From an uncultured Pelagibacteraceae bacterium (GTDB lineage Bacteria; Pseudomonadota; Alphaproteobacteria; Pelagibacterales; Pelagibacteraceae), in the NCBI GenBank assembly GCA_902614835.1, contig CACMMU010000003.1:1-64000 (forward strand): DNA of 64,000 nucleotides, given 5' to 3'. Below the pieces are notes generated by a model, which worked only from the letters and a program-made list of their open reading frames with translations, was not told the DNA's origin and did not search any database. Position numbers and translations under genes: made by a program. Positions 1 through 64,000 of the stretch are shown one piece after another (the stretch's first letter is position 1; every line of letters starts with the position of its first letter).

Positions 1-666
1 CCAGAAGTATTTCCCGGGCCTCTAAGCAAAGGTCTATACGGGAAAGCACTAGCTAAAAAAATTTGGAATATAAAAGTGGTTAATATTCGAGAGTCAGCAG
101 AAGATAAACATAAAACTGTTGATGATACACCTTTCGGTGGAGGCAAAGGTATGCTCATGAAAGCAGATGTTCTTAGCAAATCTTTAGATAAAAATGTAAG
201 CAAGAGCGAAAGAATTATTTATTTATCTCCGAAAGGAAAAAAATTTGATCAAGATATAGCAAAGGAGCTTTCAAAAGAAAAAATATTAAATCTGGTATGT
301 GGAAATTTCGAGGGTGTTGATGAACGAATTCTTGAAACAAGAAACATAGAAGAAGTAAGTATTGGTGACTATATTCTTTCTGGCGGTGAATCAGCCTCAT
401 TTGTAATAATCGATGCCATTCTAAGGTTGTTACCTGGTGTAATAGGAAACGAGGAGTCAAAAAATGAAGAAAGTTTTGAAAATGGACTTTTGGAATATCC
501 TCAATACACAAAACCTCAAATTTGGGAAAAAAAAAGTGTTCCAAATGTCTTAATATCGGGAGATCATAGTAAAATTAAGGACTGGCGTTTGTCTCAATCA
601 AAGGATATAACACGACGCCGAAGACCTGATTTGTGGAAAAAATATTTAGATAAAGAAAAAAAATGA
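1..666 (+). CDS. trmD: tRNA (guanine-N1)-methyltransferase TrmD, 5' truncated by window edge
   Basis: Reading frame is open from base 1 ([51 protein letters not shown]); the tracked GTG at 76 is internal. Typical TrmD motifs ([18 protein letters not shown]) and rplS downstream. Confidence 0.95.
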
Positions 667-1172
667 AAAATATTGAAGATATAAATAAAGCTAGTGTTGA
701 AAAAATAGCAGCAAAAAAAAATATTCCTGACTTTTTTCCAGGAGACACAATACGTGTTGGAGTTAAAATTGTTGAGGGAAAAAGAGCAAGAACCCAAAAC
801 TTCGAAGGGGTTTGCATAGCAAAAAAAAACAGGGATATTAACTCTTCTTTTACAGTGAGAAAAATATCTTTTGGAGAAGGTGTGGAGAGAACCTTTGCAT
901 TGTATAGCCCAGTAGTTGGTTCAATAAAAGTAATTCGGTCAGGTAAAGTTAGGAGAGCAAAATTATACTATCTTAGAGATAGAGAGGGAAAATCAGCCAG
1001 GATCGCAGAAAAAATTAAAAAAAACATAGGAATAAATGTAGAAGTGAAGACTTCAACGCCGGAAGGAACTGATAAAGAGGCAATTTCTGAGAAAAAAGAG
1101 AATGAAAAAATTGTTCCAGAAAAAAAAATTACAGAAAAAAAAGAAGTTAAAAAATCAGATAACTTAAAGTAA
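663..1172 (+). CDS. rplS: 50S ribosomal protein L19 with Lys/Glu-rich C-terminal extension
   Basis: [43 protein letters not shown]; follows trmD. Confidence 0.95.
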
Positions 1173-1180
1173 TTTTTTAA

Positions 1181-2584
1181 ATGTCAAAAACCTTATACGA
1201 TAAAATTTGGGAAGAACATCTTGTACATGAACAAGATGATGGTACCTCTTTAATTTATGTAGATAGACATTTAGTTCACGAAGTAACTAGCCCCCAAGCT
1301 TTTGAGGGTTTAAGAATTAATAAAAGGAAAGTTAGAAAACCAAATTTAACTTTAGCTGTAGCTGATCACAATGTCCCAACAACAGACAGGACAAAAGGGA
1401 TTAGTGACAATCAGTCAAAGATACAAGTAGATACATTAAGAAAAAATTGCCAAGATTTTGGGGTACCACTTTTTGATATGAACGACAAAAGACAAGGTAT
1501 AGTTCATATCATAGGACCCGAACAAGGCTTTACTCAACCCGGAACAGTTATTGTTTGTGGAGACAGTCATACCGCTACACACGGAGCTTTCGGTGCTCTA
1601 GCATTTGGCATTGGAACTTCTGAGGTTGAACATGTTCTGGCAACTCAAACACTTATTCAAAAAAAATCAAAAAATCTTCTTTTAAAAGTAGATGGCAAAC
1701 TTCCAGTAGGAATTACTGCAAAAGATGTAATATTAAAAATAATTGGAACAATTGGTACCGCGGGTGGAACAGGTTTTGTTATAGAATTTTCTGGAGATGT
1801 TATTAAAAATTTTAGCATGGAAGAAAGAATGACCGTTTGTAATATGACCATAGAAGGTGGAGCAAGAGCTGGATTGATACAGCCAGATGAAAAAACTTTT
1901 AAATATCTATTAAATAGACCCATGTCTCCGAAAAAAGAAAAATTGGAAAAAGCTTTAAAATATTGGAGTAGCCTAAAATCTGATAGTGGCTGCAAATTTG
2001 ATAAAGAAGTTGTTATCAATGGAAACGAAGTTATACCTCAAGTAACCTGGGGAACATCACCACAGGATGTTGTACCGGTAAACGGTTCAGTTCCTGACCC
2101 AGATAAAGAAATTGACGAAGATAGAAAAACATCCATGAAAAGATCTTTAGAATACATGGGTTTAACCGCAAATACTAAAATGACAGATATAAAAATTGAT
2201 AAAGTTTTTATCGGAAGTTGCACTAATGGCAGAATTCAAGACCTTAGAGATGCTGCTAAACTTTTAAAAGATCGAAAAATAGCAAAACATGTAAATGCCA
2301 TGGTTGTTCCTGGATCTGGACTAGTAAAAGCTCAAGCCGAACAAGAGGGCTTGGATAAAATTTTTAAAAACTCTGGTTTTGAGTGGAGAGAACCTGGTTG
2401 CTCAATGTGTCTTGGAATGAATGAAGATCAATTAAAACCACAAGAAAGATGTGCATCGACCTCAAATAGAAACTTCGAAGGAAGACAAGGAAGAGGTGGT
2501 AGAACTCATCTTTTAAGCCCAGCTATGGCCGCAGCAGCAGCGATCGAAGGATGCTTAACTGATGTAAGAAAATTTGAAAATTAA
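1181..2584 (+). CDS. leuC: 3-isopropylmalate dehydratase large subunit
   Basis: [55 protein letters not shown]; followed by leuD. Confidence 0.97.
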
Positions 2585-3181
2585 ATGGAAAAATTTAAAG
2601 ACATTATAAGTATACCAGCGTATCTACCGATAATGAATATAGATACAGACAAAATTATTCCAAAACAATTTTTAAAAACTATCAAAAGATCTGGTTTGGG
2701 AAAGAGCTTGTTTTATGAGATGAGATTTGATGAAAACGGAAATCCTATAAAAGGATTTATACTAGACAGTGATCCTTATAAATCCTCCAAAATACTAATA
2801 TCTGGAAAAAATTTTGGCTGCGGTTCTTCTCGAGAGCATGCTCCCTGGGCACTGCTAGACTTTGGAATAAAGGTTATAGTAAGTGAAAGTTTTGCTGATA
2901 TTTTTTATAATAATTGTTTTAAAAATGGAATTCTACCAATTGTAGTTGAAGGAACTATTATTAAAGAGTTAGCTGAATATTCAAAAAGAAAGGATAATAT
3001 TCAAATTAAACTTGAAGAACAAAAAATTATTTACGGAAATAAAAATTATAATTTTAAATTAGAACCGTTTAAAAAAAAATGTCTTCTTGAAGGGTTAGAT
3101 GATATAGCATTGTCTCTTGAAAGACTTGAAAATATAAAAAGCTTTGAGAAAAAAATGAATCAAAGCAAACCATGGATTTAA
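2585..3181 (+). CDS. leuD: 3-isopropylmalate dehydratase small subunit
   Basis: NIDTDKIIPKQFLKTI, GKNFGCGSSREHAPWAL. Confidence 0.97.
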   Translation: MEKFKDIISIPAYLPIMNIDTDKIIPKQFLKTIKRSGLGKSLFYEMRFDENGNPIKGFILDSDPYKSSKILISGKNFGCGSSREHAPWALLDFGIKVIVSESFADIFYNNCFKNGILPIVVEGTIIKELAEYSKRKDNIQIKLEEQKIIYGNKNYNFKLEPFKKKCLLEGLDDIALSLERLENIKSFEKKMNQSKPWI

Positions 3182-3184
3182 ATA

Positions 3185-4288
3185 ATGCCATCAAATAAGA
3201 GAAAAATATTATTGTTGCCGGGAGACGGAATAGGACCAGAGGTTGTGCGTGAAACCAAAAAAGTGATTGAGTGGTTTAATAAAAAAAAATCTTTAGATTT
3301 TAATTTAGATGAAGGCTTAATCGGAGGAGCAGCAATCGATAAACATGGCGTTCCAATTACTGATGAGGTCTTTTATAAAGCTTTAGAGAGTGATGCCGTA
3401 ATATTTGGGGCTTGTGGTGGTCCTAAATATGACAAATTAGAGTTTTCAAAAAAACCAGAAAGGGCTTTACTTAAGCTAAGAAAAGAACTTAAGTTGTTTG
3501 CAAATTTAAGACCAGCGATTTGTTTTAAACAACTTGTTGATGCCTCAAGTTTAAAACCAGAAATAGTTTCCGGACTTGATATTTTAATTGTAAGAGAACT
3601 TACTGGTGGAATATATTTTGGAGAACCCAGAGGTGTTAAACCAATTGAGAATGGAGAACGTAGAGGAGTAAACACACATGTCTACACCACCAAAGAAATA
3701 AAGAGAATTGCAAAAGTGGCATTTGAATTGGCCACAAAAAGAAAAAACAAGGTTACATCTTGTGAAAAATCAAATGTGATGGAAGCGGGAGTTTTGTGGA
3801 GAGAAGAAGTACAGTTTTTAAAAGACAAAGAGTATAAAAAAATAGAACTTAACCATATGCTAGCAGACAATTGTGCAATGCAGCTTTTAAGAAATCCAAA
3901 GCAATTCGATGTAATTTTAGCTGATAATTTATTTGGAGACATGTTATCAGATGAAGCTGCAATGCTTACGGGTTCACTTGGATTATTGCCATCAGCGTCT
4001 TTAGGAGACAAAGACAAAAATGGAAAAACAAGATCCCTATATGAACCTGTGCATGGATCAGCCCCAGATATTGCTGGTAAAAATATTTCAAATCCAATTG
4101 CAACTATCTTAAGTTTTTCTATGGCTTTGAAATATTCTCTAGACTTAGAAAAAGAGTCATCCCTACTTGATAAAGCTGTTGAAAAAACCTTAGAAGACGG
4201 TCTAAGAACAACAGATATAATGTCCAAGGGAAAGAAAAAAGTATCTACCTCAGATATGGGTGATGCAATTATATCAAATTTAAATTAA
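3185..4288 (+). CDS. leuB: 3-isopropylmalate dehydrogenase
   Basis: [40 protein letters not shown]. Confidence 0.97.
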
Positions 4289-4299
4289 AATAATCTTAA

Positions 4300-5307
4300 A
4301 TGAATTTAGCTATAATTGGTGCCACTGGCAATGTAGGAAGAAAAACTATTGAAATTTTAGAAAAGTCAAAAATAAAATTTTCAAAGCTGTTTTTGGTAGC
4401 TTCTGAAAGAAGTGAAGGAAAAAAAATAAAATTTAAAGGAAATGATATAGAAGTTCAAAGTCTTGATAAATATGATTTTTCAAGTGCACAAATAACCTTT
4501 TTTGCTGCCGGAAGCAAAATAGCTGAACTATGGATTCCAAAAGCCTGTAAAAATACAATAGTAATAGATAATTCAAAATATTTTAGAATGGATAAAGATG
4601 TACCTTTGGTAGTACCAGAAGTAAATCCAGATCAATTAGCAATGTATAAAAAGAAAAATATAATTGCTAACGCCAACTGCTCAACAATACAAATGGTTTT
4701 AGCATTAAAACCTTTACATGATCATTTTAATATAAAAAGAGTCATAGTCTCCACTTACCAGTCAGTTTCTGGAGCTGGAAAGGCACCCATGGATGAGCTT
4801 CTTACACAATCGAAAGATTTTATTGCGGGAAAAAAAATTAATTCAAAAAATTTTACTAAACAGATAGCTTTTAATTTGATTCCCCACATAGACGAATTTG
4901 TTGATGATGGGTATACAAAAGAGGAATGGAAAATGGAAAAAGAGACAAAAAAAATTCTAGACCCAAAAATTAAAATTACAGCAACATGTGTAAGAGTACC
5001 AGTAATGGTTTCTCACTCCGAGTCCATCAATGTAGAGTTTGAAAAACCCTTTAATGTTGAAAAAGTGAGAGATATTTTAAGTAAATCAGAAGGGTGCAAA
5101 GTTTTAGATGAGAGGAAAAATGGAGGTTACATTACTCCTTTAGAAGCAGAAAACAGCTATATGACTTTTATCTCAAGAATTCGTAAAGACAGTTCTAATG
5201 ATAAAGCTATTAATATGTGGGTCGTTTCTGATAATTTACTAAAAGGGGCAGCATTAAATACAGTACAAATAGCTGAGAAATTAATTAAAGATTATTATGG
5301 AAAATAA
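4300..5307 (+). CDS. asd: aspartate-semialdehyde dehydrogenase
   Basis: AIIGATGNVGRKTIEIL, ANANCSTIQMVLALKPLHD, STYQSVSGAG. Confidence 0.95.
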   Translation: MNLAIIGATGNVGRKTIEILEKSKIKFSKLFLVASERSEGKKIKFKGNDIEVQSLDKYDFSSAQITFFAAGSKIAELWIPKACKNTIVIDNSKYFRMDKDVPLVVPEVNPDQLAMYKKKNIIANANCSTIQMVLALKPLHDHFNIKRVIVSTYQSVSGAGKAPMDELLTQSKDFIAGKKINSKNFTKQIAFNLIPHIDEFVDDGYTKEEWKMEKETKKILDPKIKITATCVRVPVMVSHSESINVEFEKPFNVEKVRDILSKSEGCKVLDERKNGGYITPLEAENSYMTFISRIRKDSSNDKAINMWVVSDNLLKGAALNTVQIAEKLIKDYYGK

Positions 5308-5674
5308 AAGTCAACCACTTTCACCGCATCTTCAAGTTTATAGATGGCATATTTCTTCATTACTTTCCATATCACACAGAATAGTGGGTGTAATAAATTT
5401 TTTTTGCATTATTTTTGTATCATCACTTTTAATTTTTATTCAGGGAAATAATCAAATTCTTCAATTTTTCTCAGAAACATTTTTTGGAAAATTTTTTGTT
5501 ATTTCTCTTTGCTGGTCATTTAGTTTTCAAATTTTAAACGAGATTAGACATTTAGCCTGGGATATGGGATATGGATTTGACTTAAAAGTTTCTCAGATAA
5601 CTGGAATAGCAACTATATTAGGATCTTTTATTTTGGCAATTTTATTTTATTTTGCTGGAAAGAGTTTTATATAA
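5297..5674 (+). CDS. sdhC: succinate dehydrogenase cytochrome b556 subunit
   Basis: PLSPHLQVYRWHISSLLSISHRIVGV; precedes sdhDAB. Confidence 0.92.
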   Translation: MENKSQPLSPHLQVYRWHISSLLSISHRIVGVINFFCIIFVSSLLIFIQGNNQILQFFSETFFGKFFVISLCWSFSFQILNEIRHLAWDMGYGFDLKVSQITGIATILGSFILAILFYFAGKSFI

Positions 5675-5998
5675 ATGATTAAGGCAACAAAAAAATGGCT
5701 AGCTATAAAAATTTCATCTGGATTATTAATTCCTCTGATGGTCTGGTTTATAATAACTTTTGTTTCTTTAGTTGACGCTAACAGTTCTCAAACTCAGGTA
5801 TTTTTTTCTGATTTTTTTAAGAAAATGATTATGTTTCTTTTCTTAATAGTGGCATTTACCTTTTATACACTTACTATAAGTGAGGTTTTTGAGGATTATA
5901 TCGGCAATTTAAAACTCAAAAATGCCGCAAACAGATTGCTTGTTTTATTTAGTATAGTAATCACATTAACATTATTAATATTTTTATTTAAAATTTGA
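5675..5998 (+). CDS. sdhD: succinate dehydrogenase membrane anchor subunit
   Basis: Short three-TM protein between sdhC and sdhA. Confidence 0.85.
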
Positions 5999-6002
5999 TT
6001 TT

Positions 6003-7778
6003 ATGAGTGCGTACAAAATTATAGATCACGAATACGATGTAGTAGTATTAGGTGCTGGAGGCTCTGGCTTGAGAGCTGCCGTCGGACTTTCTGAAGCTGG
6101 ATTAAAAACAGCATGTATATCCAAAGTATTTCCAACCAGAAGCCATACTTCTGCAGCTCAAGGGGGGATTTCAGCAGCTCTTGGTAATATGGGTGAGGAT
6201 GATTGGAGATGGCATATGTACGATACAGTCAAAGGATCAGACTGGCTAGGAGACCAAGATGCAATTGAGCATTTATGCAAAGAAGCTCCGAAAGCAGTAA
6301 TCGAATTAGAAAAGTATGGTGTCCCTTTTAGCAGAACAAAAGATGGAAAAATTTACCAAAGAGCTTTTGGAGGAATGACAAAGAATTATGGAAATGAGTC
6401 AGTGCAGAGAACATGTGCGGCCGCAGACAGAACTGGACACGCAATATTACATACATTGTATGGACAAGCTTTAAAACACAATACAGAGTTCTTTATAGAG
6501 TATTTTGCATTAGACCTTTTGATGAAAAATGGACAATGCAAAGGTCTCATTGCATGGAACTTAAATGATGGAACTATACACAGATTTAGATCACATATAA
6601 CTATCCTTGCAACAGGTGGATACGGTAAAGTTTATTATACTGCAACTTCAGCTCATACATGTACTGGGGATGGAAATGGAATGGCATTACGCGCAGGATT
6701 ACCACTTCAAGATATGGAATTTGTTCAATTCCATCCAACAGGAATCTACGGGGTAGGAACTTTAATCTCAGAAGGTGTGAGGGGTGAGGGCGGCTATCTT
6801 TTAAATTCTAAAGGCGAAAGATTTATGGAAAGATATGCACCAAAAGCAAAGGATCTTGCATCGAGAGATGTAGTAAGCAGATCTATAGCGGTAGAAATTA
6901 ATGAGGGTAGAGGTGTAGGTAAAAATAAGGATTATGTCAATTTACACTTAGACCATCTTGATCCAAAAGTTATAGAAGAGAGACTACCTGGAATTGCTGA
7001 GTCGGCAAAAACTTTTTGTGAAGTTGATGTTAGAAAAGACCCAATACCAGTTGTTCCAACAGTTCACTATAATATGGGAGGAATACCAACAAACTACAAA
7101 GCAGAAGTCTTAACTTTAAACGGCAAAGAGTCTACCGTGCAAGGATTGATGGCCATAGGAGAAGCAGCATGTGTTTCTGTTCATGGTGCTAATAGATTAG
7201 GATCAAATTCTTTAATCGATCTGGTTGTTTTTGGAAAATCAGCAGCAAATAGGGCGGCCGAACTTGTTAAACCTGGAACTCCTCATGAAACTATTTCTCA
7301 AAGCGAAACTGATAAATGTTTAGAACGTTTTGATAGACTAAGAAACTCATCTGGTTCAACAAAAACTGCTGAACTTAGACTGTCTATGCAAAAAACAATG
7401 CAATCTAAATGTGCAGTTTTTAGAACTGAAAAAACTTTGAAAGAGGGAATGGACCAAATTAGAAAACCTTTTGACGGCATGGCTGATATTTCAGTCTCTG
7501 ATAAGTCATTACTATTTAATACAGATCTTGTCGAAACTTTAGAATTTGATAATCTTATAAGACAGGCAATGACAACAATTGATTCTGCCTATCACAGAAA
7601 AGAAAGTAGAGGCGCCCATGCAAGAGAAGACTTTAAAAATAGGGATGACAAAAAATTCATGACCCATACTCTAGCTTGGCAAAAGGACAACAAGGTTAAA
7701 GTAGCTTATAGACCAGTTCATTCCAAAACTTTGACAAATGATGTACAATATTTCCCACCAAGGGAGAGAGTTTATTAA
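6003..7778 (+). CDS. sdhA: succinate dehydrogenase flavoprotein subunit
   Basis: [58 protein letters not shown]. Confidence 0.98.
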
Positions 7779-8554
7779 TGGTTAAATTTAGCCTTCCACA
7801 AAATTCAAAAATTTTGAAAGGTGAATTTTATAAAGATAAAACAGGGTCAAACAATTTAAAAAAAGTTAACGTTTATAGATGGAACCCTTCAAACAATCAA
7901 AACCCAAGAATTGATACATTTGAAGTGGATTTAAATGAATGTGGACCAAAAGTATTAGATATTCTTTTTAAAATCAAAAATGAAATTGATCCTACATTAA
8001 CTTTTAGAAGATCCTGCGCACATGGTGTTTGTGGTTCATGTGCGATGAATGTCGATGGAGTAAATACCTTGTCATGTATAAAATCTCATTCTGACATAAA
8101 AGGGGAACTAAATATTTATCCTCTACCACATTTAAAAGTTATAAAAGATTTAGTCGGGGATTTAACTACACTTTACAAACAATATGAATCTGTTGAACCA
8201 TGGCTAAAAGCAAAGGCTGGAGAAAAAACATCAACGGAAATCAAACAGTCACAAGAAGATAGAGCAAAACTCGATGGTTACTATGAGTGTATACTTTGCG
8301 CGTGTTGCTCAACTTCTTGCCCAAGCTATTGGTGGAATGGTGATAAATACTTAGGACCAGCAGTTTTATTACAAGCATATCGTTGGATAAATGATAGCAG
8401 GGATGAGGAGAGAAAAGAGAGATTAAAAAAAGTTGCAGATGAGCTCAAGCTTTATAGATGTCATACGATTATGAACTGCACTAATTCCTGCCCAAAAGGT
8501 TTAAATCCTGCAAAAGCAATTAGTTCTATCAAAAAAATGCTTGCAACGAGTTAA
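7778..8554 (+). CDS. sdhB: succinate dehydrogenase iron-sulfur subunit
   Basis: [56 protein letters not shown]. Confidence 0.98.
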
Positions 8555-8580
8555 AAGCTTAATTAATCATTAATAACAAA

Positions 8581-10074
8581 ATGAATTCAATAGAGCACTT
8601 TATTGATGGTAAAACTTTAAAAGGTTCTTCTAAAAGGACAGCAAAGGTATTTAATCCCGCTACTGGCGATGTGAGTTCTAATGTAAATCTTGCAAGTAGA
8701 GCTGATTTAAATAAAGCCGTCGAAGTTGCAAAAAAAGCTTTTCCTAGTTGGTCTCAAAAAACCCCACTATTTAGAGCCAGAATTCTTTTTAAATTTAAAG
8801 AGTTGATCGAAAAAAATTATGATGAACTTACAAAAATTATTGTTTCTGAGCACGGAAAAGTTTACGAAGACGCCAAAGGCTCACTGACTAGAGGCCTAGA
8901 GGTTGTCGAGTTCGCTTGTGGTATACCACAATTACTTAAGGGAGAGTTTACCGAGAATGTTGGAACAAATGTCGACAGTTGGTCTATGAGACAACCACTT
9001 GGTGTTTGTGCAGGCATTACACCTTTTAATTTTCCAGCAATGGTGCCGATGTGGATGTTTCCCATTGCAATTGCATGTGGAAATACATTTGTTTTAAAAC
9101 CATCTGAGAAAGATCCATCTTGTTCAATGAAACTAGCAGAATTATTTTTAGAAGCCGGCCTCCCCCCAGGTGTATTTAATGTAGTTAATGGTGACAAAGA
9201 AGCGGTTGATGCAATTATTAATAATAAAGATATTGCCGCGGTAAGTTTTGTTGGCTCAACACCTATAGCTAAATATATTTATGAAAATTGTGCAAAAAAT
9301 GAAAAAAGAGTTCAAGCCTTAGGTGGTGCGAAAAATCATTGTGTAGTCATGCCAGACTGTGATTTAGACCAAGCCGTCAATGGTCTGATGGGTGCAGCTT
9401 ATGGTTCGGCTGGTGAAAGGTGTATGGCACAATCAGTTGCAGTGGCAGTAGGAAAAATTGGTGACCCTCTTGTAAAGAGTCTATCTAAAAAAGTGGAGTC
9501 ACTAAAGGTCGGTCCTGGATTAGATAAAAAATCTCAAATGGGGCCCTTAGTTACTAAAGAACATTTAGAAAAAGTAACAGGTTACGTTGATATTGGACTA
9601 AAAGAGGGCGCCAAGCTAGTGGTGGATGGAAGAAATTTAAAATTACAAGGTTATGAAAATGGTTTTTATATGGGAGGTTGTTTATTTGATCATGTCACAA
9701 AAGATATGAGAATTTATAAAGAGGAAATCTTCGGACCTGTTTTATCGGTTGTAAGAGCCAAAGATTATAATGAAGCATTATCATTAGTTAATGATCACGA
9801 ATTTGGAAACGGTACAAGTATATTCACTAGGGATGGAGATACAGGAAGATCATTTGCAAGCAACGTACAAATTGGAATGGTGGGTATAAATATACCAATC
9901 CCAGTTCCTATGGCATTTCATAGTTTTGGCGGATGGAAAAGATCTTTATTTGGAGACCAAAGTATACACGGACCTGAAGGAGTGAGATTCTACACAAAAT
10001 TAAAAACAATTACTTCAAGATGGCCATCAGGAATAAAATCCGATCCGGAATTTGTAATGCCAACAATGAAATAA
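8581..10074 (+). CDS. mmsA: methylmalonate-semialdehyde dehydrogenase (CoA-acylating)
   Basis: ALDH family; [66 protein letters not shown]. Confidence 0.92.
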
Positions 10075-10075
10075 A

Positions 10076-11035
10076 ATGACAAAAAAAATATCTTTGATAG
10101 GAGCAGGTCAAATCGGTGGTACATTAGCTCATCTTATAGCCTTAAAAGAACTTGCAGATGTAGTTTTGTTTGATGTTGCAGAAGGTCTCGCAAAAGGAAA
10201 AGCCCTAGATATAGCTCAATCATCAGGAGTGAGTGGTTTTAATATAGATCTCAAAGGAACAAATAATTATGAGGATACTAAAAATTCGGATGTAATAATT
10301 ATAACTGCTGGAATACCTAGAAAACCAGGAATGACCAGAGATGATTTGCTAGGTACGAATCTTAAAATTATTAGACAAGTAGCTGACGGAATAAAACAGA
10401 ACTCCCCCAATGCCTTTGTAATCTGTATTACAAACCCTTTAGATGTAATTGTAATGGCTTTGCAAAAATATTCAGGATTGCCTACAAAGAAAGTTGTCGG
10501 AATGGCTGGCATTCTAGACACAAGTAGATTTAAATATTTTTTATCAAAAGAAATGAAAGTTCCTATAACTGACATTGAGAGTTTAGTTTTAGGCGGGCAT
10601 GGAGACTCAATGGTTCCTATGCAAAATCATACAATTGTGAATAACAAATCACTATCAGATTTAGTTAAAGAAAAAAAAATATCAGAGGATAATTTAAAAT
10701 CTATAATTGAAAGAACAAAAAATGGAGGTGGCGAAATCGGAAAACTTTTAGAAAAAGGATCTGCTTTTTATGCTCCAGCAGCATCAGGTATTCAAATGGC
10801 AGAGAGCTATTTAAAAGATAAAAAAGAAAAATTACCTTGTGCAGCATATTTAAATGGAGAATATGGAGTGAAAGGTTTGTATGCTGGTGTTCCCGTAATT
10901 ATTGGCAAGAGTGGAGTAGAAAAAATAATTGAGCTTGATTTAAATTCCGAAGAAAAGAAAAATTTTGAAGTCTCAATTAAAGCAGTACGGGATTTGTTAG
11001 CAAGTGCAAAAAAAATTGACCCTAAACTTGATTAA
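10076..11035 (+). CDS. mdh: malate dehydrogenase (LDH-like type)
   Basis: [45 protein letters not shown]. Confidence 0.96.
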
Positions 11036-12587
11036 AATAATATTTCATAAATATTCTATTTATATTTTCTTATTTTTATTTTCTTTCTTTTTTAATTTTT
11101 ATTATGGATACAGAGGGGTTCTTCCATTAGATAGTTTCTTAATTTTTGACTCAGGTTACTTTGTTTTAAATGGAGAATATCCTTTCAGAGATTACTGGAC
11201 CATAACAGGACCATTGTTAGATTATTTACAATCCATTTTTTTCTATATACTTGATGTGAAATGGATTAGCTATGTTGTTCATGCATCTTTATTTAATTTC
11301 CTAATAGTTTTATTTTCATATTTTTTTTTTATAAGAATTGGGCTTAACCTTTTTTTTTCCACATTATATTCTTTTGGTGTAGCAATACTTGCTTATCCGC
11401 AAATAGGAACACCCTTTCCAGATCACCATGCATTTATTTTTGGAGTTATTTCTATGTACTTTATGCTGTCAGCAATCCAGCGAGATAAAATAAATGATTA
11501 TTTTTTTGTGACCTTATTTCTTTTTCTTTCATTTTTATCAAAACAAATTATTGCTTTTTATATTGGTATTTTTTTTACGCTAATTTTTTTATACAACTTA
11601 ATTTATATTAAGAAAAATAACTTAAAAAAAACAATTTATTTTTTATTAGGAGCATTCGTTCCACTACTTGTTTTTATAGTTTTTTTAAAATCATCCGGAA
11701 CAAACCTAATTAATTTTGTAATACAGTATATTTTGTATCCATCAACAATAGGAGAATCTAGAATTATTGAGATGAATTTAGATTTCAATACTTTGATAGG
11801 ACAGTTTAAATTTTTATATATATGCCTTATTCCAGCTATATTAATTTTTTTTTACAATATTATTCTTAAAAAAAAGAAAATTATTAAAAAAAAAGAAATC
11901 TTAATTTTTCTAACCTTTATTGGTTCAATATTAATATTTATATATAGTCAAATTCTTACCAAAAATCAGATATTTATTTTCAGTCTAATTCCTATGTGCT
12001 TAGGTTTTTCCCACACATACATCCAAAAATATTTTAATAAAAAATATTTAGTTTATGGAATAATATTTTTATTTTTATTTACCACAACAAAGTACCATTT
12101 AAGATTCAATGAAAATAAAAAATTTATGGAACTTGCTGAAGTTAATATAAATAAATCTATAAACGGGGAGAGAATTGAAAAAAGTTTATCTGGTCTTAGA
12201 TGGATTACCCATCTTTATCCAGATAATCCAGACAATGAAGTTAATCTCTTAGCAGAAAGCCTAAATATTATTAAGTCTGACAAAAACAATAAAATTATTA
12301 TTACAGATTATTTATTTTTTTCTGCTTTGACAGAAAATGCATTCTCTTCACCAAATAAATGGCATGATATTCGAAGCGTACCTTCTCAAAAAAACGAATT
12401 TTACGAGCACTATAAAGATTTCTTTTTTTCAAAAATTAAAAAAAATAAAATAGAAAGAATTTACTTTGTGGGTCACTATAAAGAAATTTTTTTGACTAAT
12501 TTAGTCAACGATCAAAAATGTATTAAAAGAGAGGAAATTAATGAGTTTTTAAGCAGCTATGAATTGAAAGGGTGTAAAGTCTTTTAA
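11004..12587 (+). CDS. multi-pass membrane protein, GT-C glycosyltransferase-like
   Basis: 527-aa ORF with many hydrophobic helices and periplasmic motifs ([23 protein letters not shown]). The GTG at 11004 overlaps mdh by 32 bp; an in-frame TTG at 11028 is an alternative start. Confidence 0.7.
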
Positions 12588-14254
12588 TAGTCTGTTTTCC
12601 TGTATACTTCATTTATTATTATATTTCCCTTTTTAGTCTCAAATATTTTCTTATATTTTTTTGGTATATTAAATTTTCGTTGATATTTAGGATTACTATC
12701 AAAAACATAATTTGTAAAAATATAATCTTGATTTAAATTCGCATTACCAGAAAAAATAATATTTTTGACTTTTTCCTTATCAAACATATATCTACTATAT
12801 TCAAAAGGTGTGAAGCTTGCAGTGCCAATATCAATTTTTTTATTATTACTATCAATTATAATTTTTTCTAAGGATCTTTGATTCGCCAGACCCCAATAAT
12901 CTATTACAAATAATTTGTTAGCATTCTTTTCCACAATAAAATTAAAATATACATTTTGAAAAGGGTGTAATTTATAAATGTTGTGAGCATTAAGAAATAT
13001 CGAAAAGAATATTAATAAAACAAATAAAAATTTTAACTTTTTCATGCTAAAATAAATTTTGCTAAGCCCATTAGTAGATAAATAAATTAAGAATGGATAA
13101 ATAAAGTATAGTTGCCGCCATCCATTATATAATGAGGAATTTAATAAAATTACTATAAAAAGGGGACATAAAAAAGATGAAAGCATAAAAACATCTATTT
13201 TTTCTTCATCACTTTTCCAAAAATTTTCCTCAAAATTGGGTTTATCTGAACTTATAAAATTTTCAAAAAATTTTTTCGTTATATAGAATATTCCAAATAA
13301 AAGAAAAGCAATGTAAATAAAAGGCATTGAAATAAAAATCCACACCACAGGGTAGTGCCAAGGTAAATTATTAGCTTTAATATATTCTCCAAAATAAAAT
13401 ACTGAACCTTGCCATCCGTATTTTTTAAAATATGTAAAAGCATCAAAAAAATTATTTATTGGATCTTCCCATAAATAAGGCCAAAAAATATATGTGAAAA
13501 AAAAATAAGATGTTCCAAAAACTAAAAAAGAAAAAATTTTTTTTTGTAAATTAACTTTATTTTTATAACTTTGGATTAAAAAAAAAGTAATAAATAAAAG
13601 TAAATAAAAAACCCCCATAACTCTGATACTTGTTGCTAGTCCAAGAAATAATGAAAATAATATGATGTTCTTATATTTTATCTTTTTCAGCAACTTAATT
13701 GCAAAATAAATAGCTATGACGAGCAAAGACATAAATATTATATCTTTGCAATTATAAAATGAATTTCCAAATATTCTTGGTGAGCTTATGTAAAAAAAAT
13801 ATCCAATCAATGGTATGATGTTATTTTGAAATCTATTTCTAATTAAAAATAAAAAAAAAATACTTGATAAATAAAATATAAAAAAATTTGCTAAATGCTT
13901 TGTTTGATAAATATTTTTTGCTTCATCAATATGAAAATAATTTTCAATATAAACTAAAAAGGTATCAAAGATTGATCCATATTGAATAAAAGCACCCTCT
14001 TTTAAAGCTTTTGCCCACTCCATTTTTTCAAAATTATTCTTTAGCGAATTAATATTTTCTGATCCATTGAAAAAATTTTCTAAAATCCATATATACCAAT
14101 AGTATCCCGATGCTCTTTGAAATGGTTCATCAACACTTATTCCATAATCTTTATAGATATTAAGGCCTAGAATTAAAAAAAGTAGGAATATTAGGTATAC
14201 AAAACAATCAAATATTTTTTTTTTAATAAATTTTTTTTTGATTACTTGATTCAT
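12584..14254 (-). CDS. membrane glycosyltransferase, PMT/ArnT (GT-C)-like
   Basis: Polytopic protein with N-terminal ISVDEPFQRASGYYWY, resembling the D-E loop of PMT/GT39-type enzymes. Confidence 0.65.
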   Translation of the reverse strand: MNQVIKKKFIKKKIFDCFVYLIFLLFLILGLNIYKDYGISVDEPFQRASGYYWYIWILENFFNGSENINSLKNNFEKMEWAKALKEGAFIQYGSIFDTFLVYIENYFHIDEAKNIYQTKHLANFFIFYLSSIFFLFLIRNRFQNNIIPLIGYFFYISSPRIFGNSFYNCKDIIFMSLLVIAIYFAIKLLKKIKYKNIILFSLFLGLATSIRVMGVFYLLLFITFFLIQSYKNKVNLQKKIFSFLVFGTSYFFFTYIFWPYLWEDPINNFFDAFTYFKKYGWQGSVFYFGEYIKANNLPWHYPVVWIFISMPFIYIAFLLFGIFYITKKFFENFISSDKPNFEENFWKSDEEKIDVFMLSSFLCPLFIVILLNSSLYNGWRQLYFIYPFLIYLSTNGLSKIYFSMKKLKFLFVLLIFFSIFLNAHNIYKLHPFQNVYFNFIVEKNANKLFVIDYWGLANQRSLEKIIIDSNNKKIDIGTASFTPFEYSRYMFDKEKVKNIIFSGNANLNQDYIFTNYVFDSNPKYQRKFNIPKKYKKIFETKKGNIIINEVYRKTDY

Positions 14255-14271
14255 GCAAATCTAGTTATACT

Positions 14272-15078
14272 CTATATCTTTTCCAAAACTATCTGTCTTC
14301 CTGATGCAAATACATTTGGTAAAAGCTTAATTAAAATTTTATCAATGACATTTATTAATTTTAGAAAAAAATTATTCATTGGTAAACAGAATGTTTTTGA
14401 AGTAACACCCCCAGAATTGAAAAAAATCAAACATTCAACTAATTTTTCATGTTTAATTTTAAAGTAACTACCTAAGTGTTTACTAAAATTTTTTTTGTCG
14501 TCAAATATTAAATTTGAAACAGCTATATTTCCTGCCCACAAATCTTCCTCATCACTTTTAGGTTTTTTTTCATCCCACACATTTACTGTAAAATCAAAAC
14601 CTTCATGTTTCATTATTGTTGTTGCCAGTTGTAACAATACAGAACAATAAGGTTCAAAAATTATTAGTTTGCCATTTTTTTTTAAAATTCTATTCATCTC
14701 TTTAAAAAATTTCATAGGATAAGGTATGTGATGAATCATATTTGAAGCTATTACAAAATTGAAACTTTCACTTTGAAAACCAGTTTCTTGTGCATCTATA
14801 TTCTTGTAATCTAAATGATCGTAGTTACTCAGATCTGATATTTTGAAATTTTTGCAATTTATAAAGTGTTTTGCAAATCCTGCACCCGAACCTAATTCAA
14901 CCCCATGATCGTTTATACCAATAAAATTATTCATCCATCCAAATCTTTCTTTTAATAAAAATCTTAGATTTGTAGATCTTTTTTCTTCAAACATTTTTAT
15001 TGCCGATTTAACATCGGCAAGGATTTGCATTTTGTTTGCTTTTTTTGAAAATTGAACTTTATTTTTAATTTTTAACAT
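14272..15078 (-). CDS. class I SAM-dependent methyltransferase
   Basis: GVELGSGAGFAKHFI, FNFVIASNMIHHIPYPMKFFKEMNRILKKNGKLIIFEPYCS. Confidence 0.85.
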   Translation of the reverse strand: MLKIKNKVQFSKKANKMQILADVKSAIKMFEEKRSTNLRFLLKERFGWMNNFIGINDHGVELGSGAGFAKHFINCKNFKISDLSNYDHLDYKNIDAQETGFQSESFNFVIASNMIHHIPYPMKFFKEMNRILKKNGKLIIFEPYCSVLLQLATTIMKHEGFDFTVNVWDEKKPKSDEEDLWAGNIAVSNLIFDDKKNFSKHLGSYFKIKHEKLVECLIFFNSGGVTSKTFCLPMNNFFLKLINVIDKILIKLLPNVFASGRQIVLEKI

Positions 15079-15114
15079 AACATTTATACTAAAAAGCTAT
15101 ATATTAATTAATAT

Positions 15115-16272
15115 ATGAACATTCACGAACATCAAGCAAAAGAAATACTTAGAGATTTTGGAGCCCCAGTATCAAACGGCGTAGTTATTTTAAAACCAGA
15201 AGAATTAAACGAAAAAATTAAAATTCTTAAATCTAAACAAGTAGTTTTAAAAGCTCAAATTCATGCAGGAGGTAGAGGTAAAGCTGGTGGTGTAAAGTTA
15301 GTAAACAAATCAGATTGTGAAAACAAAATCAAAGATTTTTTTGGAAAAACTCTTGTAACACATCAAACAGGACCAGAAGGAAAAAAAGTAAAAAGAGTAT
15401 ATATTCAAGAAGCATACGATATCGATAAAGAATTTTATTTATCGTGTCTTATTGACAGAGAAAGTTCAAAAATAACCTTTATTAGTAGCACCGAAGGAGG
15501 TGTGGATATCGAGTCAGTTGCAAAAAAAACACCAAATAAAATTATAACAACAAAAATTGACCTTAAAGAAAATTTAGAAAATGAAGAAATCGAAGATATT
15601 ATTAAAATTTTTAAATTGGACAAAAATCAAAAGAAAGATGGAATTAATTTAATAAATTCTCTTTATAAAATTTTAATTAAAAAGGACGCCTCTTTAATTG
15701 AGATTAACCCTTTAGTAATAACTAAACAAAAAAAACTTATATGTTTAGATGCAAAGATGAATTTTGATGACAATGCATTATTTAGAAGACCAGAAATTCT
15801 TAAATTAAGAGATCTTAACGAAGAAGAGCCCGCAGAAATTGAAGCAAGCAAACATGGTTTAGCTTATATAAAATTAAATGGTACGATTGGTTGTATGGTC
15901 AATGGCGCAGGGTTGGCTATGGCAACCATGGATATAATTAAATTATATGGACAAGAGCCAGCAAATTTCTTGGATGTTGGTGGTGGAGCATCAAAAGAAC
16001 AAGTAATAGAAGCTTTTAAATTAATATTATCAGACAAAAAAGTAAAAGGTATTTTAATAAATATATTTGGAGGGATTATGCGTTGTGATGTACTCGCACA
16101 AGGTCTCGTTGATGCTGCAAAGGAAACTAACATAAAACTACCTTTAGTAGTAAGGCTTGCTGGAACAAATTTTGAACAGGGTAAAGAAATTTTAAATAAA
16201 TCAGGTTTAAAAATCTTATCTGCAAGTGATTTAAATGATGCAGCAAAAAAAATAGTGGATGCTATAAAATAA
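15115..16272 (+). CDS. sucC: succinyl-CoA ligase (ADP-forming) beta subunit
   Basis: MNIHEHQAKEILRDFGAPV, KAQIHAGGRGKAGGVKL, FLDVGGGAS, NIFGGIMRCDVLAQG. Confidence 0.97.
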   Translation: MNIHEHQAKEILRDFGAPVSNGVVILKPEELNEKIKILKSKQVVLKAQIHAGGRGKAGGVKLVNKSDCENKIKDFFGKTLVTHQTGPEGKKVKRVYIQEAYDIDKEFYLSCLIDRESSKITFISSTEGGVDIESVAKKTPNKIITTKIDLKENLENEEIEDIIKIFKLDKNQKKDGINLINSLYKILIKKDASLIEINPLVITKQKKLICLDAKMNFDDNALFRRPEILKLRDLNEEEPAEIEASKHGLAYIKLNGTIGCMVNGAGLAMATMDIIKLYGQEPANFLDVGGGASKEQVIEAFKLILSDKKVKGILINIFGGIMRCDVLAQGLVDAAKETNIKLPLVVRLAGTNFEQGKEILNKSGLKILSASDLNDAAKKIVDAIK

Positions 16273-17148
16273 ATGTCAGTACTTGTGAATAAAAATACGA
16301 AAGTTATATGTCAAGGATTTACCGGAACTCATGGAACTTTCCACTCTGAACAAGCATTAAAATATGGAACTAAACTTGTGGGCGGAGTTACACCAAAAAA
16401 GGGTGGACAAAAACATCTAGGTCTTCCTGTTTTTAATACAGTTGTTGAAGCAAAAGATAAAACTGGTGCCAACGCTACAATGATATACGTTCCACCGAAA
16501 TTTGCTGCCTCAGCAATTATAGAAGCAATAAATGCGAATTTAGATTTAATAGTTTGTATAACCGAGGGTATTCCAGTTATGGACATGGTAAAAGTCAAAC
16601 AATCTTTAAAAAAAAGTAAAAGCAGATTAATCGGTCCAAATTGTCCTGGAATAATAACACCTGATGAATGCAAAATTGGTATTATGCCAGGTAACATTCA
16701 TAAAAAAGGTACTGTAGGAATTGTATCCAGATCTGGAACACTTACCTACGAAGCAGTAGCTCAAACTTCGTTAAATGGTCTAGGACAATCTACTTGTATT
16801 GGCATCGGAGGCGATCCAATCAATGGAACAAATTTTATTGATTGTTTAGATTTATTTTTAAAAGACGAAGATACTCATTCAATTGTAATGATAGGTGAAA
16901 TTGGAGGTTCAGCCGAAGAGGAGGCTGCAGAATTTTTAAAAAGATCTAAAATTAAGAAGCCAACAGTAGGTTTTGTCGCTGGACTAACTGCTCCAGCTGG
17001 AAGAAGGATGGGACACGCTGGCGCAATAATATCTGGTGGCAAAGGTGGCGCAGAAGATAAAATAGAAGTGATGAAATCTGCTGGAATTACCATATCAAAG
17101 TCCCCAGCTGATATTGGAAAAACTCTTTTCACAAAACTAAAAATTTAA
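16273..17148 (+). CDS. sucD: succinyl-CoA ligase alpha subunit
   Basis: [48 protein letters not shown]. Confidence 0.97.
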
Positions 17149-17182
17149 AAATTAAATTTTTATGTTAATATAGTCATAAATA

Positions 17183-20086
17183 ATGTCAGTTAATAAAGAT
17201 AACAATATTTTTGAAAAAACATCATTTTTAGGAAACAATAGTTCTGAATTTGTAGAAACATTGTATGCGGAATACCTTAATAACCCCAGCAATTTACCTA
17301 TAGAATGGAAAAAATTTTTCGAGGGACTTAATGAAAAAAGAGAAAAAATAATTAAAAATGCCAATGGCCCTAGTTGGTCTCCTAAAAAAAAAATTAAACC
17401 TCTTTCGAAAGATCCTCAAAGTGATTTTTACAAAAAAAATAATGATCAAGATATTTCAGTTAACAGCAAAAATATTCTAGATGCAGCAAAGGACTCAGTT
17501 AGAGCAAACATGCTAGTGAGGGCTTATAGGATTAGAGGGCATCTGATTTCTAATTTAGATCCTCTTAAACTTCAAAAGCCTGAAGAACATTCAGAATTAA
17601 AACCAGAAACTTATGGTTTCTCTGAAAAAGATGAAAATAAAAAAATATTTTTAGATGGAGTTCTTGGAATTCAGACAGCCACATTAAAAGAAATATTAAC
17701 AATTACAAAAAAAACATATTGTCAGAATATCGGCTTTGAGTTTATGCATATGTCCGACCCCGAAGAGAGACAATGGATTAGAGATAGAATTGAGGGCAAA
17801 GAAAAAGAAATAAAATTTACTGAGAATGGCAAAAAAGCAATACTAAATAAACTGGTAGAGGCAGAAGGGTTTGAAAAATTTCTACATGTTAAATTTGTTG
17901 GTACTAAAAGATTTGGATTAGATGGAGCAGAATCTCTTATACCTGCTTTAGAACAGATTATTAAGCGAGGTGGTCACTTAGGAGTTAAAGAAGTAAAAAT
18001 TGGTATGCCACACAGAGGGAGATTAAATGTTCTTGCTAATATGATGCAAAAACCATTCAAAGCAATTTTTAAAGAATTTTTTGGCCAGAGTATAACCTCA
18101 AAGAAAGATTTTGAAGGTGATGTAAAATATCATTTAGGAGCTTCCGCAAATAGAGAGTTTGATAAAAACCTAGTTCATATAAGTTTGACAGATAATCCAT
18201 CACATTTGGAAGCTGTAAATCCTGTAGTATTAGGCCAAGTTAGAGCAAAACAATTTTTTCACAAAGACAAAGAAAGAAAAAAAGTTGTTCCAGTTTTAAT
18301 TCATGGAGATGCAGCATTTGCAGGACAAGGAGTAGTAGCTGAGTGCTTTGCAATGTCTGGATTACCAGGACATAATACTGGAGGAACTATTCATATAATT
18401 GTAAATAACCAAATTGGTTTCACAACCGCACCAAGATTTGCTAGATCCTCCCCTTATCCCTCTGACTTAGCTAAGATGGTCCAAGCACCAATTTTTCATG
18501 TAAACGGAGATGATCCAGAAGCAGTCGTTCATTGTGCAAAAATTGCTACTGAGTTTAGACAAAAATTTAATAGAGATGTGGTAATAGACATGGTTTGTTA
18601 TCGGAGATTTGGTCATAACGAAGGCGACGAACCCTCTTTCACTCAACCATTGATGTACAAAAAGATAAGACAACACCCGACAACATTACAAACATATGGA
18701 AAAAAATTGATCAATGAAGGTTTAATTTCTCTTGATGACATTGAAAAAAGAAAAAAAGAATTTAAAGATTTTCTAAACACAGAATTTTCAGAGGCAAAAA
18801 ACTATAAAGTTAAAATGAAATGGTTTGATGGTGTTTGGTCTAGATTTAAACCTGAAATAGGTCAAGATAGAAGAGGTGTTACCGGAGTAGATAAAAAAGA
18901 TTTGATATTAATTGGAAAAAAAATTACTGAAATTCCAAAAAACTTTAATGTTCATAAAACTTTGCTTAAACTTTTTGAAAATAAGAGAAAAATGTTTGAA
19001 AGCAACCAACCAATTGATTGGGCTACCTCAGAAACTCTTGCATTCGGAACTCTTTTAAATGAAGGTTTTTCTGTTAGGCTTTCCGGTCAAGACTCTGGAA
19101 GAGGAACTTTTAGTCAAAGACATTCAGTATTAAGAAATCAAGATAATCACGACAGATATATTCCTCTAAATCACATATCAAAAAATCAAAAAAGATTTGA
19201 GATTATAGACAGTCTTTTATCTGAACTTGGAGTTCTAGGATTTGAATTCGGTTACTCTTTATCAGAACCTGAGACACTTGTTTTATGGGAAGCTCAATTT
19301 GGAGATTTTTCAAATGGAGCTCAAGTTGTTATAGACCAATTTATTTCATCTGGTGAGTCAAAGTGGTCAAGAGCAAGCGGTTTAGTAATGTTACTTCCAC
19401 ATGGTTACGAAGGTCAAGGACCTGAGCATTCATCAGCTAGACTTGAAAGATTTTTACAGTTATGTGCACAAGATAATTTACAAGTTGTAAATTGCACAAC
19501 ACCAGCTAATTACTTCCATGCTTTAAGGAGACAAATGCACAGGAATTTTAGAAAGCCATTAGTAGTTATGACACCCAAGTCATTGCTTAGAAACAAAAGA
19601 TGTATTTCATATATAGAGGATTTTACTAAGCAAAATAGTTTTCATAGAATTCTTAAGGACAGTGCATATTTAGATGGCAGTAAATTAATTGAATTAAAAA
19701 AAGATAAAAAAATTAAAAAAGTCGTGATGTGTTCCGGAAAAATATATTACGATTTGATAGACGCTAGAGAGAAAGTGAAAGACGACAAGACTGTTTTAAT
19801 AAGAATAGAACAATTATATCCATTCCCAGTCAAACATCTTGGAAAAGAATTAAAAAAATATAAAGATGCTAAGTTTTTTTGGTGCCAGGAAGAACCAATG
19901 AATATGGGAGGATGGAATACTGCCAGGTATTACATAGACAGAACACTAGAAATCATTCGAGTAAAAGGCGAAAAAGTTAACTATATAGGAAGAAACGCTG
20001 CGGCATCACCAGCAACAGGAAATCTGAACAAACATCTTGCAGAACAAAAAGAAATATTAGAAAAGGTATTTGATAGAAAAAAATAA
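17183..20086 (+). CDS. sucA: 2-oxoglutarate dehydrogenase E1
   Basis: EEWKKFFEG-like N-terminus (LPIEWKKFFEGL), IGMPHRGRLNVLANM, HGDAAFAGQGVVAE, LPHGYEGQGPEHSSARLERFLQL. Confidence 0.97.
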   Translation: MSVNKDNNIFEKTSFLGNNSSEFVETLYAEYLNNPSNLPIEWKKFFEGLNEKREKIIKNANGPSWSPKKKIKPLSKDPQSDFYKKNNDQDISVNSKNILDAAKDSVRANMLVRAYRIRGHLISNLDPLKLQKPEEHSELKPETYGFSEKDENKKIFLDGVLGIQTATLKEILTITKKTYCQNIGFEFMHMSDPEERQWIRDRIEGKEKEIKFTENGKKAILNKLVEAEGFEKFLHVKFVGTKRFGLDGAESLIPALEQIIKRGGHLGVKEVKIGMPHRGRLNVLANMMQKPFKAIFKEFFGQSITSKKDFEGDVKYHLGASANREFDKNLVHISLTDNPSHLEAVNPVVLGQVRAKQFFHKDKERKKVVPVLIHGDAAFAGQGVVAECFAMSGLPGHNTGGTIHIIVNNQIGFTTAPRFARSSPYPSDLAKMVQAPIFHVNGDDPEAVVHCAKIATEFRQKFNRDVVIDMVCYRRFGHNEGDEPSFTQPLMYKKIRQHPTTLQTYGKKLINEGLISLDDIEKRKKEFKDFLNTEFSEAKNYKVKMKWFDGVWSRFKPEIGQDRRGVTGVDKKDLILIGKKITEIPKNFNVHKTLLKLFENKRKMFESNQPIDWATSETLAFGTLLNEGFSVRLSGQDSGRGTFSQRHSVLRNQDNHDRYIPLNHISKNQKRFEIIDSLLSELGVLGFEFGYSLSEPETLVLWEAQFGDFSNGAQVVIDQFISSGESKWSRASGLVMLLPHGYEGQGPEHSSARLERFLQLCAQDNLQVVNCTTPANYFHALRRQMHRNFRKPLVVMTPKSLLRNKRCISYIEDFTKQNSFHRILKDSAYLDGSKLIELKKDKKIKKVVMCSGKIYYDLIDAREKVKDDKTVLIRIEQLYPFPVKHLGKELKKYKDAKFFWCQEEPMNMGGWNTARYYIDRTLEIIRVKGEKVNYIGRNAAASPATGNLNKHLAEQKEILEKVFDRKK

Positions 20087-21424
20087 ATGTCAGAAAAAAT
20101 TGTAGTTCCAACATTAGGTGAGTCAGTTACAGAAGCAACGGTATCCAAATGGCTTAAGACCGAGGGTGAAAGTGTAGACTCAGACGAACCTTTAGTAGAA
20201 CTAGAAACAGATAAAGTAAATGTAGAAGTGCCATCACCTTTAAGTGGCGTCTTAGAAAAAATAAATGTTAAAGAAGGACAAACTGTTGAAGTAGGTACAT
20301 TATTAGGAAGTGTTAATTCTGAAACAACATCACAGACTGAAAAACCAATAGAAAAAAATAAAAAATATACGCCCCCATTAAAAGAAGAAGATCCTTTAAT
20401 AAATGTAGATCAGCAAGTAACTTTATTTGAGAAACCTCAAGAGAAAAAAAATAAAAAAACAACAAGTAATGGAGTTAAACCGCTAATACTAGATAAACAA
20501 GAGAAGGAAGAACCTTTGATTTTAAAAGAGGAATTTTCCCAACCTAATGTAGAAAAAAATCAAATTAAAAAACAAGCTTCACCTTCTGCAAGAAAAATCG
20601 CAGAGGAACAAAGAATTGATCTGAACGATGTAACAGGATCTGGAAAGCGCGGTACAATTTTAAAAGAAGATTTAATAAATCTTATGGGGTCAAAACCCTT
20701 GCCTAATAAAAGAAGAGATGCATACGGCGAGGAAGAAAGAGTCAGAATGACGAGATTGAGAATGACAATAGCCAAGAGATTAAAAGAAGCCCAAAATAAT
20801 GCAGCAATGCTAACAACTTTTAATGAAGTAGATATGTCCGAGATAATGCAAATGAGAAAGAACCATCAATCTGAGTTTCAAAAAAAATACGGAGTTAAAC
20901 TTGGGTTTATGTCTTTTTTCGTTAAGTCCTGTATTAGTGCATTAAAAAATTACCCTGCGGTCAATGCAGAAATACAAAATGATGAAATCGTTTATAAAAA
21001 TTATTACAACATTAGTTTTGCAGTTGGAACCGATAGAGGTTTAGTTGTTCCAGTTTTAAGGAATTCTGATCAGATGTCCTTCGCAGATATTGAAAAAAAT
21101 ATAGCTTTGTTAGGTGACAAAGCTCGTAATGGAAAAATTACTATTGAAGATTTGCAAGGAGGTACTTTTACAATTACTAACGGAGGAATTTATGGCTCAA
21201 TGTTATCTACCCCTATTTTAAATCCACCTCAATCCGGAGTACTCGGGATGCATAATATAATTGAACGGGCTGTAGTTAAGGATGGCAATATTATAGTTAG
21301 ACCAATGATGTATTTAGCTTTATCTTATGATCATAGGATTATTGATGGAAAAGAAGCCGTTTCGTTTTTAAAAAATGTAAAAGATTTTCTTGAAGATCCA
21401 AAAAGACTTTTTTTAGACTTATAA
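20087..21424 (+). CDS. sucB: 2-oxoglutarate dehydrogenase E2 (dihydrolipoamide succinyltransferase)
   Basis: N-terminal lipoyl domain ([30 protein letters not shown]), catalytic [15 protein letters not shown]. Confidence 0.97.
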
Positions 21425-21425
21425 A

Positions 21426-22829
21426 ATGGAAGAAAACTTTGATCTCTTAGTTATTGGTGGGGGCCCAGGAGGCTATGTGTGCGCAATAAGAGGCGCACAA
21501 CTTGGTCTGAAAACAGCCTGTGTAGAGTCAAGAGGGACCCTAGGTGGCACTTGTCTAAATGTAGGATGTATTCCTTCAAAAAGTCTACTTAATTTATCTG
21601 AACTTTACCACAAAGCAAAAACAAATTTTGCGAATTTGGGAATAGAAACTGGAAATGTAAAACTTAATCTAGAAAAAATTATGATGAATAAAAATAAATC
21701 CGTTCAGGTTTTGACAAAAGGAGTTGAATTTTTATTTAAAAAAAACAAAGTTACGTATATCAAGGGTAAAGCTGTTATATTCTCTAAAAATAATGTTGTT
21801 GTATATGAAAATGGAAAAAAAACTTCATATAACGCAAAAAATATTGTTATTGCCACTGGCTCATCGTCAACTTCTTTGCCAGGTGTAAAAATTGATGAAA
21901 CAGATATTATCTCTTCAACTGGTGCTATTTCTCTGAAAAAGGTGCCTAGCAAATTGGTTATTATTGGGGGAGGTTATATTGGATTAGAGATGGGCTCAGT
22001 CTGGTCCAGGCTGGGGGCAGAAGTTACAGTTATTGAATTTTTAGACCATATAACACCAGGTATGGACAAAGAAATATCAAAAGAATTTCAAAAAATTTTA
22101 ACCAAACAAGGAATTAAATTTAAATTAGATTGTAAAGTTATTTCAGTGAAAAAGTCGAAACAAGGTCTTCAGGTAGATTATATTCACAATAAAAAAGGTA
22201 CCAAAGAAAAAATTGAATGTGAAAAAGTTTTAGTGTCAGTTGGTAGGAAGCCGTATACTGAAGGACTAAATTTATCTAAAATTGGTGTCAATAAGGATGA
22301 AAAAGGATCAATAAAAGTTAATGAAAAACTTCAAACTTCTATAAAAAATATTTATGCAATTGGTGATGTAATCAAGGGCCCAATGCTAGCTCACAAGGCC
22401 GAAGAAGAAGGTATTGCGGTAGCAGAAACAATAGCTGGACAGGCAGGACACGTCAATTACAACGTTATTCCAGGTGTAATTTACACTTCACCCGAAGTAG
22501 CATCAGTTGGTAGCACTGAAGAACAATTAAAAGAGAAAAAAATATCTTATAAAGTTGGAAAATTTCCATTTTTAGCTAATTCAAGAGCTAAAGTTAATAA
22601 TGAGGCAGAAGGGTTTGTTAAAATTCTTGCAGATTCAAGTACCGACAAAATTTTGGGCGTACATATTATTGGACCACACTGCGGTGACATGATTGCTGAG
22701 ATGGCATTGGCAATGGAGTTTGGAGCGAGTGCCGAGGATGTGGCTAGAACGTGTCATGCACACCCTACTCATACTGAAGCTATAAAAGAGGCCGCTTTAG
22801 CAGTTGATAAAAGGCCTATCCATTTTTAA
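21426..22829 (+). CDS. lpdA: dihydrolipoamide dehydrogenase (E3)
   Basis: [49 protein letters not shown]. Confidence 0.97.
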
Positions 22830-22847
22830 ATAATTTAAAAGTAATTA

Positions 22848-24806
22848 TTGATGAAAATTCCTGTTCTTATACCGAGAATCTTTGATCATCCTCATACTTA
22901 TCTGTCGGGTAAATTTGATAAACTAAAACCAGGCTCTATTGTCTCTGTACCATTTGGAAAGGAAATTGAAACTGGTGTTATTTGGGACAAAACAGAGGAA
23001 ACAAATAGAAAATTTAAAATAAGAACTATTTTAAAAAAAAACGAAGTTTCATTTAAAGAAAATTTAGTTGATTTTATAAATTGGTTTTCTCTTTACAACT
23101 TAGCACCCAAAGGAATGGTTTTGAAAATGTTTTTAGGAGACAAGTCTTTTATTGAAAAGAGCGTACAAAAATATCCTCAAATTAATATTAAAGTTAAAAA
23201 TAATTTTAATTTAAATGTAGAACAAAAAAAATGTCTTAAAGAAATTAATAGTTTTGGAAATAAATTTAATGTTACTCTTTTACAGGGTATTACTGGATCA
23301 GGAAAAACAATAGTTTATTTTGAAAAGATTAAAGAGAGTATGAAAAAAAATAAACAGGTACTGGTTTTGTTGCCAGAAATTTTTTTGACGAATCAATTCA
23401 ATAAAAGATTTGAAGAATATTTTGGATTTAAACCTGCAATTTGGCATTCAAAAGTATCTAAAAAAAATAGAAGAATAATTTGGCAAAATATTATTAACGG
23501 TAAACTAAAGCTAGTTTTAGGTGCAAGATCCTCACTCTTTTTACCTTTTAAAAACCTTGGGTTAATAGTCGTTGATGAAGAGCACGACGCTTCATACAAA
23601 CAGGATGAAGGCATAAGATATAATGCAAGGGATATGGCAATATCCAGAGCATCAATAGAAAATATTCCAATCTTACTCTGTACCTCGATTCCATCTTTAG
23701 AAACTTATAACAATGTTAGAAATGGTAAATATAATATTACTAAATTAGAAAAAAGATATAAAAATTTTTCTCTACCTCATGCGGAAATTATAAATCTTAA
23801 TCAAAACAAAAAAAACAAAAATGTTTGGATCGACCCTAAAACTATTAGCTTTGTAAAAAAATATTTAGATAAAAATCAGCAAGCTTTATTCTTTTTAAAC
23901 CGAAGAGGTTACGCACCTTTTATGATTTGCAAAGAGTGTGGTTCAAAATTCGAGTGTAAAAATTGTTCAATTTTTTTAACATTTCATAAGTACCTGAACA
24001 AGGCTATATGTCACCACTGTGGCTACCAAACTGAAGTTAAAAGAAAATGTGAAAGCACCAAAACTAATTGTAATTTCCAAATGTATGGTCCTGGAGTCGA
24101 AAAAATATTTTCAGAATTAAATCAAATCTTTCCTACAAAAAAAATAAAAATATTATCTAGCGATTTTCTTTCTAAACGAAAAGAAACACAGGAATTACTT
24201 AATGATATAGAGAAAAATAAAATTGATATTTTAGTAGGAACACAATTAATTTCTAAGGGATTTAATTTTCCAAATCTAAACTGTATCGTTGTAGTTGATG
24301 CCGATTTCACTGGCTTGGGTTTTGATTTGAGATCTACCGAAAAAAATATTCAACTGTATAATCAGTTGAGTGGTAGAGCTGGAAGATTTAATAAAGACTC
24401 CATTATTATTTATCAAACATTTGATCCATCAGGCCGTACATTAAAAAGTATAATTGACAGTGATCAAGAAAAATTTCTTGAGGAAGAAACATATTTGAGA
24501 AAGCAAAAAAATCTTCCACCCTTCAGTAGACTAATTGCAATAATTATTTCTTCCAAGAACGAGAAAGAAAGTTTTTTAGAGGCCCAAAAAATTAAGAAGG
24601 TTTTATCCCAGATCAAAAATATTCATGTTATGGGGCCAGTAAGTTCACCAATATTTAAAATTAAGAATAAATATAGAACAAGATTATTATTAAGATTTGG
24701 CAGAAAACTATTTGCGCAAAAAATTTTAATCAAAATACTAAAAAAAATAAATATTTCTAAAAAAATAAAACTTACGGTTGATGTTGATCCATTAAACTTT
24801 AGTTAA
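22848..24806 (+). CDS. priA: primosomal protein N' (PriA helicase)
   Basis: LLQGITGSGKTIVYFE, VVDEEHDASYKQDEGIRYNARDMAI, zinc-binding cysteines (CKECGSKFECKNC...CHHCGY). Confidence 0.93.
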   Translation: MMKIPVLIPRIFDHPHTYLSGKFDKLKPGSIVSVPFGKEIETGVIWDKTEETNRKFKIRTILKKNEVSFKENLVDFINWFSLYNLAPKGMVLKMFLGDKSFIEKSVQKYPQINIKVKNNFNLNVEQKKCLKEINSFGNKFNVTLLQGITGSGKTIVYFEKIKESMKKNKQVLVLLPEIFLTNQFNKRFEEYFGFKPAIWHSKVSKKNRRIIWQNIINGKLKLVLGARSSLFLPFKNLGLIVVDEEHDASYKQDEGIRYNARDMAISRASIENIPILLCTSIPSLETYNNVRNGKYNITKLEKRYKNFSLPHAEIINLNQNKKNKNVWIDPKTISFVKKYLDKNQQALFFLNRRGYAPFMICKECGSKFECKNCSIFLTFHKYLNKAICHHCGYQTEVKRKCESTKTNCNFQMYGPGVEKIFSELNQIFPTKKIKILSSDFLSKRKETQELLNDIEKNKIDILVGTQLISKGFNFPNLNCIVVVDADFTGLGFDLRSTEKNIQLYNQLSGRAGRFNKDSIIIYQTFDPSGRTLKSIIDSDQEKFLEEETYLRKQKNLPPFSRLIAIIISSKNEKESFLEAQKIKKVLSQIKNIHVMGPVSSPIFKIKNKYRTRLLLRFGRKLFAQKILIKILKKINISKKIKLTVDVDPLNFS

Positions 24807-24891
24807 TCTGCGTTTCAATCGCACTTGATCAGGGCATTCTCCTATGATACGAAATCCTTTAATTCATAGTCAATTCTAACAGGAAATTAAA

Positions 24892-25449
24892 TTGGGCAAA
24901 AACAAAACTTTTTCATCAGAAATATCACAGAGATATGCCTTAGCACTTTATGAGCTATCCAAAGAAAATAATTTAACAGATGAATTTGCTTCAAATATTA
25001 TAAGTTTTAAAAAAGTTTTTGACACAAATGAAGAATTGAAAAAATTTGTTATAAATCCAACCTATTCTTTAGAAAATCAAAAAATAGTTTTTGATAAAAT
25101 ACTTACATCAATGAGCTTAAATAAAATGGTGAAAAACTTTTTTTCTCTATTAATACTAAAAAAAAGAATGTTTTTCTTGAACACAATAATAGATGAGTTT
25201 TTGAAAATAATTTCTCACAATAAAGGTGAAATATCAGGAAGCTTGATAACAGCAAAAAAAATTGACGAAAAAGTAACTAATGATATCGAAAAAGAAATTT
25301 CCAATAATATTAAACGTCCAATTAAATTAAAATCAAAAGTTGATGAGACTCTCATTGGAGGTCTTATTATACAAATTGGAAGCTTGATGATAGATACGTC
25401 TATTAAAAATAAATTACAAAAATATAAAAAATTAATGAACGAGGCTTAA
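24892..25449 (+). CDS. atpH: ATP synthase F1 delta subunit
   Basis: [20 protein letters not shown] start; first gene of atpHAGDC. Confidence 0.93.
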
Positions 25450-25450
25450 T

Positions 25451-26992
25451 ATGGATATAAATCCTTCTGAAATAACTAAAATTTTAAAAGAACAAATTAA
25501 AAATCTTGGAGACAAAACGGAGGTTTCTGAAATTGGAAAAGTACTTTCAGTGGGAGATGGTATTGCAAGAGTTTATGGTTTGGATAACGTTCAAGCTGGA
25601 GAAATGGTAGAGTTTAATGATGGGTCAAAGGGTATGGCTCTTAATCTAGAAAGTGATAACGTTGGCGTTGTAATTTTTGGAGATGATAAATCAATCAAAG
25701 AGGGTGATACAGTTAAAAGAACTGGTGCGATCGTCGATGTTCCTGTGGGAAAAGAATTACTTGGAAGAGTAGTTGACGCGTTAGGCAATCCAATTGATGG
25801 AAAAGAAGCTCTAAAAAAGGGCACCAAAAGAAAAAGAGTTGAAGTTAAGGCACCTGGAATAATACCAAGAAAATCTGTTAGTGAGCCAATGCAAACAGGC
25901 TTAAAAGCAATAGATAGTTTAATTCCCGTTGGTAGAGGACAGCGTGAATTAATAATTGGTGATAGACAAACAGGAAAAACCGCAGTTGCAATCGATACTA
26001 TAATCAATCAAAAAAAAATAAATGAGTCTGGCGATGAAAAAAAGAAACTCTATTGTATATATGTGGCAATTGGACAAAAAAGATCTACAGTCGCACAAAT
26101 AGTTAAAACCTTACAAGATGCAGGAGCTATGGATTATACAATTATCGTATCAGCTACAGCATCTGATCCCGCACCATTACAATTTTTAGCTCCATATACA
26201 GGCTGTACTTTTGGAGAATTTTTTAGAGATAATGGAATGCATGCATTAATTATTTACGATGATCTTTCTAAACAAGCAGTTGCCTATAGACAAATGTCAC
26301 TTTTATTGAGAAGGCCGCCAGGACGTGAAGCTTATCCTGGAGATGTATTTTACTTGCATAGCCGATTGCTTGAAAGGGCCGCAAAACTGAATGATGAAAA
26401 TGGAGGTGGATCTCTTACAGCTTTACCGATCATTGAAACACAGGCCGGAGACGTCTCAGCCTATATACCAACAAATGTTATATCAATTACAGATGGCCAA
26501 ATATTCTTAGGCACTGAACTTTTCAATCAAGGAATTAGGCCAGCAGTTAATGTTGGTCTCTCAGTTTCGAGAGTTGGATCAGCAGCTCAAACTAAGGCTA
26601 TGAAAAAAGTAGCAGGATCGATCAAACTTGAATTAGCCCAATATCGTGAAATGGCAGCCTTTGCACAATTTGGTTCAGATTTAGATGCATCCACCCAAAA
26701 GCTTTTGAATAGAGGATCAAAACTTACTGAATTACTAAAGCAAGATCAGTACAGTCCAATGACTGTAGCGGAGCAAGTAGTCACAATATATGCTGGAGTA
26801 AAAGGTTATTTGGACAGTATTGACATAAATCAAATTCGCCCATTTGAAAAAGGTTTATTAGAATTAGTTAAATCTGAGAAACCAGAAGTAATAGAGTCTA
26901 TCGAAAAAAGTGGAAAAATTGATGAGGAAACAGATAAAATTTTATCTGAAATTATAACAAATTACAAAAAAACAAATTTTGAGAATAAATAA
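25451..26992 (+). CDS. atpA: ATP synthase F1 alpha subunit
   Basis: [44 protein letters not shown]. Confidence 0.98.
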
Positions 26993-27867
26993 TGCCAAGC
27001 CTTGATGATTTAAGAAAAAGAATTTCCAGTGTAAAATCCACGCAGAAAATAACAAAAGCAATGAAAATGGTAGCTGCAGCTAAATTAAGAAAAGCACAAG
27101 AGATGGCAGAAAAAGGTAGGCCTTATAGTGATAAAATGGAGATAATTATTCAAAATTTAAGTAAATCTATAAGCGACCCCCAAAATGCACCTAAACTTCT
27201 TATTGGCACTGGAGAAGACAAAACCCATTTATGTGTTGTAATGACAGCGGACAGAGGTCTTTGTGGAGGCTTCAATACAAATATAGTAAAAAAGGCAAAG
27301 AATTATTTCAATAGGATTTTAAAAGAATCTAAAAATTTAAAAATTATAACCGTAGGTACAAAGGGTTTGGACCAATTAAAAAGAGACTATGGAAAATATG
27401 TTATTAAAAAAATCAATTTTAAAGACAAGAAGAAGTTGTCATTTGACGATGCCGAAGTAATTGGAAAAGAAATAGTAGATTTATTTAAAAATGAAAAATT
27501 TGATAAATGTGTAATTTTCTTCAATAAATTTAAAAACGTTATGACACAAGAACCACAAACACAACAAGTAATACCCGCGAAGCAAGATAAAGATGATAAA
27601 AAAAATGAATATTCATCATATGAATTTGAGCCCGACGAGGATGAGATTCTAGAAGATTTGCTTCCAAAAAATATATCTACTCAAATTTATAAAGGGTTTT
27701 TGGAAAATGCAGCAAGTGAACAAGGTTCACGAATGACAGCAATGGATAATGCGACAAGAAATGCTGGAGATCTAGTAGAAAAATTAACTATAAATTATAA
27801 CAGAAGCAGACAAGCTGCTATAACTAAAGAGCTTATTGAAATTATATCAGGAGCAGAAAGTTTATAA
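26992..27867 (+). CDS. atpG: ATP synthase F1 gamma subunit
   Basis: LRKRISSVKSTQKITKAMKMVAAAKLRKAQ; AMDNATRNAGDLVEKLTINYNRSRQAAITKELIEIISGAESL. Confidence 0.97.
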   Translation: MPSLDDLRKRISSVKSTQKITKAMKMVAAAKLRKAQEMAEKGRPYSDKMEIIIQNLSKSISDPQNAPKLLIGTGEDKTHLCVVMTADRGLCGGFNTNIVKKAKNYFNRILKESKNLKIITVGTKGLDQLKRDYGKYVIKKINFKDKKKLSFDDAEVIGKEIVDLFKNEKFDKCVIFFNKFKNVMTQEPQTQQVIPAKQDKDDKKNEYSSYEFEPDEDEILEDLLPKNISTQIYKGFLENAASEQGSRMTAMDNATRNAGDLVEKLTINYNRSRQAAITKELIEIISGAESL

Positions 27868-29289
<1,422 letters not shown>

Positions 29290-29679
29290 ATGGCTGAAAA
29301 TTTTAATATTGAAATCATCTCACCAGAACTCAAACTGTTAGCAGAAAAGGTAAATTCAGTAACAATACCTGGATATGAGGGAGATATGACTATTTTGAAA
29401 GACCATATACCTGTGATTACTTTTTTAAGACCAGGTATAATTGAAGTTTTAGCAGATAAAGAAAGAAAATATTTTGTAGAAGAGGGAACTGTTGAATTTT
29501 TTGAAAATAACTTGTCTATACTATCTTCAACAATTTCAGATTTGAGCAAACTTACCAAGGAACATGTTTCTAAAATGATTGATCAATGTAAAGATCAGCT
29601 TAATAAGGAAAATTTAGATGACAAAAAAAGATATATTGTTTCTCACAAATTAGATTGTTTGACAAGAATTAGCTTATAA
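29290..29679 (+). CDS. atpC: ATP synthase F1 epsilon subunit
   Basis: NIEIISPELKLLAEKVNSVTIPGYEGDMTILKDHIPVIT; follows atpD. Confidence 0.93.
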   Translation: MAENFNIEIISPELKLLAEKVNSVTIPGYEGDMTILKDHIPVITFLRPGIIEVLADKERKYFVEEGTVEFFENNLSILSSTISDLSKLTKEHVSKMIDQCKDQLNKENLDDKKRYIVSHKLDCLTRISL

Positions 29680-30130
29680 AAGGCTGTATTTTTAAAAGCA
29701 ATTTTTTATAAAGATTTTTCTTAAAGTCTACAATAATATTTGGCAAAGTATCGGGACTCACCCATTTCCACTCTATAAACTCTGGATGAGATGTTTTGAG
29801 ATTAATTTCATCATCTGTGCCTGTAAATTTTAATATGAACCATTTTTGTTTTTGCCCTCTAAATTTACCCTTCCAAATTTTACCTAAAAGATAATTTGGT
29901 AGCTCGTATTCTGTCCACTCATCTATCTCTTTTAGGATTTTAATACTCTTAATACTTGTTTCTTCCTCAAGTTCTCTTTTTAATGCTACCACAAGATTTT
30001 CACCATCGTTAACCCCTCCCTGAGGCATTTGCCATTTATTATTAATAGGAAAATCTTTTCTTTTTCCTACAAAGATTTTGTTATCTTTATTTATTACTAT
30101 TGCTCCTACACCAATTCTCATTGGCAGCAT
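29669..30130 (-). CDS. rppH: RNA pyrophosphohydrolase (Nudix)
   Basis: RIGVGAIVINKDNKIFVGKR...WQMPQGGVNDGENLVVALKRELEEETSI. Confidence 0.92.
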   Translation of the reverse strand: MLPMRIGVGAIVINKDNKIFVGKRKDFPINNKWQMPQGGVNDGENLVVALKRELEEETSIKSIKILKEIDEWTEYELPNYLLGKIWKGKFRGQKQKWFILKFTGTDDEINLKTSHPEFIEWKWVSPDTLPNIIVDFKKNLYKKLLLKIQPFIS

Positions 30131-30141
30131 AACATTCTCCT

Positions 30142-31275
30142 TTAGGTGGCTAATAGATTCAAAGCATAATCTAACTGATTGTCAGACTTGGTATTTATTT
30201 GGAAATCACTTCCATTTTCTTCAACAAAAATATCTGGTTCTACTCCAATTTCTGAAATAGATTCACCTGATGGCAAATAATATTTAGATACTGTTAGTCT
30301 CATACCGCCACCGTCACTGAGCGGAATTATTGATTGAACTGAACCTTTACCATAAGTTTTCTCACCTAAAATAATAGCTCTTTTATGATCTTTAAGGGCA
30401 CCCGCAACTATCTCCGACGCTGATGCTGAACCATTATTGATCATTACAATAAGAGGTTTACCATTTAATTTATCACCTTTTTTTGCAAAAAAACGTCTAT
30501 TCTCAAATATTTTTCTTCCTTTTGTTGAAACTATCTCTCCATCATCCAAAAAAAAATCAGTAATATTGATAGCTTGCGTCAAAAGTCCACCGGGATTATT
30601 TCTTAAATCTAGAATATATCCATTAGCTTTTTCTTTATTTTCGAAAATATCAATTTTTTTTATTAATTGATCACTGCTATTACTATTAAAAGATTTTAGT
30701 CTTAAATAGCCAATTTTATTTTTTAAAAGCTTTGCTTCAACTGATTTTACAACTATTATTTCTCTAACTACTTTTTTAATCAATGCTTTCTTTTCACCTT
30801 TTCTTCTTATTGTTAATTCTATTGGCGTACCAACTGGACCTCTCATAAGTTTTACAGCCTCCATAAGAGATTTTCCTTGAACTTGTGTTTTTCCAATCTT
30901 GACAATATAGTCACCGGCTTTTATTCCAGCTTTTGCAGCCGGGGTATCATCAATAGGTGATATTACCTTAACAACACCTGACTCCATGCCAATTTCAATA
31001 CCAAGTCCACCAAATTTACCTTGGGTATCAGTTTGCATATTCTCAAAAAGTTCAGGACTCATATAAGCCGAGTAAGGATCTAAGGATTGTAATACTCCGT
31101 TTATTGCTGAGTCTATGGCCTCAGATTGATCAACATCATCCACATATTCTTTTTTAATTTTTTCTAAAACTTCGCCAAACAGATCTAATTTCTCGTAAAC
31201 ATCTGTAGATGATTTAACATTAATGGGCATGCTAAAAATAATAAAATACAATAGGATACGTAATACTTTTGTCAT
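30142..31275 (-). CDS. ctpA: S41 C-terminal processing peptidase
   Basis: PDZ GVVKVISPIDDTPAAKAGIKAGDYIVKI; GYILDLRNNPGGLL; NNGSASASEIVAGALKDHKRAIILGEKTYGKGSVQ. Confidence 0.93.
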   Translation of the reverse strand: MTKVLRILLYFIIFSMPINVKSSTDVYEKLDLFGEVLEKIKKEYVDDVDQSEAIDSAINGVLQSLDPYSAYMSPELFENMQTDTQGKFGGLGIEIGMESGVVKVISPIDDTPAAKAGIKAGDYIVKIGKTQVQGKSLMEAVKLMRGPVGTPIELTIRRKGEKKALIKKVVREIIVVKSVEAKLLKNKIGYLRLKSFNSNSSDQLIKKIDIFENKEKANGYILDLRNNPGGLLTQAINITDFFLDDGEIVSTKGRKIFENRRFFAKKGDKLNGKPLIVMINNGSASASEIVAGALKDHKRAIILGEKTYGKGSVQSIIPLSDGGGMRLTVSKYYLPSGESISEIGVEPDIFVEENGSDFQINTKSDNQLDYALNLLAT

Positions 31276-31619
31276 ATATTAATTCTTTCGTTTAAAAGAG
31301 GTTCAGACCACATTTTTTCAAGATCATAAAATTTTCTTTTTTCAGGATGAAAAATATGAATGATAATATCTAGTGTATCAATTAATTTCCATCCATCACT
31401 TGTACCCCCTTCAATTTTAAATCTTCCCATTCCTTTTTTTTCTAAAGTCGAGAGTAATATTTCTGAGAGAGACTGAATGTGTCTGGATGATGTTCCAGAA
31501 GCAATTATCATGTAATCAGCTATATAAGATTTTCCTTTTAAATTAATCGAAACAATATTATCTGCTTTATTTTCATTTAAAGTTGTTTCTATTATTTTTT
31601 TAAGCTTTGGAATCTCCAT
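31272..31619 (-). CDS. rsfS: ribosomal silencing factor RsfS
   Basis: DYMIIASGTSSRHIQSLSE, GWKLIDTLDIIIHIFHPEKRKFYDLEKMWS. Confidence 0.93.
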   Translation of the reverse strand: MEIPKLKKIIETTLNENKADNIVSINLKGKSYIADYMIIASGTSSRHIQSLSEILLSTLEKKGMGRFKIEGGTSDGWKLIDTLDIIIHIFHPEKRKFYDLEKMWSEPLLNERINI

Positions 31620-32152
31620 TAATAAACGTATTTTAAATAATTTTTCCTTAATTTAGAAGAAGAAATGTTGACCATTTTTGATTTAAAAATTAGGAAATTA
31701 CTCTTTCCAAAAGCCTTAAAAGCTTTTGAATTTAAGGAATTTTGAACATAACCTCTTCTTGGAAAGACGGCGATTTGACACAACTTTGGGATTTCCCTCC
31801 ATTTTTTCCATTTATGAAAATTTTGAAGATTATCCGAGCCTATGAAAAAATAGTATTTAACATTTTTCGTATTATTCTTTAAAAATTTAATTAAATTAAT
31901 TGTTTCAGAAGATTTAATTCGATTATCGTAACTTTTTATTTTAATTTTTTTGAACGATTTAGCTATTTGTCTTGAAAGCAAAATTCTTTTTTTTAAAGAC
32001 ATCATAGGTTTTTTTTTCAAGGGATTTTTTTTTGTTACTGCCCATATAATTGAATTGAGTTTAAGTTTTCTAGCTCCAAATTTTGAAATTTCTAAATGTC
32101 CTATATGAGGAGGATCAAAAGTACCTCCTAAAATACCAATTTTTTTTACCAT
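31619..32152 (-). CDS. nadD: nicotinate-nucleotide adenylyltransferase
   Basis: IGILGGTFDPPHIGHLEIS, YFFIGSDNLQNFHKWKKWREI, ISSSKLR. Confidence 0.95.
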   Translation of the reverse strand: MVKKIGILGGTFDPPHIGHLEISKFGARKLKLNSIIWAVTKKNPLKKKPMMSLKKRILLSRQIAKSFKKIKIKSYDNRIKSSETINLIKFLKNNTKNVKYYFFIGSDNLQNFHKWKKWREIPKLCQIAVFPRRGYVQNSLNSKAFKAFGKSNFLIFKSKMVNISSSKLRKNYLKYVY

Positions 32153-32173
32153 AACTTTTTTTTCAAACGGTTT

Positions 32174-33421
32174 TTATGACCTCACACTACCTTTACCTTC
32201 GACTATGTATTTATATGAAGTAAGCTGGTTAATGCCAACCGGACCTCTTGGAGGCATTTTGTTAGTTGATATACCAACTTCACCACCAAAACCAAATTCT
32301 CCTCCATCAGCAAATTGTGTAGATGCATTATGCATTGCAATTGCACTATTAACTTGATTTAAAAAAAAATTTGCAGTTTTTTTATTGTTTGTAACAATCG
32401 AATCCGTATGCATAGTTCCATATTTTAAAATATGAGATACTGCATCCACAACTCCATTAACTATCTTTACAGAAATCTTAGGTCGTAGATATTCTGTTTT
32501 CCAATCAATTTCTTTTGCAAATTTCAATTTGTTTCCAAATAGACTATTAATTTTTTTGTCAGCAATAACTTCACAGCCTAAGGACATCAAACCTCTTACT
32601 AATTCTTTGGCATGTGAGTTCATACACTTTTTATCTATTAATAGTGTTTCTGCTGCTCCACAGATAGATGTTCTCCTCATTTTAGAATTTAGAACAATTT
32701 TTTTTGCCATGCTTAATTGTGAATCTCTATCCACATATACATGACAATTTCCCTCTAAATGTCCAATAACATTTATTTTTGATAACTTCTGTACTTTTTT
32801 TACTAAATTTTTTCCACCCCGTGGAACTATAACATCTATATAATTTGACATATTTGAAAGCAGATAATTCACGATTTTTCTATTTTTGTTATCAATAAAT
32901 TGAATACAGTTTTTATCAATATTGTTTTTTTGAAGTGAGTTTCTAAATAAATCTACAAAAATTTTATTTGAATTAAATGACTCAGACCCGCCTCTAAGTA
33001 TAGCAACATTACCAGATTTTAAGCAGAGTGATGAAACATCACATGTAACATTAGGTCTGCTCTCATAAATAACTCCTATAACACCAATTGGTACAGTTAT
33101 CTTTTTTATAGTAAGTTTGTTTGGCCTATTCCATTTTTCAATTATTTTTCCTAACGGATCCTTAAACTTGATAATTTGACCAATGGTATCTCGAATATTA
33201 TTAATTTTTTTTTCATCAAGGAGCAACCTGTCAATTAACTCCTCTCTTTTACAAGTTTTAATATCTTTAATATTCTCGTTAATGATTTTTTTTTTATTTC
33301 TTGAAATTTCTTTACTAAACACATCAAGAACTTTGTTCCTTTTTTTTATATCAACTTTAACAATGTTTAGCGCTGCAACCTTTGATCTTTCGCCTATCTT
33401 CTTAAGATATTTACTGATCAT
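32174..33421 (-). CDS. proA: glutamate-5-semialdehyde dehydrogenase (gamma-glutamyl phosphate reductase)
   Basis: PIGVIGVIYESRPNVTCDVSSLCLKSGNVAILRGGSE, TQFADGGEFGFGGEVGISTNKMPPRGPVG. Confidence 0.97.
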   Translation of the reverse strand: MISKYLKKIGERSKVAALNIVKVDIKKRNKVLDVFSKEISRNKKKIINENIKDIKTCKREELIDRLLLDEKKINNIRDTIGQIIKFKDPLGKIIEKWNRPNKLTIKKITVPIGVIGVIYESRPNVTCDVSSLCLKSGNVAILRGGSESFNSNKIFVDLFRNSLQKNNIDKNCIQFIDNKNRKIVNYLLSNMSNYIDVIVPRGGKNLVKKVQKLSKINVIGHLEGNCHVYVDRDSQLSMAKKIVLNSKMRRTSICGAAETLLIDKKCMNSHAKELVRGLMSLGCEVIADKKINSLFGNKLKFAKEIDWKTEYLRPKISVKIVNGVVDAVSHILKYGTMHTDSIVTNNKKTANFFLNQVNSAIAMHNASTQFADGGEFGFGGEVGISTNKMPPRGPVGINQLTSYKYIVEGKGSVRS

Positions 33422-34512
33422 AACTTCACCATATCATCTCTGTGAATAATTTCAGACTTACTAAAGTATCCTAAAATACTTTCTATTTGATCTGTTTTTA
33501 GTCCTTTGATTTTATCAATTTCGATTGATGAAAATGAGGTGAGGCCTCTTGCCAGTGCTTTCCCACCATCATCTAAGATCAGCACGTTATCACCTTTTGA
33601 AAATTTACCTTCTACTTTTATAATTCCTGCCGGTAGTAAACTTTTACCATTTTCTAGGGCTTTATGAGCTCCGGTATCAATAAATATTTTTCCATTTGAT
33701 CCTATTGAGCTGGCTATCCATTTTTTTCTTGCATCTAAACTTGAAACTTTTGGGATAAACCACGTGCATTGATTTTTTTTAATCAATCTTTCGAGTGGGT
33801 TGAAGTGTTTTCCATTGGCTATAGCCATATGACAACCTGCACTCATACAAATTTTTGCAGCCTCCAATTTCGTTGACATGCCCCCAGATCCATAAGCAGT
33901 TTTTTTATTATCCACAAAAGAAAAAATTTTTTCATTAATATCATTCACATTTTTAATTATTTTTTTATATTTTGAAGACTCATATAAGCCATCAACATCA
34001 GAAAAATTAATTAAAACATTCGCACTAATAATCTGAGCTACCCTTGCAGCTAAACGATCATTATCTCCATACTTTATTTCAGAGGTTGCAGTTGTATCAT
34101 TTTCATTAACAATAGGTATCGCATCTAATTTAAATAAATTTTCAAAAGTTCTTTTAATATTAATTGCTCTTCTTCTTTGCTCGGTATCATCAGGTGAGAT
34201 TAATATTTGTCCAATGTTAATTTTATTTTTCTCAAATATTTTCCTATAAATATTTGTAAGATATATCTGACCAATTGATGCTAACGCTTGGCTCATCTCT
34301 ATTTTCAGTTTTTTTTTCTTAACATTCAATGAATTTTGACCTAATGCTATAGCTCCTGAAGATACAATAACAAAATTTTTACCCTTTTTTTTAAATTTTT
34401 TTATATCTTTTACAAAACTATTTAACCATTTCTCCTTTAATTTTCCTCTACTATCAACGAGATTTGATGATCCAATTTTAAGAACAATAGTTTTAGCTTT
34501 ATTTATATACAT
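33418..34512 (-). CDS. proB: glutamate 5-kinase with C-terminal PUA domain
   Basis: TIVLKIGSSNLVD, VSSGAIALGQ, PIVNENDTTAT, GSGGMSTKLEAAKI. Confidence 0.95.
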   Translation of the reverse strand: MYINKAKTIVLKIGSSNLVDSRGKLKEKWLNSFVKDIKKFKKKGKNFVIVSSGAIALGQNSLNVKKKKLKIEMSQALASIGQIYLTNIYRKIFEKNKINIGQILISPDDTEQRRRAINIKRTFENLFKLDAIPIVNENDTTATSEIKYGDNDRLAARVAQIISANVLINFSDVDGLYESSKYKKIIKNVNDINEKIFSFVDNKKTAYGSGGMSTKLEAAKICMSAGCHMAIANGKHFNPLERLIKKNQCTWFIPKVSSLDARKKWIASSIGSNGKIFIDTGAHKALENGKSLLPAGIIKVEGKFSKGDNVLILDDGGKALARGLTSFSSIEIDKIKGLKTDQIESILGYFSKSEIIHRDDMVKL

Positions 34513-35486
34513 TTTTTGTAAATTTCTTTTTTAATCTTTTCTAAATTTGTATTTGTGATTAATGATACAGTTTCAAAGTTCTTTTTAATCTTATTCTTAA
34601 AATCTTTGAGTTTTTCGCTAAGCGTATCTTTTTCTATTAAATCTATTTTATTAAAAATTATTAACTCCTTTTTTTTTAGTATACCTTTATCATACTTAGA
34701 CAATTCACTCCTTACTTTCAAATAGTTTTCACTCAGATTTTTTTCTGACACATCAATTAAATGAATTAATGTTTTACATCTTTCGATATGTCTTAAAAAT
34801 TTATCTCCTAAGCCTATACCTTTGTGTGACCCTTCAATTAATCCCGGAATATCGGCTAAAATTATTTCTTTATGATTAAAGCCTAAAACTCCTAAGTTAG
34901 GATTTATTGTTGTGAAAGGATAATTAGCAATTTTTGGTTTTGCTCGAGTACACTTTGACAAGAAACTTGACTTACCTGCGTTTGGTAGTCCAATAATTCC
35001 AATATCGGCAATAACTTTTAATTGTAACCAAATCCAAAACTCCTCTCCCTTTTTTCCATCTGTTTTTCTTCTAGGTGCTCTATTTGTTGAGCTTTTAAAT
35101 TTTGTATTTCCCAATCCACCTTGTCCACCGGTTGCAACAACAAACTTTTCTTTATTATTTATAAAATCATAAATTAAAGAGTTGTTATCTTCTTCATATA
35201 TCTGTGTGCCTACAGGGATTTTTAAAACTAAGTCTTTTCCACCTGCGCCAGTTTTATTTTTTTTACTACCTGCTTTTCCGTTTTCTGCTTTAAAATGCTG
35301 TTTGTATCTAAAGTCTATCAATGTATTAAGATTTCTTTCAGACTCTAAAATTACTGAGCCACCATTTCCACCATCCCCACCATCTGGACCACCAAACTCC
35401 ACGTATTTTTCTCTTCTAAAACTGGACGAACCCGACCCCCCATTGCCAGCTTTAATATAAATCTTTGCTTGATCTAAAAATTTCAT
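34503..35486 (-). CDS. obgE: GTPase ObgE/CgtA
   Basis: MKFLDQAKIYIKAGNGGSGSSSFRREKYVEFGGPDGGDGGNGG, IGLPNAGKSSFLS, ADIPGLIEGSHKGIGLGDKFLRHIERC. Confidence 0.97.
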   Translation of the reverse strand: MKFLDQAKIYIKAGNGGSGSSSFRREKYVEFGGPDGGDGGNGGSVILESERNLNTLIDFRYKQHFKAENGKAGSKKNKTGAGGKDLVLKIPVGTQIYEEDNNSLIYDFINNKEKFVVATGGQGGLGNTKFKSSTNRAPRRKTDGKKGEEFWIWLQLKVIADIGIIGLPNAGKSSFLSKCTRAKPKIANYPFTTINPNLGVLGFNHKEIILADIPGLIEGSHKGIGLGDKFLRHIERCKTLIHLIDVSEKNLSENYLKVRSELSKYDKGILKKKELIIFNKIDLIEKDTLSEKLKDFKNKIKKNFETVSLITNTNLEKIKKEIYKKCI

Positions 35487-35516
35487 GTTGAAAAGTAATT
35501 GTACTGTTACTTAAAT

Positions 35517-35771
35517 TTATTTGGGAACTACAGATACTAGGGTTCTGTTCGATTTAGATTTTTTAAATTTTACTTTCCCATTAATTAATGAAAAAATTGA
35601 ATGATCCTTACCCATGCCTACATTATTACCTGGATGGATTTTAGTTCCTCTTTGACGAACTATTATGTTTCCTGGCTCGACTAATTGCTCACCGTACCTT
35701 TTAACTCCAAGTCTACGTCCAGCGCTATCTCGACCGTTTTTGGTTGTTCCGCCTGCTTTTTTAGTTGCCAT
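35517..35771 (-). CDS. rpmA: 50S ribosomal protein L27
   Basis: [60 protein letters not shown]. Confidence 0.98.
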
Positions 35772-35776
35772 AATTT

Positions 35777-36238
35777 CTACTTTTTCCCTTTAGTTTTAAC
35801 TGTTGTTTTTTTTTCAACAGGCTTGTTTAAAACTTTTTCTTTTTTTGCAGAAGATTTTTTAACTGATTTTGATTCATTTGACAATTTTATTTTATCTTTT
35901 TTTATTTCAGATACTATTTTTCCACCCTTTAATATTTTAGTTATCTGTACTTTTGAAAGTAATTGTCTATGCCCGTATCTTTTTCTTGAATTTTGTCTTC
36001 TTCTTTTTTTAAATACTATTATTTTTTTATCCTTAATATTATCAAGCAAAAGACCTTCTACTGTGGCACCATTAACTGTAGGGTTGCCTACTTCTGTTGT
36101 TTTGTCATCACTAACAAGCAATACTTTTTTAAATTCAACTTTTTCTCCTTTTGTAATATTTAATCTCTCGACTTTAAGGATATTACTAGCTGATACCTTG
36201 TATTGTTTGCCACCGGTTTCAATAATTGCAAAAGACAT
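35777..36238 (-). CDS. rplU: 50S ribosomal protein L21 with Lys-rich C-terminal tail
   Basis: [48 protein letters not shown]; upstream of rpmA. Confidence 0.96.
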
Positions 36239-36265
36239 AAAATAATCTCTATTAAAATTTAAGGC

Positions 36266-36293
36266 AATATAACCTGGTACTTTATCAAGTCAA
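36266..36293 (-). promoter_or_regulatory. sigma70-like promoter for rplU-rpmA operon
   Basis: Minus strand reads TTGACT-16 nt-TATATT, about 30 bp upstream of the rplU ATG. Confidence 0.5.
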
Positions 36294-36304
36294 GTTGAAT
36301 GATG

Positions 36305-37069
36305 TTAAAATTTATCTTTTAAATTCCTTAATTTTTTGAAAACTTCAAATTTTGAGCTATTACTCATTTTAAGGTTATTTTTAATTCTTTCATCGTCACA
36401 CCTTAAAAATATATTAGTTTCTAATTCATCACTTAATTTAACCGGAAGAGTTGGAAGTTTTTTTTCCATTTTATTTTTTACGACTTGAATTCTATCTTGA
36501 AGATTTTTGTTATCTTTATCAATACTAATGCAAAAACTCCCATTATTTTTGGTATATTCATGACCGCAATAAATCATTGTATTTTTTGGCAAGTTTTTAA
36601 TTTTTTCTAAAGACATAAACATTTGTTCAAAAGTACCTTCAAAAATTCTTCCACATCCAAGAGAGAACAAAGTATCTCCTGTAAAAATAACACCAGCTTT
36701 TTCAGAATAGAAAGCGATATGACCGAGGGTATGCCCAGGCACATGAATAACCTTAAAATCTGTTTTTCCCAAATTGAATTGTTCGCCATCACTTTTTTTA
36801 ATATCACCACCAGGAATTTTTTCTACTTCATACGAAGAACAAATTACTTTCGAATTATACTTTTTTTTAAGATTAATATTTCCACCTACATGATCATTAT
36901 GATGATGTGTGTTTAAAATAAAATCTAATTTTTTATAAGTTTTACTAATTTCTTTATCTACTTCTTGAAAATCTGAGGGATCAACAATTCCAATCAAATT
37001 CGTTTTTTTATCTCTAATCAAATAGCTATAGTTATCTGATAGGCAACTTATAATAGTAATATCCAACAT
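36305..37069 (-). CDS. gloB: hydroxyacylglutathione hydrolase (glyoxalase II)
   Basis: LNTHHHNDHVGGNINLKKKY, VPGHTLGHIAFYS, FTGDTLFSLGCGRIFEGT. Confidence 0.95.
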   Translation of the reverse strand: MLDITIISCLSDNYSYLIRDKKTNLIGIVDPSDFQEVDKEISKTYKKLDFILNTHHHNDHVGGNINLKKKYNSKVICSSYEVEKIPGGDIKKSDGEQFNLGKTDFKVIHVPGHTLGHIAFYSEKAGVIFTGDTLFSLGCGRIFEGTFEQMFMSLEKIKNLPKNTMIYCGHEYTKNNGSFCISIDKDNKNLQDRIQVVKNKMEKKLPTLPVKLSDELETNIFLRCDDERIKNNLKMSNSSKFEVFKKLRNLKDKF

Positions 37070-37663
37070 TTAACTTAATAAAAATATTCCAAGTTTAGAA
37101 AAAAGGTTTTTCATCTCGAGATTACTTTTTTTGATTTCTGAAGTTTTATCCTCATTCACCCCAACAACTTTATTAATCTTGATATTTTTTTCCAAACAAA
37201 AATCAAATAAATCTTTAATTGTACACATATGAAGATTAGGTGTGTTATACCATGTATTTGGTAAGGTTTTTGTTACTGGCATTTTACCAAAAAATAATAA
37301 TTTTGTTCTTACTTTCCAGTATCCAAAATTAGGTATAGATATAATTACTGACTTTCCAACTCTTAAAAGATCTTTCAAAACCTTTTCAGGATTGTAAAAT
37401 GCCTGAAGAGTTTGGCTTAATATAACAAAATCAAAAGATTGATTTGGAAATTGGTGAAGCTCTGTTTCTGCATTTCCTTCTATAACAGAAAGACCTTTGT
37501 AAATACATTTTTTTACGTTTTCCTCAACAAGCTCTAAACCTCGAGCTTGTATATTTTTTTCTTTGATAAGAAGGCTCATTAATGAGCCATCTCCACACCC
37601 TACGTCTAGTACTCTAACGTTTTTGGGTAACAAATCTGCAATTACTTTAAATTCTTTTTTCAT
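37070..37663 (-). CDS. metW: methionine biosynthesis protein MetW
   Basis: RVLDVGCGDGSLMSLL, FPNQSFDFVILSQTLQAF, SIPNFGYWKVR, TKTLPNTWYNTPNLHMCTIKDF; overlaps metX end. Confidence 0.95.
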   Translation of the reverse strand: MKKEFKVIADLLPKNVRVLDVGCGDGSLMSLLIKEKNIQARGLELVEENVKKCIYKGLSVIEGNAETELHQFPNQSFDFVILSQTLQAFYNPEKVLKDLLRVGKSVIISIPNFGYWKVRTKLLFFGKMPVTKTLPNTWYNTPNLHMCTIKDLFDFCLEKNIKINKVVGVNEDKTSEIKKSNLEMKNLFSKLGIFLLS

Positions 37664-38786
37664 TTTTAAATTTCAAATACATTGAGTCTATAAATCCTTT
37701 TAAGGTTTTAAGAAACTCTGGTTCGTTTACTAAAAAAGAGTCATGACCTTTATCGGTTTTAATTTCAGCAAAAGAAACATCAGCTCCTGAAGCGTTAAGA
37801 GCAATAACTGTATCTTTATTTTCTTTTGTTGTGTAAAGCCAATCTGAAGAAAAAGAAATAACTAAAAATTTAGTTTTCTGATCCTTAAATGCCTCAACAA
37901 GTCCTCCTTTAAATTGTCTGGCTAGATCAAAATAATCCATTGCCCTAGTAATATACAAAACTGAGTTTGCATCAAACCTTTCAACAAATGTGAAACCTTG
38001 GTGTCTTAAATAACTTTCGACCTGAAAATCAGCATCAAAACTGAATTCGTAATCAGCTTTTTCCTGAAGTTTTCTTCCAAATTTTTCCTGCATTCCTTTT
38101 TCTGATAAATAACTAATATGTCCAACCATTCTAGCAACAGCCAAACCATTTTTTGGTTGAACATTTTTTTTTAAATACCTTCCCTTGTCCCAAACAGGAT
38201 CCGCCATAATAGCCTGTCTGGCTAATTCATTAAGAGCAATATTTTGTGCACTATGGCTTGTGCTGCAAGCAATCGGAACTGCAGAAAAAGTTCTATTAGG
38301 AAATGTTGCGCAAAACTGAAGTAACTGCATTCCGCCCATAGAGCCTCCTGTAGCACAAAGAAGTTTTTTTATTCCCAAATAATCTAGAAGAGTTTCTTGT
38401 GCTTTAACTATATCTCTTATGGTTATTACTGGAAAATTCAATCCATAGGGCTCATTTGTTTTTTTGTCTATTTCTTTAGGACCCCACGAACCCATGCACC
38501 CTCCAATAACGTTTGCACAAATTACAAAATATTTATTGGTGTCTATGGCCTTTCCAGGACCCACAGCAGTTACCCACCAACCCTCTCTTTTTGTGATTGG
38601 ATTAACCCCGCTAACAAATTGATCACCAGTTAGTGCATGAAAGACTAAAATGGCATTATCTTTAGATTCATTTAATTTTCCGTAAGTTTCATATGCTAAA
38701 GAAAAATCTTTTACAGTTTGCTTGCAATCTAGCAAAAGAGGTTTTGAAACGTTTAATTTTTTAATATTTTTCAATTTTTCATCCAT
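37647..38786 (-). CDS. metX: homoserine O-acetyl/succinyltransferase
   Basis: LAYETYGKLNESKDNAILVFHALTGDQFVSG, ATGGSMGGMQLLQF. Confidence 0.96.
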   Translation of the reverse strand: MDEKLKNIKKLNVSKPLLLDCKQTVKDFSLAYETYGKLNESKDNAILVFHALTGDQFVSGVNPITKREGWWVTAVGPGKAIDTNKYFVICANVIGGCMGSWGPKEIDKKTNEPYGLNFPVITIRDIVKAQETLLDYLGIKKLLCATGGSMGGMQLLQFCATFPNRTFSAVPIACSTSHSAQNIALNELARQAIMADPVWDKGRYLKKNVQPKNGLAVARMVGHISYLSEKGMQEKFGRKLQEKADYEFSFDADFQVESYLRHQGFTFVERFDANSVLYITRAMDYFDLARQFKGGLVEAFKDQKTKFLVISFSSDWLYTTKENKDTVIALNASGADVSFAEIKTDKGHDSFLVNEPEFLKTLKGFIDSMYLKFKNEKRI

Positions 38787-38788
38787 AT

Positions 38789-38812
38789 AAAAAAAAACCC
38801 AGCTAGACTGGG
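38789..38812 (-). terminator. intrinsic terminator in metX leader (attenuator)
   Basis: Minus strand reads CCCAG-TCTAG-CTGGG followed by T9, ending just before the metX ATG. Confidence 0.7.
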
Positions 38813-38820
38813 CAAAAAAT

Positions 38821-38871
38821 CCATGTTTAGCTGCATTTACTTAGCGCTCGCAATTCGGTTAAATCAGCGCT
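38821..38871 (-). ncRNA. SAM-II riboswitch
   Basis: Minus strand reads AGCGCTGATTTAACCGAATTGCGAGCGCTAAGTAAATGCAGCTAAACATGG; closely resembles SAM-II (GCGCUGAUUUAACCGUAUUGCAAGCGCGUGAUAAAUGUAGCUAAA) and lies directly upstream of metX. Confidence 0.93.
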
Positions 38872-38878
38872 ACGCGGA

Positions 38879-38907
38879 TGTATACTAAATCGCCACAAAC
38901 ATGTCAA
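38879..38907 (-). promoter_or_regulatory. sigma70 promoter of metX operon
   Basis: Minus strand reads TTGACA-17 nt-TATACA; predicted +1 falls at the first base of the SAM-II P1 stem. Confidence 0.75.
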
Positions 38908-38975
38908 TTTATTCAAATAAATTTATTTCCATTATACAAATGGAGTCTCTTTTTATATAAGACATTAAAAATATT

Positions 38976-40058
38976 ATGAAATTGCCAAAACCTAGAAAAA
39001 TTATAGCGGAAAAGTATGTTGCTGGATTGAGTCTTTTCAAGAGCAGAAGGAGTCCAATTAAACTATCGGCAAATGAGTCTGCATTAGGCCCAAGCCCAAA
39101 AGCGGTGAAATCCTATAGTTCAATCGGCAAAGGTTTTGTAAGATATCCAGACTCAGATGGGACTTTTTTTCGAAAGGTTCTTGCTAAAAAATTTAGACTA
39201 AAAAGGGATAGAATAATTCTAGGATCAGGCTCTGATCAAATATTTGAGCTAGTATGTAAACTTTTTTTAAGCAAAGGTGATGAAGTTATTGTACCAGAGT
39301 ATAGTTTTATTATTTATAGAATTTACAGCAGAATGTTTGGAGCAAAGGTTAGGTACGCTAAAGAGGAGAATTTTAAACCATCTGTGCAATCAATTTTAGA
39401 TCAAGTAAGCAGAAAAACAAAAATAGTTTTTTTGGCTAATCCAAATAATCCAACAGGCACTTATCTAGATAAATTTGAAATACTTAAACTAAGAAAAAAA
39501 TTAAGAAGTGATATTTTATTAGTTATTGATGATGCATATTACGAGTATATCAATGATCCAAATTATTCATCAGGAATTCAATTATTTTCTAAATCAAAAA
39601 ATGTTCTTGTAACAAGAACTTTTTCCAAAATCTATGGTTTAGCAGGATTAAGAATAGGCTGGGGCTATGGATCTAAAGAAATAATTAAAAAATTATATGA
39701 AATAAAGCCACCATTTAATGTCAGTAGACCGGCTCTATTTGCTGCTACACAGGCTGTACAAGATTCAAAATGGTTAAACAAAGCAATAAATCATAATAAC
39801 TTTTGGGCAGAGAAAATATATGAAGTTTTAGACGAAATTGGCATCGCAACTAACAAAACTAATGTAAATTTTTTTCTTTTAAATTTTGATTTTGTTAATT
39901 ATTCAGCTAATCAAGTCTTTAACAAATTGGCAAATTCTGGAATACTGGTTAGACAAATGGATGTATATAATATTAAGAATTCATTAAGAGTAACAATAGG
40001 TAACAGCAAAGAAAATAAAAAATTTATTTCTGCTTTAAGGAAAATTTTTAATGTTTGA
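38976..40058 (+). CDS. hisC: histidinol-phosphate aminotransferase
   Basis: KLSANESALGPSPKAV, LANPNNPTGTYL, TRTFSKIYGLAGLRIGWG. Confidence 0.92.
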   Translation: MKLPKPRKIIAEKYVAGLSLFKSRRSPIKLSANESALGPSPKAVKSYSSIGKGFVRYPDSDGTFFRKVLAKKFRLKRDRIILGSGSDQIFELVCKLFLSKGDEVIVPEYSFIIYRIYSRMFGAKVRYAKEENFKPSVQSILDQVSRKTKIVFLANPNNPTGTYLDKFEILKLRKKLRSDILLVIDDAYYEYINDPNYSSGIQLFSKSKNVLVTRTFSKIYGLAGLRIGWGYGSKEIIKKLYEIKPPFNVSRPALFAATQAVQDSKWLNKAINHNNFWAEKIYEVLDEIGIATNKTNVNFFLLNFDFVNYSANQVFNKLANSGILVRQMDVYNIKNSLRVTIGNSKENKKFISALRKIFNV

Positions 40059-40950
40059 TCAAGTATCAATAATAGGTTGTGGTTTAATTGGCTCTTCGGT
40101 TTTAAGGAGATTAAAAAAGAATAAGTTGGTAAAAAAATTGGTATGTTACGACAACAATAAATCTGTCTGTGAGATAATAAAAAAAGAAAGCCTTTCAGAT
40201 CATATAGCTTCAAACCCAATTGATGCAGTAAAAAATTCTGACTTTATTTTAATTGCAATTCCTCTAAGTAGTTTTGAAAATATAATAAGTTCTATCAAAG
40301 ATAATTTAAAACCAGGATCAATACTAACGGATACATCCTCAGTAAAAATAGGTGTTGATAATATTGTAAAAAAATTAAAAATAAAAAACGTTACCTGGAT
40401 TCCAGGTCATCCAGTAGCAGGAACTGAAAACAGCGGACCTAATGCGGGCTTTCCCGAACTATTCCAGGACAGGTGGACAATACTTTCTCCTGATAAAAAT
40501 GTGAAAGATTCAGAAATTAAAAAAACCTCTCTTTTTTGGGAGTCAATGGGAAGTAAAGTCAAAATCATGTCAGTTGAAGATCATGATAAAATTATATCTC
40601 TTACTAGCCACCTTCCACACGCCATAGCATATAATATTGTAAAAACAGTCATGGCTAGTGATGAAAAAGCTAAAGCTGACATTGTTAGATATAGTGCTGG
40701 AGGACTAAGAGATTTTACCAGGATAGCAGCATCAGACCCAATCATGTGGAAAGATATATTTATAAATAATAGTAGCTTAATTATTGATGCTATTGATAGA
40801 TTTAGTCAAAGTTTGAATGAGTTTAAAAAAGCTATTGAGGAGAAAAATAGCGAAAAGTTATTAAAAATTTTTGAGAAGTCTAAAGAATTTAGAAAATCAA
40901 TAATTAAAGCGGGTCAAGACACTGATAAACCAGACTTTGGAAGAAAATAA
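40051..40950 (+). CDS. tyrA: prephenate/arogenate (cyclohexadienyl) dehydrogenase
   Basis: SIIGCGLIGSSVLRRL, LTDTSSVKIGV, PGHPVAGTENSGPNAGFPELFQDRWTILSP. Confidence 0.92.
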   Translation: MFDQVSIIGCGLIGSSVLRRLKKNKLVKKLVCYDNNKSVCEIIKKESLSDHIASNPIDAVKNSDFILIAIPLSSFENIISSIKDNLKPGSILTDTSSVKIGVDNIVKKLKIKNVTWIPGHPVAGTENSGPNAGFPELFQDRWTILSPDKNVKDSEIKKTSLFWESMGSKVKIMSVEDHDKIISLTSHLPHAIAYNIVKTVMASDEKAKADIVRYSAGGLRDFTRIAASDPIMWKDIFINNSSLIIDAIDRFSQSLNEFKKAIEEKNSEKLLKIFEKSKEFRKSIIKAGQDTDKPDFGRK

Positions 40951-41658
40951 CTAATCTATTAGGTCAATTTCTTTATAAATTTCTGATTGAAGTTTTTCTA
41001 AAAATTTATTTTTTTCGAGACCTGGTTTAATAGGATCAAGAAAAGATATTGTCATATTGCCTGGATATTTATTGAAACTATTTTTTGGCCAAACTTTTCC
41101 AGTATTCAATGCCACGGGAACACAAGGTAACTTTATAGCATCATATATTCTTGAAACTCCTTTTTTAAAAGCCGGACGATCTTTGTAGGAAACTCTTGTT
41201 CCTTGGGGAAAAATTAGCAAGGGTCGGTTAGTTCTACTAGTTTTATCTAAAATTTTGTCAAAAAAACTTAAATTTTCTTTTGTTGCGGTATCTCTAACAA
41301 TATCAATCGCTCCAATTTTTTTTAAACACCAACCAAAAAATGGGATTCTAATTAACTCTTTTTTTAATATAAAAATAGGTCCTGGTAAAACTGTTTGTAA
41401 AGCAAATGTTTCAAACATAGACTGGTGTGCTGATGCAACAAAATACTTTTCATTCTTCTTAAGATTTTCAAGACCCTTAAATTCAATTTTGGCGTTTAGA
41501 AATATTCTTAAAATAAGCACAACATAATCTGAAAGAATTTTGCCTGCACAGATCATGTATCTATCTTTTATAAATAATAATGGTATTGAAATAATACACG
41601 CAGTGGCTATTCCACTATACAGAAAAATATTAAAAAAAAATGATCTTAAAAATAACAT
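40951..41658 (-). CDS. plsC: 1-acyl-sn-glycerol-3-phosphate acyltransferase
   Basis: VASAHQSMFETFALQ, FPQGTRVSYKDRPAFKKG. Confidence 0.9.
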   Translation of the reverse strand: MLFLRSFFFNIFLYSGIATACIISIPLLFIKDRYMICAGKILSDYVVLILRIFLNAKIEFKGLENLKKNEKYFVASAHQSMFETFALQTVLPGPIFILKKELIRIPFFGWCLKKIGAIDIVRDTATKENLSFFDKILDKTSRTNRPLLIFPQGTRVSYKDRPAFKKGVSRIYDAIKLPCVPVALNTGKVWPKNSFNKYPGNMTISFLDPIKPGLEKNKFLEKLQSEIYKEIDLID

Positions 41659-41661
41659 TAA

Positions 41662-42882
41662 TTAAATTATTTCAGAAATCTTTTGTCTTCTTCTTATAAT
41701 TTTAATTTTACCTTTTTTCACAATTACTTCTGCAGCAAGAGGTCTTGTATTATAATTAGACGATAAAGAAGATCCATAAGCCCCAACATTTGTAATAGCA
41801 ACAAGATCATTTTCATTCAATAATGAAAAATTTTTGTATTTAACAAAAGTATCTGTGCTTTCACAGATTGGTCCAACGAATTCTACTTTTCCATTTATTT
41901 TTTTCTTTAATTTTAAAACTGGAACGATATCATGTTTAGCATTATATAATGCTGGTCTCATGAAATCATTCATTCCAGCATCTAAAATAATAAAACTTTT
42001 ATTTCCGTTTTTTTTAATAAATACAATTTTTGAAATTAAAGTTCCTGCGTTACCAACAATAAACCTCCCCGGTTCAAAAATTATTTTACAATTTAATTCT
42101 TTTTTAAATTTATTAACTAATTTGGAATAATTTTTTATATCAATTTTCTTTTCGTTATTTTGATAGGGTATACCAAATCCTCCACCAAGATCGATATATT
42201 CAAAATTAATTTGACTTGATTTAATTATTTTGGATAAAACATTTAAAGTTTTCCTATAAGGATCAACCGATCTTATCTGACTTCCAATATGCACGCTCAC
42301 TGCTTTAATTTTTAGATTTTTATACTTACCAAAATTTCTGCAAAACCTTAAAAAGTTTGATTTTGGCAATCCAAATTTACTATCTATTTTACCAGTTGAA
42401 ATTTTAGATAGTGTATTGGCATCTACTCCTGGATTAATTCTAATTCCAATAGACGTTGTTCGTTTCATTTTTCTAGATAGTTTATCAATTAATCTAGCCT
42501 CACTTTCAGACTCAATATTAATTAATAGAACTCTTTTTTGAATAGCAACTTTAAGTTCAGTTTCTGTTTTTCCAACACCAGAAAAAACAATTTTACTAGG
42601 CTTAATTTTTGCTTTTAGTGCTTTCATGAGCTCTCCCTCAGATACTACATCTGCCCCCGAACCTAATCTGCCCAATTCTTTTATAAGAGATACATTTGAA
42701 TTAGACTTTACAGAAAAACAAATTAATGGTTTTACTTTTTTAAAATAACTGGAAAAAGTTTGATAGTTAGCTCTCATTTTTTTATAAGAATAAACATAAA
42801 ATGGAGTAATATTTTTTTTTACAACACTTTTAATAGAAGTATTGTCTATAAATAGATTTTGACCTTTATAAATTAAGCTCAT
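41662..42882 (-). CDS. lysA: diaminopimelate decarboxylase
   Basis: TPFYVYSYKKMRANYQTF, CFSVKSNSNVSLI, IDLGGGFGIPY, FEPGRFIVGNAGTL, GPICESTDTF. Confidence 0.96.
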   Translation of the reverse strand: MSLIYKGQNLFIDNTSIKSVVKKNITPFYVYSYKKMRANYQTFSSYFKKVKPLICFSVKSNSNVSLIKELGRLGSGADVVSEGELMKALKAKIKPSKIVFSGVGKTETELKVAIQKRVLLINIESESEARLIDKLSRKMKRTTSIGIRINPGVDANTLSKISTGKIDSKFGLPKSNFLRFCRNFGKYKNLKIKAVSVHIGSQIRSVDPYRKTLNVLSKIIKSSQINFEYIDLGGGFGIPYQNNEKKIDIKNYSKLVNKFKKELNCKIIFEPGRFIVGNAGTLISKIVFIKKNGNKSFIILDAGMNDFMRPALYNAKHDIVPVLKLKKKINGKVEFVGPICESTDTFVKYKNFSLLNENDLVAITNVGAYGSSLSSNYNTRPLAAEVIVKKGKIKIIRRRQKISEII

Positions 42883-42886
42883 ATTT

Positions 42887-43000
42887 TTAAGAAATTATAA
42901 TATTTTCAATGTGATTTTTTGATTTATAAATAGGTGCAGATTTTTTTCCACAACTAAATAAAAATATACAAAATAATGAAATAAATAATATCTTTTTCAT
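42887..43000 (-). CDS. lptM: LptM-like small lipoprotein (missing from supplied ORF track)
   Basis: Manual translation MKKILFISLFCIFLFSCGKKSAPIYKSKNHIENIIIS (37 aa): signal peptide, lipobox LFSC, CGxKxxxIY motif. ATGA overlap with argH stop and 4 nt from lysA ATG. Confidence 0.85.
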   Translation of the reverse strand: MKKILFISLFCIFLFSCGKKSAPIYKSKNHIENIIIS

Positions 43001-44382
43001 TTCAGTTCTTTTTTGTATTTTGCAATCATTCTTTTAACATTTTTTGCAGATGTTCCGCCAAAAGATGTTTTTGAATTCATAGAGTTCACCACATCAAACA
43101 TTTTAGGTATATTTATGTTAACCTCTTTAACAAATTTATTTATTTCACCTTTGGAAAGTTGATCCAATCTAATTTTCTTTTTTTCCGCATAATTAACCAA
43201 TTTTGATGAAATACTATAGCCTTTTCTGAAAGGTAGATTTTTTTTCATCGAGAGAAAATCAGCAAAATCAGTGGCAGTCGTGTATCCTTTCTGCGCCATA
43301 TCTCTCATATTATTTTTTTTGGTATTTAAATTTTTAATAAGTTCAATGGCCATCATCAAGCTGTCTTTAAGTGTATCGTAGCTATCAAAAACCAATCCTT
43401 TATCATCTTGAAGATCTTTATAATACGATATTGGCAATCCTTTCATTATAGTTAACATAGAATTTAAATTACCATAATTAATAGCCGTTCTTCCTCTTAT
43501 TAATTCAGCAGGATCCGGATTCTTTTTTTGAGGCATAATAGAAGAGCCTGTTAAAACTTGGTCTTTAAACTCAAGAAAACTAAAAGCTTCAGAGTTAAAA
43601 ATAATAAAGTCTTCTGCTAATCTCGATAAATGCATCGCACAAGTTGCAGCCGCAGATAAGAAGTCAATTGCAAAATCTCTATCCGAAACAGAATCTATTG
43701 AATTATTTGTTGGTTTTTTAAAACCTAGTTTTTTTGCAGTAAATTTTCTATCAATATTAAATGATGTGCCAGCCAGAGCTGCCGAGCCAAGGGGACATTC
43801 ATCAATTAAAAGAATATTATTTAAAAATCTTTTTTTATCCCTATTAAGCATCTCTACGTATGCGAGCAAATAATGTGCAAAAGAAACAGGTTGAGCATTT
43901 TTTAAATGCGTGAAACCTGGCATAACCGTATTGATATTTTTCTCAGCCTTATTCAAAATACATTTGATAAGATCATTTATTGTATCAATAGTATCTTGTG
44001 ATGAGTCTTTTACCCAAATTTTAAAGTCGGTTACAACTTGGTCATTTCTTGACCTCGCGGTATGCAAATAGCCAGCAGACTCCCCAATAATTTGAAATAA
44101 TCTTTTCTCAATATTTTGATGAATATCCTCAAACTGTTCTTTAAATTTAAATTTTTTTTTGCTTATTTCTCTTTCTATTTTTTTAAGACCATTTATTATT
44201 TTAAAACCATCTTTTTTTGGTATTATTTTTTGTTTAATAAGCATTTTTGCATGTACTATTGATGCAAAAATATCTTCTTTATAAAGTCTTTTATCAATAT
44301 TTATGGATGAACCTATCCTTTGGAAATTTTTCGAATTTCCTTTTGTGATTCTATTTGACCAAACTGTTCTATTCTTTTTCAT
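42997..44382 (-). CDS. argH: argininosuccinate lyase
   Basis: HTARSRNDQVVTDFKIW, GSSIMPQKKNPDPAELIRGR. Confidence 0.97.
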   Translation of the reverse strand: MKKNRTVWSNRITKGNSKNFQRIGSSINIDKRLYKEDIFASIVHAKMLIKQKIIPKKDGFKIINGLKKIEREISKKKFKFKEQFEDIHQNIEKRLFQIIGESAGYLHTARSRNDQVVTDFKIWVKDSSQDTIDTINDLIKCILNKAEKNINTVMPGFTHLKNAQPVSFAHYLLAYVEMLNRDKKRFLNNILLIDECPLGSAALAGTSFNIDRKFTAKKLGFKKPTNNSIDSVSDRDFAIDFLSAAATCAMHLSRLAEDFIIFNSEAFSFLEFKDQVLTGSSIMPQKKNPDPAELIRGRTAINYGNLNSMLTIMKGLPISYYKDLQDDKGLVFDSYDTLKDSLMMAIELIKNLNTKKNNMRDMAQKGYTTATDFADFLSMKKNLPFRKGYSISSKLVNYAEKKKIRLDQLSKGEINKFVKEVNINIPKMFDVVNSMNSKTSFGGTSAKNVKRMIAKYKKELK

Positions 44383-44407
44383 CTTTTTATATGTTAAATC
44401 TATTTAT

Positions 44408-45064
44408 GTGACTTACTCTTTAAATACAACCCTAATAAATCCGAGTTCAAATTCAGCTCCAAAAAATATAGTTATACTTTGTCATGGTTATGGCGGCGAT
44501 GGTAAAGATATTTCGGTTTTGGCTAATTATTGGAAAAATTTTTTACCCGAAACACTATTTGCATGTCCTAACGCACCAGAGATTTGTAAGGTAAATCCCT
44601 CAGGTTTCCAATGGTTTGATCTTATGGATCAAAGCGAGGATGAAATATTATCCAAATCATTAATCGCTGAAAGAAAACTCAATTTATTTATTAGTGAAAT
44701 CGCAAATAAAAATAAAGTTAAGGATAAAGATATAGCACTTGTCGGTTTTAGCCAGGGATGTATGATTTCTCTACAAACCGGCATTAAAAGAAAAAATGAA
44801 ATTGCATGTGTATTAGGTTACTCTGGAAAAGTTATAAATATTGAGCATTTAAAAAAAAATATTAATTCTCGACCTAAAATTTACTTAATGCATGGCGATA
44901 TTGACCAGGTAGTTCCGGTTAACTCTTTACTAGAATCAAAACACTTTTTTGAGCAAAATGATTATCAAATTTCTACTAAAATATTTCAACAATGTGAGCA
45001 CAGAATTCCTAACGAAGGTTTAAGCATAGGTTTAGAATTTTTGAAAAAAAATTTGACTAAATAG
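44408..45064 (+). CDS. alpha/beta-hydrolase, phospholipase/carboxylesterase family
   Basis: VILCHGYGGDGKDIS, ALVGFSQGCMISLQTG, YLMHGDIDQVVPV. Tracked ORF begins at 44303 inside antisense argH; the in-frame GTG at 44408 fits better. Confidence 0.8.
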   Translation: MTYSLNTTLINPSSNSAPKNIVILCHGYGGDGKDISVLANYWKNFLPETLFACPNAPEICKVNPSGFQWFDLMDQSEDEILSKSLIAERKLNLFISEIANKNKVKDKDIALVGFSQGCMISLQTGIKRKNEIACVLGYSGKVINIEHLKKNINSRPKIYLMHGDIDQVVPVNSLLESKHFFEQNDYQISTKIFQQCEHRIPNEGLSIGLEFLKKNLTK

Positions 45065-45124
45065 CCAGATTACTGCAACAAAATTATAACTTGATATTTT
45101 TTTTCTATCGCGTTAGCATTTATT

Positions 45125-45694
45125 ATGATCATAGCTTCAACAGAAAAAATACCTTTAGAAAAATGTCCTGCACTTGTCCTTAATGCAGACTTCAGGCCTT
45201 TAAGTTATTACCCATTATCGCTTTGGTGCTGGCAAGATGCTGTAAAATCTGTTTTTTTAGATAGAGTTAGTATTGTTTCAACTTATGAAAGAAAAGTTCG
45301 TAGCCCATCATTTGAAATGAGTCTACCAAGTGTAATTGCTTTAAAAAGTTTTATAAAGCCGTCAGAACATCCAAATTTCACAAGATTTAATGTATTCCTA
45401 AGAGACAAGTTTGCTTGCCAATATTGTGGAGCAAAGAAAGATTTAACTTTCGACCATCTTCTTCCCAAATCAAAAGGTGGAGTTACAGATTGGGAAAATG
45501 TTGTTACTGCTTGCTCAACATGTAATGTAAGGAAGGGCGGTAAGCTTTATAATAAATGTGATTTAAAATTAATAAAAAAACCATTTATTCCAACAGTTGA
45601 TGATCTTCACAAAAATGGAAGAAATTTTCCTCCAAATTTTTTACATGAAAGCTGGATGGATTATCTATATTGGGATATAGAATTAGAACCTTAA
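45125..45694 (+). CDS. HNH endonuclease family protein
   Basis: ALVLNADFRPLSYYPLSLWCWQDAVK; HNH core CQYCGAKKDLTFDHLLPKSKGGVTDWENVVTACSTCNVRKG. Confidence 0.9.
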   Translation: MIIASTEKIPLEKCPALVLNADFRPLSYYPLSLWCWQDAVKSVFLDRVSIVSTYERKVRSPSFEMSLPSVIALKSFIKPSEHPNFTRFNVFLRDKFACQYCGAKKDLTFDHLLPKSKGGVTDWENVVTACSTCNVRKGGKLYNKCDLKLIKKPFIPTVDDLHKNGRNFPPNFLHESWMDYLYWDIELEP

Positions 45695-46228
45695 TTAAAT
45701 CTTCTCAGAAACTTTTATAGCTACTTTTGAAGTATTTTGTATTATTTTGTCTAATACAAAATAGAGACCTCTTTTTGTTGCTCCTTCATCATACGCTATA
45801 TTTTTATGTTCATCCTCATCTTCTCTAAATTTTTTTATAGATTTTTTCAAATCTTTTTCGTCATCACCAAGCTTATCTAATTGATTTTTATAGTGATCGC
45901 ATATGACTTCTTCAACTGAGGCTGTACAAAGCATCGCAGCTTTTTGACCAAGCATAGTTGTTCCAAAACCAAGAGTAACTCCAAGCAAGTCCCATAGAGG
46001 CAAAAATATTGTCGGTTTTATATTTCTTTTTTGGATTTCTTTATCAAAATAATTAAAGTGTTCTTTTTCATGTTCTTTCATTTCCTCAATTAATTTCTTT
46101 AATTTTTCATCTTTTTTAAAAGTGTTTAAAGCTAGTAATTGTCCTTCATAGATTTTAATCGCACCCCTCTCACCAGCATGGTCAACTCTTATGATTTCTT
46201 CCAATGTTTTTTTATTTGTTGTTTTCAT
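45695..46228 (-). CDS. coq7: demethoxyubiquinone hydroxylase Coq7
   Basis: EEIIRVDHAGERGAIKIYEGQL, EMKEHEKEHFNYF, ACTASVEEVICDHYKNQL. Confidence 0.93.
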   Translation of the reverse strand: MKTTNKKTLEEIIRVDHAGERGAIKIYEGQLLALNTFKKDEKLKKLIEEMKEHEKEHFNYFDKEIQKRNIKPTIFLPLWDLLGVTLGFGTTMLGQKAAMLCTASVEEVICDHYKNQLDKLGDDEKDLKKSIKKFREDEDEHKNIAYDEGATKRGLYFVLDKIIQNTSKVAIKVSEKI

Positions 46229-46694
46229 AATTTCTAAATAATTTTAAGAATATAACGAATAATACTAAGGAAAAAATGGTATTTATTGATGCAAGTGACA
46301 AACCAAAAACCCGAAAAGTAACAGTTTTGCAGCTTACAGCGTTATTACCCAATTGTTTTAAAAGATCTTCTGTCGAGAAATTTTGATCTAAACTACCAAC
46401 TTCACAAACTAAGGATTCATTAAAAAAACCTTGCTCAATACCAAAATGATAAAAAGCAACAATAGATCCAACCAAAGATACTAAAGAAAGCAATAGCAAA
46501 GAAATTTTAATATATCTTTTTATAATAATTATATTCAAGATTATAAAAATTGAAATAAAGTACGGAAAACGTTGGTAAATACAAAGTTTGCAAGGTTTAT
46601 GTCCAAGACCATACTCTATCGTATAAGCTGAAAAAACTGATAGTATCAAAAGGGACAAAATTGATAACAAAGTTATATTTGTATTTTTTTTCAT
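46212..46694 (-). CDS. dsbB: disulfide bond formation protein DsbB family
   Basis: EYGLGHKPCKLCIYQRFPYF plus second Cys pair, four TM segments. Confidence 0.88.
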   Translation of the reverse strand: MKKNTNITLLSILSLLILSVFSAYTIEYGLGHKPCKLCIYQRFPYFISIFIILNIIIIKRYIKISLLLLSLVSLVGSIVAFYHFGIEQGFFNESLVCEVGSLDQNFSTEDLLKQLGNNAVSCKTVTFRVFGLSLASINTIFSLVLFVIFLKLFRNYENNK

Positions 46695-46697
46695 TTT

Positions 46698-47294
46698 TTA
46701 CTTTAATACAAAATAAATTCCGCCAGCTATAATTAAAATAAATAATGTTATAATAATTGACCATTTGGCACCCTCTTTTTCAAGAAAAGGACCAAATTTT
46801 TGACCAAACTTGTAAGTTAAAAAAGCTACTAGAAAAAATCTAGAACCTCTTGTTAAAACACAAATAATTATAAAAAAAACAATATTAAAATGAATAAAAC
46901 CACTTGAGATAGTTAGAAGTTTGAATGGTAATGGTGTGAAGCCAGCAGTAACAAGTATTCCCAACCAAGAAAAAAAACCGCCCTTTGTAGAAAATTTATC
47001 TTTTAAAAAATTAGGATTTTCGTATCCATATAACTCAAATATCTTTATTCCTATTTCATTAAAAAAAACATAGCCAATTAAATAACCAAAAAGTGCACCT
47101 AAAACAGAAAAAATAGTCGCAATTATAGCTATACGAATAAACTCATTTTTTTTTGCAACAACCATTGGAATTATCATTACATCTGGCGGTATAGGAAAAA
47201 AAGAACTCTCAATAAATGACTCAAAAGCTAAAAGTGGTTTTGCGTATTTATGACCAGCCCAAGAAACACACTTATCGTATATTTTTTTAATCAT
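46698..47294 (-). CDS. YqaA/DedA-family (VTT domain) membrane protein
   Basis: FESFIESSFFPIPPDVMIIPMVVAKKN, GALFGYLIGYVFF, PLPFKLLTISSGFI. Confidence 0.85.
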   Translation of the reverse strand: MIKKIYDKCVSWAGHKYAKPLLAFESFIESSFFPIPPDVMIIPMVVAKKNEFIRIAIIATIFSVLGALFGYLIGYVFFNEIGIKIFELYGYENPNFLKDKFSTKGGFFSWLGILVTAGFTPLPFKLLTISSGFIHFNIVFFIIICVLTRGSRFFLVAFLTYKFGQKFGPFLEKEGAKWSIIITLFILIIAGGIYFVLK

Positions 47295-47302
47295 TTTTTT
47301 TG

Positions 47303-47331
47303 TTGCGTCTTAAATTAATTCAAAACATAAT
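47303..47331 (+). promoter_or_regulatory. possible promoter of tRNA-Leu
   Basis: TTGCGT-17 nt-CATAAT; the -10 lies in the left arm of the palindrome. Confidence 0.4.
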
Positions 47332-47348
47332 GTTTGTACAAACATTAT
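47327..47348. repeat. perfect 22-bp palindrome ATAATGTTTGTACAAACATTAT
   Basis: Read directly; left arm ATAATGTTTGT is the exact reverse complement of the right arm ACAAACATTAT. Confidence 0.95.
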
Positions 47349-47361
47349 TTAAGAGGGATGT

Positions 47362-47448
47362 GGGCGAATGGTGGAACTGGTAGACGCGTTGGATTCAAAA
47401 TCCAATGGTAGCAATATCTTGAGAGTTCGAGTCTCTCTTCGCCCACCA
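47362..47448 (+). tRNA. tRNA-Leu (anticodon CAA), CCA encoded
   Basis: Acceptor GGGCGAA/TTCGCCC-A-CCA; anticodon stem TTGGA-TTCAAAA-TCCAA; long variable arm; T arm GAGAGTTCGAGTCTCTC. Confidence 0.96.
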
Positions 47449-47453
47449 AAAAG

Positions 47454-49136
47454 ATGGAATTATCAAAAATAAATAGTTTAGTTGAATTATATTTTATAAA
47501 ATCCGCAGAAGTTGATGGTAAAAGACCATTTTTAAAATGGCTGAAACCAAATAAACCTACTTATAAATGGGAAGATATAACAGAGGGAATTTATAAAATT
47601 TCAAATAAAATTAAATCTTTAATAAATGAGGGTGACAGATGTTTGATTTTATCAGAGAACAGACCTTATTGGCTGATGTCTGATATATCAGTAATGAATG
47701 CAGGGGGCATATCAGTCCCAATATTTACAACTTATTCATCGAATGATTATGAATATATTTTTAATGATTGCAAACCATCGCTTATTATTGTTTCAAATAA
47801 TAATGAATTTAAAAAAATAAAAAATTATATAAATCTTGAAACTCAAAAAATAATATCTTTTGAAAAAATTGAAGGAAAAAGTTTATTATTACAAGATATT
47901 TTAAATGAGGAAAATTTTCAAAAAAATATCAATAAAAATTTAAAAAGAAATATGCCCGCTTGTATTATTTATACTTCTGGGACCTCAGGTAACCCTAAAG
48001 GAGTTATTTTGAGCCACGGAGGTATATTAGCAAATTGTGAGGGTGCTTTAGAATTATTAAACCCATTAATCCGAAAAAAAGATCCAATATTTTTAACGTG
48101 GCTACCTCTTTCACACTCATACGAACATGCTGTTCAATTCATTCAAATTTTACTTGGGGCTAAAGTTTTTTACGCAGAAAGTTTAGAAAAACTCATATCA
48201 AATATGTCTTTAGCAAAACCCACTATCATGACTGCTGTTCCAAGATTTTATCAAAATTTATTTAATAAAATAAATGCTAATTTTAAAAAGCAGTCTGGCT
48301 TTAAAAAATTGATTATTGAAAAAACATTAGACTTAGGAAAAAAGGTACTTAAAAAAGAACCCTTAAAAACTAATGAAAAAATAATAAATTTTTTATGTCA
48401 AATTCTAGTAAGAAAAAAAATCCAAAAACAATTTGGCGGAAATTTGCAGGCTTTTGTTTCGGGTGGAGGTGCATTGGATAAAAATGTTGGAGAATTTTTA
48501 AATGCAGTCGGTTTACCGACTTTGCAAGGCTATGGATTGACCGAAACTTCGCCTGTAGTCAGTTGTAACTTACCAGGAAATATTAAAGTTGAAACTGTAG
48601 GACCTCCCTTTAAGACAAATCAGGTTAAAATAGCAGATGATGGTGAAATTTTAGTAAAAGGAGAAAATGTAATGTTGGGATATTGGAATAAACAAAAAGA
48701 AACAGATGAAATAATTCAAAATGGATGGCTGCATACTGGTGATATTGGAGAAATAGATGCTACAGGATGTTTAAAAATTACTGATAGAAAAAAAGATATA
48801 ATTGTTAGTCATGGCGGAGATAATATTTCTCCAAGTAAAATAGAAAACTTTTTTTGCAACAATGAAAAAATTAAACAATGTCTAGTCTATGGAGACAAAA
48901 AAAATTATCTTGTCGCTTTAATTGTAGTAGATAAAAATGCAAAAGATTATACAACTATAAGAAGTATTGTAGATAATTTGAATAAAAGTTTGTCAATTTT
49001 AGAAAAAGTTAAAAAATTTAAGCTAATCGATGAAGAGTTTACAATCGACAATGGACTAATGACACCAACGTTGAAATTAAAAAGAAAAAAGATTATCGAA
49101 AAATATAAACAAGATTTAGAAAAACTTTATAGTTAG
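47454..49136 (+). CDS. long-chain acyl-CoA synthetase (AMP-forming)
   Basis: IIYTSGTSGNPKGVILSHGG, GYGLTETSPVVSCNLPG, GWLHTGDIGEIDATGCLKITDRKKDIIVSHGGDNISPSKIE. Confidence 0.92.
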   Translation: MELSKINSLVELYFIKSAEVDGKRPFLKWLKPNKPTYKWEDITEGIYKISNKIKSLINEGDRCLILSENRPYWLMSDISVMNAGGISVPIFTTYSSNDYEYIFNDCKPSLIIVSNNNEFKKIKNYINLETQKIISFEKIEGKSLLLQDILNEENFQKNINKNLKRNMPACIIYTSGTSGNPKGVILSHGGILANCEGALELLNPLIRKKDPIFLTWLPLSHSYEHAVQFIQILLGAKVFYAESLEKLISNMSLAKPTIMTAVPRFYQNLFNKINANFKKQSGFKKLIIEKTLDLGKKVLKKEPLKTNEKIINFLCQILVRKKIQKQFGGNLQAFVSGGGALDKNVGEFLNAVGLPTLQGYGLTETSPVVSCNLPGNIKVETVGPPFKTNQVKIADDGEILVKGENVMLGYWNKQKETDEIIQNGWLHTGDIGEIDATGCLKITDRKKDIIVSHGGDNISPSKIENFFCNNEKIKQCLVYGDKKNYLVALIVVDKNAKDYTTIRSIVDNLNKSLSILEKVKKFKLIDEEFTIDNGLMTPTLKLKRKKIIEKYKQDLEKLYS

Positions 49137-49266
49137 AAAAAATTTAATTTTTTTCAGAAATTTAATTAAAATCGTTGGTATTGCTCGTTTTTTTTAATTA
49201 AATATTTATTTTATATTAAAAAATAATTTTAATTAATTTTTTTCAAATTTGTTATTTAATTTGTAT

Positions 49267-49304
49267 TTGACATCTTTGTAAAAAAACTTAAATATAAAAT
49301 TATT
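49267..49304 (+). promoter_or_regulatory. promoter upstream of the Lys/Arg micro-ORF
   Basis: Consensus -35 TTGACA at 49267-49272 with an AT-rich -10 region (TTAAATATAAAAT) about 16-20 nt downstream. Confidence 0.5.
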
Positions 49305-49345
49305 AAACGAATCACTAAGATTTGTTTTCAAAAAGGGAGATAAAG

Positions 49346-49417
49346 ATGGCAAAAAGACGTAAAAAGAAAAAAGGAAAGAAAAAGAAAGCTAAAAAAAGAA
49401 GAAGAAGAAGAAGATAA
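49346..49417 (+). CDS. 23-aa ultra-basic Lys/Arg micropeptide (missing from supplied ORF track)
   Basis: Manual translation MAKRRKKKKGKKKKAKKRRRRRR-stop; SD-like AAAGGGAG 6-8 nt upstream, -35 TTGACA, strong terminator directly after. Confidence 0.75.
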   Translation: MAKRRKKKKGKKKKAKKRRRRRR

Positions 49418-49428
49418 ATAGTTTTCTT

Positions 49429-49468
49429 AAAACGCCCTTTCCAAATCTCACGGAAGGGGCGTTTTTTT
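49429..49468 (+). terminator. strong intrinsic terminator, usable from both strands
   Basis: AAAACGCCCTTTCC-loop-GGAAGGGGCGTTTT (14-bp stem with one G-U) followed by a T run; lies between the micro-ORF and convergent carD. Confidence 0.93.
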
Positions 49469-50117
49469 ATTGAGCTTCTAAATTTTGATTTCTACCCAAG
49501 GCTTTATCCATTTTCTTTTTTGCATCATCTGGGGATACTTTTAACACCGCCTCAAATTCACTCTGCAGTCTGTCGTAAGCTTTTTCAAAAAGTTGTCTCT
49601 CACTATAAGACTGGTCTGCTATCGCATTAGAATTTTTATTAAGATCTTTAACTACCTCAGCTAGTTCGTAAATTTTACCCGAATTTATTTTTTGTTCATA
49701 TTCCTGAGATCTTCTGCTCCACATTGTCCTTTTTATTTTTGGTTTACTTTTTAAAATTGATACACATTTATTTATTTGATTGCTTGATGATATTGGTCTT
49801 AAATTTGATTGTTGGTTTATTGGTATAGTCAAAGTCAATTTATCTTTATCTATAAATACTTTATAAAAGTTTATATCGATATCTCCAATTACTGCTTTTT
49901 CTACAGCTAGAATTTTTCCAACCCCATGTTTCGGATAAACCACATAATCATTAACATTATATGCTTTTTTTTCGGATGGCTGTTTTTTAATTTTTTTTAT
50001 TATAACTTTTTCATCAGCAGAAACATTTTTTTGGTTCAAAGCTTGCTTTTTTTCTAATTTAATAGATTTTTTTTTCTTGATTTTTATAACTTTATTTTTT
50101 TTACGTTTTCTTCCCAT
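49467..50117 (-). CDS. carD: CarD-family transcription regulator with Lys-rich N-terminal extension
   Basis: YNVNDYVVYPKHGVGKILAVE core, MWSRRSQEYEQKINSG, AYDRLQSEFEAVL. Confidence 0.9.
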   Translation of the reverse strand: MGRKRKKNKVIKIKKKKSIKLEKKQALNQKNVSADEKVIIKKIKKQPSEKKAYNVNDYVVYPKHGVGKILAVEKAVIGDIDINFYKVFIDKDKLTLTIPINQQSNLRPISSSNQINKCVSILKSKPKIKRTMWSRRSQEYEQKINSGKIYELAEVVKDLNKNSNAIADQSYSERQLFEKAYDRLQSEFEAVLKVSPDDAKKKMDKALGRNQNLEAQ

Positions 50118-50125
50118 TGTGATAT

Positions 50126-50467
50126 TTAACTCCCCGGTTTTTCTGAGAAATGTTTCTCATATTTATTTTTCACTTTTTTAAATTCTTCATTCTCAGGTAG
50201 TGGATCCTTTTTTTTATTTATATTTGGCCAGATCTTAGAATATTTTTTATTAATTTCTAGCCATTTATTTTTATCCTCATTTTTGTAGTCAACGTCTGAT
50301 ACAATTGCATCAATTGGACACTCGGGCTCACAGACGCCACAATCTATACACTCATCAGGATTAATGACAAGCATATTTTCTCCCTCATAAAAACAGTCCA
50401 CCGGACATACTTCTACGCAATCTGTAAGTTTACATTTTATACATTCATCTTTGACTATGTAGGTCAT
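50126..50467 (-). CDS. fdxA: 7Fe ferredoxin FdxA
   Basis: [55 protein letters not shown]. Confidence 0.95.
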
Positions 50468-50472
50468 AATTT

Positions 50473-50898
50473 TTATTTATTTTCTCTTAACACTTCTAAT
50501 TTCAATTCTCCAATTATTTTATCGGGAACGTAAAGTAAACCAGCAATTCGTCTCATCAAAGTACTCTCATAAATATCAGAACTATTGTCCGAAAGAATTA
50601 TAGTCCACAAAATTTTTATAATATCCTTTTTAAATTCCAGGTTATTTTTTTTTATTTCTTGAGTATATTCTAAAATTTGATTTGAATTTTCTTCGTCCTT
50701 CTCTGCTTTTTGCATAATTTTTTTAAAATCGATTTTTAAATCAACTGATTTTAAGAAATTAATTATTATTAATTTCTCTTTTTCAGAATAATTTTCATCT
50801 ACTTTGGCAGCATGAATTAATAGAGCAGCAATTTTTATCAAGTTGCTTTCTTCATCGCCTTCTTTATTCTTGTCTTTGTTTTTAAAAATATTTAACAT
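50473..50898 (-). CDS. TerB-like (tellurite resistance B family) protein
   Basis: [29 protein letters not shown] ... [13 protein letters not shown] pattern. Confidence 0.7.
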
Positions 50899-53366
50899 TA
50901 TTTAAAACTTAATGTTTCTAATTTACTAAATGGATTGTTGCTCTTTTTAACAAACCTCTTAAATTTCTTTTCCTTTTTATTACCTTTGTATGCAAATATT
51001 TCATCATTATTTTTATCTTTTTTATAATTCATAAGAGTCATTAATTGATAAAACTTTTCCTTTGTACAACCCAACAGATTCATCATATCAGAGTCAATTT
51101 TGAATTTACCATCTTTTGTCTTCTCTATAATTTTAAGAAAAAGTTTTTCAAGTATATCTACTCTTATATAAAAGTTTTTAAATTTTTCAAAACCACAAAT
51201 AAGTAAAAACCTTGAATTAAACTTTACTTTTTCATCGATTAAAAAATTTAATCCAGACCTAGGTATTTCACTATTTTTAATAATTTCATTGAAAAATTTC
51301 CACAGAAGTATTCTTAGCTCAACTGCCTTTGGCTTTAACATCTTAGGCAAAAATACATGATATCGTCCAACTTTAATCCCTAAACTTCTAAATTGCTTTC
51401 TGTCCTCTTTGTTTATTTTATTTATGACATCTTCAATATCATTTCTTTTTAGAACTCCGTTATTTTCGTATAATCTAAATGCCAATGCTCTTATATATTG
51501 ATTTTTATTTTCCGATTTAGTGAGATTTATTAAATCTCTCAGTTCATTGTAAATATAACCATCTAACCATGAATTTAAAAAAATAAATAAGTTTTTTTTT
51601 GTTTCTATGTCCAAAGCTTCATCAGCAATTACCTCAATTTCCGGCGATAAATAGTTTTTACCTTTTCGAATTTTTCCTATGATATTATTTTTCCAACAAA
51701 TTTTATAATCTTGGTTCAAGGTTATTTCTTTGTTATCTATTATATTTTTTACTCTATTTTTTAATTCTTCCTCAACACCTTGTTTAGCTGCTTTTTTTAA
51801 AGATTTTATATCTGTATCTAATGTTCCTTTTGTAAATTCTAAATTTAGTTTAAGACCCTTTAACTTCCCAATTAATTGACCATCAATAAACACCTCATCA
51901 TTTGATTTTATATTTGTATTTAATTTCACATCCTGTTTTAGTCCTCTTGATAAAACACTTATCCTTTTATCAATAAAACTTTTTGTTAACTCTGTGTGTA
52001 GTTTATCAGATAAACTATCTTCAATATTTTTACTCATTTGTATCCAGTAATCTGAATTTTCTACCCAATTTTTTTTATTAGCAACGTAAGACCACGTTCT
52101 TACGTTCGAAATTTTATTAGATATCATGTCAATATTTCCACGATATTTATCGAGGCCTTTAAGTTGGTTTTTCATATATTCATTAGGTATCCTTTTTTTT
52201 CCAGAATTCAGAAAATTAAAAACTTTTGTAACAACATCAATATGTGTATATGTTTTTTTTTGAAAATCAGGTATTTGACAGCATTCCCATAAGAGATCTA
52301 TTTTATCATTTGAAAACTTTAGTTTTTTATCTCGCACAAGATATTTAAATACATTTTCATCTATTGATTCTGAAATTTTTAAAAAATTTTTACTAGATGG
52401 TTTTCTTTCAAGTGATCGAATCAAATTTTCGGTGCCACTAAAGTCTAAATCTGAGTTCCTCCAAAATAAAAATTTTATATCGTCTAGTTTATGTTTTTCT
52501 ATTCTTTCTATTTCGTCTGGTTGAAGGTTTTCACAGCCACCGGTAACACCAAAATAACCATCAATTTTATATCTACCAGCTCTCCCAGCTATTTGTGAAA
52601 TCTCTGTTGTTCTAAGTCGTCTAGTTTTTCTTCCGTCAAATTTTTTCAAACTTGAGAAACTTATTTGCTCAATATCCATGTTTAATCCCATGCCTATTGC
52701 ATCTGTAGCAACTAAGTAGTCAACATCACCAGACTGATATATTTCAACTTGAGAATTTCTTGTTTTTGGGCTGAGTGATCCCATTATTACAGCTGCCCCA
52801 CCTTTTTGCCTTCTGACTAACTCTGCTATTCCGTATACTTCTTCAACTGAGAAAGCAATTAGGGCACTTTTACGATCAAGTCTTGAAATCTTTTTGTGAC
52901 CATTATAAGAGAGTTTAGAAAATCTTTCTTGTTCTACGAACTTTGTTTCTGGAATAATCTGTGAAATAATATTTTTCATTATTTGTGATCCTAGAAACAT
53001 TGTTAGTACCTCGCCTCTAAAATTAAGAAGTCTATCGGTAAAAATATGACCCCTTTCTCTATCCCCGCACATTTGAATTTCATCGACCGCTATAAAGTCG
53101 ACCACTTTATTTTTTGGCATCGCTTCGACAGTACAGATGAAATATTGTGCTGTGCTGGGAATAATTTTTTCTTCTCCTGTTATTAAAGCAACCTTTTCCT
53201 GACCAACTTTACTTACACATTTGTCATAAACCTCTCGAGCTAATAACCTAAGAGGTAACCCAAAAATACCAGAATTAAATTCCAACATTTTTTCTATAGC
53301 AGTAAATGTTTTTCCTGTATTTGTAGGCCCAAGAACTGCAACTAATTTACTTTGAGGCGTTATCAT
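50898..53366 (-). CDS. SUV3/MgpS-like ATP-dependent RNA helicase
   Basis: VLGPTNTGKTFTAIEKML, VDEIQMCGDRERGHIFTDRLL, VATDAIGMGLNMDIEQISFSSLKKFDG, EISQIAGRAGRYKIDGYFG. Confidence 0.9.
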   Translation of the reverse strand: MITPQSKLVAVLGPTNTGKTFTAIEKMLEFNSGIFGLPLRLLAREVYDKCVSKVGQEKVALITGEEKIIPSTAQYFICTVEAMPKNKVVDFIAVDEIQMCGDRERGHIFTDRLLNFRGEVLTMFLGSQIMKNIISQIIPETKFVEQERFSKLSYNGHKKISRLDRKSALIAFSVEEVYGIAELVRRQKGGAAVIMGSLSPKTRNSQVEIYQSGDVDYLVATDAIGMGLNMDIEQISFSSLKKFDGRKTRRLRTTEISQIAGRAGRYKIDGYFGVTGGCENLQPDEIERIEKHKLDDIKFLFWRNSDLDFSGTENLIRSLERKPSSKNFLKISESIDENVFKYLVRDKKLKFSNDKIDLLWECCQIPDFQKKTYTHIDVVTKVFNFLNSGKKRIPNEYMKNQLKGLDKYRGNIDMISNKISNVRTWSYVANKKNWVENSDYWIQMSKNIEDSLSDKLHTELTKSFIDKRISVLSRGLKQDVKLNTNIKSNDEVFIDGQLIGKLKGLKLNLEFTKGTLDTDIKSLKKAAKQGVEEELKNRVKNIIDNKEITLNQDYKICWKNNIIGKIRKGKNYLSPEIEVIADEALDIETKKNLFIFLNSWLDGYIYNELRDLINLTKSENKNQYIRALAFRLYENNGVLKRNDIEDVINKINKEDRKQFRSLGIKVGRYHVFLPKMLKPKAVELRILLWKFFNEIIKNSEIPRSGLNFLIDEKVKFNSRFLLICGFEKFKNFYIRVDILEKLFLKIIEKTKDGKFKIDSDMMNLLGCTKEKFYQLMTLMNYKKDKNNDEIFAYKGNKKEKKFKRFVKKSNNPFSKLETLSFK

Positions 53367-53508
53367 TATTTGTGCTATATTTTTTTTTAAATACTATATA
53401 TAGGTTAACCTTGAGAACAAAAGAAGATTAAAGCATGACCGAATCACTTTGTCAAACGTTCTATTTTAGCCACATATATTTATTAAAATTTATTTTATAG
53501 CCTCTTAT

Positions 53509-54744
53509 ATGAAAGATTATACAAAAAAAAATATTAAGTCTTTAAAACCATCTGCCACGTTAGTAATAAATGAGAAATCAAAATTATTAATTTCTCAAGG
53601 AAAAAAAATTTATAGATTTGGTTTTGGCCAATCTCCCTTCCCAGTTCCTGAAAAAATTGTTGAAGCATTAAAAAAAAATGCCCATAAAAAAAATTATATG
53701 CCTATACAAGGCTCTTTAGATTTAAGAACTTCAATTGCAAAATATATAAGCAAAAGAACAAATAATTCATTTTCAGCTGAAGATATAATTGTAAGTCCTG
53801 GTTCCAAAGAAATGATGTTTTTACTACATCTTGGTTTTGATGGAGATGTAATTTTACCTGCACCTAGTTGGGTGTCATATGAACCACATTCAATTATCGG
53901 CAGAAATAATTTTCACTGGATTGAGACAACTAGGGAGAACAATTGGTTTCCTTCTCCAAAGCAAATAGAGGATAAAGTCAAAAATTTAAAAAATAAAAAT
54001 ACTTTCTTAATTCTTAATTCTCCCAATAATCCAGCAGGTTCAAATTGTAAAAATTTTGATGAAATAGCAAAAGTTGCCAAGAAATACGGTATTATAATTC
54101 TATCAGATGAGATTTATACTGAACTCAGTTTCAATGGTGAATATAATTCTATTTCTAAATATTATCCCGAAGGAACAATTATAAGCAGTGGATTGAGCAA
54201 ATGGTGCGGAGCAGGTGGATGGAGATTGGGATTTTTTGCAATCCCATCTAAATTAAAATCAGTTCTAAATATGCTAAAAGTTTTATCTAGCGAGTCTTTT
54301 ACTGCTGTAAGCACTCCAGTACAGTATGCAGCTATCGAGGCATTTGAAGGAGATCACTCGAAATATTTGGAAAAAACAACCAATATATTAAATGCTGTTG
54401 CTAATTATGTTTATGAAAATTTAAAATCAAATAAAGTTTTAATACAAAAACCAGAAGGTGGATTTTATCTTATGCCTGAATTTTTGAATTCAAAATTCAA
54501 AACATCTAGTGAAATGTGTGAAGATATATTAGACAAATCCGGAGTTGCATTATTACCTGGATCAGATTTTGGTTTTAAAACCAATAAAATGTTAGCTAGA
54601 TTGAGTTTTACAGATTTTGATGGAGAAAAATTTTTACAAAATACTAAAAGTGGTAAAAAACCAGATGAAGAAGCAATCAAAAACTTTGCACCAAATATTG
54701 TTGAAGGTACAAAAAAATTAGTAGATTGGTGCAAAAGCCTCTGA
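53509..54744 (+). CDS. PLP-dependent class I/II aminotransferase (aspartate aminotransferase-like)
   Basis: NSPNNPAGSNC, SGLSKWCGAGGWRLGFF. Confidence 0.88.
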   Translation: MKDYTKKNIKSLKPSATLVINEKSKLLISQGKKIYRFGFGQSPFPVPEKIVEALKKNAHKKNYMPIQGSLDLRTSIAKYISKRTNNSFSAEDIIVSPGSKEMMFLLHLGFDGDVILPAPSWVSYEPHSIIGRNNFHWIETTRENNWFPSPKQIEDKVKNLKNKNTFLILNSPNNPAGSNCKNFDEIAKVAKKYGIIILSDEIYTELSFNGEYNSISKYYPEGTIISSGLSKWCGAGGWRLGFFAIPSKLKSVLNMLKVLSSESFTAVSTPVQYAAIEAFEGDHSKYLEKTTNILNAVANYVYENLKSNKVLIQKPEGGFYLMPEFLNSKFKTSSEMCEDILDKSGVALLPGSDFGFKTNKMLARLSFTDFDGEKFLQNTKSGKKPDEEAIKNFAPNIVEGTKKLVDWCKSL

Positions 54745-54850
54745 TTCAAGTATAAGTTAGACGTCCAAATTAAGCTATTTAGACTTACAATCCATAAGCT
54801 GAATTGATAAAATTTTAGACGTTAATTATATAATTAAAGGAGGGAAGGTT

Positions 54851-55846
54851 ATGAAAAAAATAATCTCAACAATCACTGGAGCATTGTTTTTATTTGCAAT
54901 CAGTTTACCTACCTCTATAGCAAAGTCTGCTGAGTTCTTTTCAATAGGAACAGGTGGACCAACTGGAGTTTATTTCCAAGTTGGAAATGCTATATGTAAA
55001 ATGGTAGCAAAAATACAATCTGCAGATCACGGAAGAAAAAAAGGAACAGCAAAAGCTTTACGTTGTTCAGCTCCTTCAACAGGTGGTTCGACTTATAATA
55101 TAGGTCAAATCATGCAAGGAGAACTTCAGTTTGGTGTTGCTCAGTCTGACTGGCAGTATCATGCATACAATGGAACTAGACCCGATAAAGTAAAACCTTT
55201 TAATGGTCTAAGAGCAGTTTTTTCAGCTCACCCAGAACCATTTCAAATTATAACAAGAAAAGGTTCAAAAATAAAAGATTGGAACAGTTTAAAGGGTAAA
55301 AAAGTTAATATAGGAAACCCTGGTTCTGGTCAAAGAGGTACTTTTGAAGTTCTAATGGAAGCTCATGGAGTAGATACAGGATATTTTGGTTCTACATCTG
55401 AATTAACTTCTTCAGAACAATCAGGAGCACTTTGCGATAAGAAGATCGATGCTTTTGGATACACAGTAGGTGTTCCAAACGCAGGTGTTGCACAATCAAC
55501 AGATGGATGTGGAGCAAGCATTATTAATTTAAATACTGATGCTGTTAAAAAACTAGTTGCTGACAATCCTTTTTATGCATTTGCAACAATTCCAAAAGGT
55601 ACTTACAAAACTTCTAAGAAGGATGTAACTACTTTTGGTGTTATGGCTTCGGTAGTAACAAGCGAAGCTGTGTCAGAGGACCTGGTATATGCAGTAGTCA
55701 AAGCTGTTTTTGAAAATTTAGATGATTTTAAAAAACAACACCCTGCATTTGCAAATCTAGATCCTGCGAAAATGATCGTAGATGGTTTATCTGCACCATT
55801 ACACCCAGGAGCGGTTAAATATTATAAAGAAAAAGGCTTAATGTAA
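54851..55846 (+). CDS. TAXI-family TRAP transporter solute-binding protein
   Basis: Signal peptide; FFSIGTGGPTGVYFQVGNAIC; GKKVNIGNPGSGQRGTFEVLM; strong SD AAGGAGGG 6 nt upstream of ATG. Confidence 0.93.
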   Translation: MKKIISTITGALFLFAISLPTSIAKSAEFFSIGTGGPTGVYFQVGNAICKMVAKIQSADHGRKKGTAKALRCSAPSTGGSTYNIGQIMQGELQFGVAQSDWQYHAYNGTRPDKVKPFNGLRAVFSAHPEPFQIITRKGSKIKDWNSLKGKKVNIGNPGSGQRGTFEVLMEAHGVDTGYFGSTSELTSSEQSGALCDKKIDAFGYTVGVPNAGVAQSTDGCGASIINLNTDAVKKLVADNPFYAFATIPKGTYKTSKKDVTTFGVMASVVTSEAVSEDLVYAVVKAVFENLDDFKKQHPAFANLDPAKMIVDGLSAPLHPGAVKYYKEKGLM

Positions 55847-55856
55847 GCCACTTATT

Positions 55857-55891
55857 AAAAAGGCCCAGTTGATTAACTGGGCCTTTTTTTT
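55857..55891 (+). terminator. intrinsic hairpin between SBP and permease
   Basis: AAAAAGGCCCAGTT-GATT-AACTGGGCCTTTTTTTTT, perfect stem with U tract. Confidence 0.92.
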
Positions 55892-55903
55892 TATTGTCTA
55901 AAA

Positions 55904-58261
55904 ATGAGTTCAGTCCCAGATCCAAAAAAGCCAAATTTTTTTGAAAAGTTTGATGAAGAAGGTGGCTCAAAAAGAAAACTTAAGAATTGGAATTTAAAAC
56001 TTGTAGCTATAATAGCTATCTCCTGGTCTTTATTCCAGCTTTGGTATGCATCGCCTTTACCTTTTATATTAGACTTTGGAAAAATAATTGATGTTCCCGC
56101 AAGATCTGTACACCTTGCTTTTGGATTAGCATTATGTTTTTTGGCCTATCCAACATTTAAAAAAAATAGAGATAGGCCAATATCAGGAATTGACTTCTTA
56201 CTAGTCGTAATTAGCATAGCAGCAACTTTATACATATTTTTTGATTACGAAGGCCTCGTTTACCGTCAAGGTATAATGGCTAAAGTAAATTTATTTGGTT
56301 TTAATATTCCATACGAGGTCATTCTAGGTTCATTGGGAATTATTCTTTTATTAGAGGCCACTAGAAGAGCCATAGGTATACCGCTAGTAATTATCGCATT
56401 AATTTTCTTATTATTTTCAATATTTGGACAATCGATGCCAGATTTAATTTCTCACCAGGGATTATCGATTACAAGACTAGTCGGATATCATTGGTTTGGG
56501 GGAGAAGCTATATTTGGAATACCTATAAGCGTTTCAGTAAGTTTTATTTTTTTGTTTGTTTTATTTGGCGCAATCTTAGATGTGGCAGGAGGCGGGAAAT
56601 ATTTTTTGAACTTGGCGTTTTCCCTTGTAGGAAAAATGAGAGGTGGTCCTGCAAAAGCTGCAATTTTAGCATCAGGTCTAACAGGTTTAATTTCTGGATC
56701 ATCGGTAGCTAACACTGTAACCACTGGAACATTCACAATCCCAATTATGAAAAAAACAGGATTGCCCGCAGTCAAAGCAGGAGCAGTCGAGGTAGCCGCA
56801 TCTGTAAATGGACAAATTATGCCCCCGATAATGGGAGCTGCAGCTTTTGTTATGGCTGAGCTTTTAGGAATTTCTTATTTTACAGTTATTACGCATGCAT
56901 TCTTACCGGCAGTCATCTCATATATTGCATTGTTTTATATTTCACATTTGGAGTCGGTAAAACTTAACATCAAGGGTCTTCCGGAAAGCGAAATACCCCC
57001 ATTAGGAAAAACTTTTATAGGGGGAATACATTTTCTTATTCCAATATTTATCCTTGTATATTTACTTTTAGTAGAAAGATGGACCGCAGCATCCGCAGTG
57101 TTTTACTCAATATTATCATTGATGGTTATCATTTTTGTAAGAGAGTTATTAGATGCAAAAAAAAATGATTTAACATTGATTAGTGCATTGAAGCTTGGTT
57201 TTAATAAAGTTGTTGGAGGATTAGAAAAAGGCGCAATTAACATGATAAGTGTAGCTATAGCTATTGCTACAGCAGGAATAATAGTTGGCGCTGTTGCATC
57301 AACTGGCTTAAGTAATAATTTAATCGTAATAGTAGAGGCAATTTCTGGAGGAAATATAATTACTTTATTACTTCTTACTGCTTTGCTTTGTATAATTTTG
57401 GGGATGGGATTACCCACCACTGCTAATTACCTTGTAGTTGCTGCTTTAATGGCCCAAGTTGTCGTGGAGGTTGGAAATGCGTCTGGTTACATATTCCCTT
57501 TAATAGCAATTCACTTATATGTTTTTTATTATGGTTTAATGGCAGATGTTACGCCGCCAGTGGGGCTAGCGTCTTACGCTGCAGCTGCAATATCTAAAGC
57601 AGATCCAATTAGAACTGGAATACAAGCTTTTTGGTATAGTTTAAGAACTGGAATACTCCCGATTGTTTTTATTTTTAATAATGAATTACTTTTAATAGGT
57701 ATCGAAAGTTTGTGGCATGGACTTTTAGTAGTCACAACATCGCTAATAGCAATTTTAGTATTTACCGCAGCAACCCAGGGCTGGTTTATTAATAAACTTA
57801 GATGGTATGAAGTTGTTATCTTTATTGTAATAGCAATGTCTCTATTTAGACCAGGATATATTTTAGACAAATTCTCACCTAAATTTGAAAACAAACAAAT
57901 TAATGCCAAAGAAATAAGTTCACTTAAACTTGATCCAAGCAGAGATGTACACATTAAAGTTACTAGACGAACAGAATATGGTGATCGATACAGGCTTTTT
58001 GTAATTGAAAAAAAGAATTTTGAAAACCAATACTCTTTAGAAGATGCAGGTATAATCCTGTCTGATATTGAGGGAAGAATAACAATAGATAATTTGAAAT
58101 GGAATGGAATAGCAAAAAAAATGGGAGTGGAAACAGGTGATGTAATCAGTCAGTTTAAAATTGAAAATTTAGACAGACCTAATAAAGCAATTATTTATCC
58201 ATTTTCTCTAGCAGTATTATTTATTTTTGGTTATTTGAATTATAGAAGAAAACCAGTTTAG
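55904..58261 (+). CDS. TRAP transporter fused (4TM+12TM) permease with C-terminal DUF3394-like domain
   Basis: GLISGSSVANTVTTGTFTIPIMKKTG, NGQIMPPIMGAAAFVMAELLG, LGMGLPTTANYLVVAAL, DVTPPVGLASYAAAAISKADP. Confidence 0.93.
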   Translation: MSSVPDPKKPNFFEKFDEEGGSKRKLKNWNLKLVAIIAISWSLFQLWYASPLPFILDFGKIIDVPARSVHLAFGLALCFLAYPTFKKNRDRPISGIDFLLVVISIAATLYIFFDYEGLVYRQGIMAKVNLFGFNIPYEVILGSLGIILLLEATRRAIGIPLVIIALIFLLFSIFGQSMPDLISHQGLSITRLVGYHWFGGEAIFGIPISVSVSFIFLFVLFGAILDVAGGGKYFLNLAFSLVGKMRGGPAKAAILASGLTGLISGSSVANTVTTGTFTIPIMKKTGLPAVKAGAVEVAASVNGQIMPPIMGAAAFVMAELLGISYFTVITHAFLPAVISYIALFYISHLESVKLNIKGLPESEIPPLGKTFIGGIHFLIPIFILVYLLLVERWTAASAVFYSILSLMVIIFVRELLDAKKNDLTLISALKLGFNKVVGGLEKGAINMISVAIAIATAGIIVGAVASTGLSNNLIVIVEAISGGNIITLLLLTALLCIILGMGLPTTANYLVVAALMAQVVVEVGNASGYIFPLIAIHLYVFYYGLMADVTPPVGLASYAAAAISKADPIRTGIQAFWYSLRTGILPIVFIFNNELLLIGIESLWHGLLVVTTSLIAILVFTAATQGWFINKLRWYEVVIFIVIAMSLFRPGYILDKFSPKFENKQINAKEISSLKLDPSRDVHIKVTRRTEYGDRYRLFVIEKKNFENQYSLEDAGIILSDIEGRITIDNLKWNGIAKKMGVETGDVISQFKIENLDRPNKAIIYPFSLAVLFIFGYLNYRRKPV

Positions 58262-58653
58262 GCTTTTAAAATTTTCCATACCCCAGAGGTAACAGCAACT
58301 ATACTTTCAGAATTAACTATTTCACATGTTAAAAATACTAACGTCCTCGTTTTTTTTTGGACTTTAACTTTTGCAATTAGTTTATCCCCTAATTTAGCAG
58401 CAGAAATAAATTTCATTTCAAGTGAAATTGTAACACACTGTTTTCCATCAGCTGCTCTATGGGCTCCATTACCCATTCCAGTATCAGCAATGAAAGTTAA
58501 AAAACCACCATGCGCCATCCCAGCTGTATTTAGATGCATTTCTTTAACTTCTGCGTGATACTCAAAATTTTTTTCATCAATTTTTTTTATTTTGAGTCCA
58601 CCAACGTGTTTTGAATAACCTGAATTAGTTTCGTCCATATTTCCTTTTATCAT
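58258..58653 (-). CDS. PaaI-like hotdog thioesterase
   Basis: MHLNTAGMAHGGFLTFIADTGMGNGAHR, SLEMKFISAAKLGDKLIAKV. Confidence 0.88.
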   Translation of the reverse strand: MIKGNMDETNSGYSKHVGGLKIKKIDEKNFEYHAEVKEMHLNTAGMAHGGFLTFIADTGMGNGAHRAADGKQCVTISLEMKFISAAKLGDKLIAKVKVQKKTRTLVFLTCEIVNSESIVAVTSGVWKILKA

Positions 58654-59527
58654 ACATTGGTGCTATTTGTGAAAAAATAACGGCAGATAAAATTATAATT
58701 ATTCCTAAGATTTTAAACTCATTAAGAAACTGATCTAACATTATCCATGCAGCAATGGAGCCGAAAACACCTTCTAAAGAAAAAATAATTGCAACAGGTG
58801 CCGGTGATAAATTTTGCTGACCAAAAATTTGGAGCATAAATGCTATCCCACTTGATAACACTCCTGCATAAAGTAGCTCGGCAGCCTCCAATGATAACAT
58901 TCTGAATGAGATATATTCGAAAGAGAAAGCGGGTATTAAAGAGATTAATGCTGCAGTTAAGCATTGGAAAGATGCTATAGTGATTGGAAAGTTAAAGATT
59001 TTAAGAAACTTTGAAATAAAAACTATATGAAATGCCCAGAAAAATGCTCCAATAACAACAAGTGTATCGCCATATCTTACCCTTAAATTATTTAATTCAC
59101 TTAAAAGCAAACCACCGATTAAACACATTAAAACAGATGGCCAAACGGTTTTATGAATTTTCTTTGAGAACATGAAGTATGCAATGATAGGAACTATAAC
59201 TACATATAAAACTGTAAATACTGCAGAATTAGCGACATCGGTGTATATTAGTGAAATTTGCTGAAGTATATTTCCACCAGCTAAAAAAAAGCCGAGTAGA
59301 AAAAAGTAACCAATTATTACTTTAAAATTTAATTTTGTATCTTTAACTTTTTTAAATTCAAAAATAAAAAAAAATGGGAGCAAAGTTATAAATCCCAAAA
59401 CTAGTCTTACAGCTGAAAAAGTATAAGGACCTATATAATCCATTCCCATATCTTGAGCTACAAAAGCTGTACCCCAGAGCAAGGAGCATGAAACAGCACA
59501 AATTAATGAGAATACTCTCTTGCTCAT
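58625..59527 (-). CDS. EamA/DMT-family transporter
   Basis: SCSLLWGTAFVAQDMGMDYIGPYTFSAVRLVLG; ten-TM pattern; SLEGVFGSIAAWIMLDQ. Confidence 0.88.
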   Translation of the reverse strand: MSKRVFSLICAVSCSLLWGTAFVAQDMGMDYIGPYTFSAVRLVLGFITLLPFFFIFEFKKVKDTKLNFKVIIGYFFLLGFFLAGGNILQQISLIYTDVANSAVFTVLYVVIVPIIAYFMFSKKIHKTVWPSVLMCLIGGLLLSELNNLRVRYGDTLVVIGAFFWAFHIVFISKFLKIFNFPITIASFQCLTAALISLIPAFSFEYISFRMLSLEAAELLYAGVLSSGIAFMLQIFGQQNLSPAPVAIIFSLEGVFGSIAAWIMLDQFLNEFKILGIIIILSAVIFSQIAPMYDKRKYGRN

Positions 59528-60781
59528 TTAAACTGCCAATTTGAAAGCAAAATCTTTTCCTAAGCTTTCGGCTAAATGAACACAAAATCTAGCTCCCTCT
59601 GCTCCATCTATTACCCTATGATCATAAGACAATGATACTGGGAGCATTTTTCTTGCAATGAACTGACCATCAACTTTTCTAATTTTTTCAAATGTTTTTC
59701 CCACACCGAGTATTGCAACTTCAGGAGGATTAATAATAGGTGTAAAAAAGTTTCCTCCTATCCCCCCTAAACTTGAGATAGTTATTGAACCTCCAAAAAA
59801 TTCTTTTTTTTCAATTTTTAATTCTTTACAAAGCTTACTAACTCTTTTTAGTTCCTCAAAAATTTCTTTTAGACCCAAATTATCTGCATTTCTTATTTTT
59901 GGAACCATGAGACCATGCGGAGTGTCGACAGCAAACCCTATATGGAAATACTTTTTGTAAATTAACTTATTATTTTTGGTATCGATAGATGAATTAAAAT
60001 TTGGATATTTTTTAAGAGCTTTGATGACTGCTCTAGTTATAAATGCTAAAGGACTGATTCTTATTCTCTCTCCAGTATAATTATCAATTAAATTTGTTCT
60101 AAACTGTTCCATTTCGGTTATATCTATTTCATCATGCTGGGTTACATGAGGTATTTCAGTCCAGGATCTTACAAGTTGAGGTCCAGATAATTTCTTTACT
60201 CTTGGAAGATCTTTTTTTTCTACTTCACCAAATGCTTCATGAGGATATTCATCCTTATAGACTTTTTTTTCAATCTTTCCCTCATTTACAGATACTTGTG
60301 ATCTTACAAATTTTTTAACATCATCCTCTGTTACTCTGCCAGCTCTTTGAGACCCAGGTATCTGAACGATGTCAGCACCTAATTCTCTTGCAAATTTTCT
60401 AACCTTTGGACTTGCAGATGATACGCCATCTTTACTCAATTTTTTTACTACAGGAGCTATCTCTTTTGGAGTTTCAGTTACTATTTTCTTTTCAGGAATA
60501 TTTTCTTTTACCTCAACTGTTTTTTTACTTTCTTCCTTTTTACTAACAGAATCTAACGATAATATTTCACTTCCTTCTGAAACTTTGTCACCAACTTTAA
60601 CAATAATCTTATTGATTTTTCCTTCATCAGTTGCAGGAACTTCTACACTTGATTTATCACTTTCTAACGTTATTAAGGGATCATTTTTTTTGATCTGTTG
60701 TCCTGACTTAACTAATACCTCAATCACTTCAACATTTTTAAAATCTCCAATATTTGGAACTAATAATTTTTTTTCAGCCAT
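59528..60781 (-). CDS. aceF: pyruvate dehydrogenase E2 (dihydrolipoamide acetyltransferase)
   Basis: Lipoyl LESDKSSVEVPATDEG; PSBD ASPKVRKFARELG; catalytic SYDHRVIDGAEGARF. Confidence 0.95.
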   Translation of the reverse strand: MAEKKLLVPNIGDFKNVEVIEVLVKSGQQIKKNDPLITLESDKSSVEVPATDEGKINKIIVKVGDKVSEGSEILSLDSVSKKEESKKTVEVKENIPEKKIVTETPKEIAPVVKKLSKDGVSSASPKVRKFARELGADIVQIPGSQRAGRVTEDDVKKFVRSQVSVNEGKIEKKVYKDEYPHEAFGEVEKKDLPRVKKLSGPQLVRSWTEIPHVTQHDEIDITEMEQFRTNLIDNYTGERIRISPLAFITRAVIKALKKYPNFNSSIDTKNNKLIYKKYFHIGFAVDTPHGLMVPKIRNADNLGLKEIFEELKRVSKLCKELKIEKKEFFGGSITISSLGGIGGNFFTPIINPPEVAILGVGKTFEKIRKVDGQFIARKMLPVSLSYDHRVIDGAEGARFCVHLAESLGKDFAFKLAV

Positions 60782-60787
60782 TAAACT

Positions 60788-63700
60788 CTATAACTTTGTT
60801 GGAAAAACTTTTGTTTGATCGATATTGTATTTTTTAATTGCTTTTTCTGCATGTTTTGAAGCCATCAATTGTTCTTTTGCTAATGCGCTTAAAGTGTATG
60901 TAACAATATGTTTTTTATCAACTTCAAAAAATTTTCTCAATTCTTTTCTTGTATCACTTCTTCCAAAACCATCAGTTCCCAATGTATAGAATGGTTTATT
61001 AAGATATGGTCTTATTTGGTCTGTATGTGATCTTATATAGTCCGATGCTGCAAATATGATGCCCTCTTGTGAGTCTAAACATTTTTGTACATAACTTTTC
61101 TTAGGCTTCTCATTTGGATTTAATAAATTTTTTCTTTCAACTTCCATACCATCTTTCTTTAATTCATTGAAACTAGTAGCACTCCAAACATTACAATCTA
61201 CTCCGTAATCTTTTGATAAAGTTTCGGCAGCTTTTATAACTTCTCTTAAAATTGATCCTGAACCAAGCATTTGAACTTTAGCTTTACCTTTTCCCTTATA
61301 GTTTTTAAATAAATACATTCCTTTTAAAATTCCCTGATCTGAGCCAGCAGGTTTTTCTGGATGAGCATAATTTTCGTTCATTGCAGTTATGTAGTAGTAA
61401 ATATTTTCTTTTTTCTCGTGCATCCTTTTTAATCCATCTCTAAAAATAACTGCCATCTCATATGAAAATGTAGGGTCATAACTCACACAGTTAGGTATTG
61501 CAGATGCTAGTAGAAGACTATGCCCATCCTGGTGTTGCAATCCTTCCCCTGCTAAAGTTGTTTTTCCAGATGTTGCTCCAATTAAAAAACCTCTAGTCTG
61601 GGAGTCAGCTGCGGCCCAAGCTAAGTCTCCAATCCTTTGAAAACCAAACATAGAGTAAAACAAATAAATAGGAACCATTTCTAAATCATGATTAGTATAA
61701 GAAGTTCCAGCAGCAATCCATGATGACATTGCTCCAGCCTCAGTAATACCTTCTTGTAAAACTTGACCACTCTTATCTTCTCTGTAAGAACTTAATTGTT
61801 CAGAGTCCACGGGTTCATACTTTTGGCCTTCGTGTGCATAGATACCAATTTTTTGAAAAAAACCTTCCATACCAAAAGTTCTTGCTTCATCCGCAATTAT
61901 AGGAACTAGTCTTGGCGCAACGTTTTTATCTCTTAGTAAATTCGCAAGCATTCTTACAAGAGCCATTGTAGTAGACATTTCTTTATCACCTGTGGACTTC
62001 ATAAAACTTTCAAAGATATCTTGAGGTGGTGTTTTAACTGGTTTTGCAAAAGTAGTTCTCTCAGGAATATGCCCACCAAGCTTAACTCTGCAATTTTTTA
62101 AATACTTTATTTCTGGTGAATTTTCTGCTGGTTTGTAATATTCAATATTTTTAACCTGCTTATCAGTAAGTGGCACATTAAATCTATCTCTGTAAAATAA
62201 TAAATCTTCCTCGTCTAATTTCTTTTGTTGGTGTGTTGTATTTATACTCTCACCAGATTTACCCATCCCGTAACCTTTAATTGTTTTAGCTATTATGACA
62301 GTTGGCTTACCTTTGCATTGAACAGCAGCATGATAAGCTGAGTAAACTTTATGAGGATCGTGTCCACCTCTATTTAATTTCCAAATATCTGCATCAGTCA
62401 TATTTGCCACCAATTCTTTCAACTCAGGATATTTTCCAAAAAACTTTTCTCTTACATAAGCACCACCTTTTGCCTTAAAGGCTTGATATTCACCGTCAAC
62501 AGCTTCATTCATTCTTTTAATAAGTAAACCGGTTTTATCTTTGGATAAAAGCTGATCCCAGTAAGAGCCCCAAATCACTTTTATCACATTCCATCCAGCA
62601 CCTCTAAATCTTCCCTCGAGCTCCTGAATAATTTTTCCATTTCCTCTAACTGGACCATCTAATCTTTGAAGATTACAGTTAATTACAAAAATCAAATTAT
62701 CTAATTTTTCTCTTGCAGCTAAACCTACGGCACCAAAACTTTCTGGTTCATCCATTTCACCATCACCTAAGTGACACCATATTTTTCTATCTTGATCTTT
62801 TAGAAGACCTCTATTTATTAGATACTTAGTGAAACGAGCCTGGTAAATCGCCATCATTGGACCAAGTCCCATTGATACAGTAGGGAACTGCCAAAATTTT
62901 GGCATTAACCAAGGATGTGGGTAAGAGGACAGTCCACCTTTTTCAACTTCTTGTCTAAATTTATCCAATTGTTTTTCTGAGATTCTTCCTTCTAAAAATG
63001 CTCTTGCATACATGCCGGGCGCACTGTGACCTTGAAAATAAACTAAATCACCACCAAACTTATTATTTTTTGCTCTCCAAAAGTGGTTCATACCAACGTC
63101 ATACAACGTTGCTGCAGATGCAAAAGTACCTATATGTCCACCTAACTCCGGATTTTTTTTATTAGCTTTGACGACCATGGCAGCTGCATTCCATCTTATG
63201 TAGGCTCTAATTTTTCTTTCTATGTTTTGATCACCAGGTGATCTGACATCCGCTGCTGACGGTATCGTATTAATATAAGGTGTAGTTCTGGTATCAGGTA
63301 AAATTAATCCTTGAGTGTAGGCTTCATCAATTACTTTTTTTAGCAAATAACCTGCTCTGGATGAGCCATCTGTTCTAACAACAGCTCTAAGTGAGTCTAG
63401 CCATTCTTGTGTTTCTGCAGGATCTATATCGTCTTTTGAAATTGGTTGGGCAAATATTTTTTGTTTTCCATTTTTTAAACCATTTGATGGTCTCTCCTCT
63501 TTTTTTATCTCTTTTTTTATAATTTCTTTTGGTTCAGATTTATTTTCTTTTTCTTCCTCACCATCTAAAGTAGCTAAAATACTTCCTTCAGATACTCTAT
63601 CTCCAATTTTTACCTTTAATTCAGAAATTTCCCCTTCAAATGGCGACGGTACCTCAACACTTGATTTGTCACTCTCAAGTGTAACAATTGGATCATTTTT

Positions 63701-63790
63701 TTTAATTTTATCTCCAGGTTTTACAAGAACTTCTATTATTTCTACATCTTTGAAGTCACCTATGTCAGGAACAGAAATATTCTTTGCCAT
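60788..63790 (-). CDS. aceE: pyruvate dehydrogenase E1 (homodimeric) with N-terminal lipoyl domain
   Basis: N-terminal lipoyl domain IKKNDPIVTLESDKSSVEVPSP, then AceE body DIDPAETQEWLDSLRAVV, DLVYFQGHSAPGMYARAFLEGR, GDGEMDEPESFGA. Confidence 0.96.
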   Translation of the reverse strand: MAKNISVPDIGDFKDVEIIEVLVKPGDKIKKNDPIVTLESDKSSVEVPSPFEGEISELKVKIGDRVSEGSILATLDGEEEKENKSEPKEIIKKEIKKEERPSNGLKNGKQKIFAQPISKDDIDPAETQEWLDSLRAVVRTDGSSRAGYLLKKVIDEAYTQGLILPDTRTTPYINTIPSAADVRSPGDQNIERKIRAYIRWNAAAMVVKANKKNPELGGHIGTFASAATLYDVGMNHFWRAKNNKFGGDLVYFQGHSAPGMYARAFLEGRISEKQLDKFRQEVEKGGLSSYPHPWLMPKFWQFPTVSMGLGPMMAIYQARFTKYLINRGLLKDQDRKIWCHLGDGEMDEPESFGAVGLAAREKLDNLIFVINCNLQRLDGPVRGNGKIIQELEGRFRGAGWNVIKVIWGSYWDQLLSKDKTGLLIKRMNEAVDGEYQAFKAKGGAYVREKFFGKYPELKELVANMTDADIWKLNRGGHDPHKVYSAYHAAVQCKGKPTVIIAKTIKGYGMGKSGESINTTHQQKKLDEEDLLFYRDRFNVPLTDKQVKNIEYYKPAENSPEIKYLKNCRVKLGGHIPERTTFAKPVKTPPQDIFESFMKSTGDKEMSTTMALVRMLANLLRDKNVAPRLVPIIADEARTFGMEGFFQKIGIYAHEGQKYEPVDSEQLSSYREDKSGQVLQEGITEAGAMSSWIAAGTSYTNHDLEMVPIYLFYSMFGFQRIGDLAWAAADSQTRGFLIGATSGKTTLAGEGLQHQDGHSLLLASAIPNCVSYDPTFSYEMAVIFRDGLKRMHEKKENIYYYITAMNENYAHPEKPAGSDQGILKGMYLFKNYKGKGKAKVQMLGSGSILREVIKAAETLSKDYGVDCNVWSATSFNELKKDGMEVERKNLLNPNEKPKKSYVQKCLDSQEGIIFAASDYIRSHTDQIRPYLNKPFYTLGTDGFGRSDTRKELRKFFEVDKKHIVTYTLSALAKEQLMASKHAEKAIKKYNIDQTKVFPTKL

Positions 63791-63795
63791 AATTT

Positions 63796-63801
63796 ATTAT
63801 A
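63796..63801 (-). promoter_or_regulatory. consensus -10 TATAAT five nt from aceE ATG
   Basis: Minus strand reads TATAAT-AAATT-ATG; -35 is weak. Confidence 0.4.
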
Positions 63802-64000
63802 CACAATTTTTGACACATTTTATCCGCTTTTTTGACACTTGAATTTTGCAATGTATTTTATGCAATTTTTAAGACTTATTTTTAAAAGAAAAAGGGTTGA
63901 TCTTGATTCTAAGGTGCTAATACAAAAAATATTATTAAGAAAATACCTGGCTAAAACCAATTAACAAAACTACTAAGATTATAGCTCCATAGTAGTATTG

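Follow-up and report, generated by a model that had tools for sequence, protein, structure and literature searches.

A 23-residue Lys/Arg peptide gene convergent to carD in Pelagibacterales, probably working as an H1-tail-like polycation

Background

Protamines are short, sperm-specific polycations made almost purely of basic residues, among which arginine dominates. Bacterial proteins that resemble the tail of histone H1 are marked by K/A/P-rich repeats whose number varies. In Chlamydia, the H1-like Hc2 (HctB) binds DNA and varies in size through lysine-rich repeats (PMC2848022), and peptides consisting of the KPAA repeats of AlgP bind DNA in vitro (PMC9239181). The CarD of Anaeromyxobacter combines a CarD domain with an H1-like C-terminal region (PMC9304148). 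The small protein bS22, rich in Arg and Lys, is bound to rRNA H44 (PMC6582356).

Here we describe a gene for a Lys/Arg peptide in a stretch of 64,000 nucleotides (contig CACMMU010000003.1, assembly GCA_902614835.1, from an uncultured Pelagibacteraceae bacterium), referred to below as the window. SAR11 bacteria, which serve as a model for minimal genomes, rank with the most abundant groups of bacteria in the ocean. We class this apparently new gene by its probable working, which is that of an H1-tail-like polycation. Formal H1-like membership is not claimed because the 23-aa form by itself lacks the K/A/P composition, and because we only infer DNA binding.

Results

The gene and its neighbours

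An earlier note on this DNA had placed an ORF with 19 Lys/Arg among 23 residues (83%) at 49346, between an acyl-CoA synthetase gene and carD, and the coordinates and translation agree (Table 1). The window has 543 ORFs that start with ATG and encode 15-80 aa; this one is by far the most basic, the runner-up having 48% K/R. In 30 simulated windows the highest ORF did not exceed 53% K/R, and a content of 70% was reached by 0 of 17,658 ORFs. The K/R content, set against the window ORFs and the simulated windows, thus rules out a chance ORF.

Table 1. Position of the peptide gene, its putative signals and its neighbours in the window
Feature	Position	Strand	Remarks
acs, AMP-binding acyl-CoA synthetase	47454-49136	+	Upstream neighbour of peptide gene
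-35 element TTGACA	49267-49272	+	Nearly invariant across the order; footprint of 149 sequences
5'-UTR hairpin	49305-49327 (arms 49305-49313, 49319-49327)	+	-6.9 kcal/mol, z -2.3 (window copy)
Invariant CGAATCA within 5'-UTR hairpin	49308-49314	+	Footprint
Shine-Dalgarno GGGAG	49335-49339	+	6 nt before ATG, conserved in footprint
Lys/Arg peptide gene	49346-49417	+	ATG to TAA, 23 aa, MAKRRKKKKGKKKKAKKRRRRRR; 199/199 testable loci and coding selection
Terminator hairpin, T run on + strand	49429-49465 (arms 49429-49442, 49452-49465)	.	13/14 pairs, -21.7 kcal/mol, z -6.1
carD, CarD/CdnL-family RNA polymerase-binding regulator	49467-50117	-	Pfam PF02559 and PF21095; convergent to peptide gene, anchor

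The interval from acs to the -35 element (49137-49266, ~130 bp) is nearly constant in length across genera and mostly unconserved in sequence, the exception being T-rich sequence conserved at about 49187-49195, where acs transcription may terminate. On the other side, Pelagibacterales CarD is extended at its N terminus by a long lysine-rich segment (49985-50117 on the minus strand of the window; also in L136, L139, L165 and L176). This segment resembles a basic DNA-binding tail, and open frames reach ~320 aa in relatives.

Conservation across Pelagibacterales

The shortness and low complexity of the peptide preclude homology search. Loci were therefore collected with carD as the anchor, and a locus was taken as testable when a Pelagibacterales contig extends at least 160 nt beyond the carD stop. 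A K/R-rich ORF convergent to carD was found in every one of the 199 testable loci, some genomes being counted twice from two collections so that independent genomes are fewer than this. The loci hold 102 distinct peptides of 19-99 aa with net charges of +15 to +53. In loci of family f1 with enough upstream sequence, an acs-type gene almost always ends 180-217 nt before the start codon. The synteny search called for in the earlier note shows that start, frame and basic composition are kept in all loci examined.

In non-Pelagibacterales alphaproteobacterial carD loci (L166-L193) a comparable ORF is absent within 1.5 kb, and within the limits of this 1.5-kb test the gene is found only in Pelagibacterales. 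A relaxed class-wide sequence pattern, which is blind to members of the type seen in sister family f2, matched only the two Pelagibacterales genomes, apart from a longer lysine-rich protein that we judged to lie outside the peptide family. One strict-pattern scan of viral contigs gave 0 copies, a weak result, since many true members escape this pattern as well. In two assemblies (L055/L056 and G570:C6) the carD region occurs twice, in opposite orientations, on one short contig; these duplicated regions are probably chimeras of assembly or whole-genome amplification.

Coding selection and codon use

Single-base codon changes were counted between nearest-neighbour ORFs of equal length (n=93). 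There were 63 synonymous changes and 24 K/R exchanges; 5 changes swapped other residues among themselves, and 1 replaced K/R by a different residue. When the same base changes are placed randomly in the ORFs, 24, 20, 10 and 33, respectively, are expected, together with 7 that create stops, of which none was observed. Third codon positions hold 59 of the 93 changes (the sequences are related, so that neither these counts nor those of A-runs are of independent events; the direction is not in doubt). Purifying selection on the basic residues is clear. Synonymous changes dominate and K/R is kept, which means that conservation extends beyond RNA structure. The earlier suggestion of a functional small gene is thus supported both by order-wide conservation and by selection at the codon level, and the ORF is an unannotated small protein gene conserved order-wide in SAR11.

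Runs of at least eight A are also avoided, with 36 observed against 199 expected for the same peptides. Compared with the genome and the ribosomal protein operon, the peptide genes are enriched in GCT (codon fraction 0.74 vs 0.35-0.39), ACT (0.92 vs 0.36) and AAG (0.26 vs 0.13-0.14) and depleted in AGG (0.02 vs 0.10-0.13), and the effect of this deviating choice is that A-runs are broken by synonymous codons. This fits selection against slippage in translation, transcription or replication.

Promoter, leader and terminator

A complete transcription unit had been proposed for the ORF. Its TTGACA at 49267, Shine-Dalgarno sequence and terminator are confirmed, while the AT-rich -10 region is not, as a -10 box could be recognised neither by consensus scan nor in the footprint. 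To these elements we add the 5'-UTR hairpin and the invariant CGAATCA. The footprint of 149 f1 sequences has conserved blocks at TTGACAT, CGAATCA, GATT-GT, GGGAG, the ORF and the terminator, where an AAACGC...GCGTTTTTT block is conserved. Of 202 loci, 196 have a distance of 39-41 nt from TTGAC to CGAATC, which puts CGAATCA just within the predicted transcript, a few bases from its start. TTGACA and CGAATCA are likewise present in 30/30 f2 loci.

Leaders of almost all genera fold into this hairpin (mean z -3.6 over 134 distinct leaders), with helices of at least 9 bp in 90 of the 134 leaders compared with ~3% when the rest is shuffled. Depending on the lineage the helix is ACGAAUC/GAUUCGU or GCGAAUC/GAUUCGC, and elsewhere AUCACUUAA/UUAAGUGAU or AUCACAUAA/UUAUGUGAU, so that the variants between lineages represent changes on both sides of pairs. 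In the window's own genome, which is 79% complete, TTGACA-N-CGAATCA occurs at the peptide gene only. A leader specific to this gene is therefore likelier than a regulon, which this single occurrence disfavours.

Some leaders (L108, L109, L239, L244 and f2 loci such as L146) have an upstream CUCC or CCUCU that could pair with the GGAG of the Shine-Dalgarno sequence, which suggests that the peptide may be under translational control in those genera; the window leader has neither motif. The 3' arm of the window's 5' hairpin (AGATTTG, 49318-49324) and the loop of the terminator (CAAATCT, 49442-49448) have complementary sequences, possibly by chance. The CCAAATCTCACGG loop recurs in several loci of the window's genus, g1, and none was seen elsewhere.

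The terminator, which the earlier note described as 14 bp with a U tract, is present with all pairs except one. It is near-symmetric and lies between convergent genes, where its position suits transcripts of carD as well as those of the peptide gene; by itself it is thus no evidence specific to the ORF. Together with the conserved 5' hairpin it could suggest a non-coding RNA, or a leader or pausing peptide, with an incidental reading frame. We consider this extremely unlikely given the coding pattern of substitution (59/93 at third positions, K/R kept), codons that avoid A-runs, and a search of Rfam that gave nothing above threshold. A pure RNA element is rejected by the codon-level selection, structure being seen only in the 5' UTR and the terminator. 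The pausing-leader option of the earlier note fails for want of a co-directional gene downstream; a leader or arrest peptide is rejected, since the downstream carD is convergent and a terminator lies between.

A graded series of orthologues

In sister family f2 the same slot encodes proteins of 40-99 aa with 49% K, 25% A, 10% R and 7% P, in which KKAAPKKK units are repeated (MEELKVIFAKARKKAKKKAAPKKKRKAAKRKPAKKKAAPKKKK... is an example). The orthologue of genus g5 has 58 aa and is also K/A/P-rich (MAKKRKKAAKKKVAKKPAKRKVAKKKPAAKKRKPAAKKKAPAKKRKPAKKKTAKKRKR). Other genera have forms of 27-41 aa that are poorer in Ala and contain little Pro, and the short forms, including those of g1 (20-23 aa), have 19-25 aa with ~50% K and 34% R. 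Orthologues differ in length by repeat units and preserve their composition; tandem short basic repeats go together with variation in protein length (40-99 aa in f2, 19-58 aa in f1). A K/A/P-rich composition is found in f2 and g5; the 23-aa form of the window has 1 Ala beyond the initial MA and 0 Pro. The graded series runs from H1-tail-like K/A/P repeats to nearly pure K/R, and we infer that the direction of change was reduction rather than expansion.

The length range bears on a further option, that of a ribosome-associated or rRNA-binding small protein, like bS22, eL41 or mS38, that would be threaded into rRNA and might be autoregulated through its leader. This ribosome or RNA role is the main rival to a function on the nucleoid, although we regard it as unlikely. 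The size and charge of the peptide are near those of small K/R-rich ribosomal proteins. Structured single-gene leaders are typical of autoregulated ribosomal protein genes, and the leader found here would suit an RNA-binding protein of this kind. However, a range of 19-99 aa reached by repeat expansion is unlike a peptide fitted to an rRNA pocket, where length would be near-constant, the short forms have no hydrophobic anchor residues, and no such gene was detected within 1.5 kb of carD in other Alphaproteobacteria. Neither PDB nor NCBIfam gave a meaningful match to a known ribosomal chain, the small basic proteins considered being bS22, eL41, mS38 and bL37. The option, also raised in the earlier note, is thus weakened by length range and lack of a match, and retains the gene-specific leader in its favour.

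Low complexity defeats homology tests for this family. Pfam and NCBIfam gave no match of note for the peptide, their models being weak on 23-aa low-complexity queries. With phmmer against PDB, the 23- and 58-aa forms had no match, and an 85-aa form had one weak match in composition, to ribosomal L29 (E 0.52). No description of the peptide was found in the main texts of the open-access papers searched; an earlier mention is possible in PMC2704228, a SAR11 intergenic survey whose supplement lists misannotated coding regions. The main-text passages searched in the SAR11 TSS study (PMC5069720) do not mention the gene.

Discussion

The graded series and the repeat-driven change in length point to an H1-tail-like polycation, probably acting on DNA. 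The resemblance to H1 rests on the orthologues and not on the 23-aa form. We propose, by analogy and at roughly even chances, that the peptide is a free-standing polycation of this type, reduced to near-bare charge in the lineage of the window, that acts on nucleoid DNA. Its gene would have a promoter and a terminator of its own and a leader with a 5' hairpin, and the peptide would be unstructured, binding DNA by charge neutralisation and without sequence specificity. It may help to compact or protect the nucleoid. Two HU-family (HU-type) genes are encoded in the same genome, so the peptide would add to HU and not replace it. More tentatively, the leader hairpin could stabilise the mRNA or allow the peptide to curb its own synthesis. 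Among the roles suggested in the earlier note, that of a nucleoid-binding polycation gains support from the H1-tail-like orthologues in the same slot, with DNA binding itself proposed from likeness to known proteins.

Strong polycations in general bind RNA, ribosomes or polyphosphate as well. The peptide could serve a different polyanion, as counter-ion or as organiser, for example in polyphosphate granules or RNA condensates, with no part in chromosome packaging. Charge alone, without sequence detail, would suffice for this, and the H1-like AlgP associates with polyphosphate granules as well as DNA (PMC9239181). The neighbours of the peptide gene, acs and carD, offer no tie to polyphosphate metabolism, and we think such a role distinctly unlikely.

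Another possible role involves the neighbour. In a streamlined genome, proximity to carD may reflect nothing more than synteny, which is generally high in SAR11. This counts against the idea that the peptide is a partner of CarD/CdnL, that is, an H1-like tail encoded apart from the RNA polymerase-binding domain and acting at promoters, as do the convergent orientation of the genes, their separate promoters and the lysine-rich extension that Pelagibacterales CarD already has. A partnership would be favoured by the fact that the gene is strictly paired with carD, in convergent orientation, throughout the order, and by the fusion of CarD to an H1-like tail in Anaeromyxobacter (PMC9304148); we nevertheless give it little chance.

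The proposed action of a reduced H1-tail-like polycation on the nucleoid can be carried further. A protamine-like polycation of ~20 residues might be a core SAR11 chromatin protein, streamlined from an H1-tail-like ancestor and subject to feedback via its 5' leader. We put this forward as a doubtful extension. If this is true, possibly no shorter chromatin protein is known, and a core gene would have been overlooked in very common ocean cells.

A core gene below the usual annotation length, encoding a peptide that trypsin destroys, would be invisible to standard genomics and proteomics, and annotation length floors in this way hide core genes. The natural series from 99 aa of K/A/P repeats to 19-25 aa of near-bare charge lends itself to asking what minimum of sequence suffices for a nucleoid protein. 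The promoter, the leader and the mass of the peptide are precise, testable predictions.

Comparison with known systems

Like the SAR11 proteins, Hc2 and its Bordetella and Burkholderia relatives are free-standing lysine-rich polycations whose size varies with repeat number. Hc2 has 165-237 aa in C. trachomatis (PMC2848022), whereas the SAR11 proteins have 19-99 aa and their short forms are almost only K/R. The C-terminal KPAA domains of AlgP and PhaF in Pseudomonas share the K/A/P-rich, H1-tail-like composition of the long SAR11 orthologues. In AlgP/PhaF, however, an N-terminal helical domain is attached and there are ~25 KPAA repeats (PMC9239181), while the SAR11 proteins have no separate domain. 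In Anaeromyxobacter, as at the SAR11 locus, a CarD-type domain is associated with an H1-like tail, in one fused protein in the former and in two convergent genes in the latter; this fusion is a loose functional hint, by analogy, for the carD neighbourhood. The proteins bS22, mS38 and eL41 are, like the SAR11 peptide, very short and dominated by Lys/Arg; they fold into a specific rRNA site, whereas the SAR11 family varies in length and has no sequence match to them. Protamines resemble the SAR11 peptide in being short and almost all basic; the SAR11 peptide is lysine-dominated and homology is not claimed.
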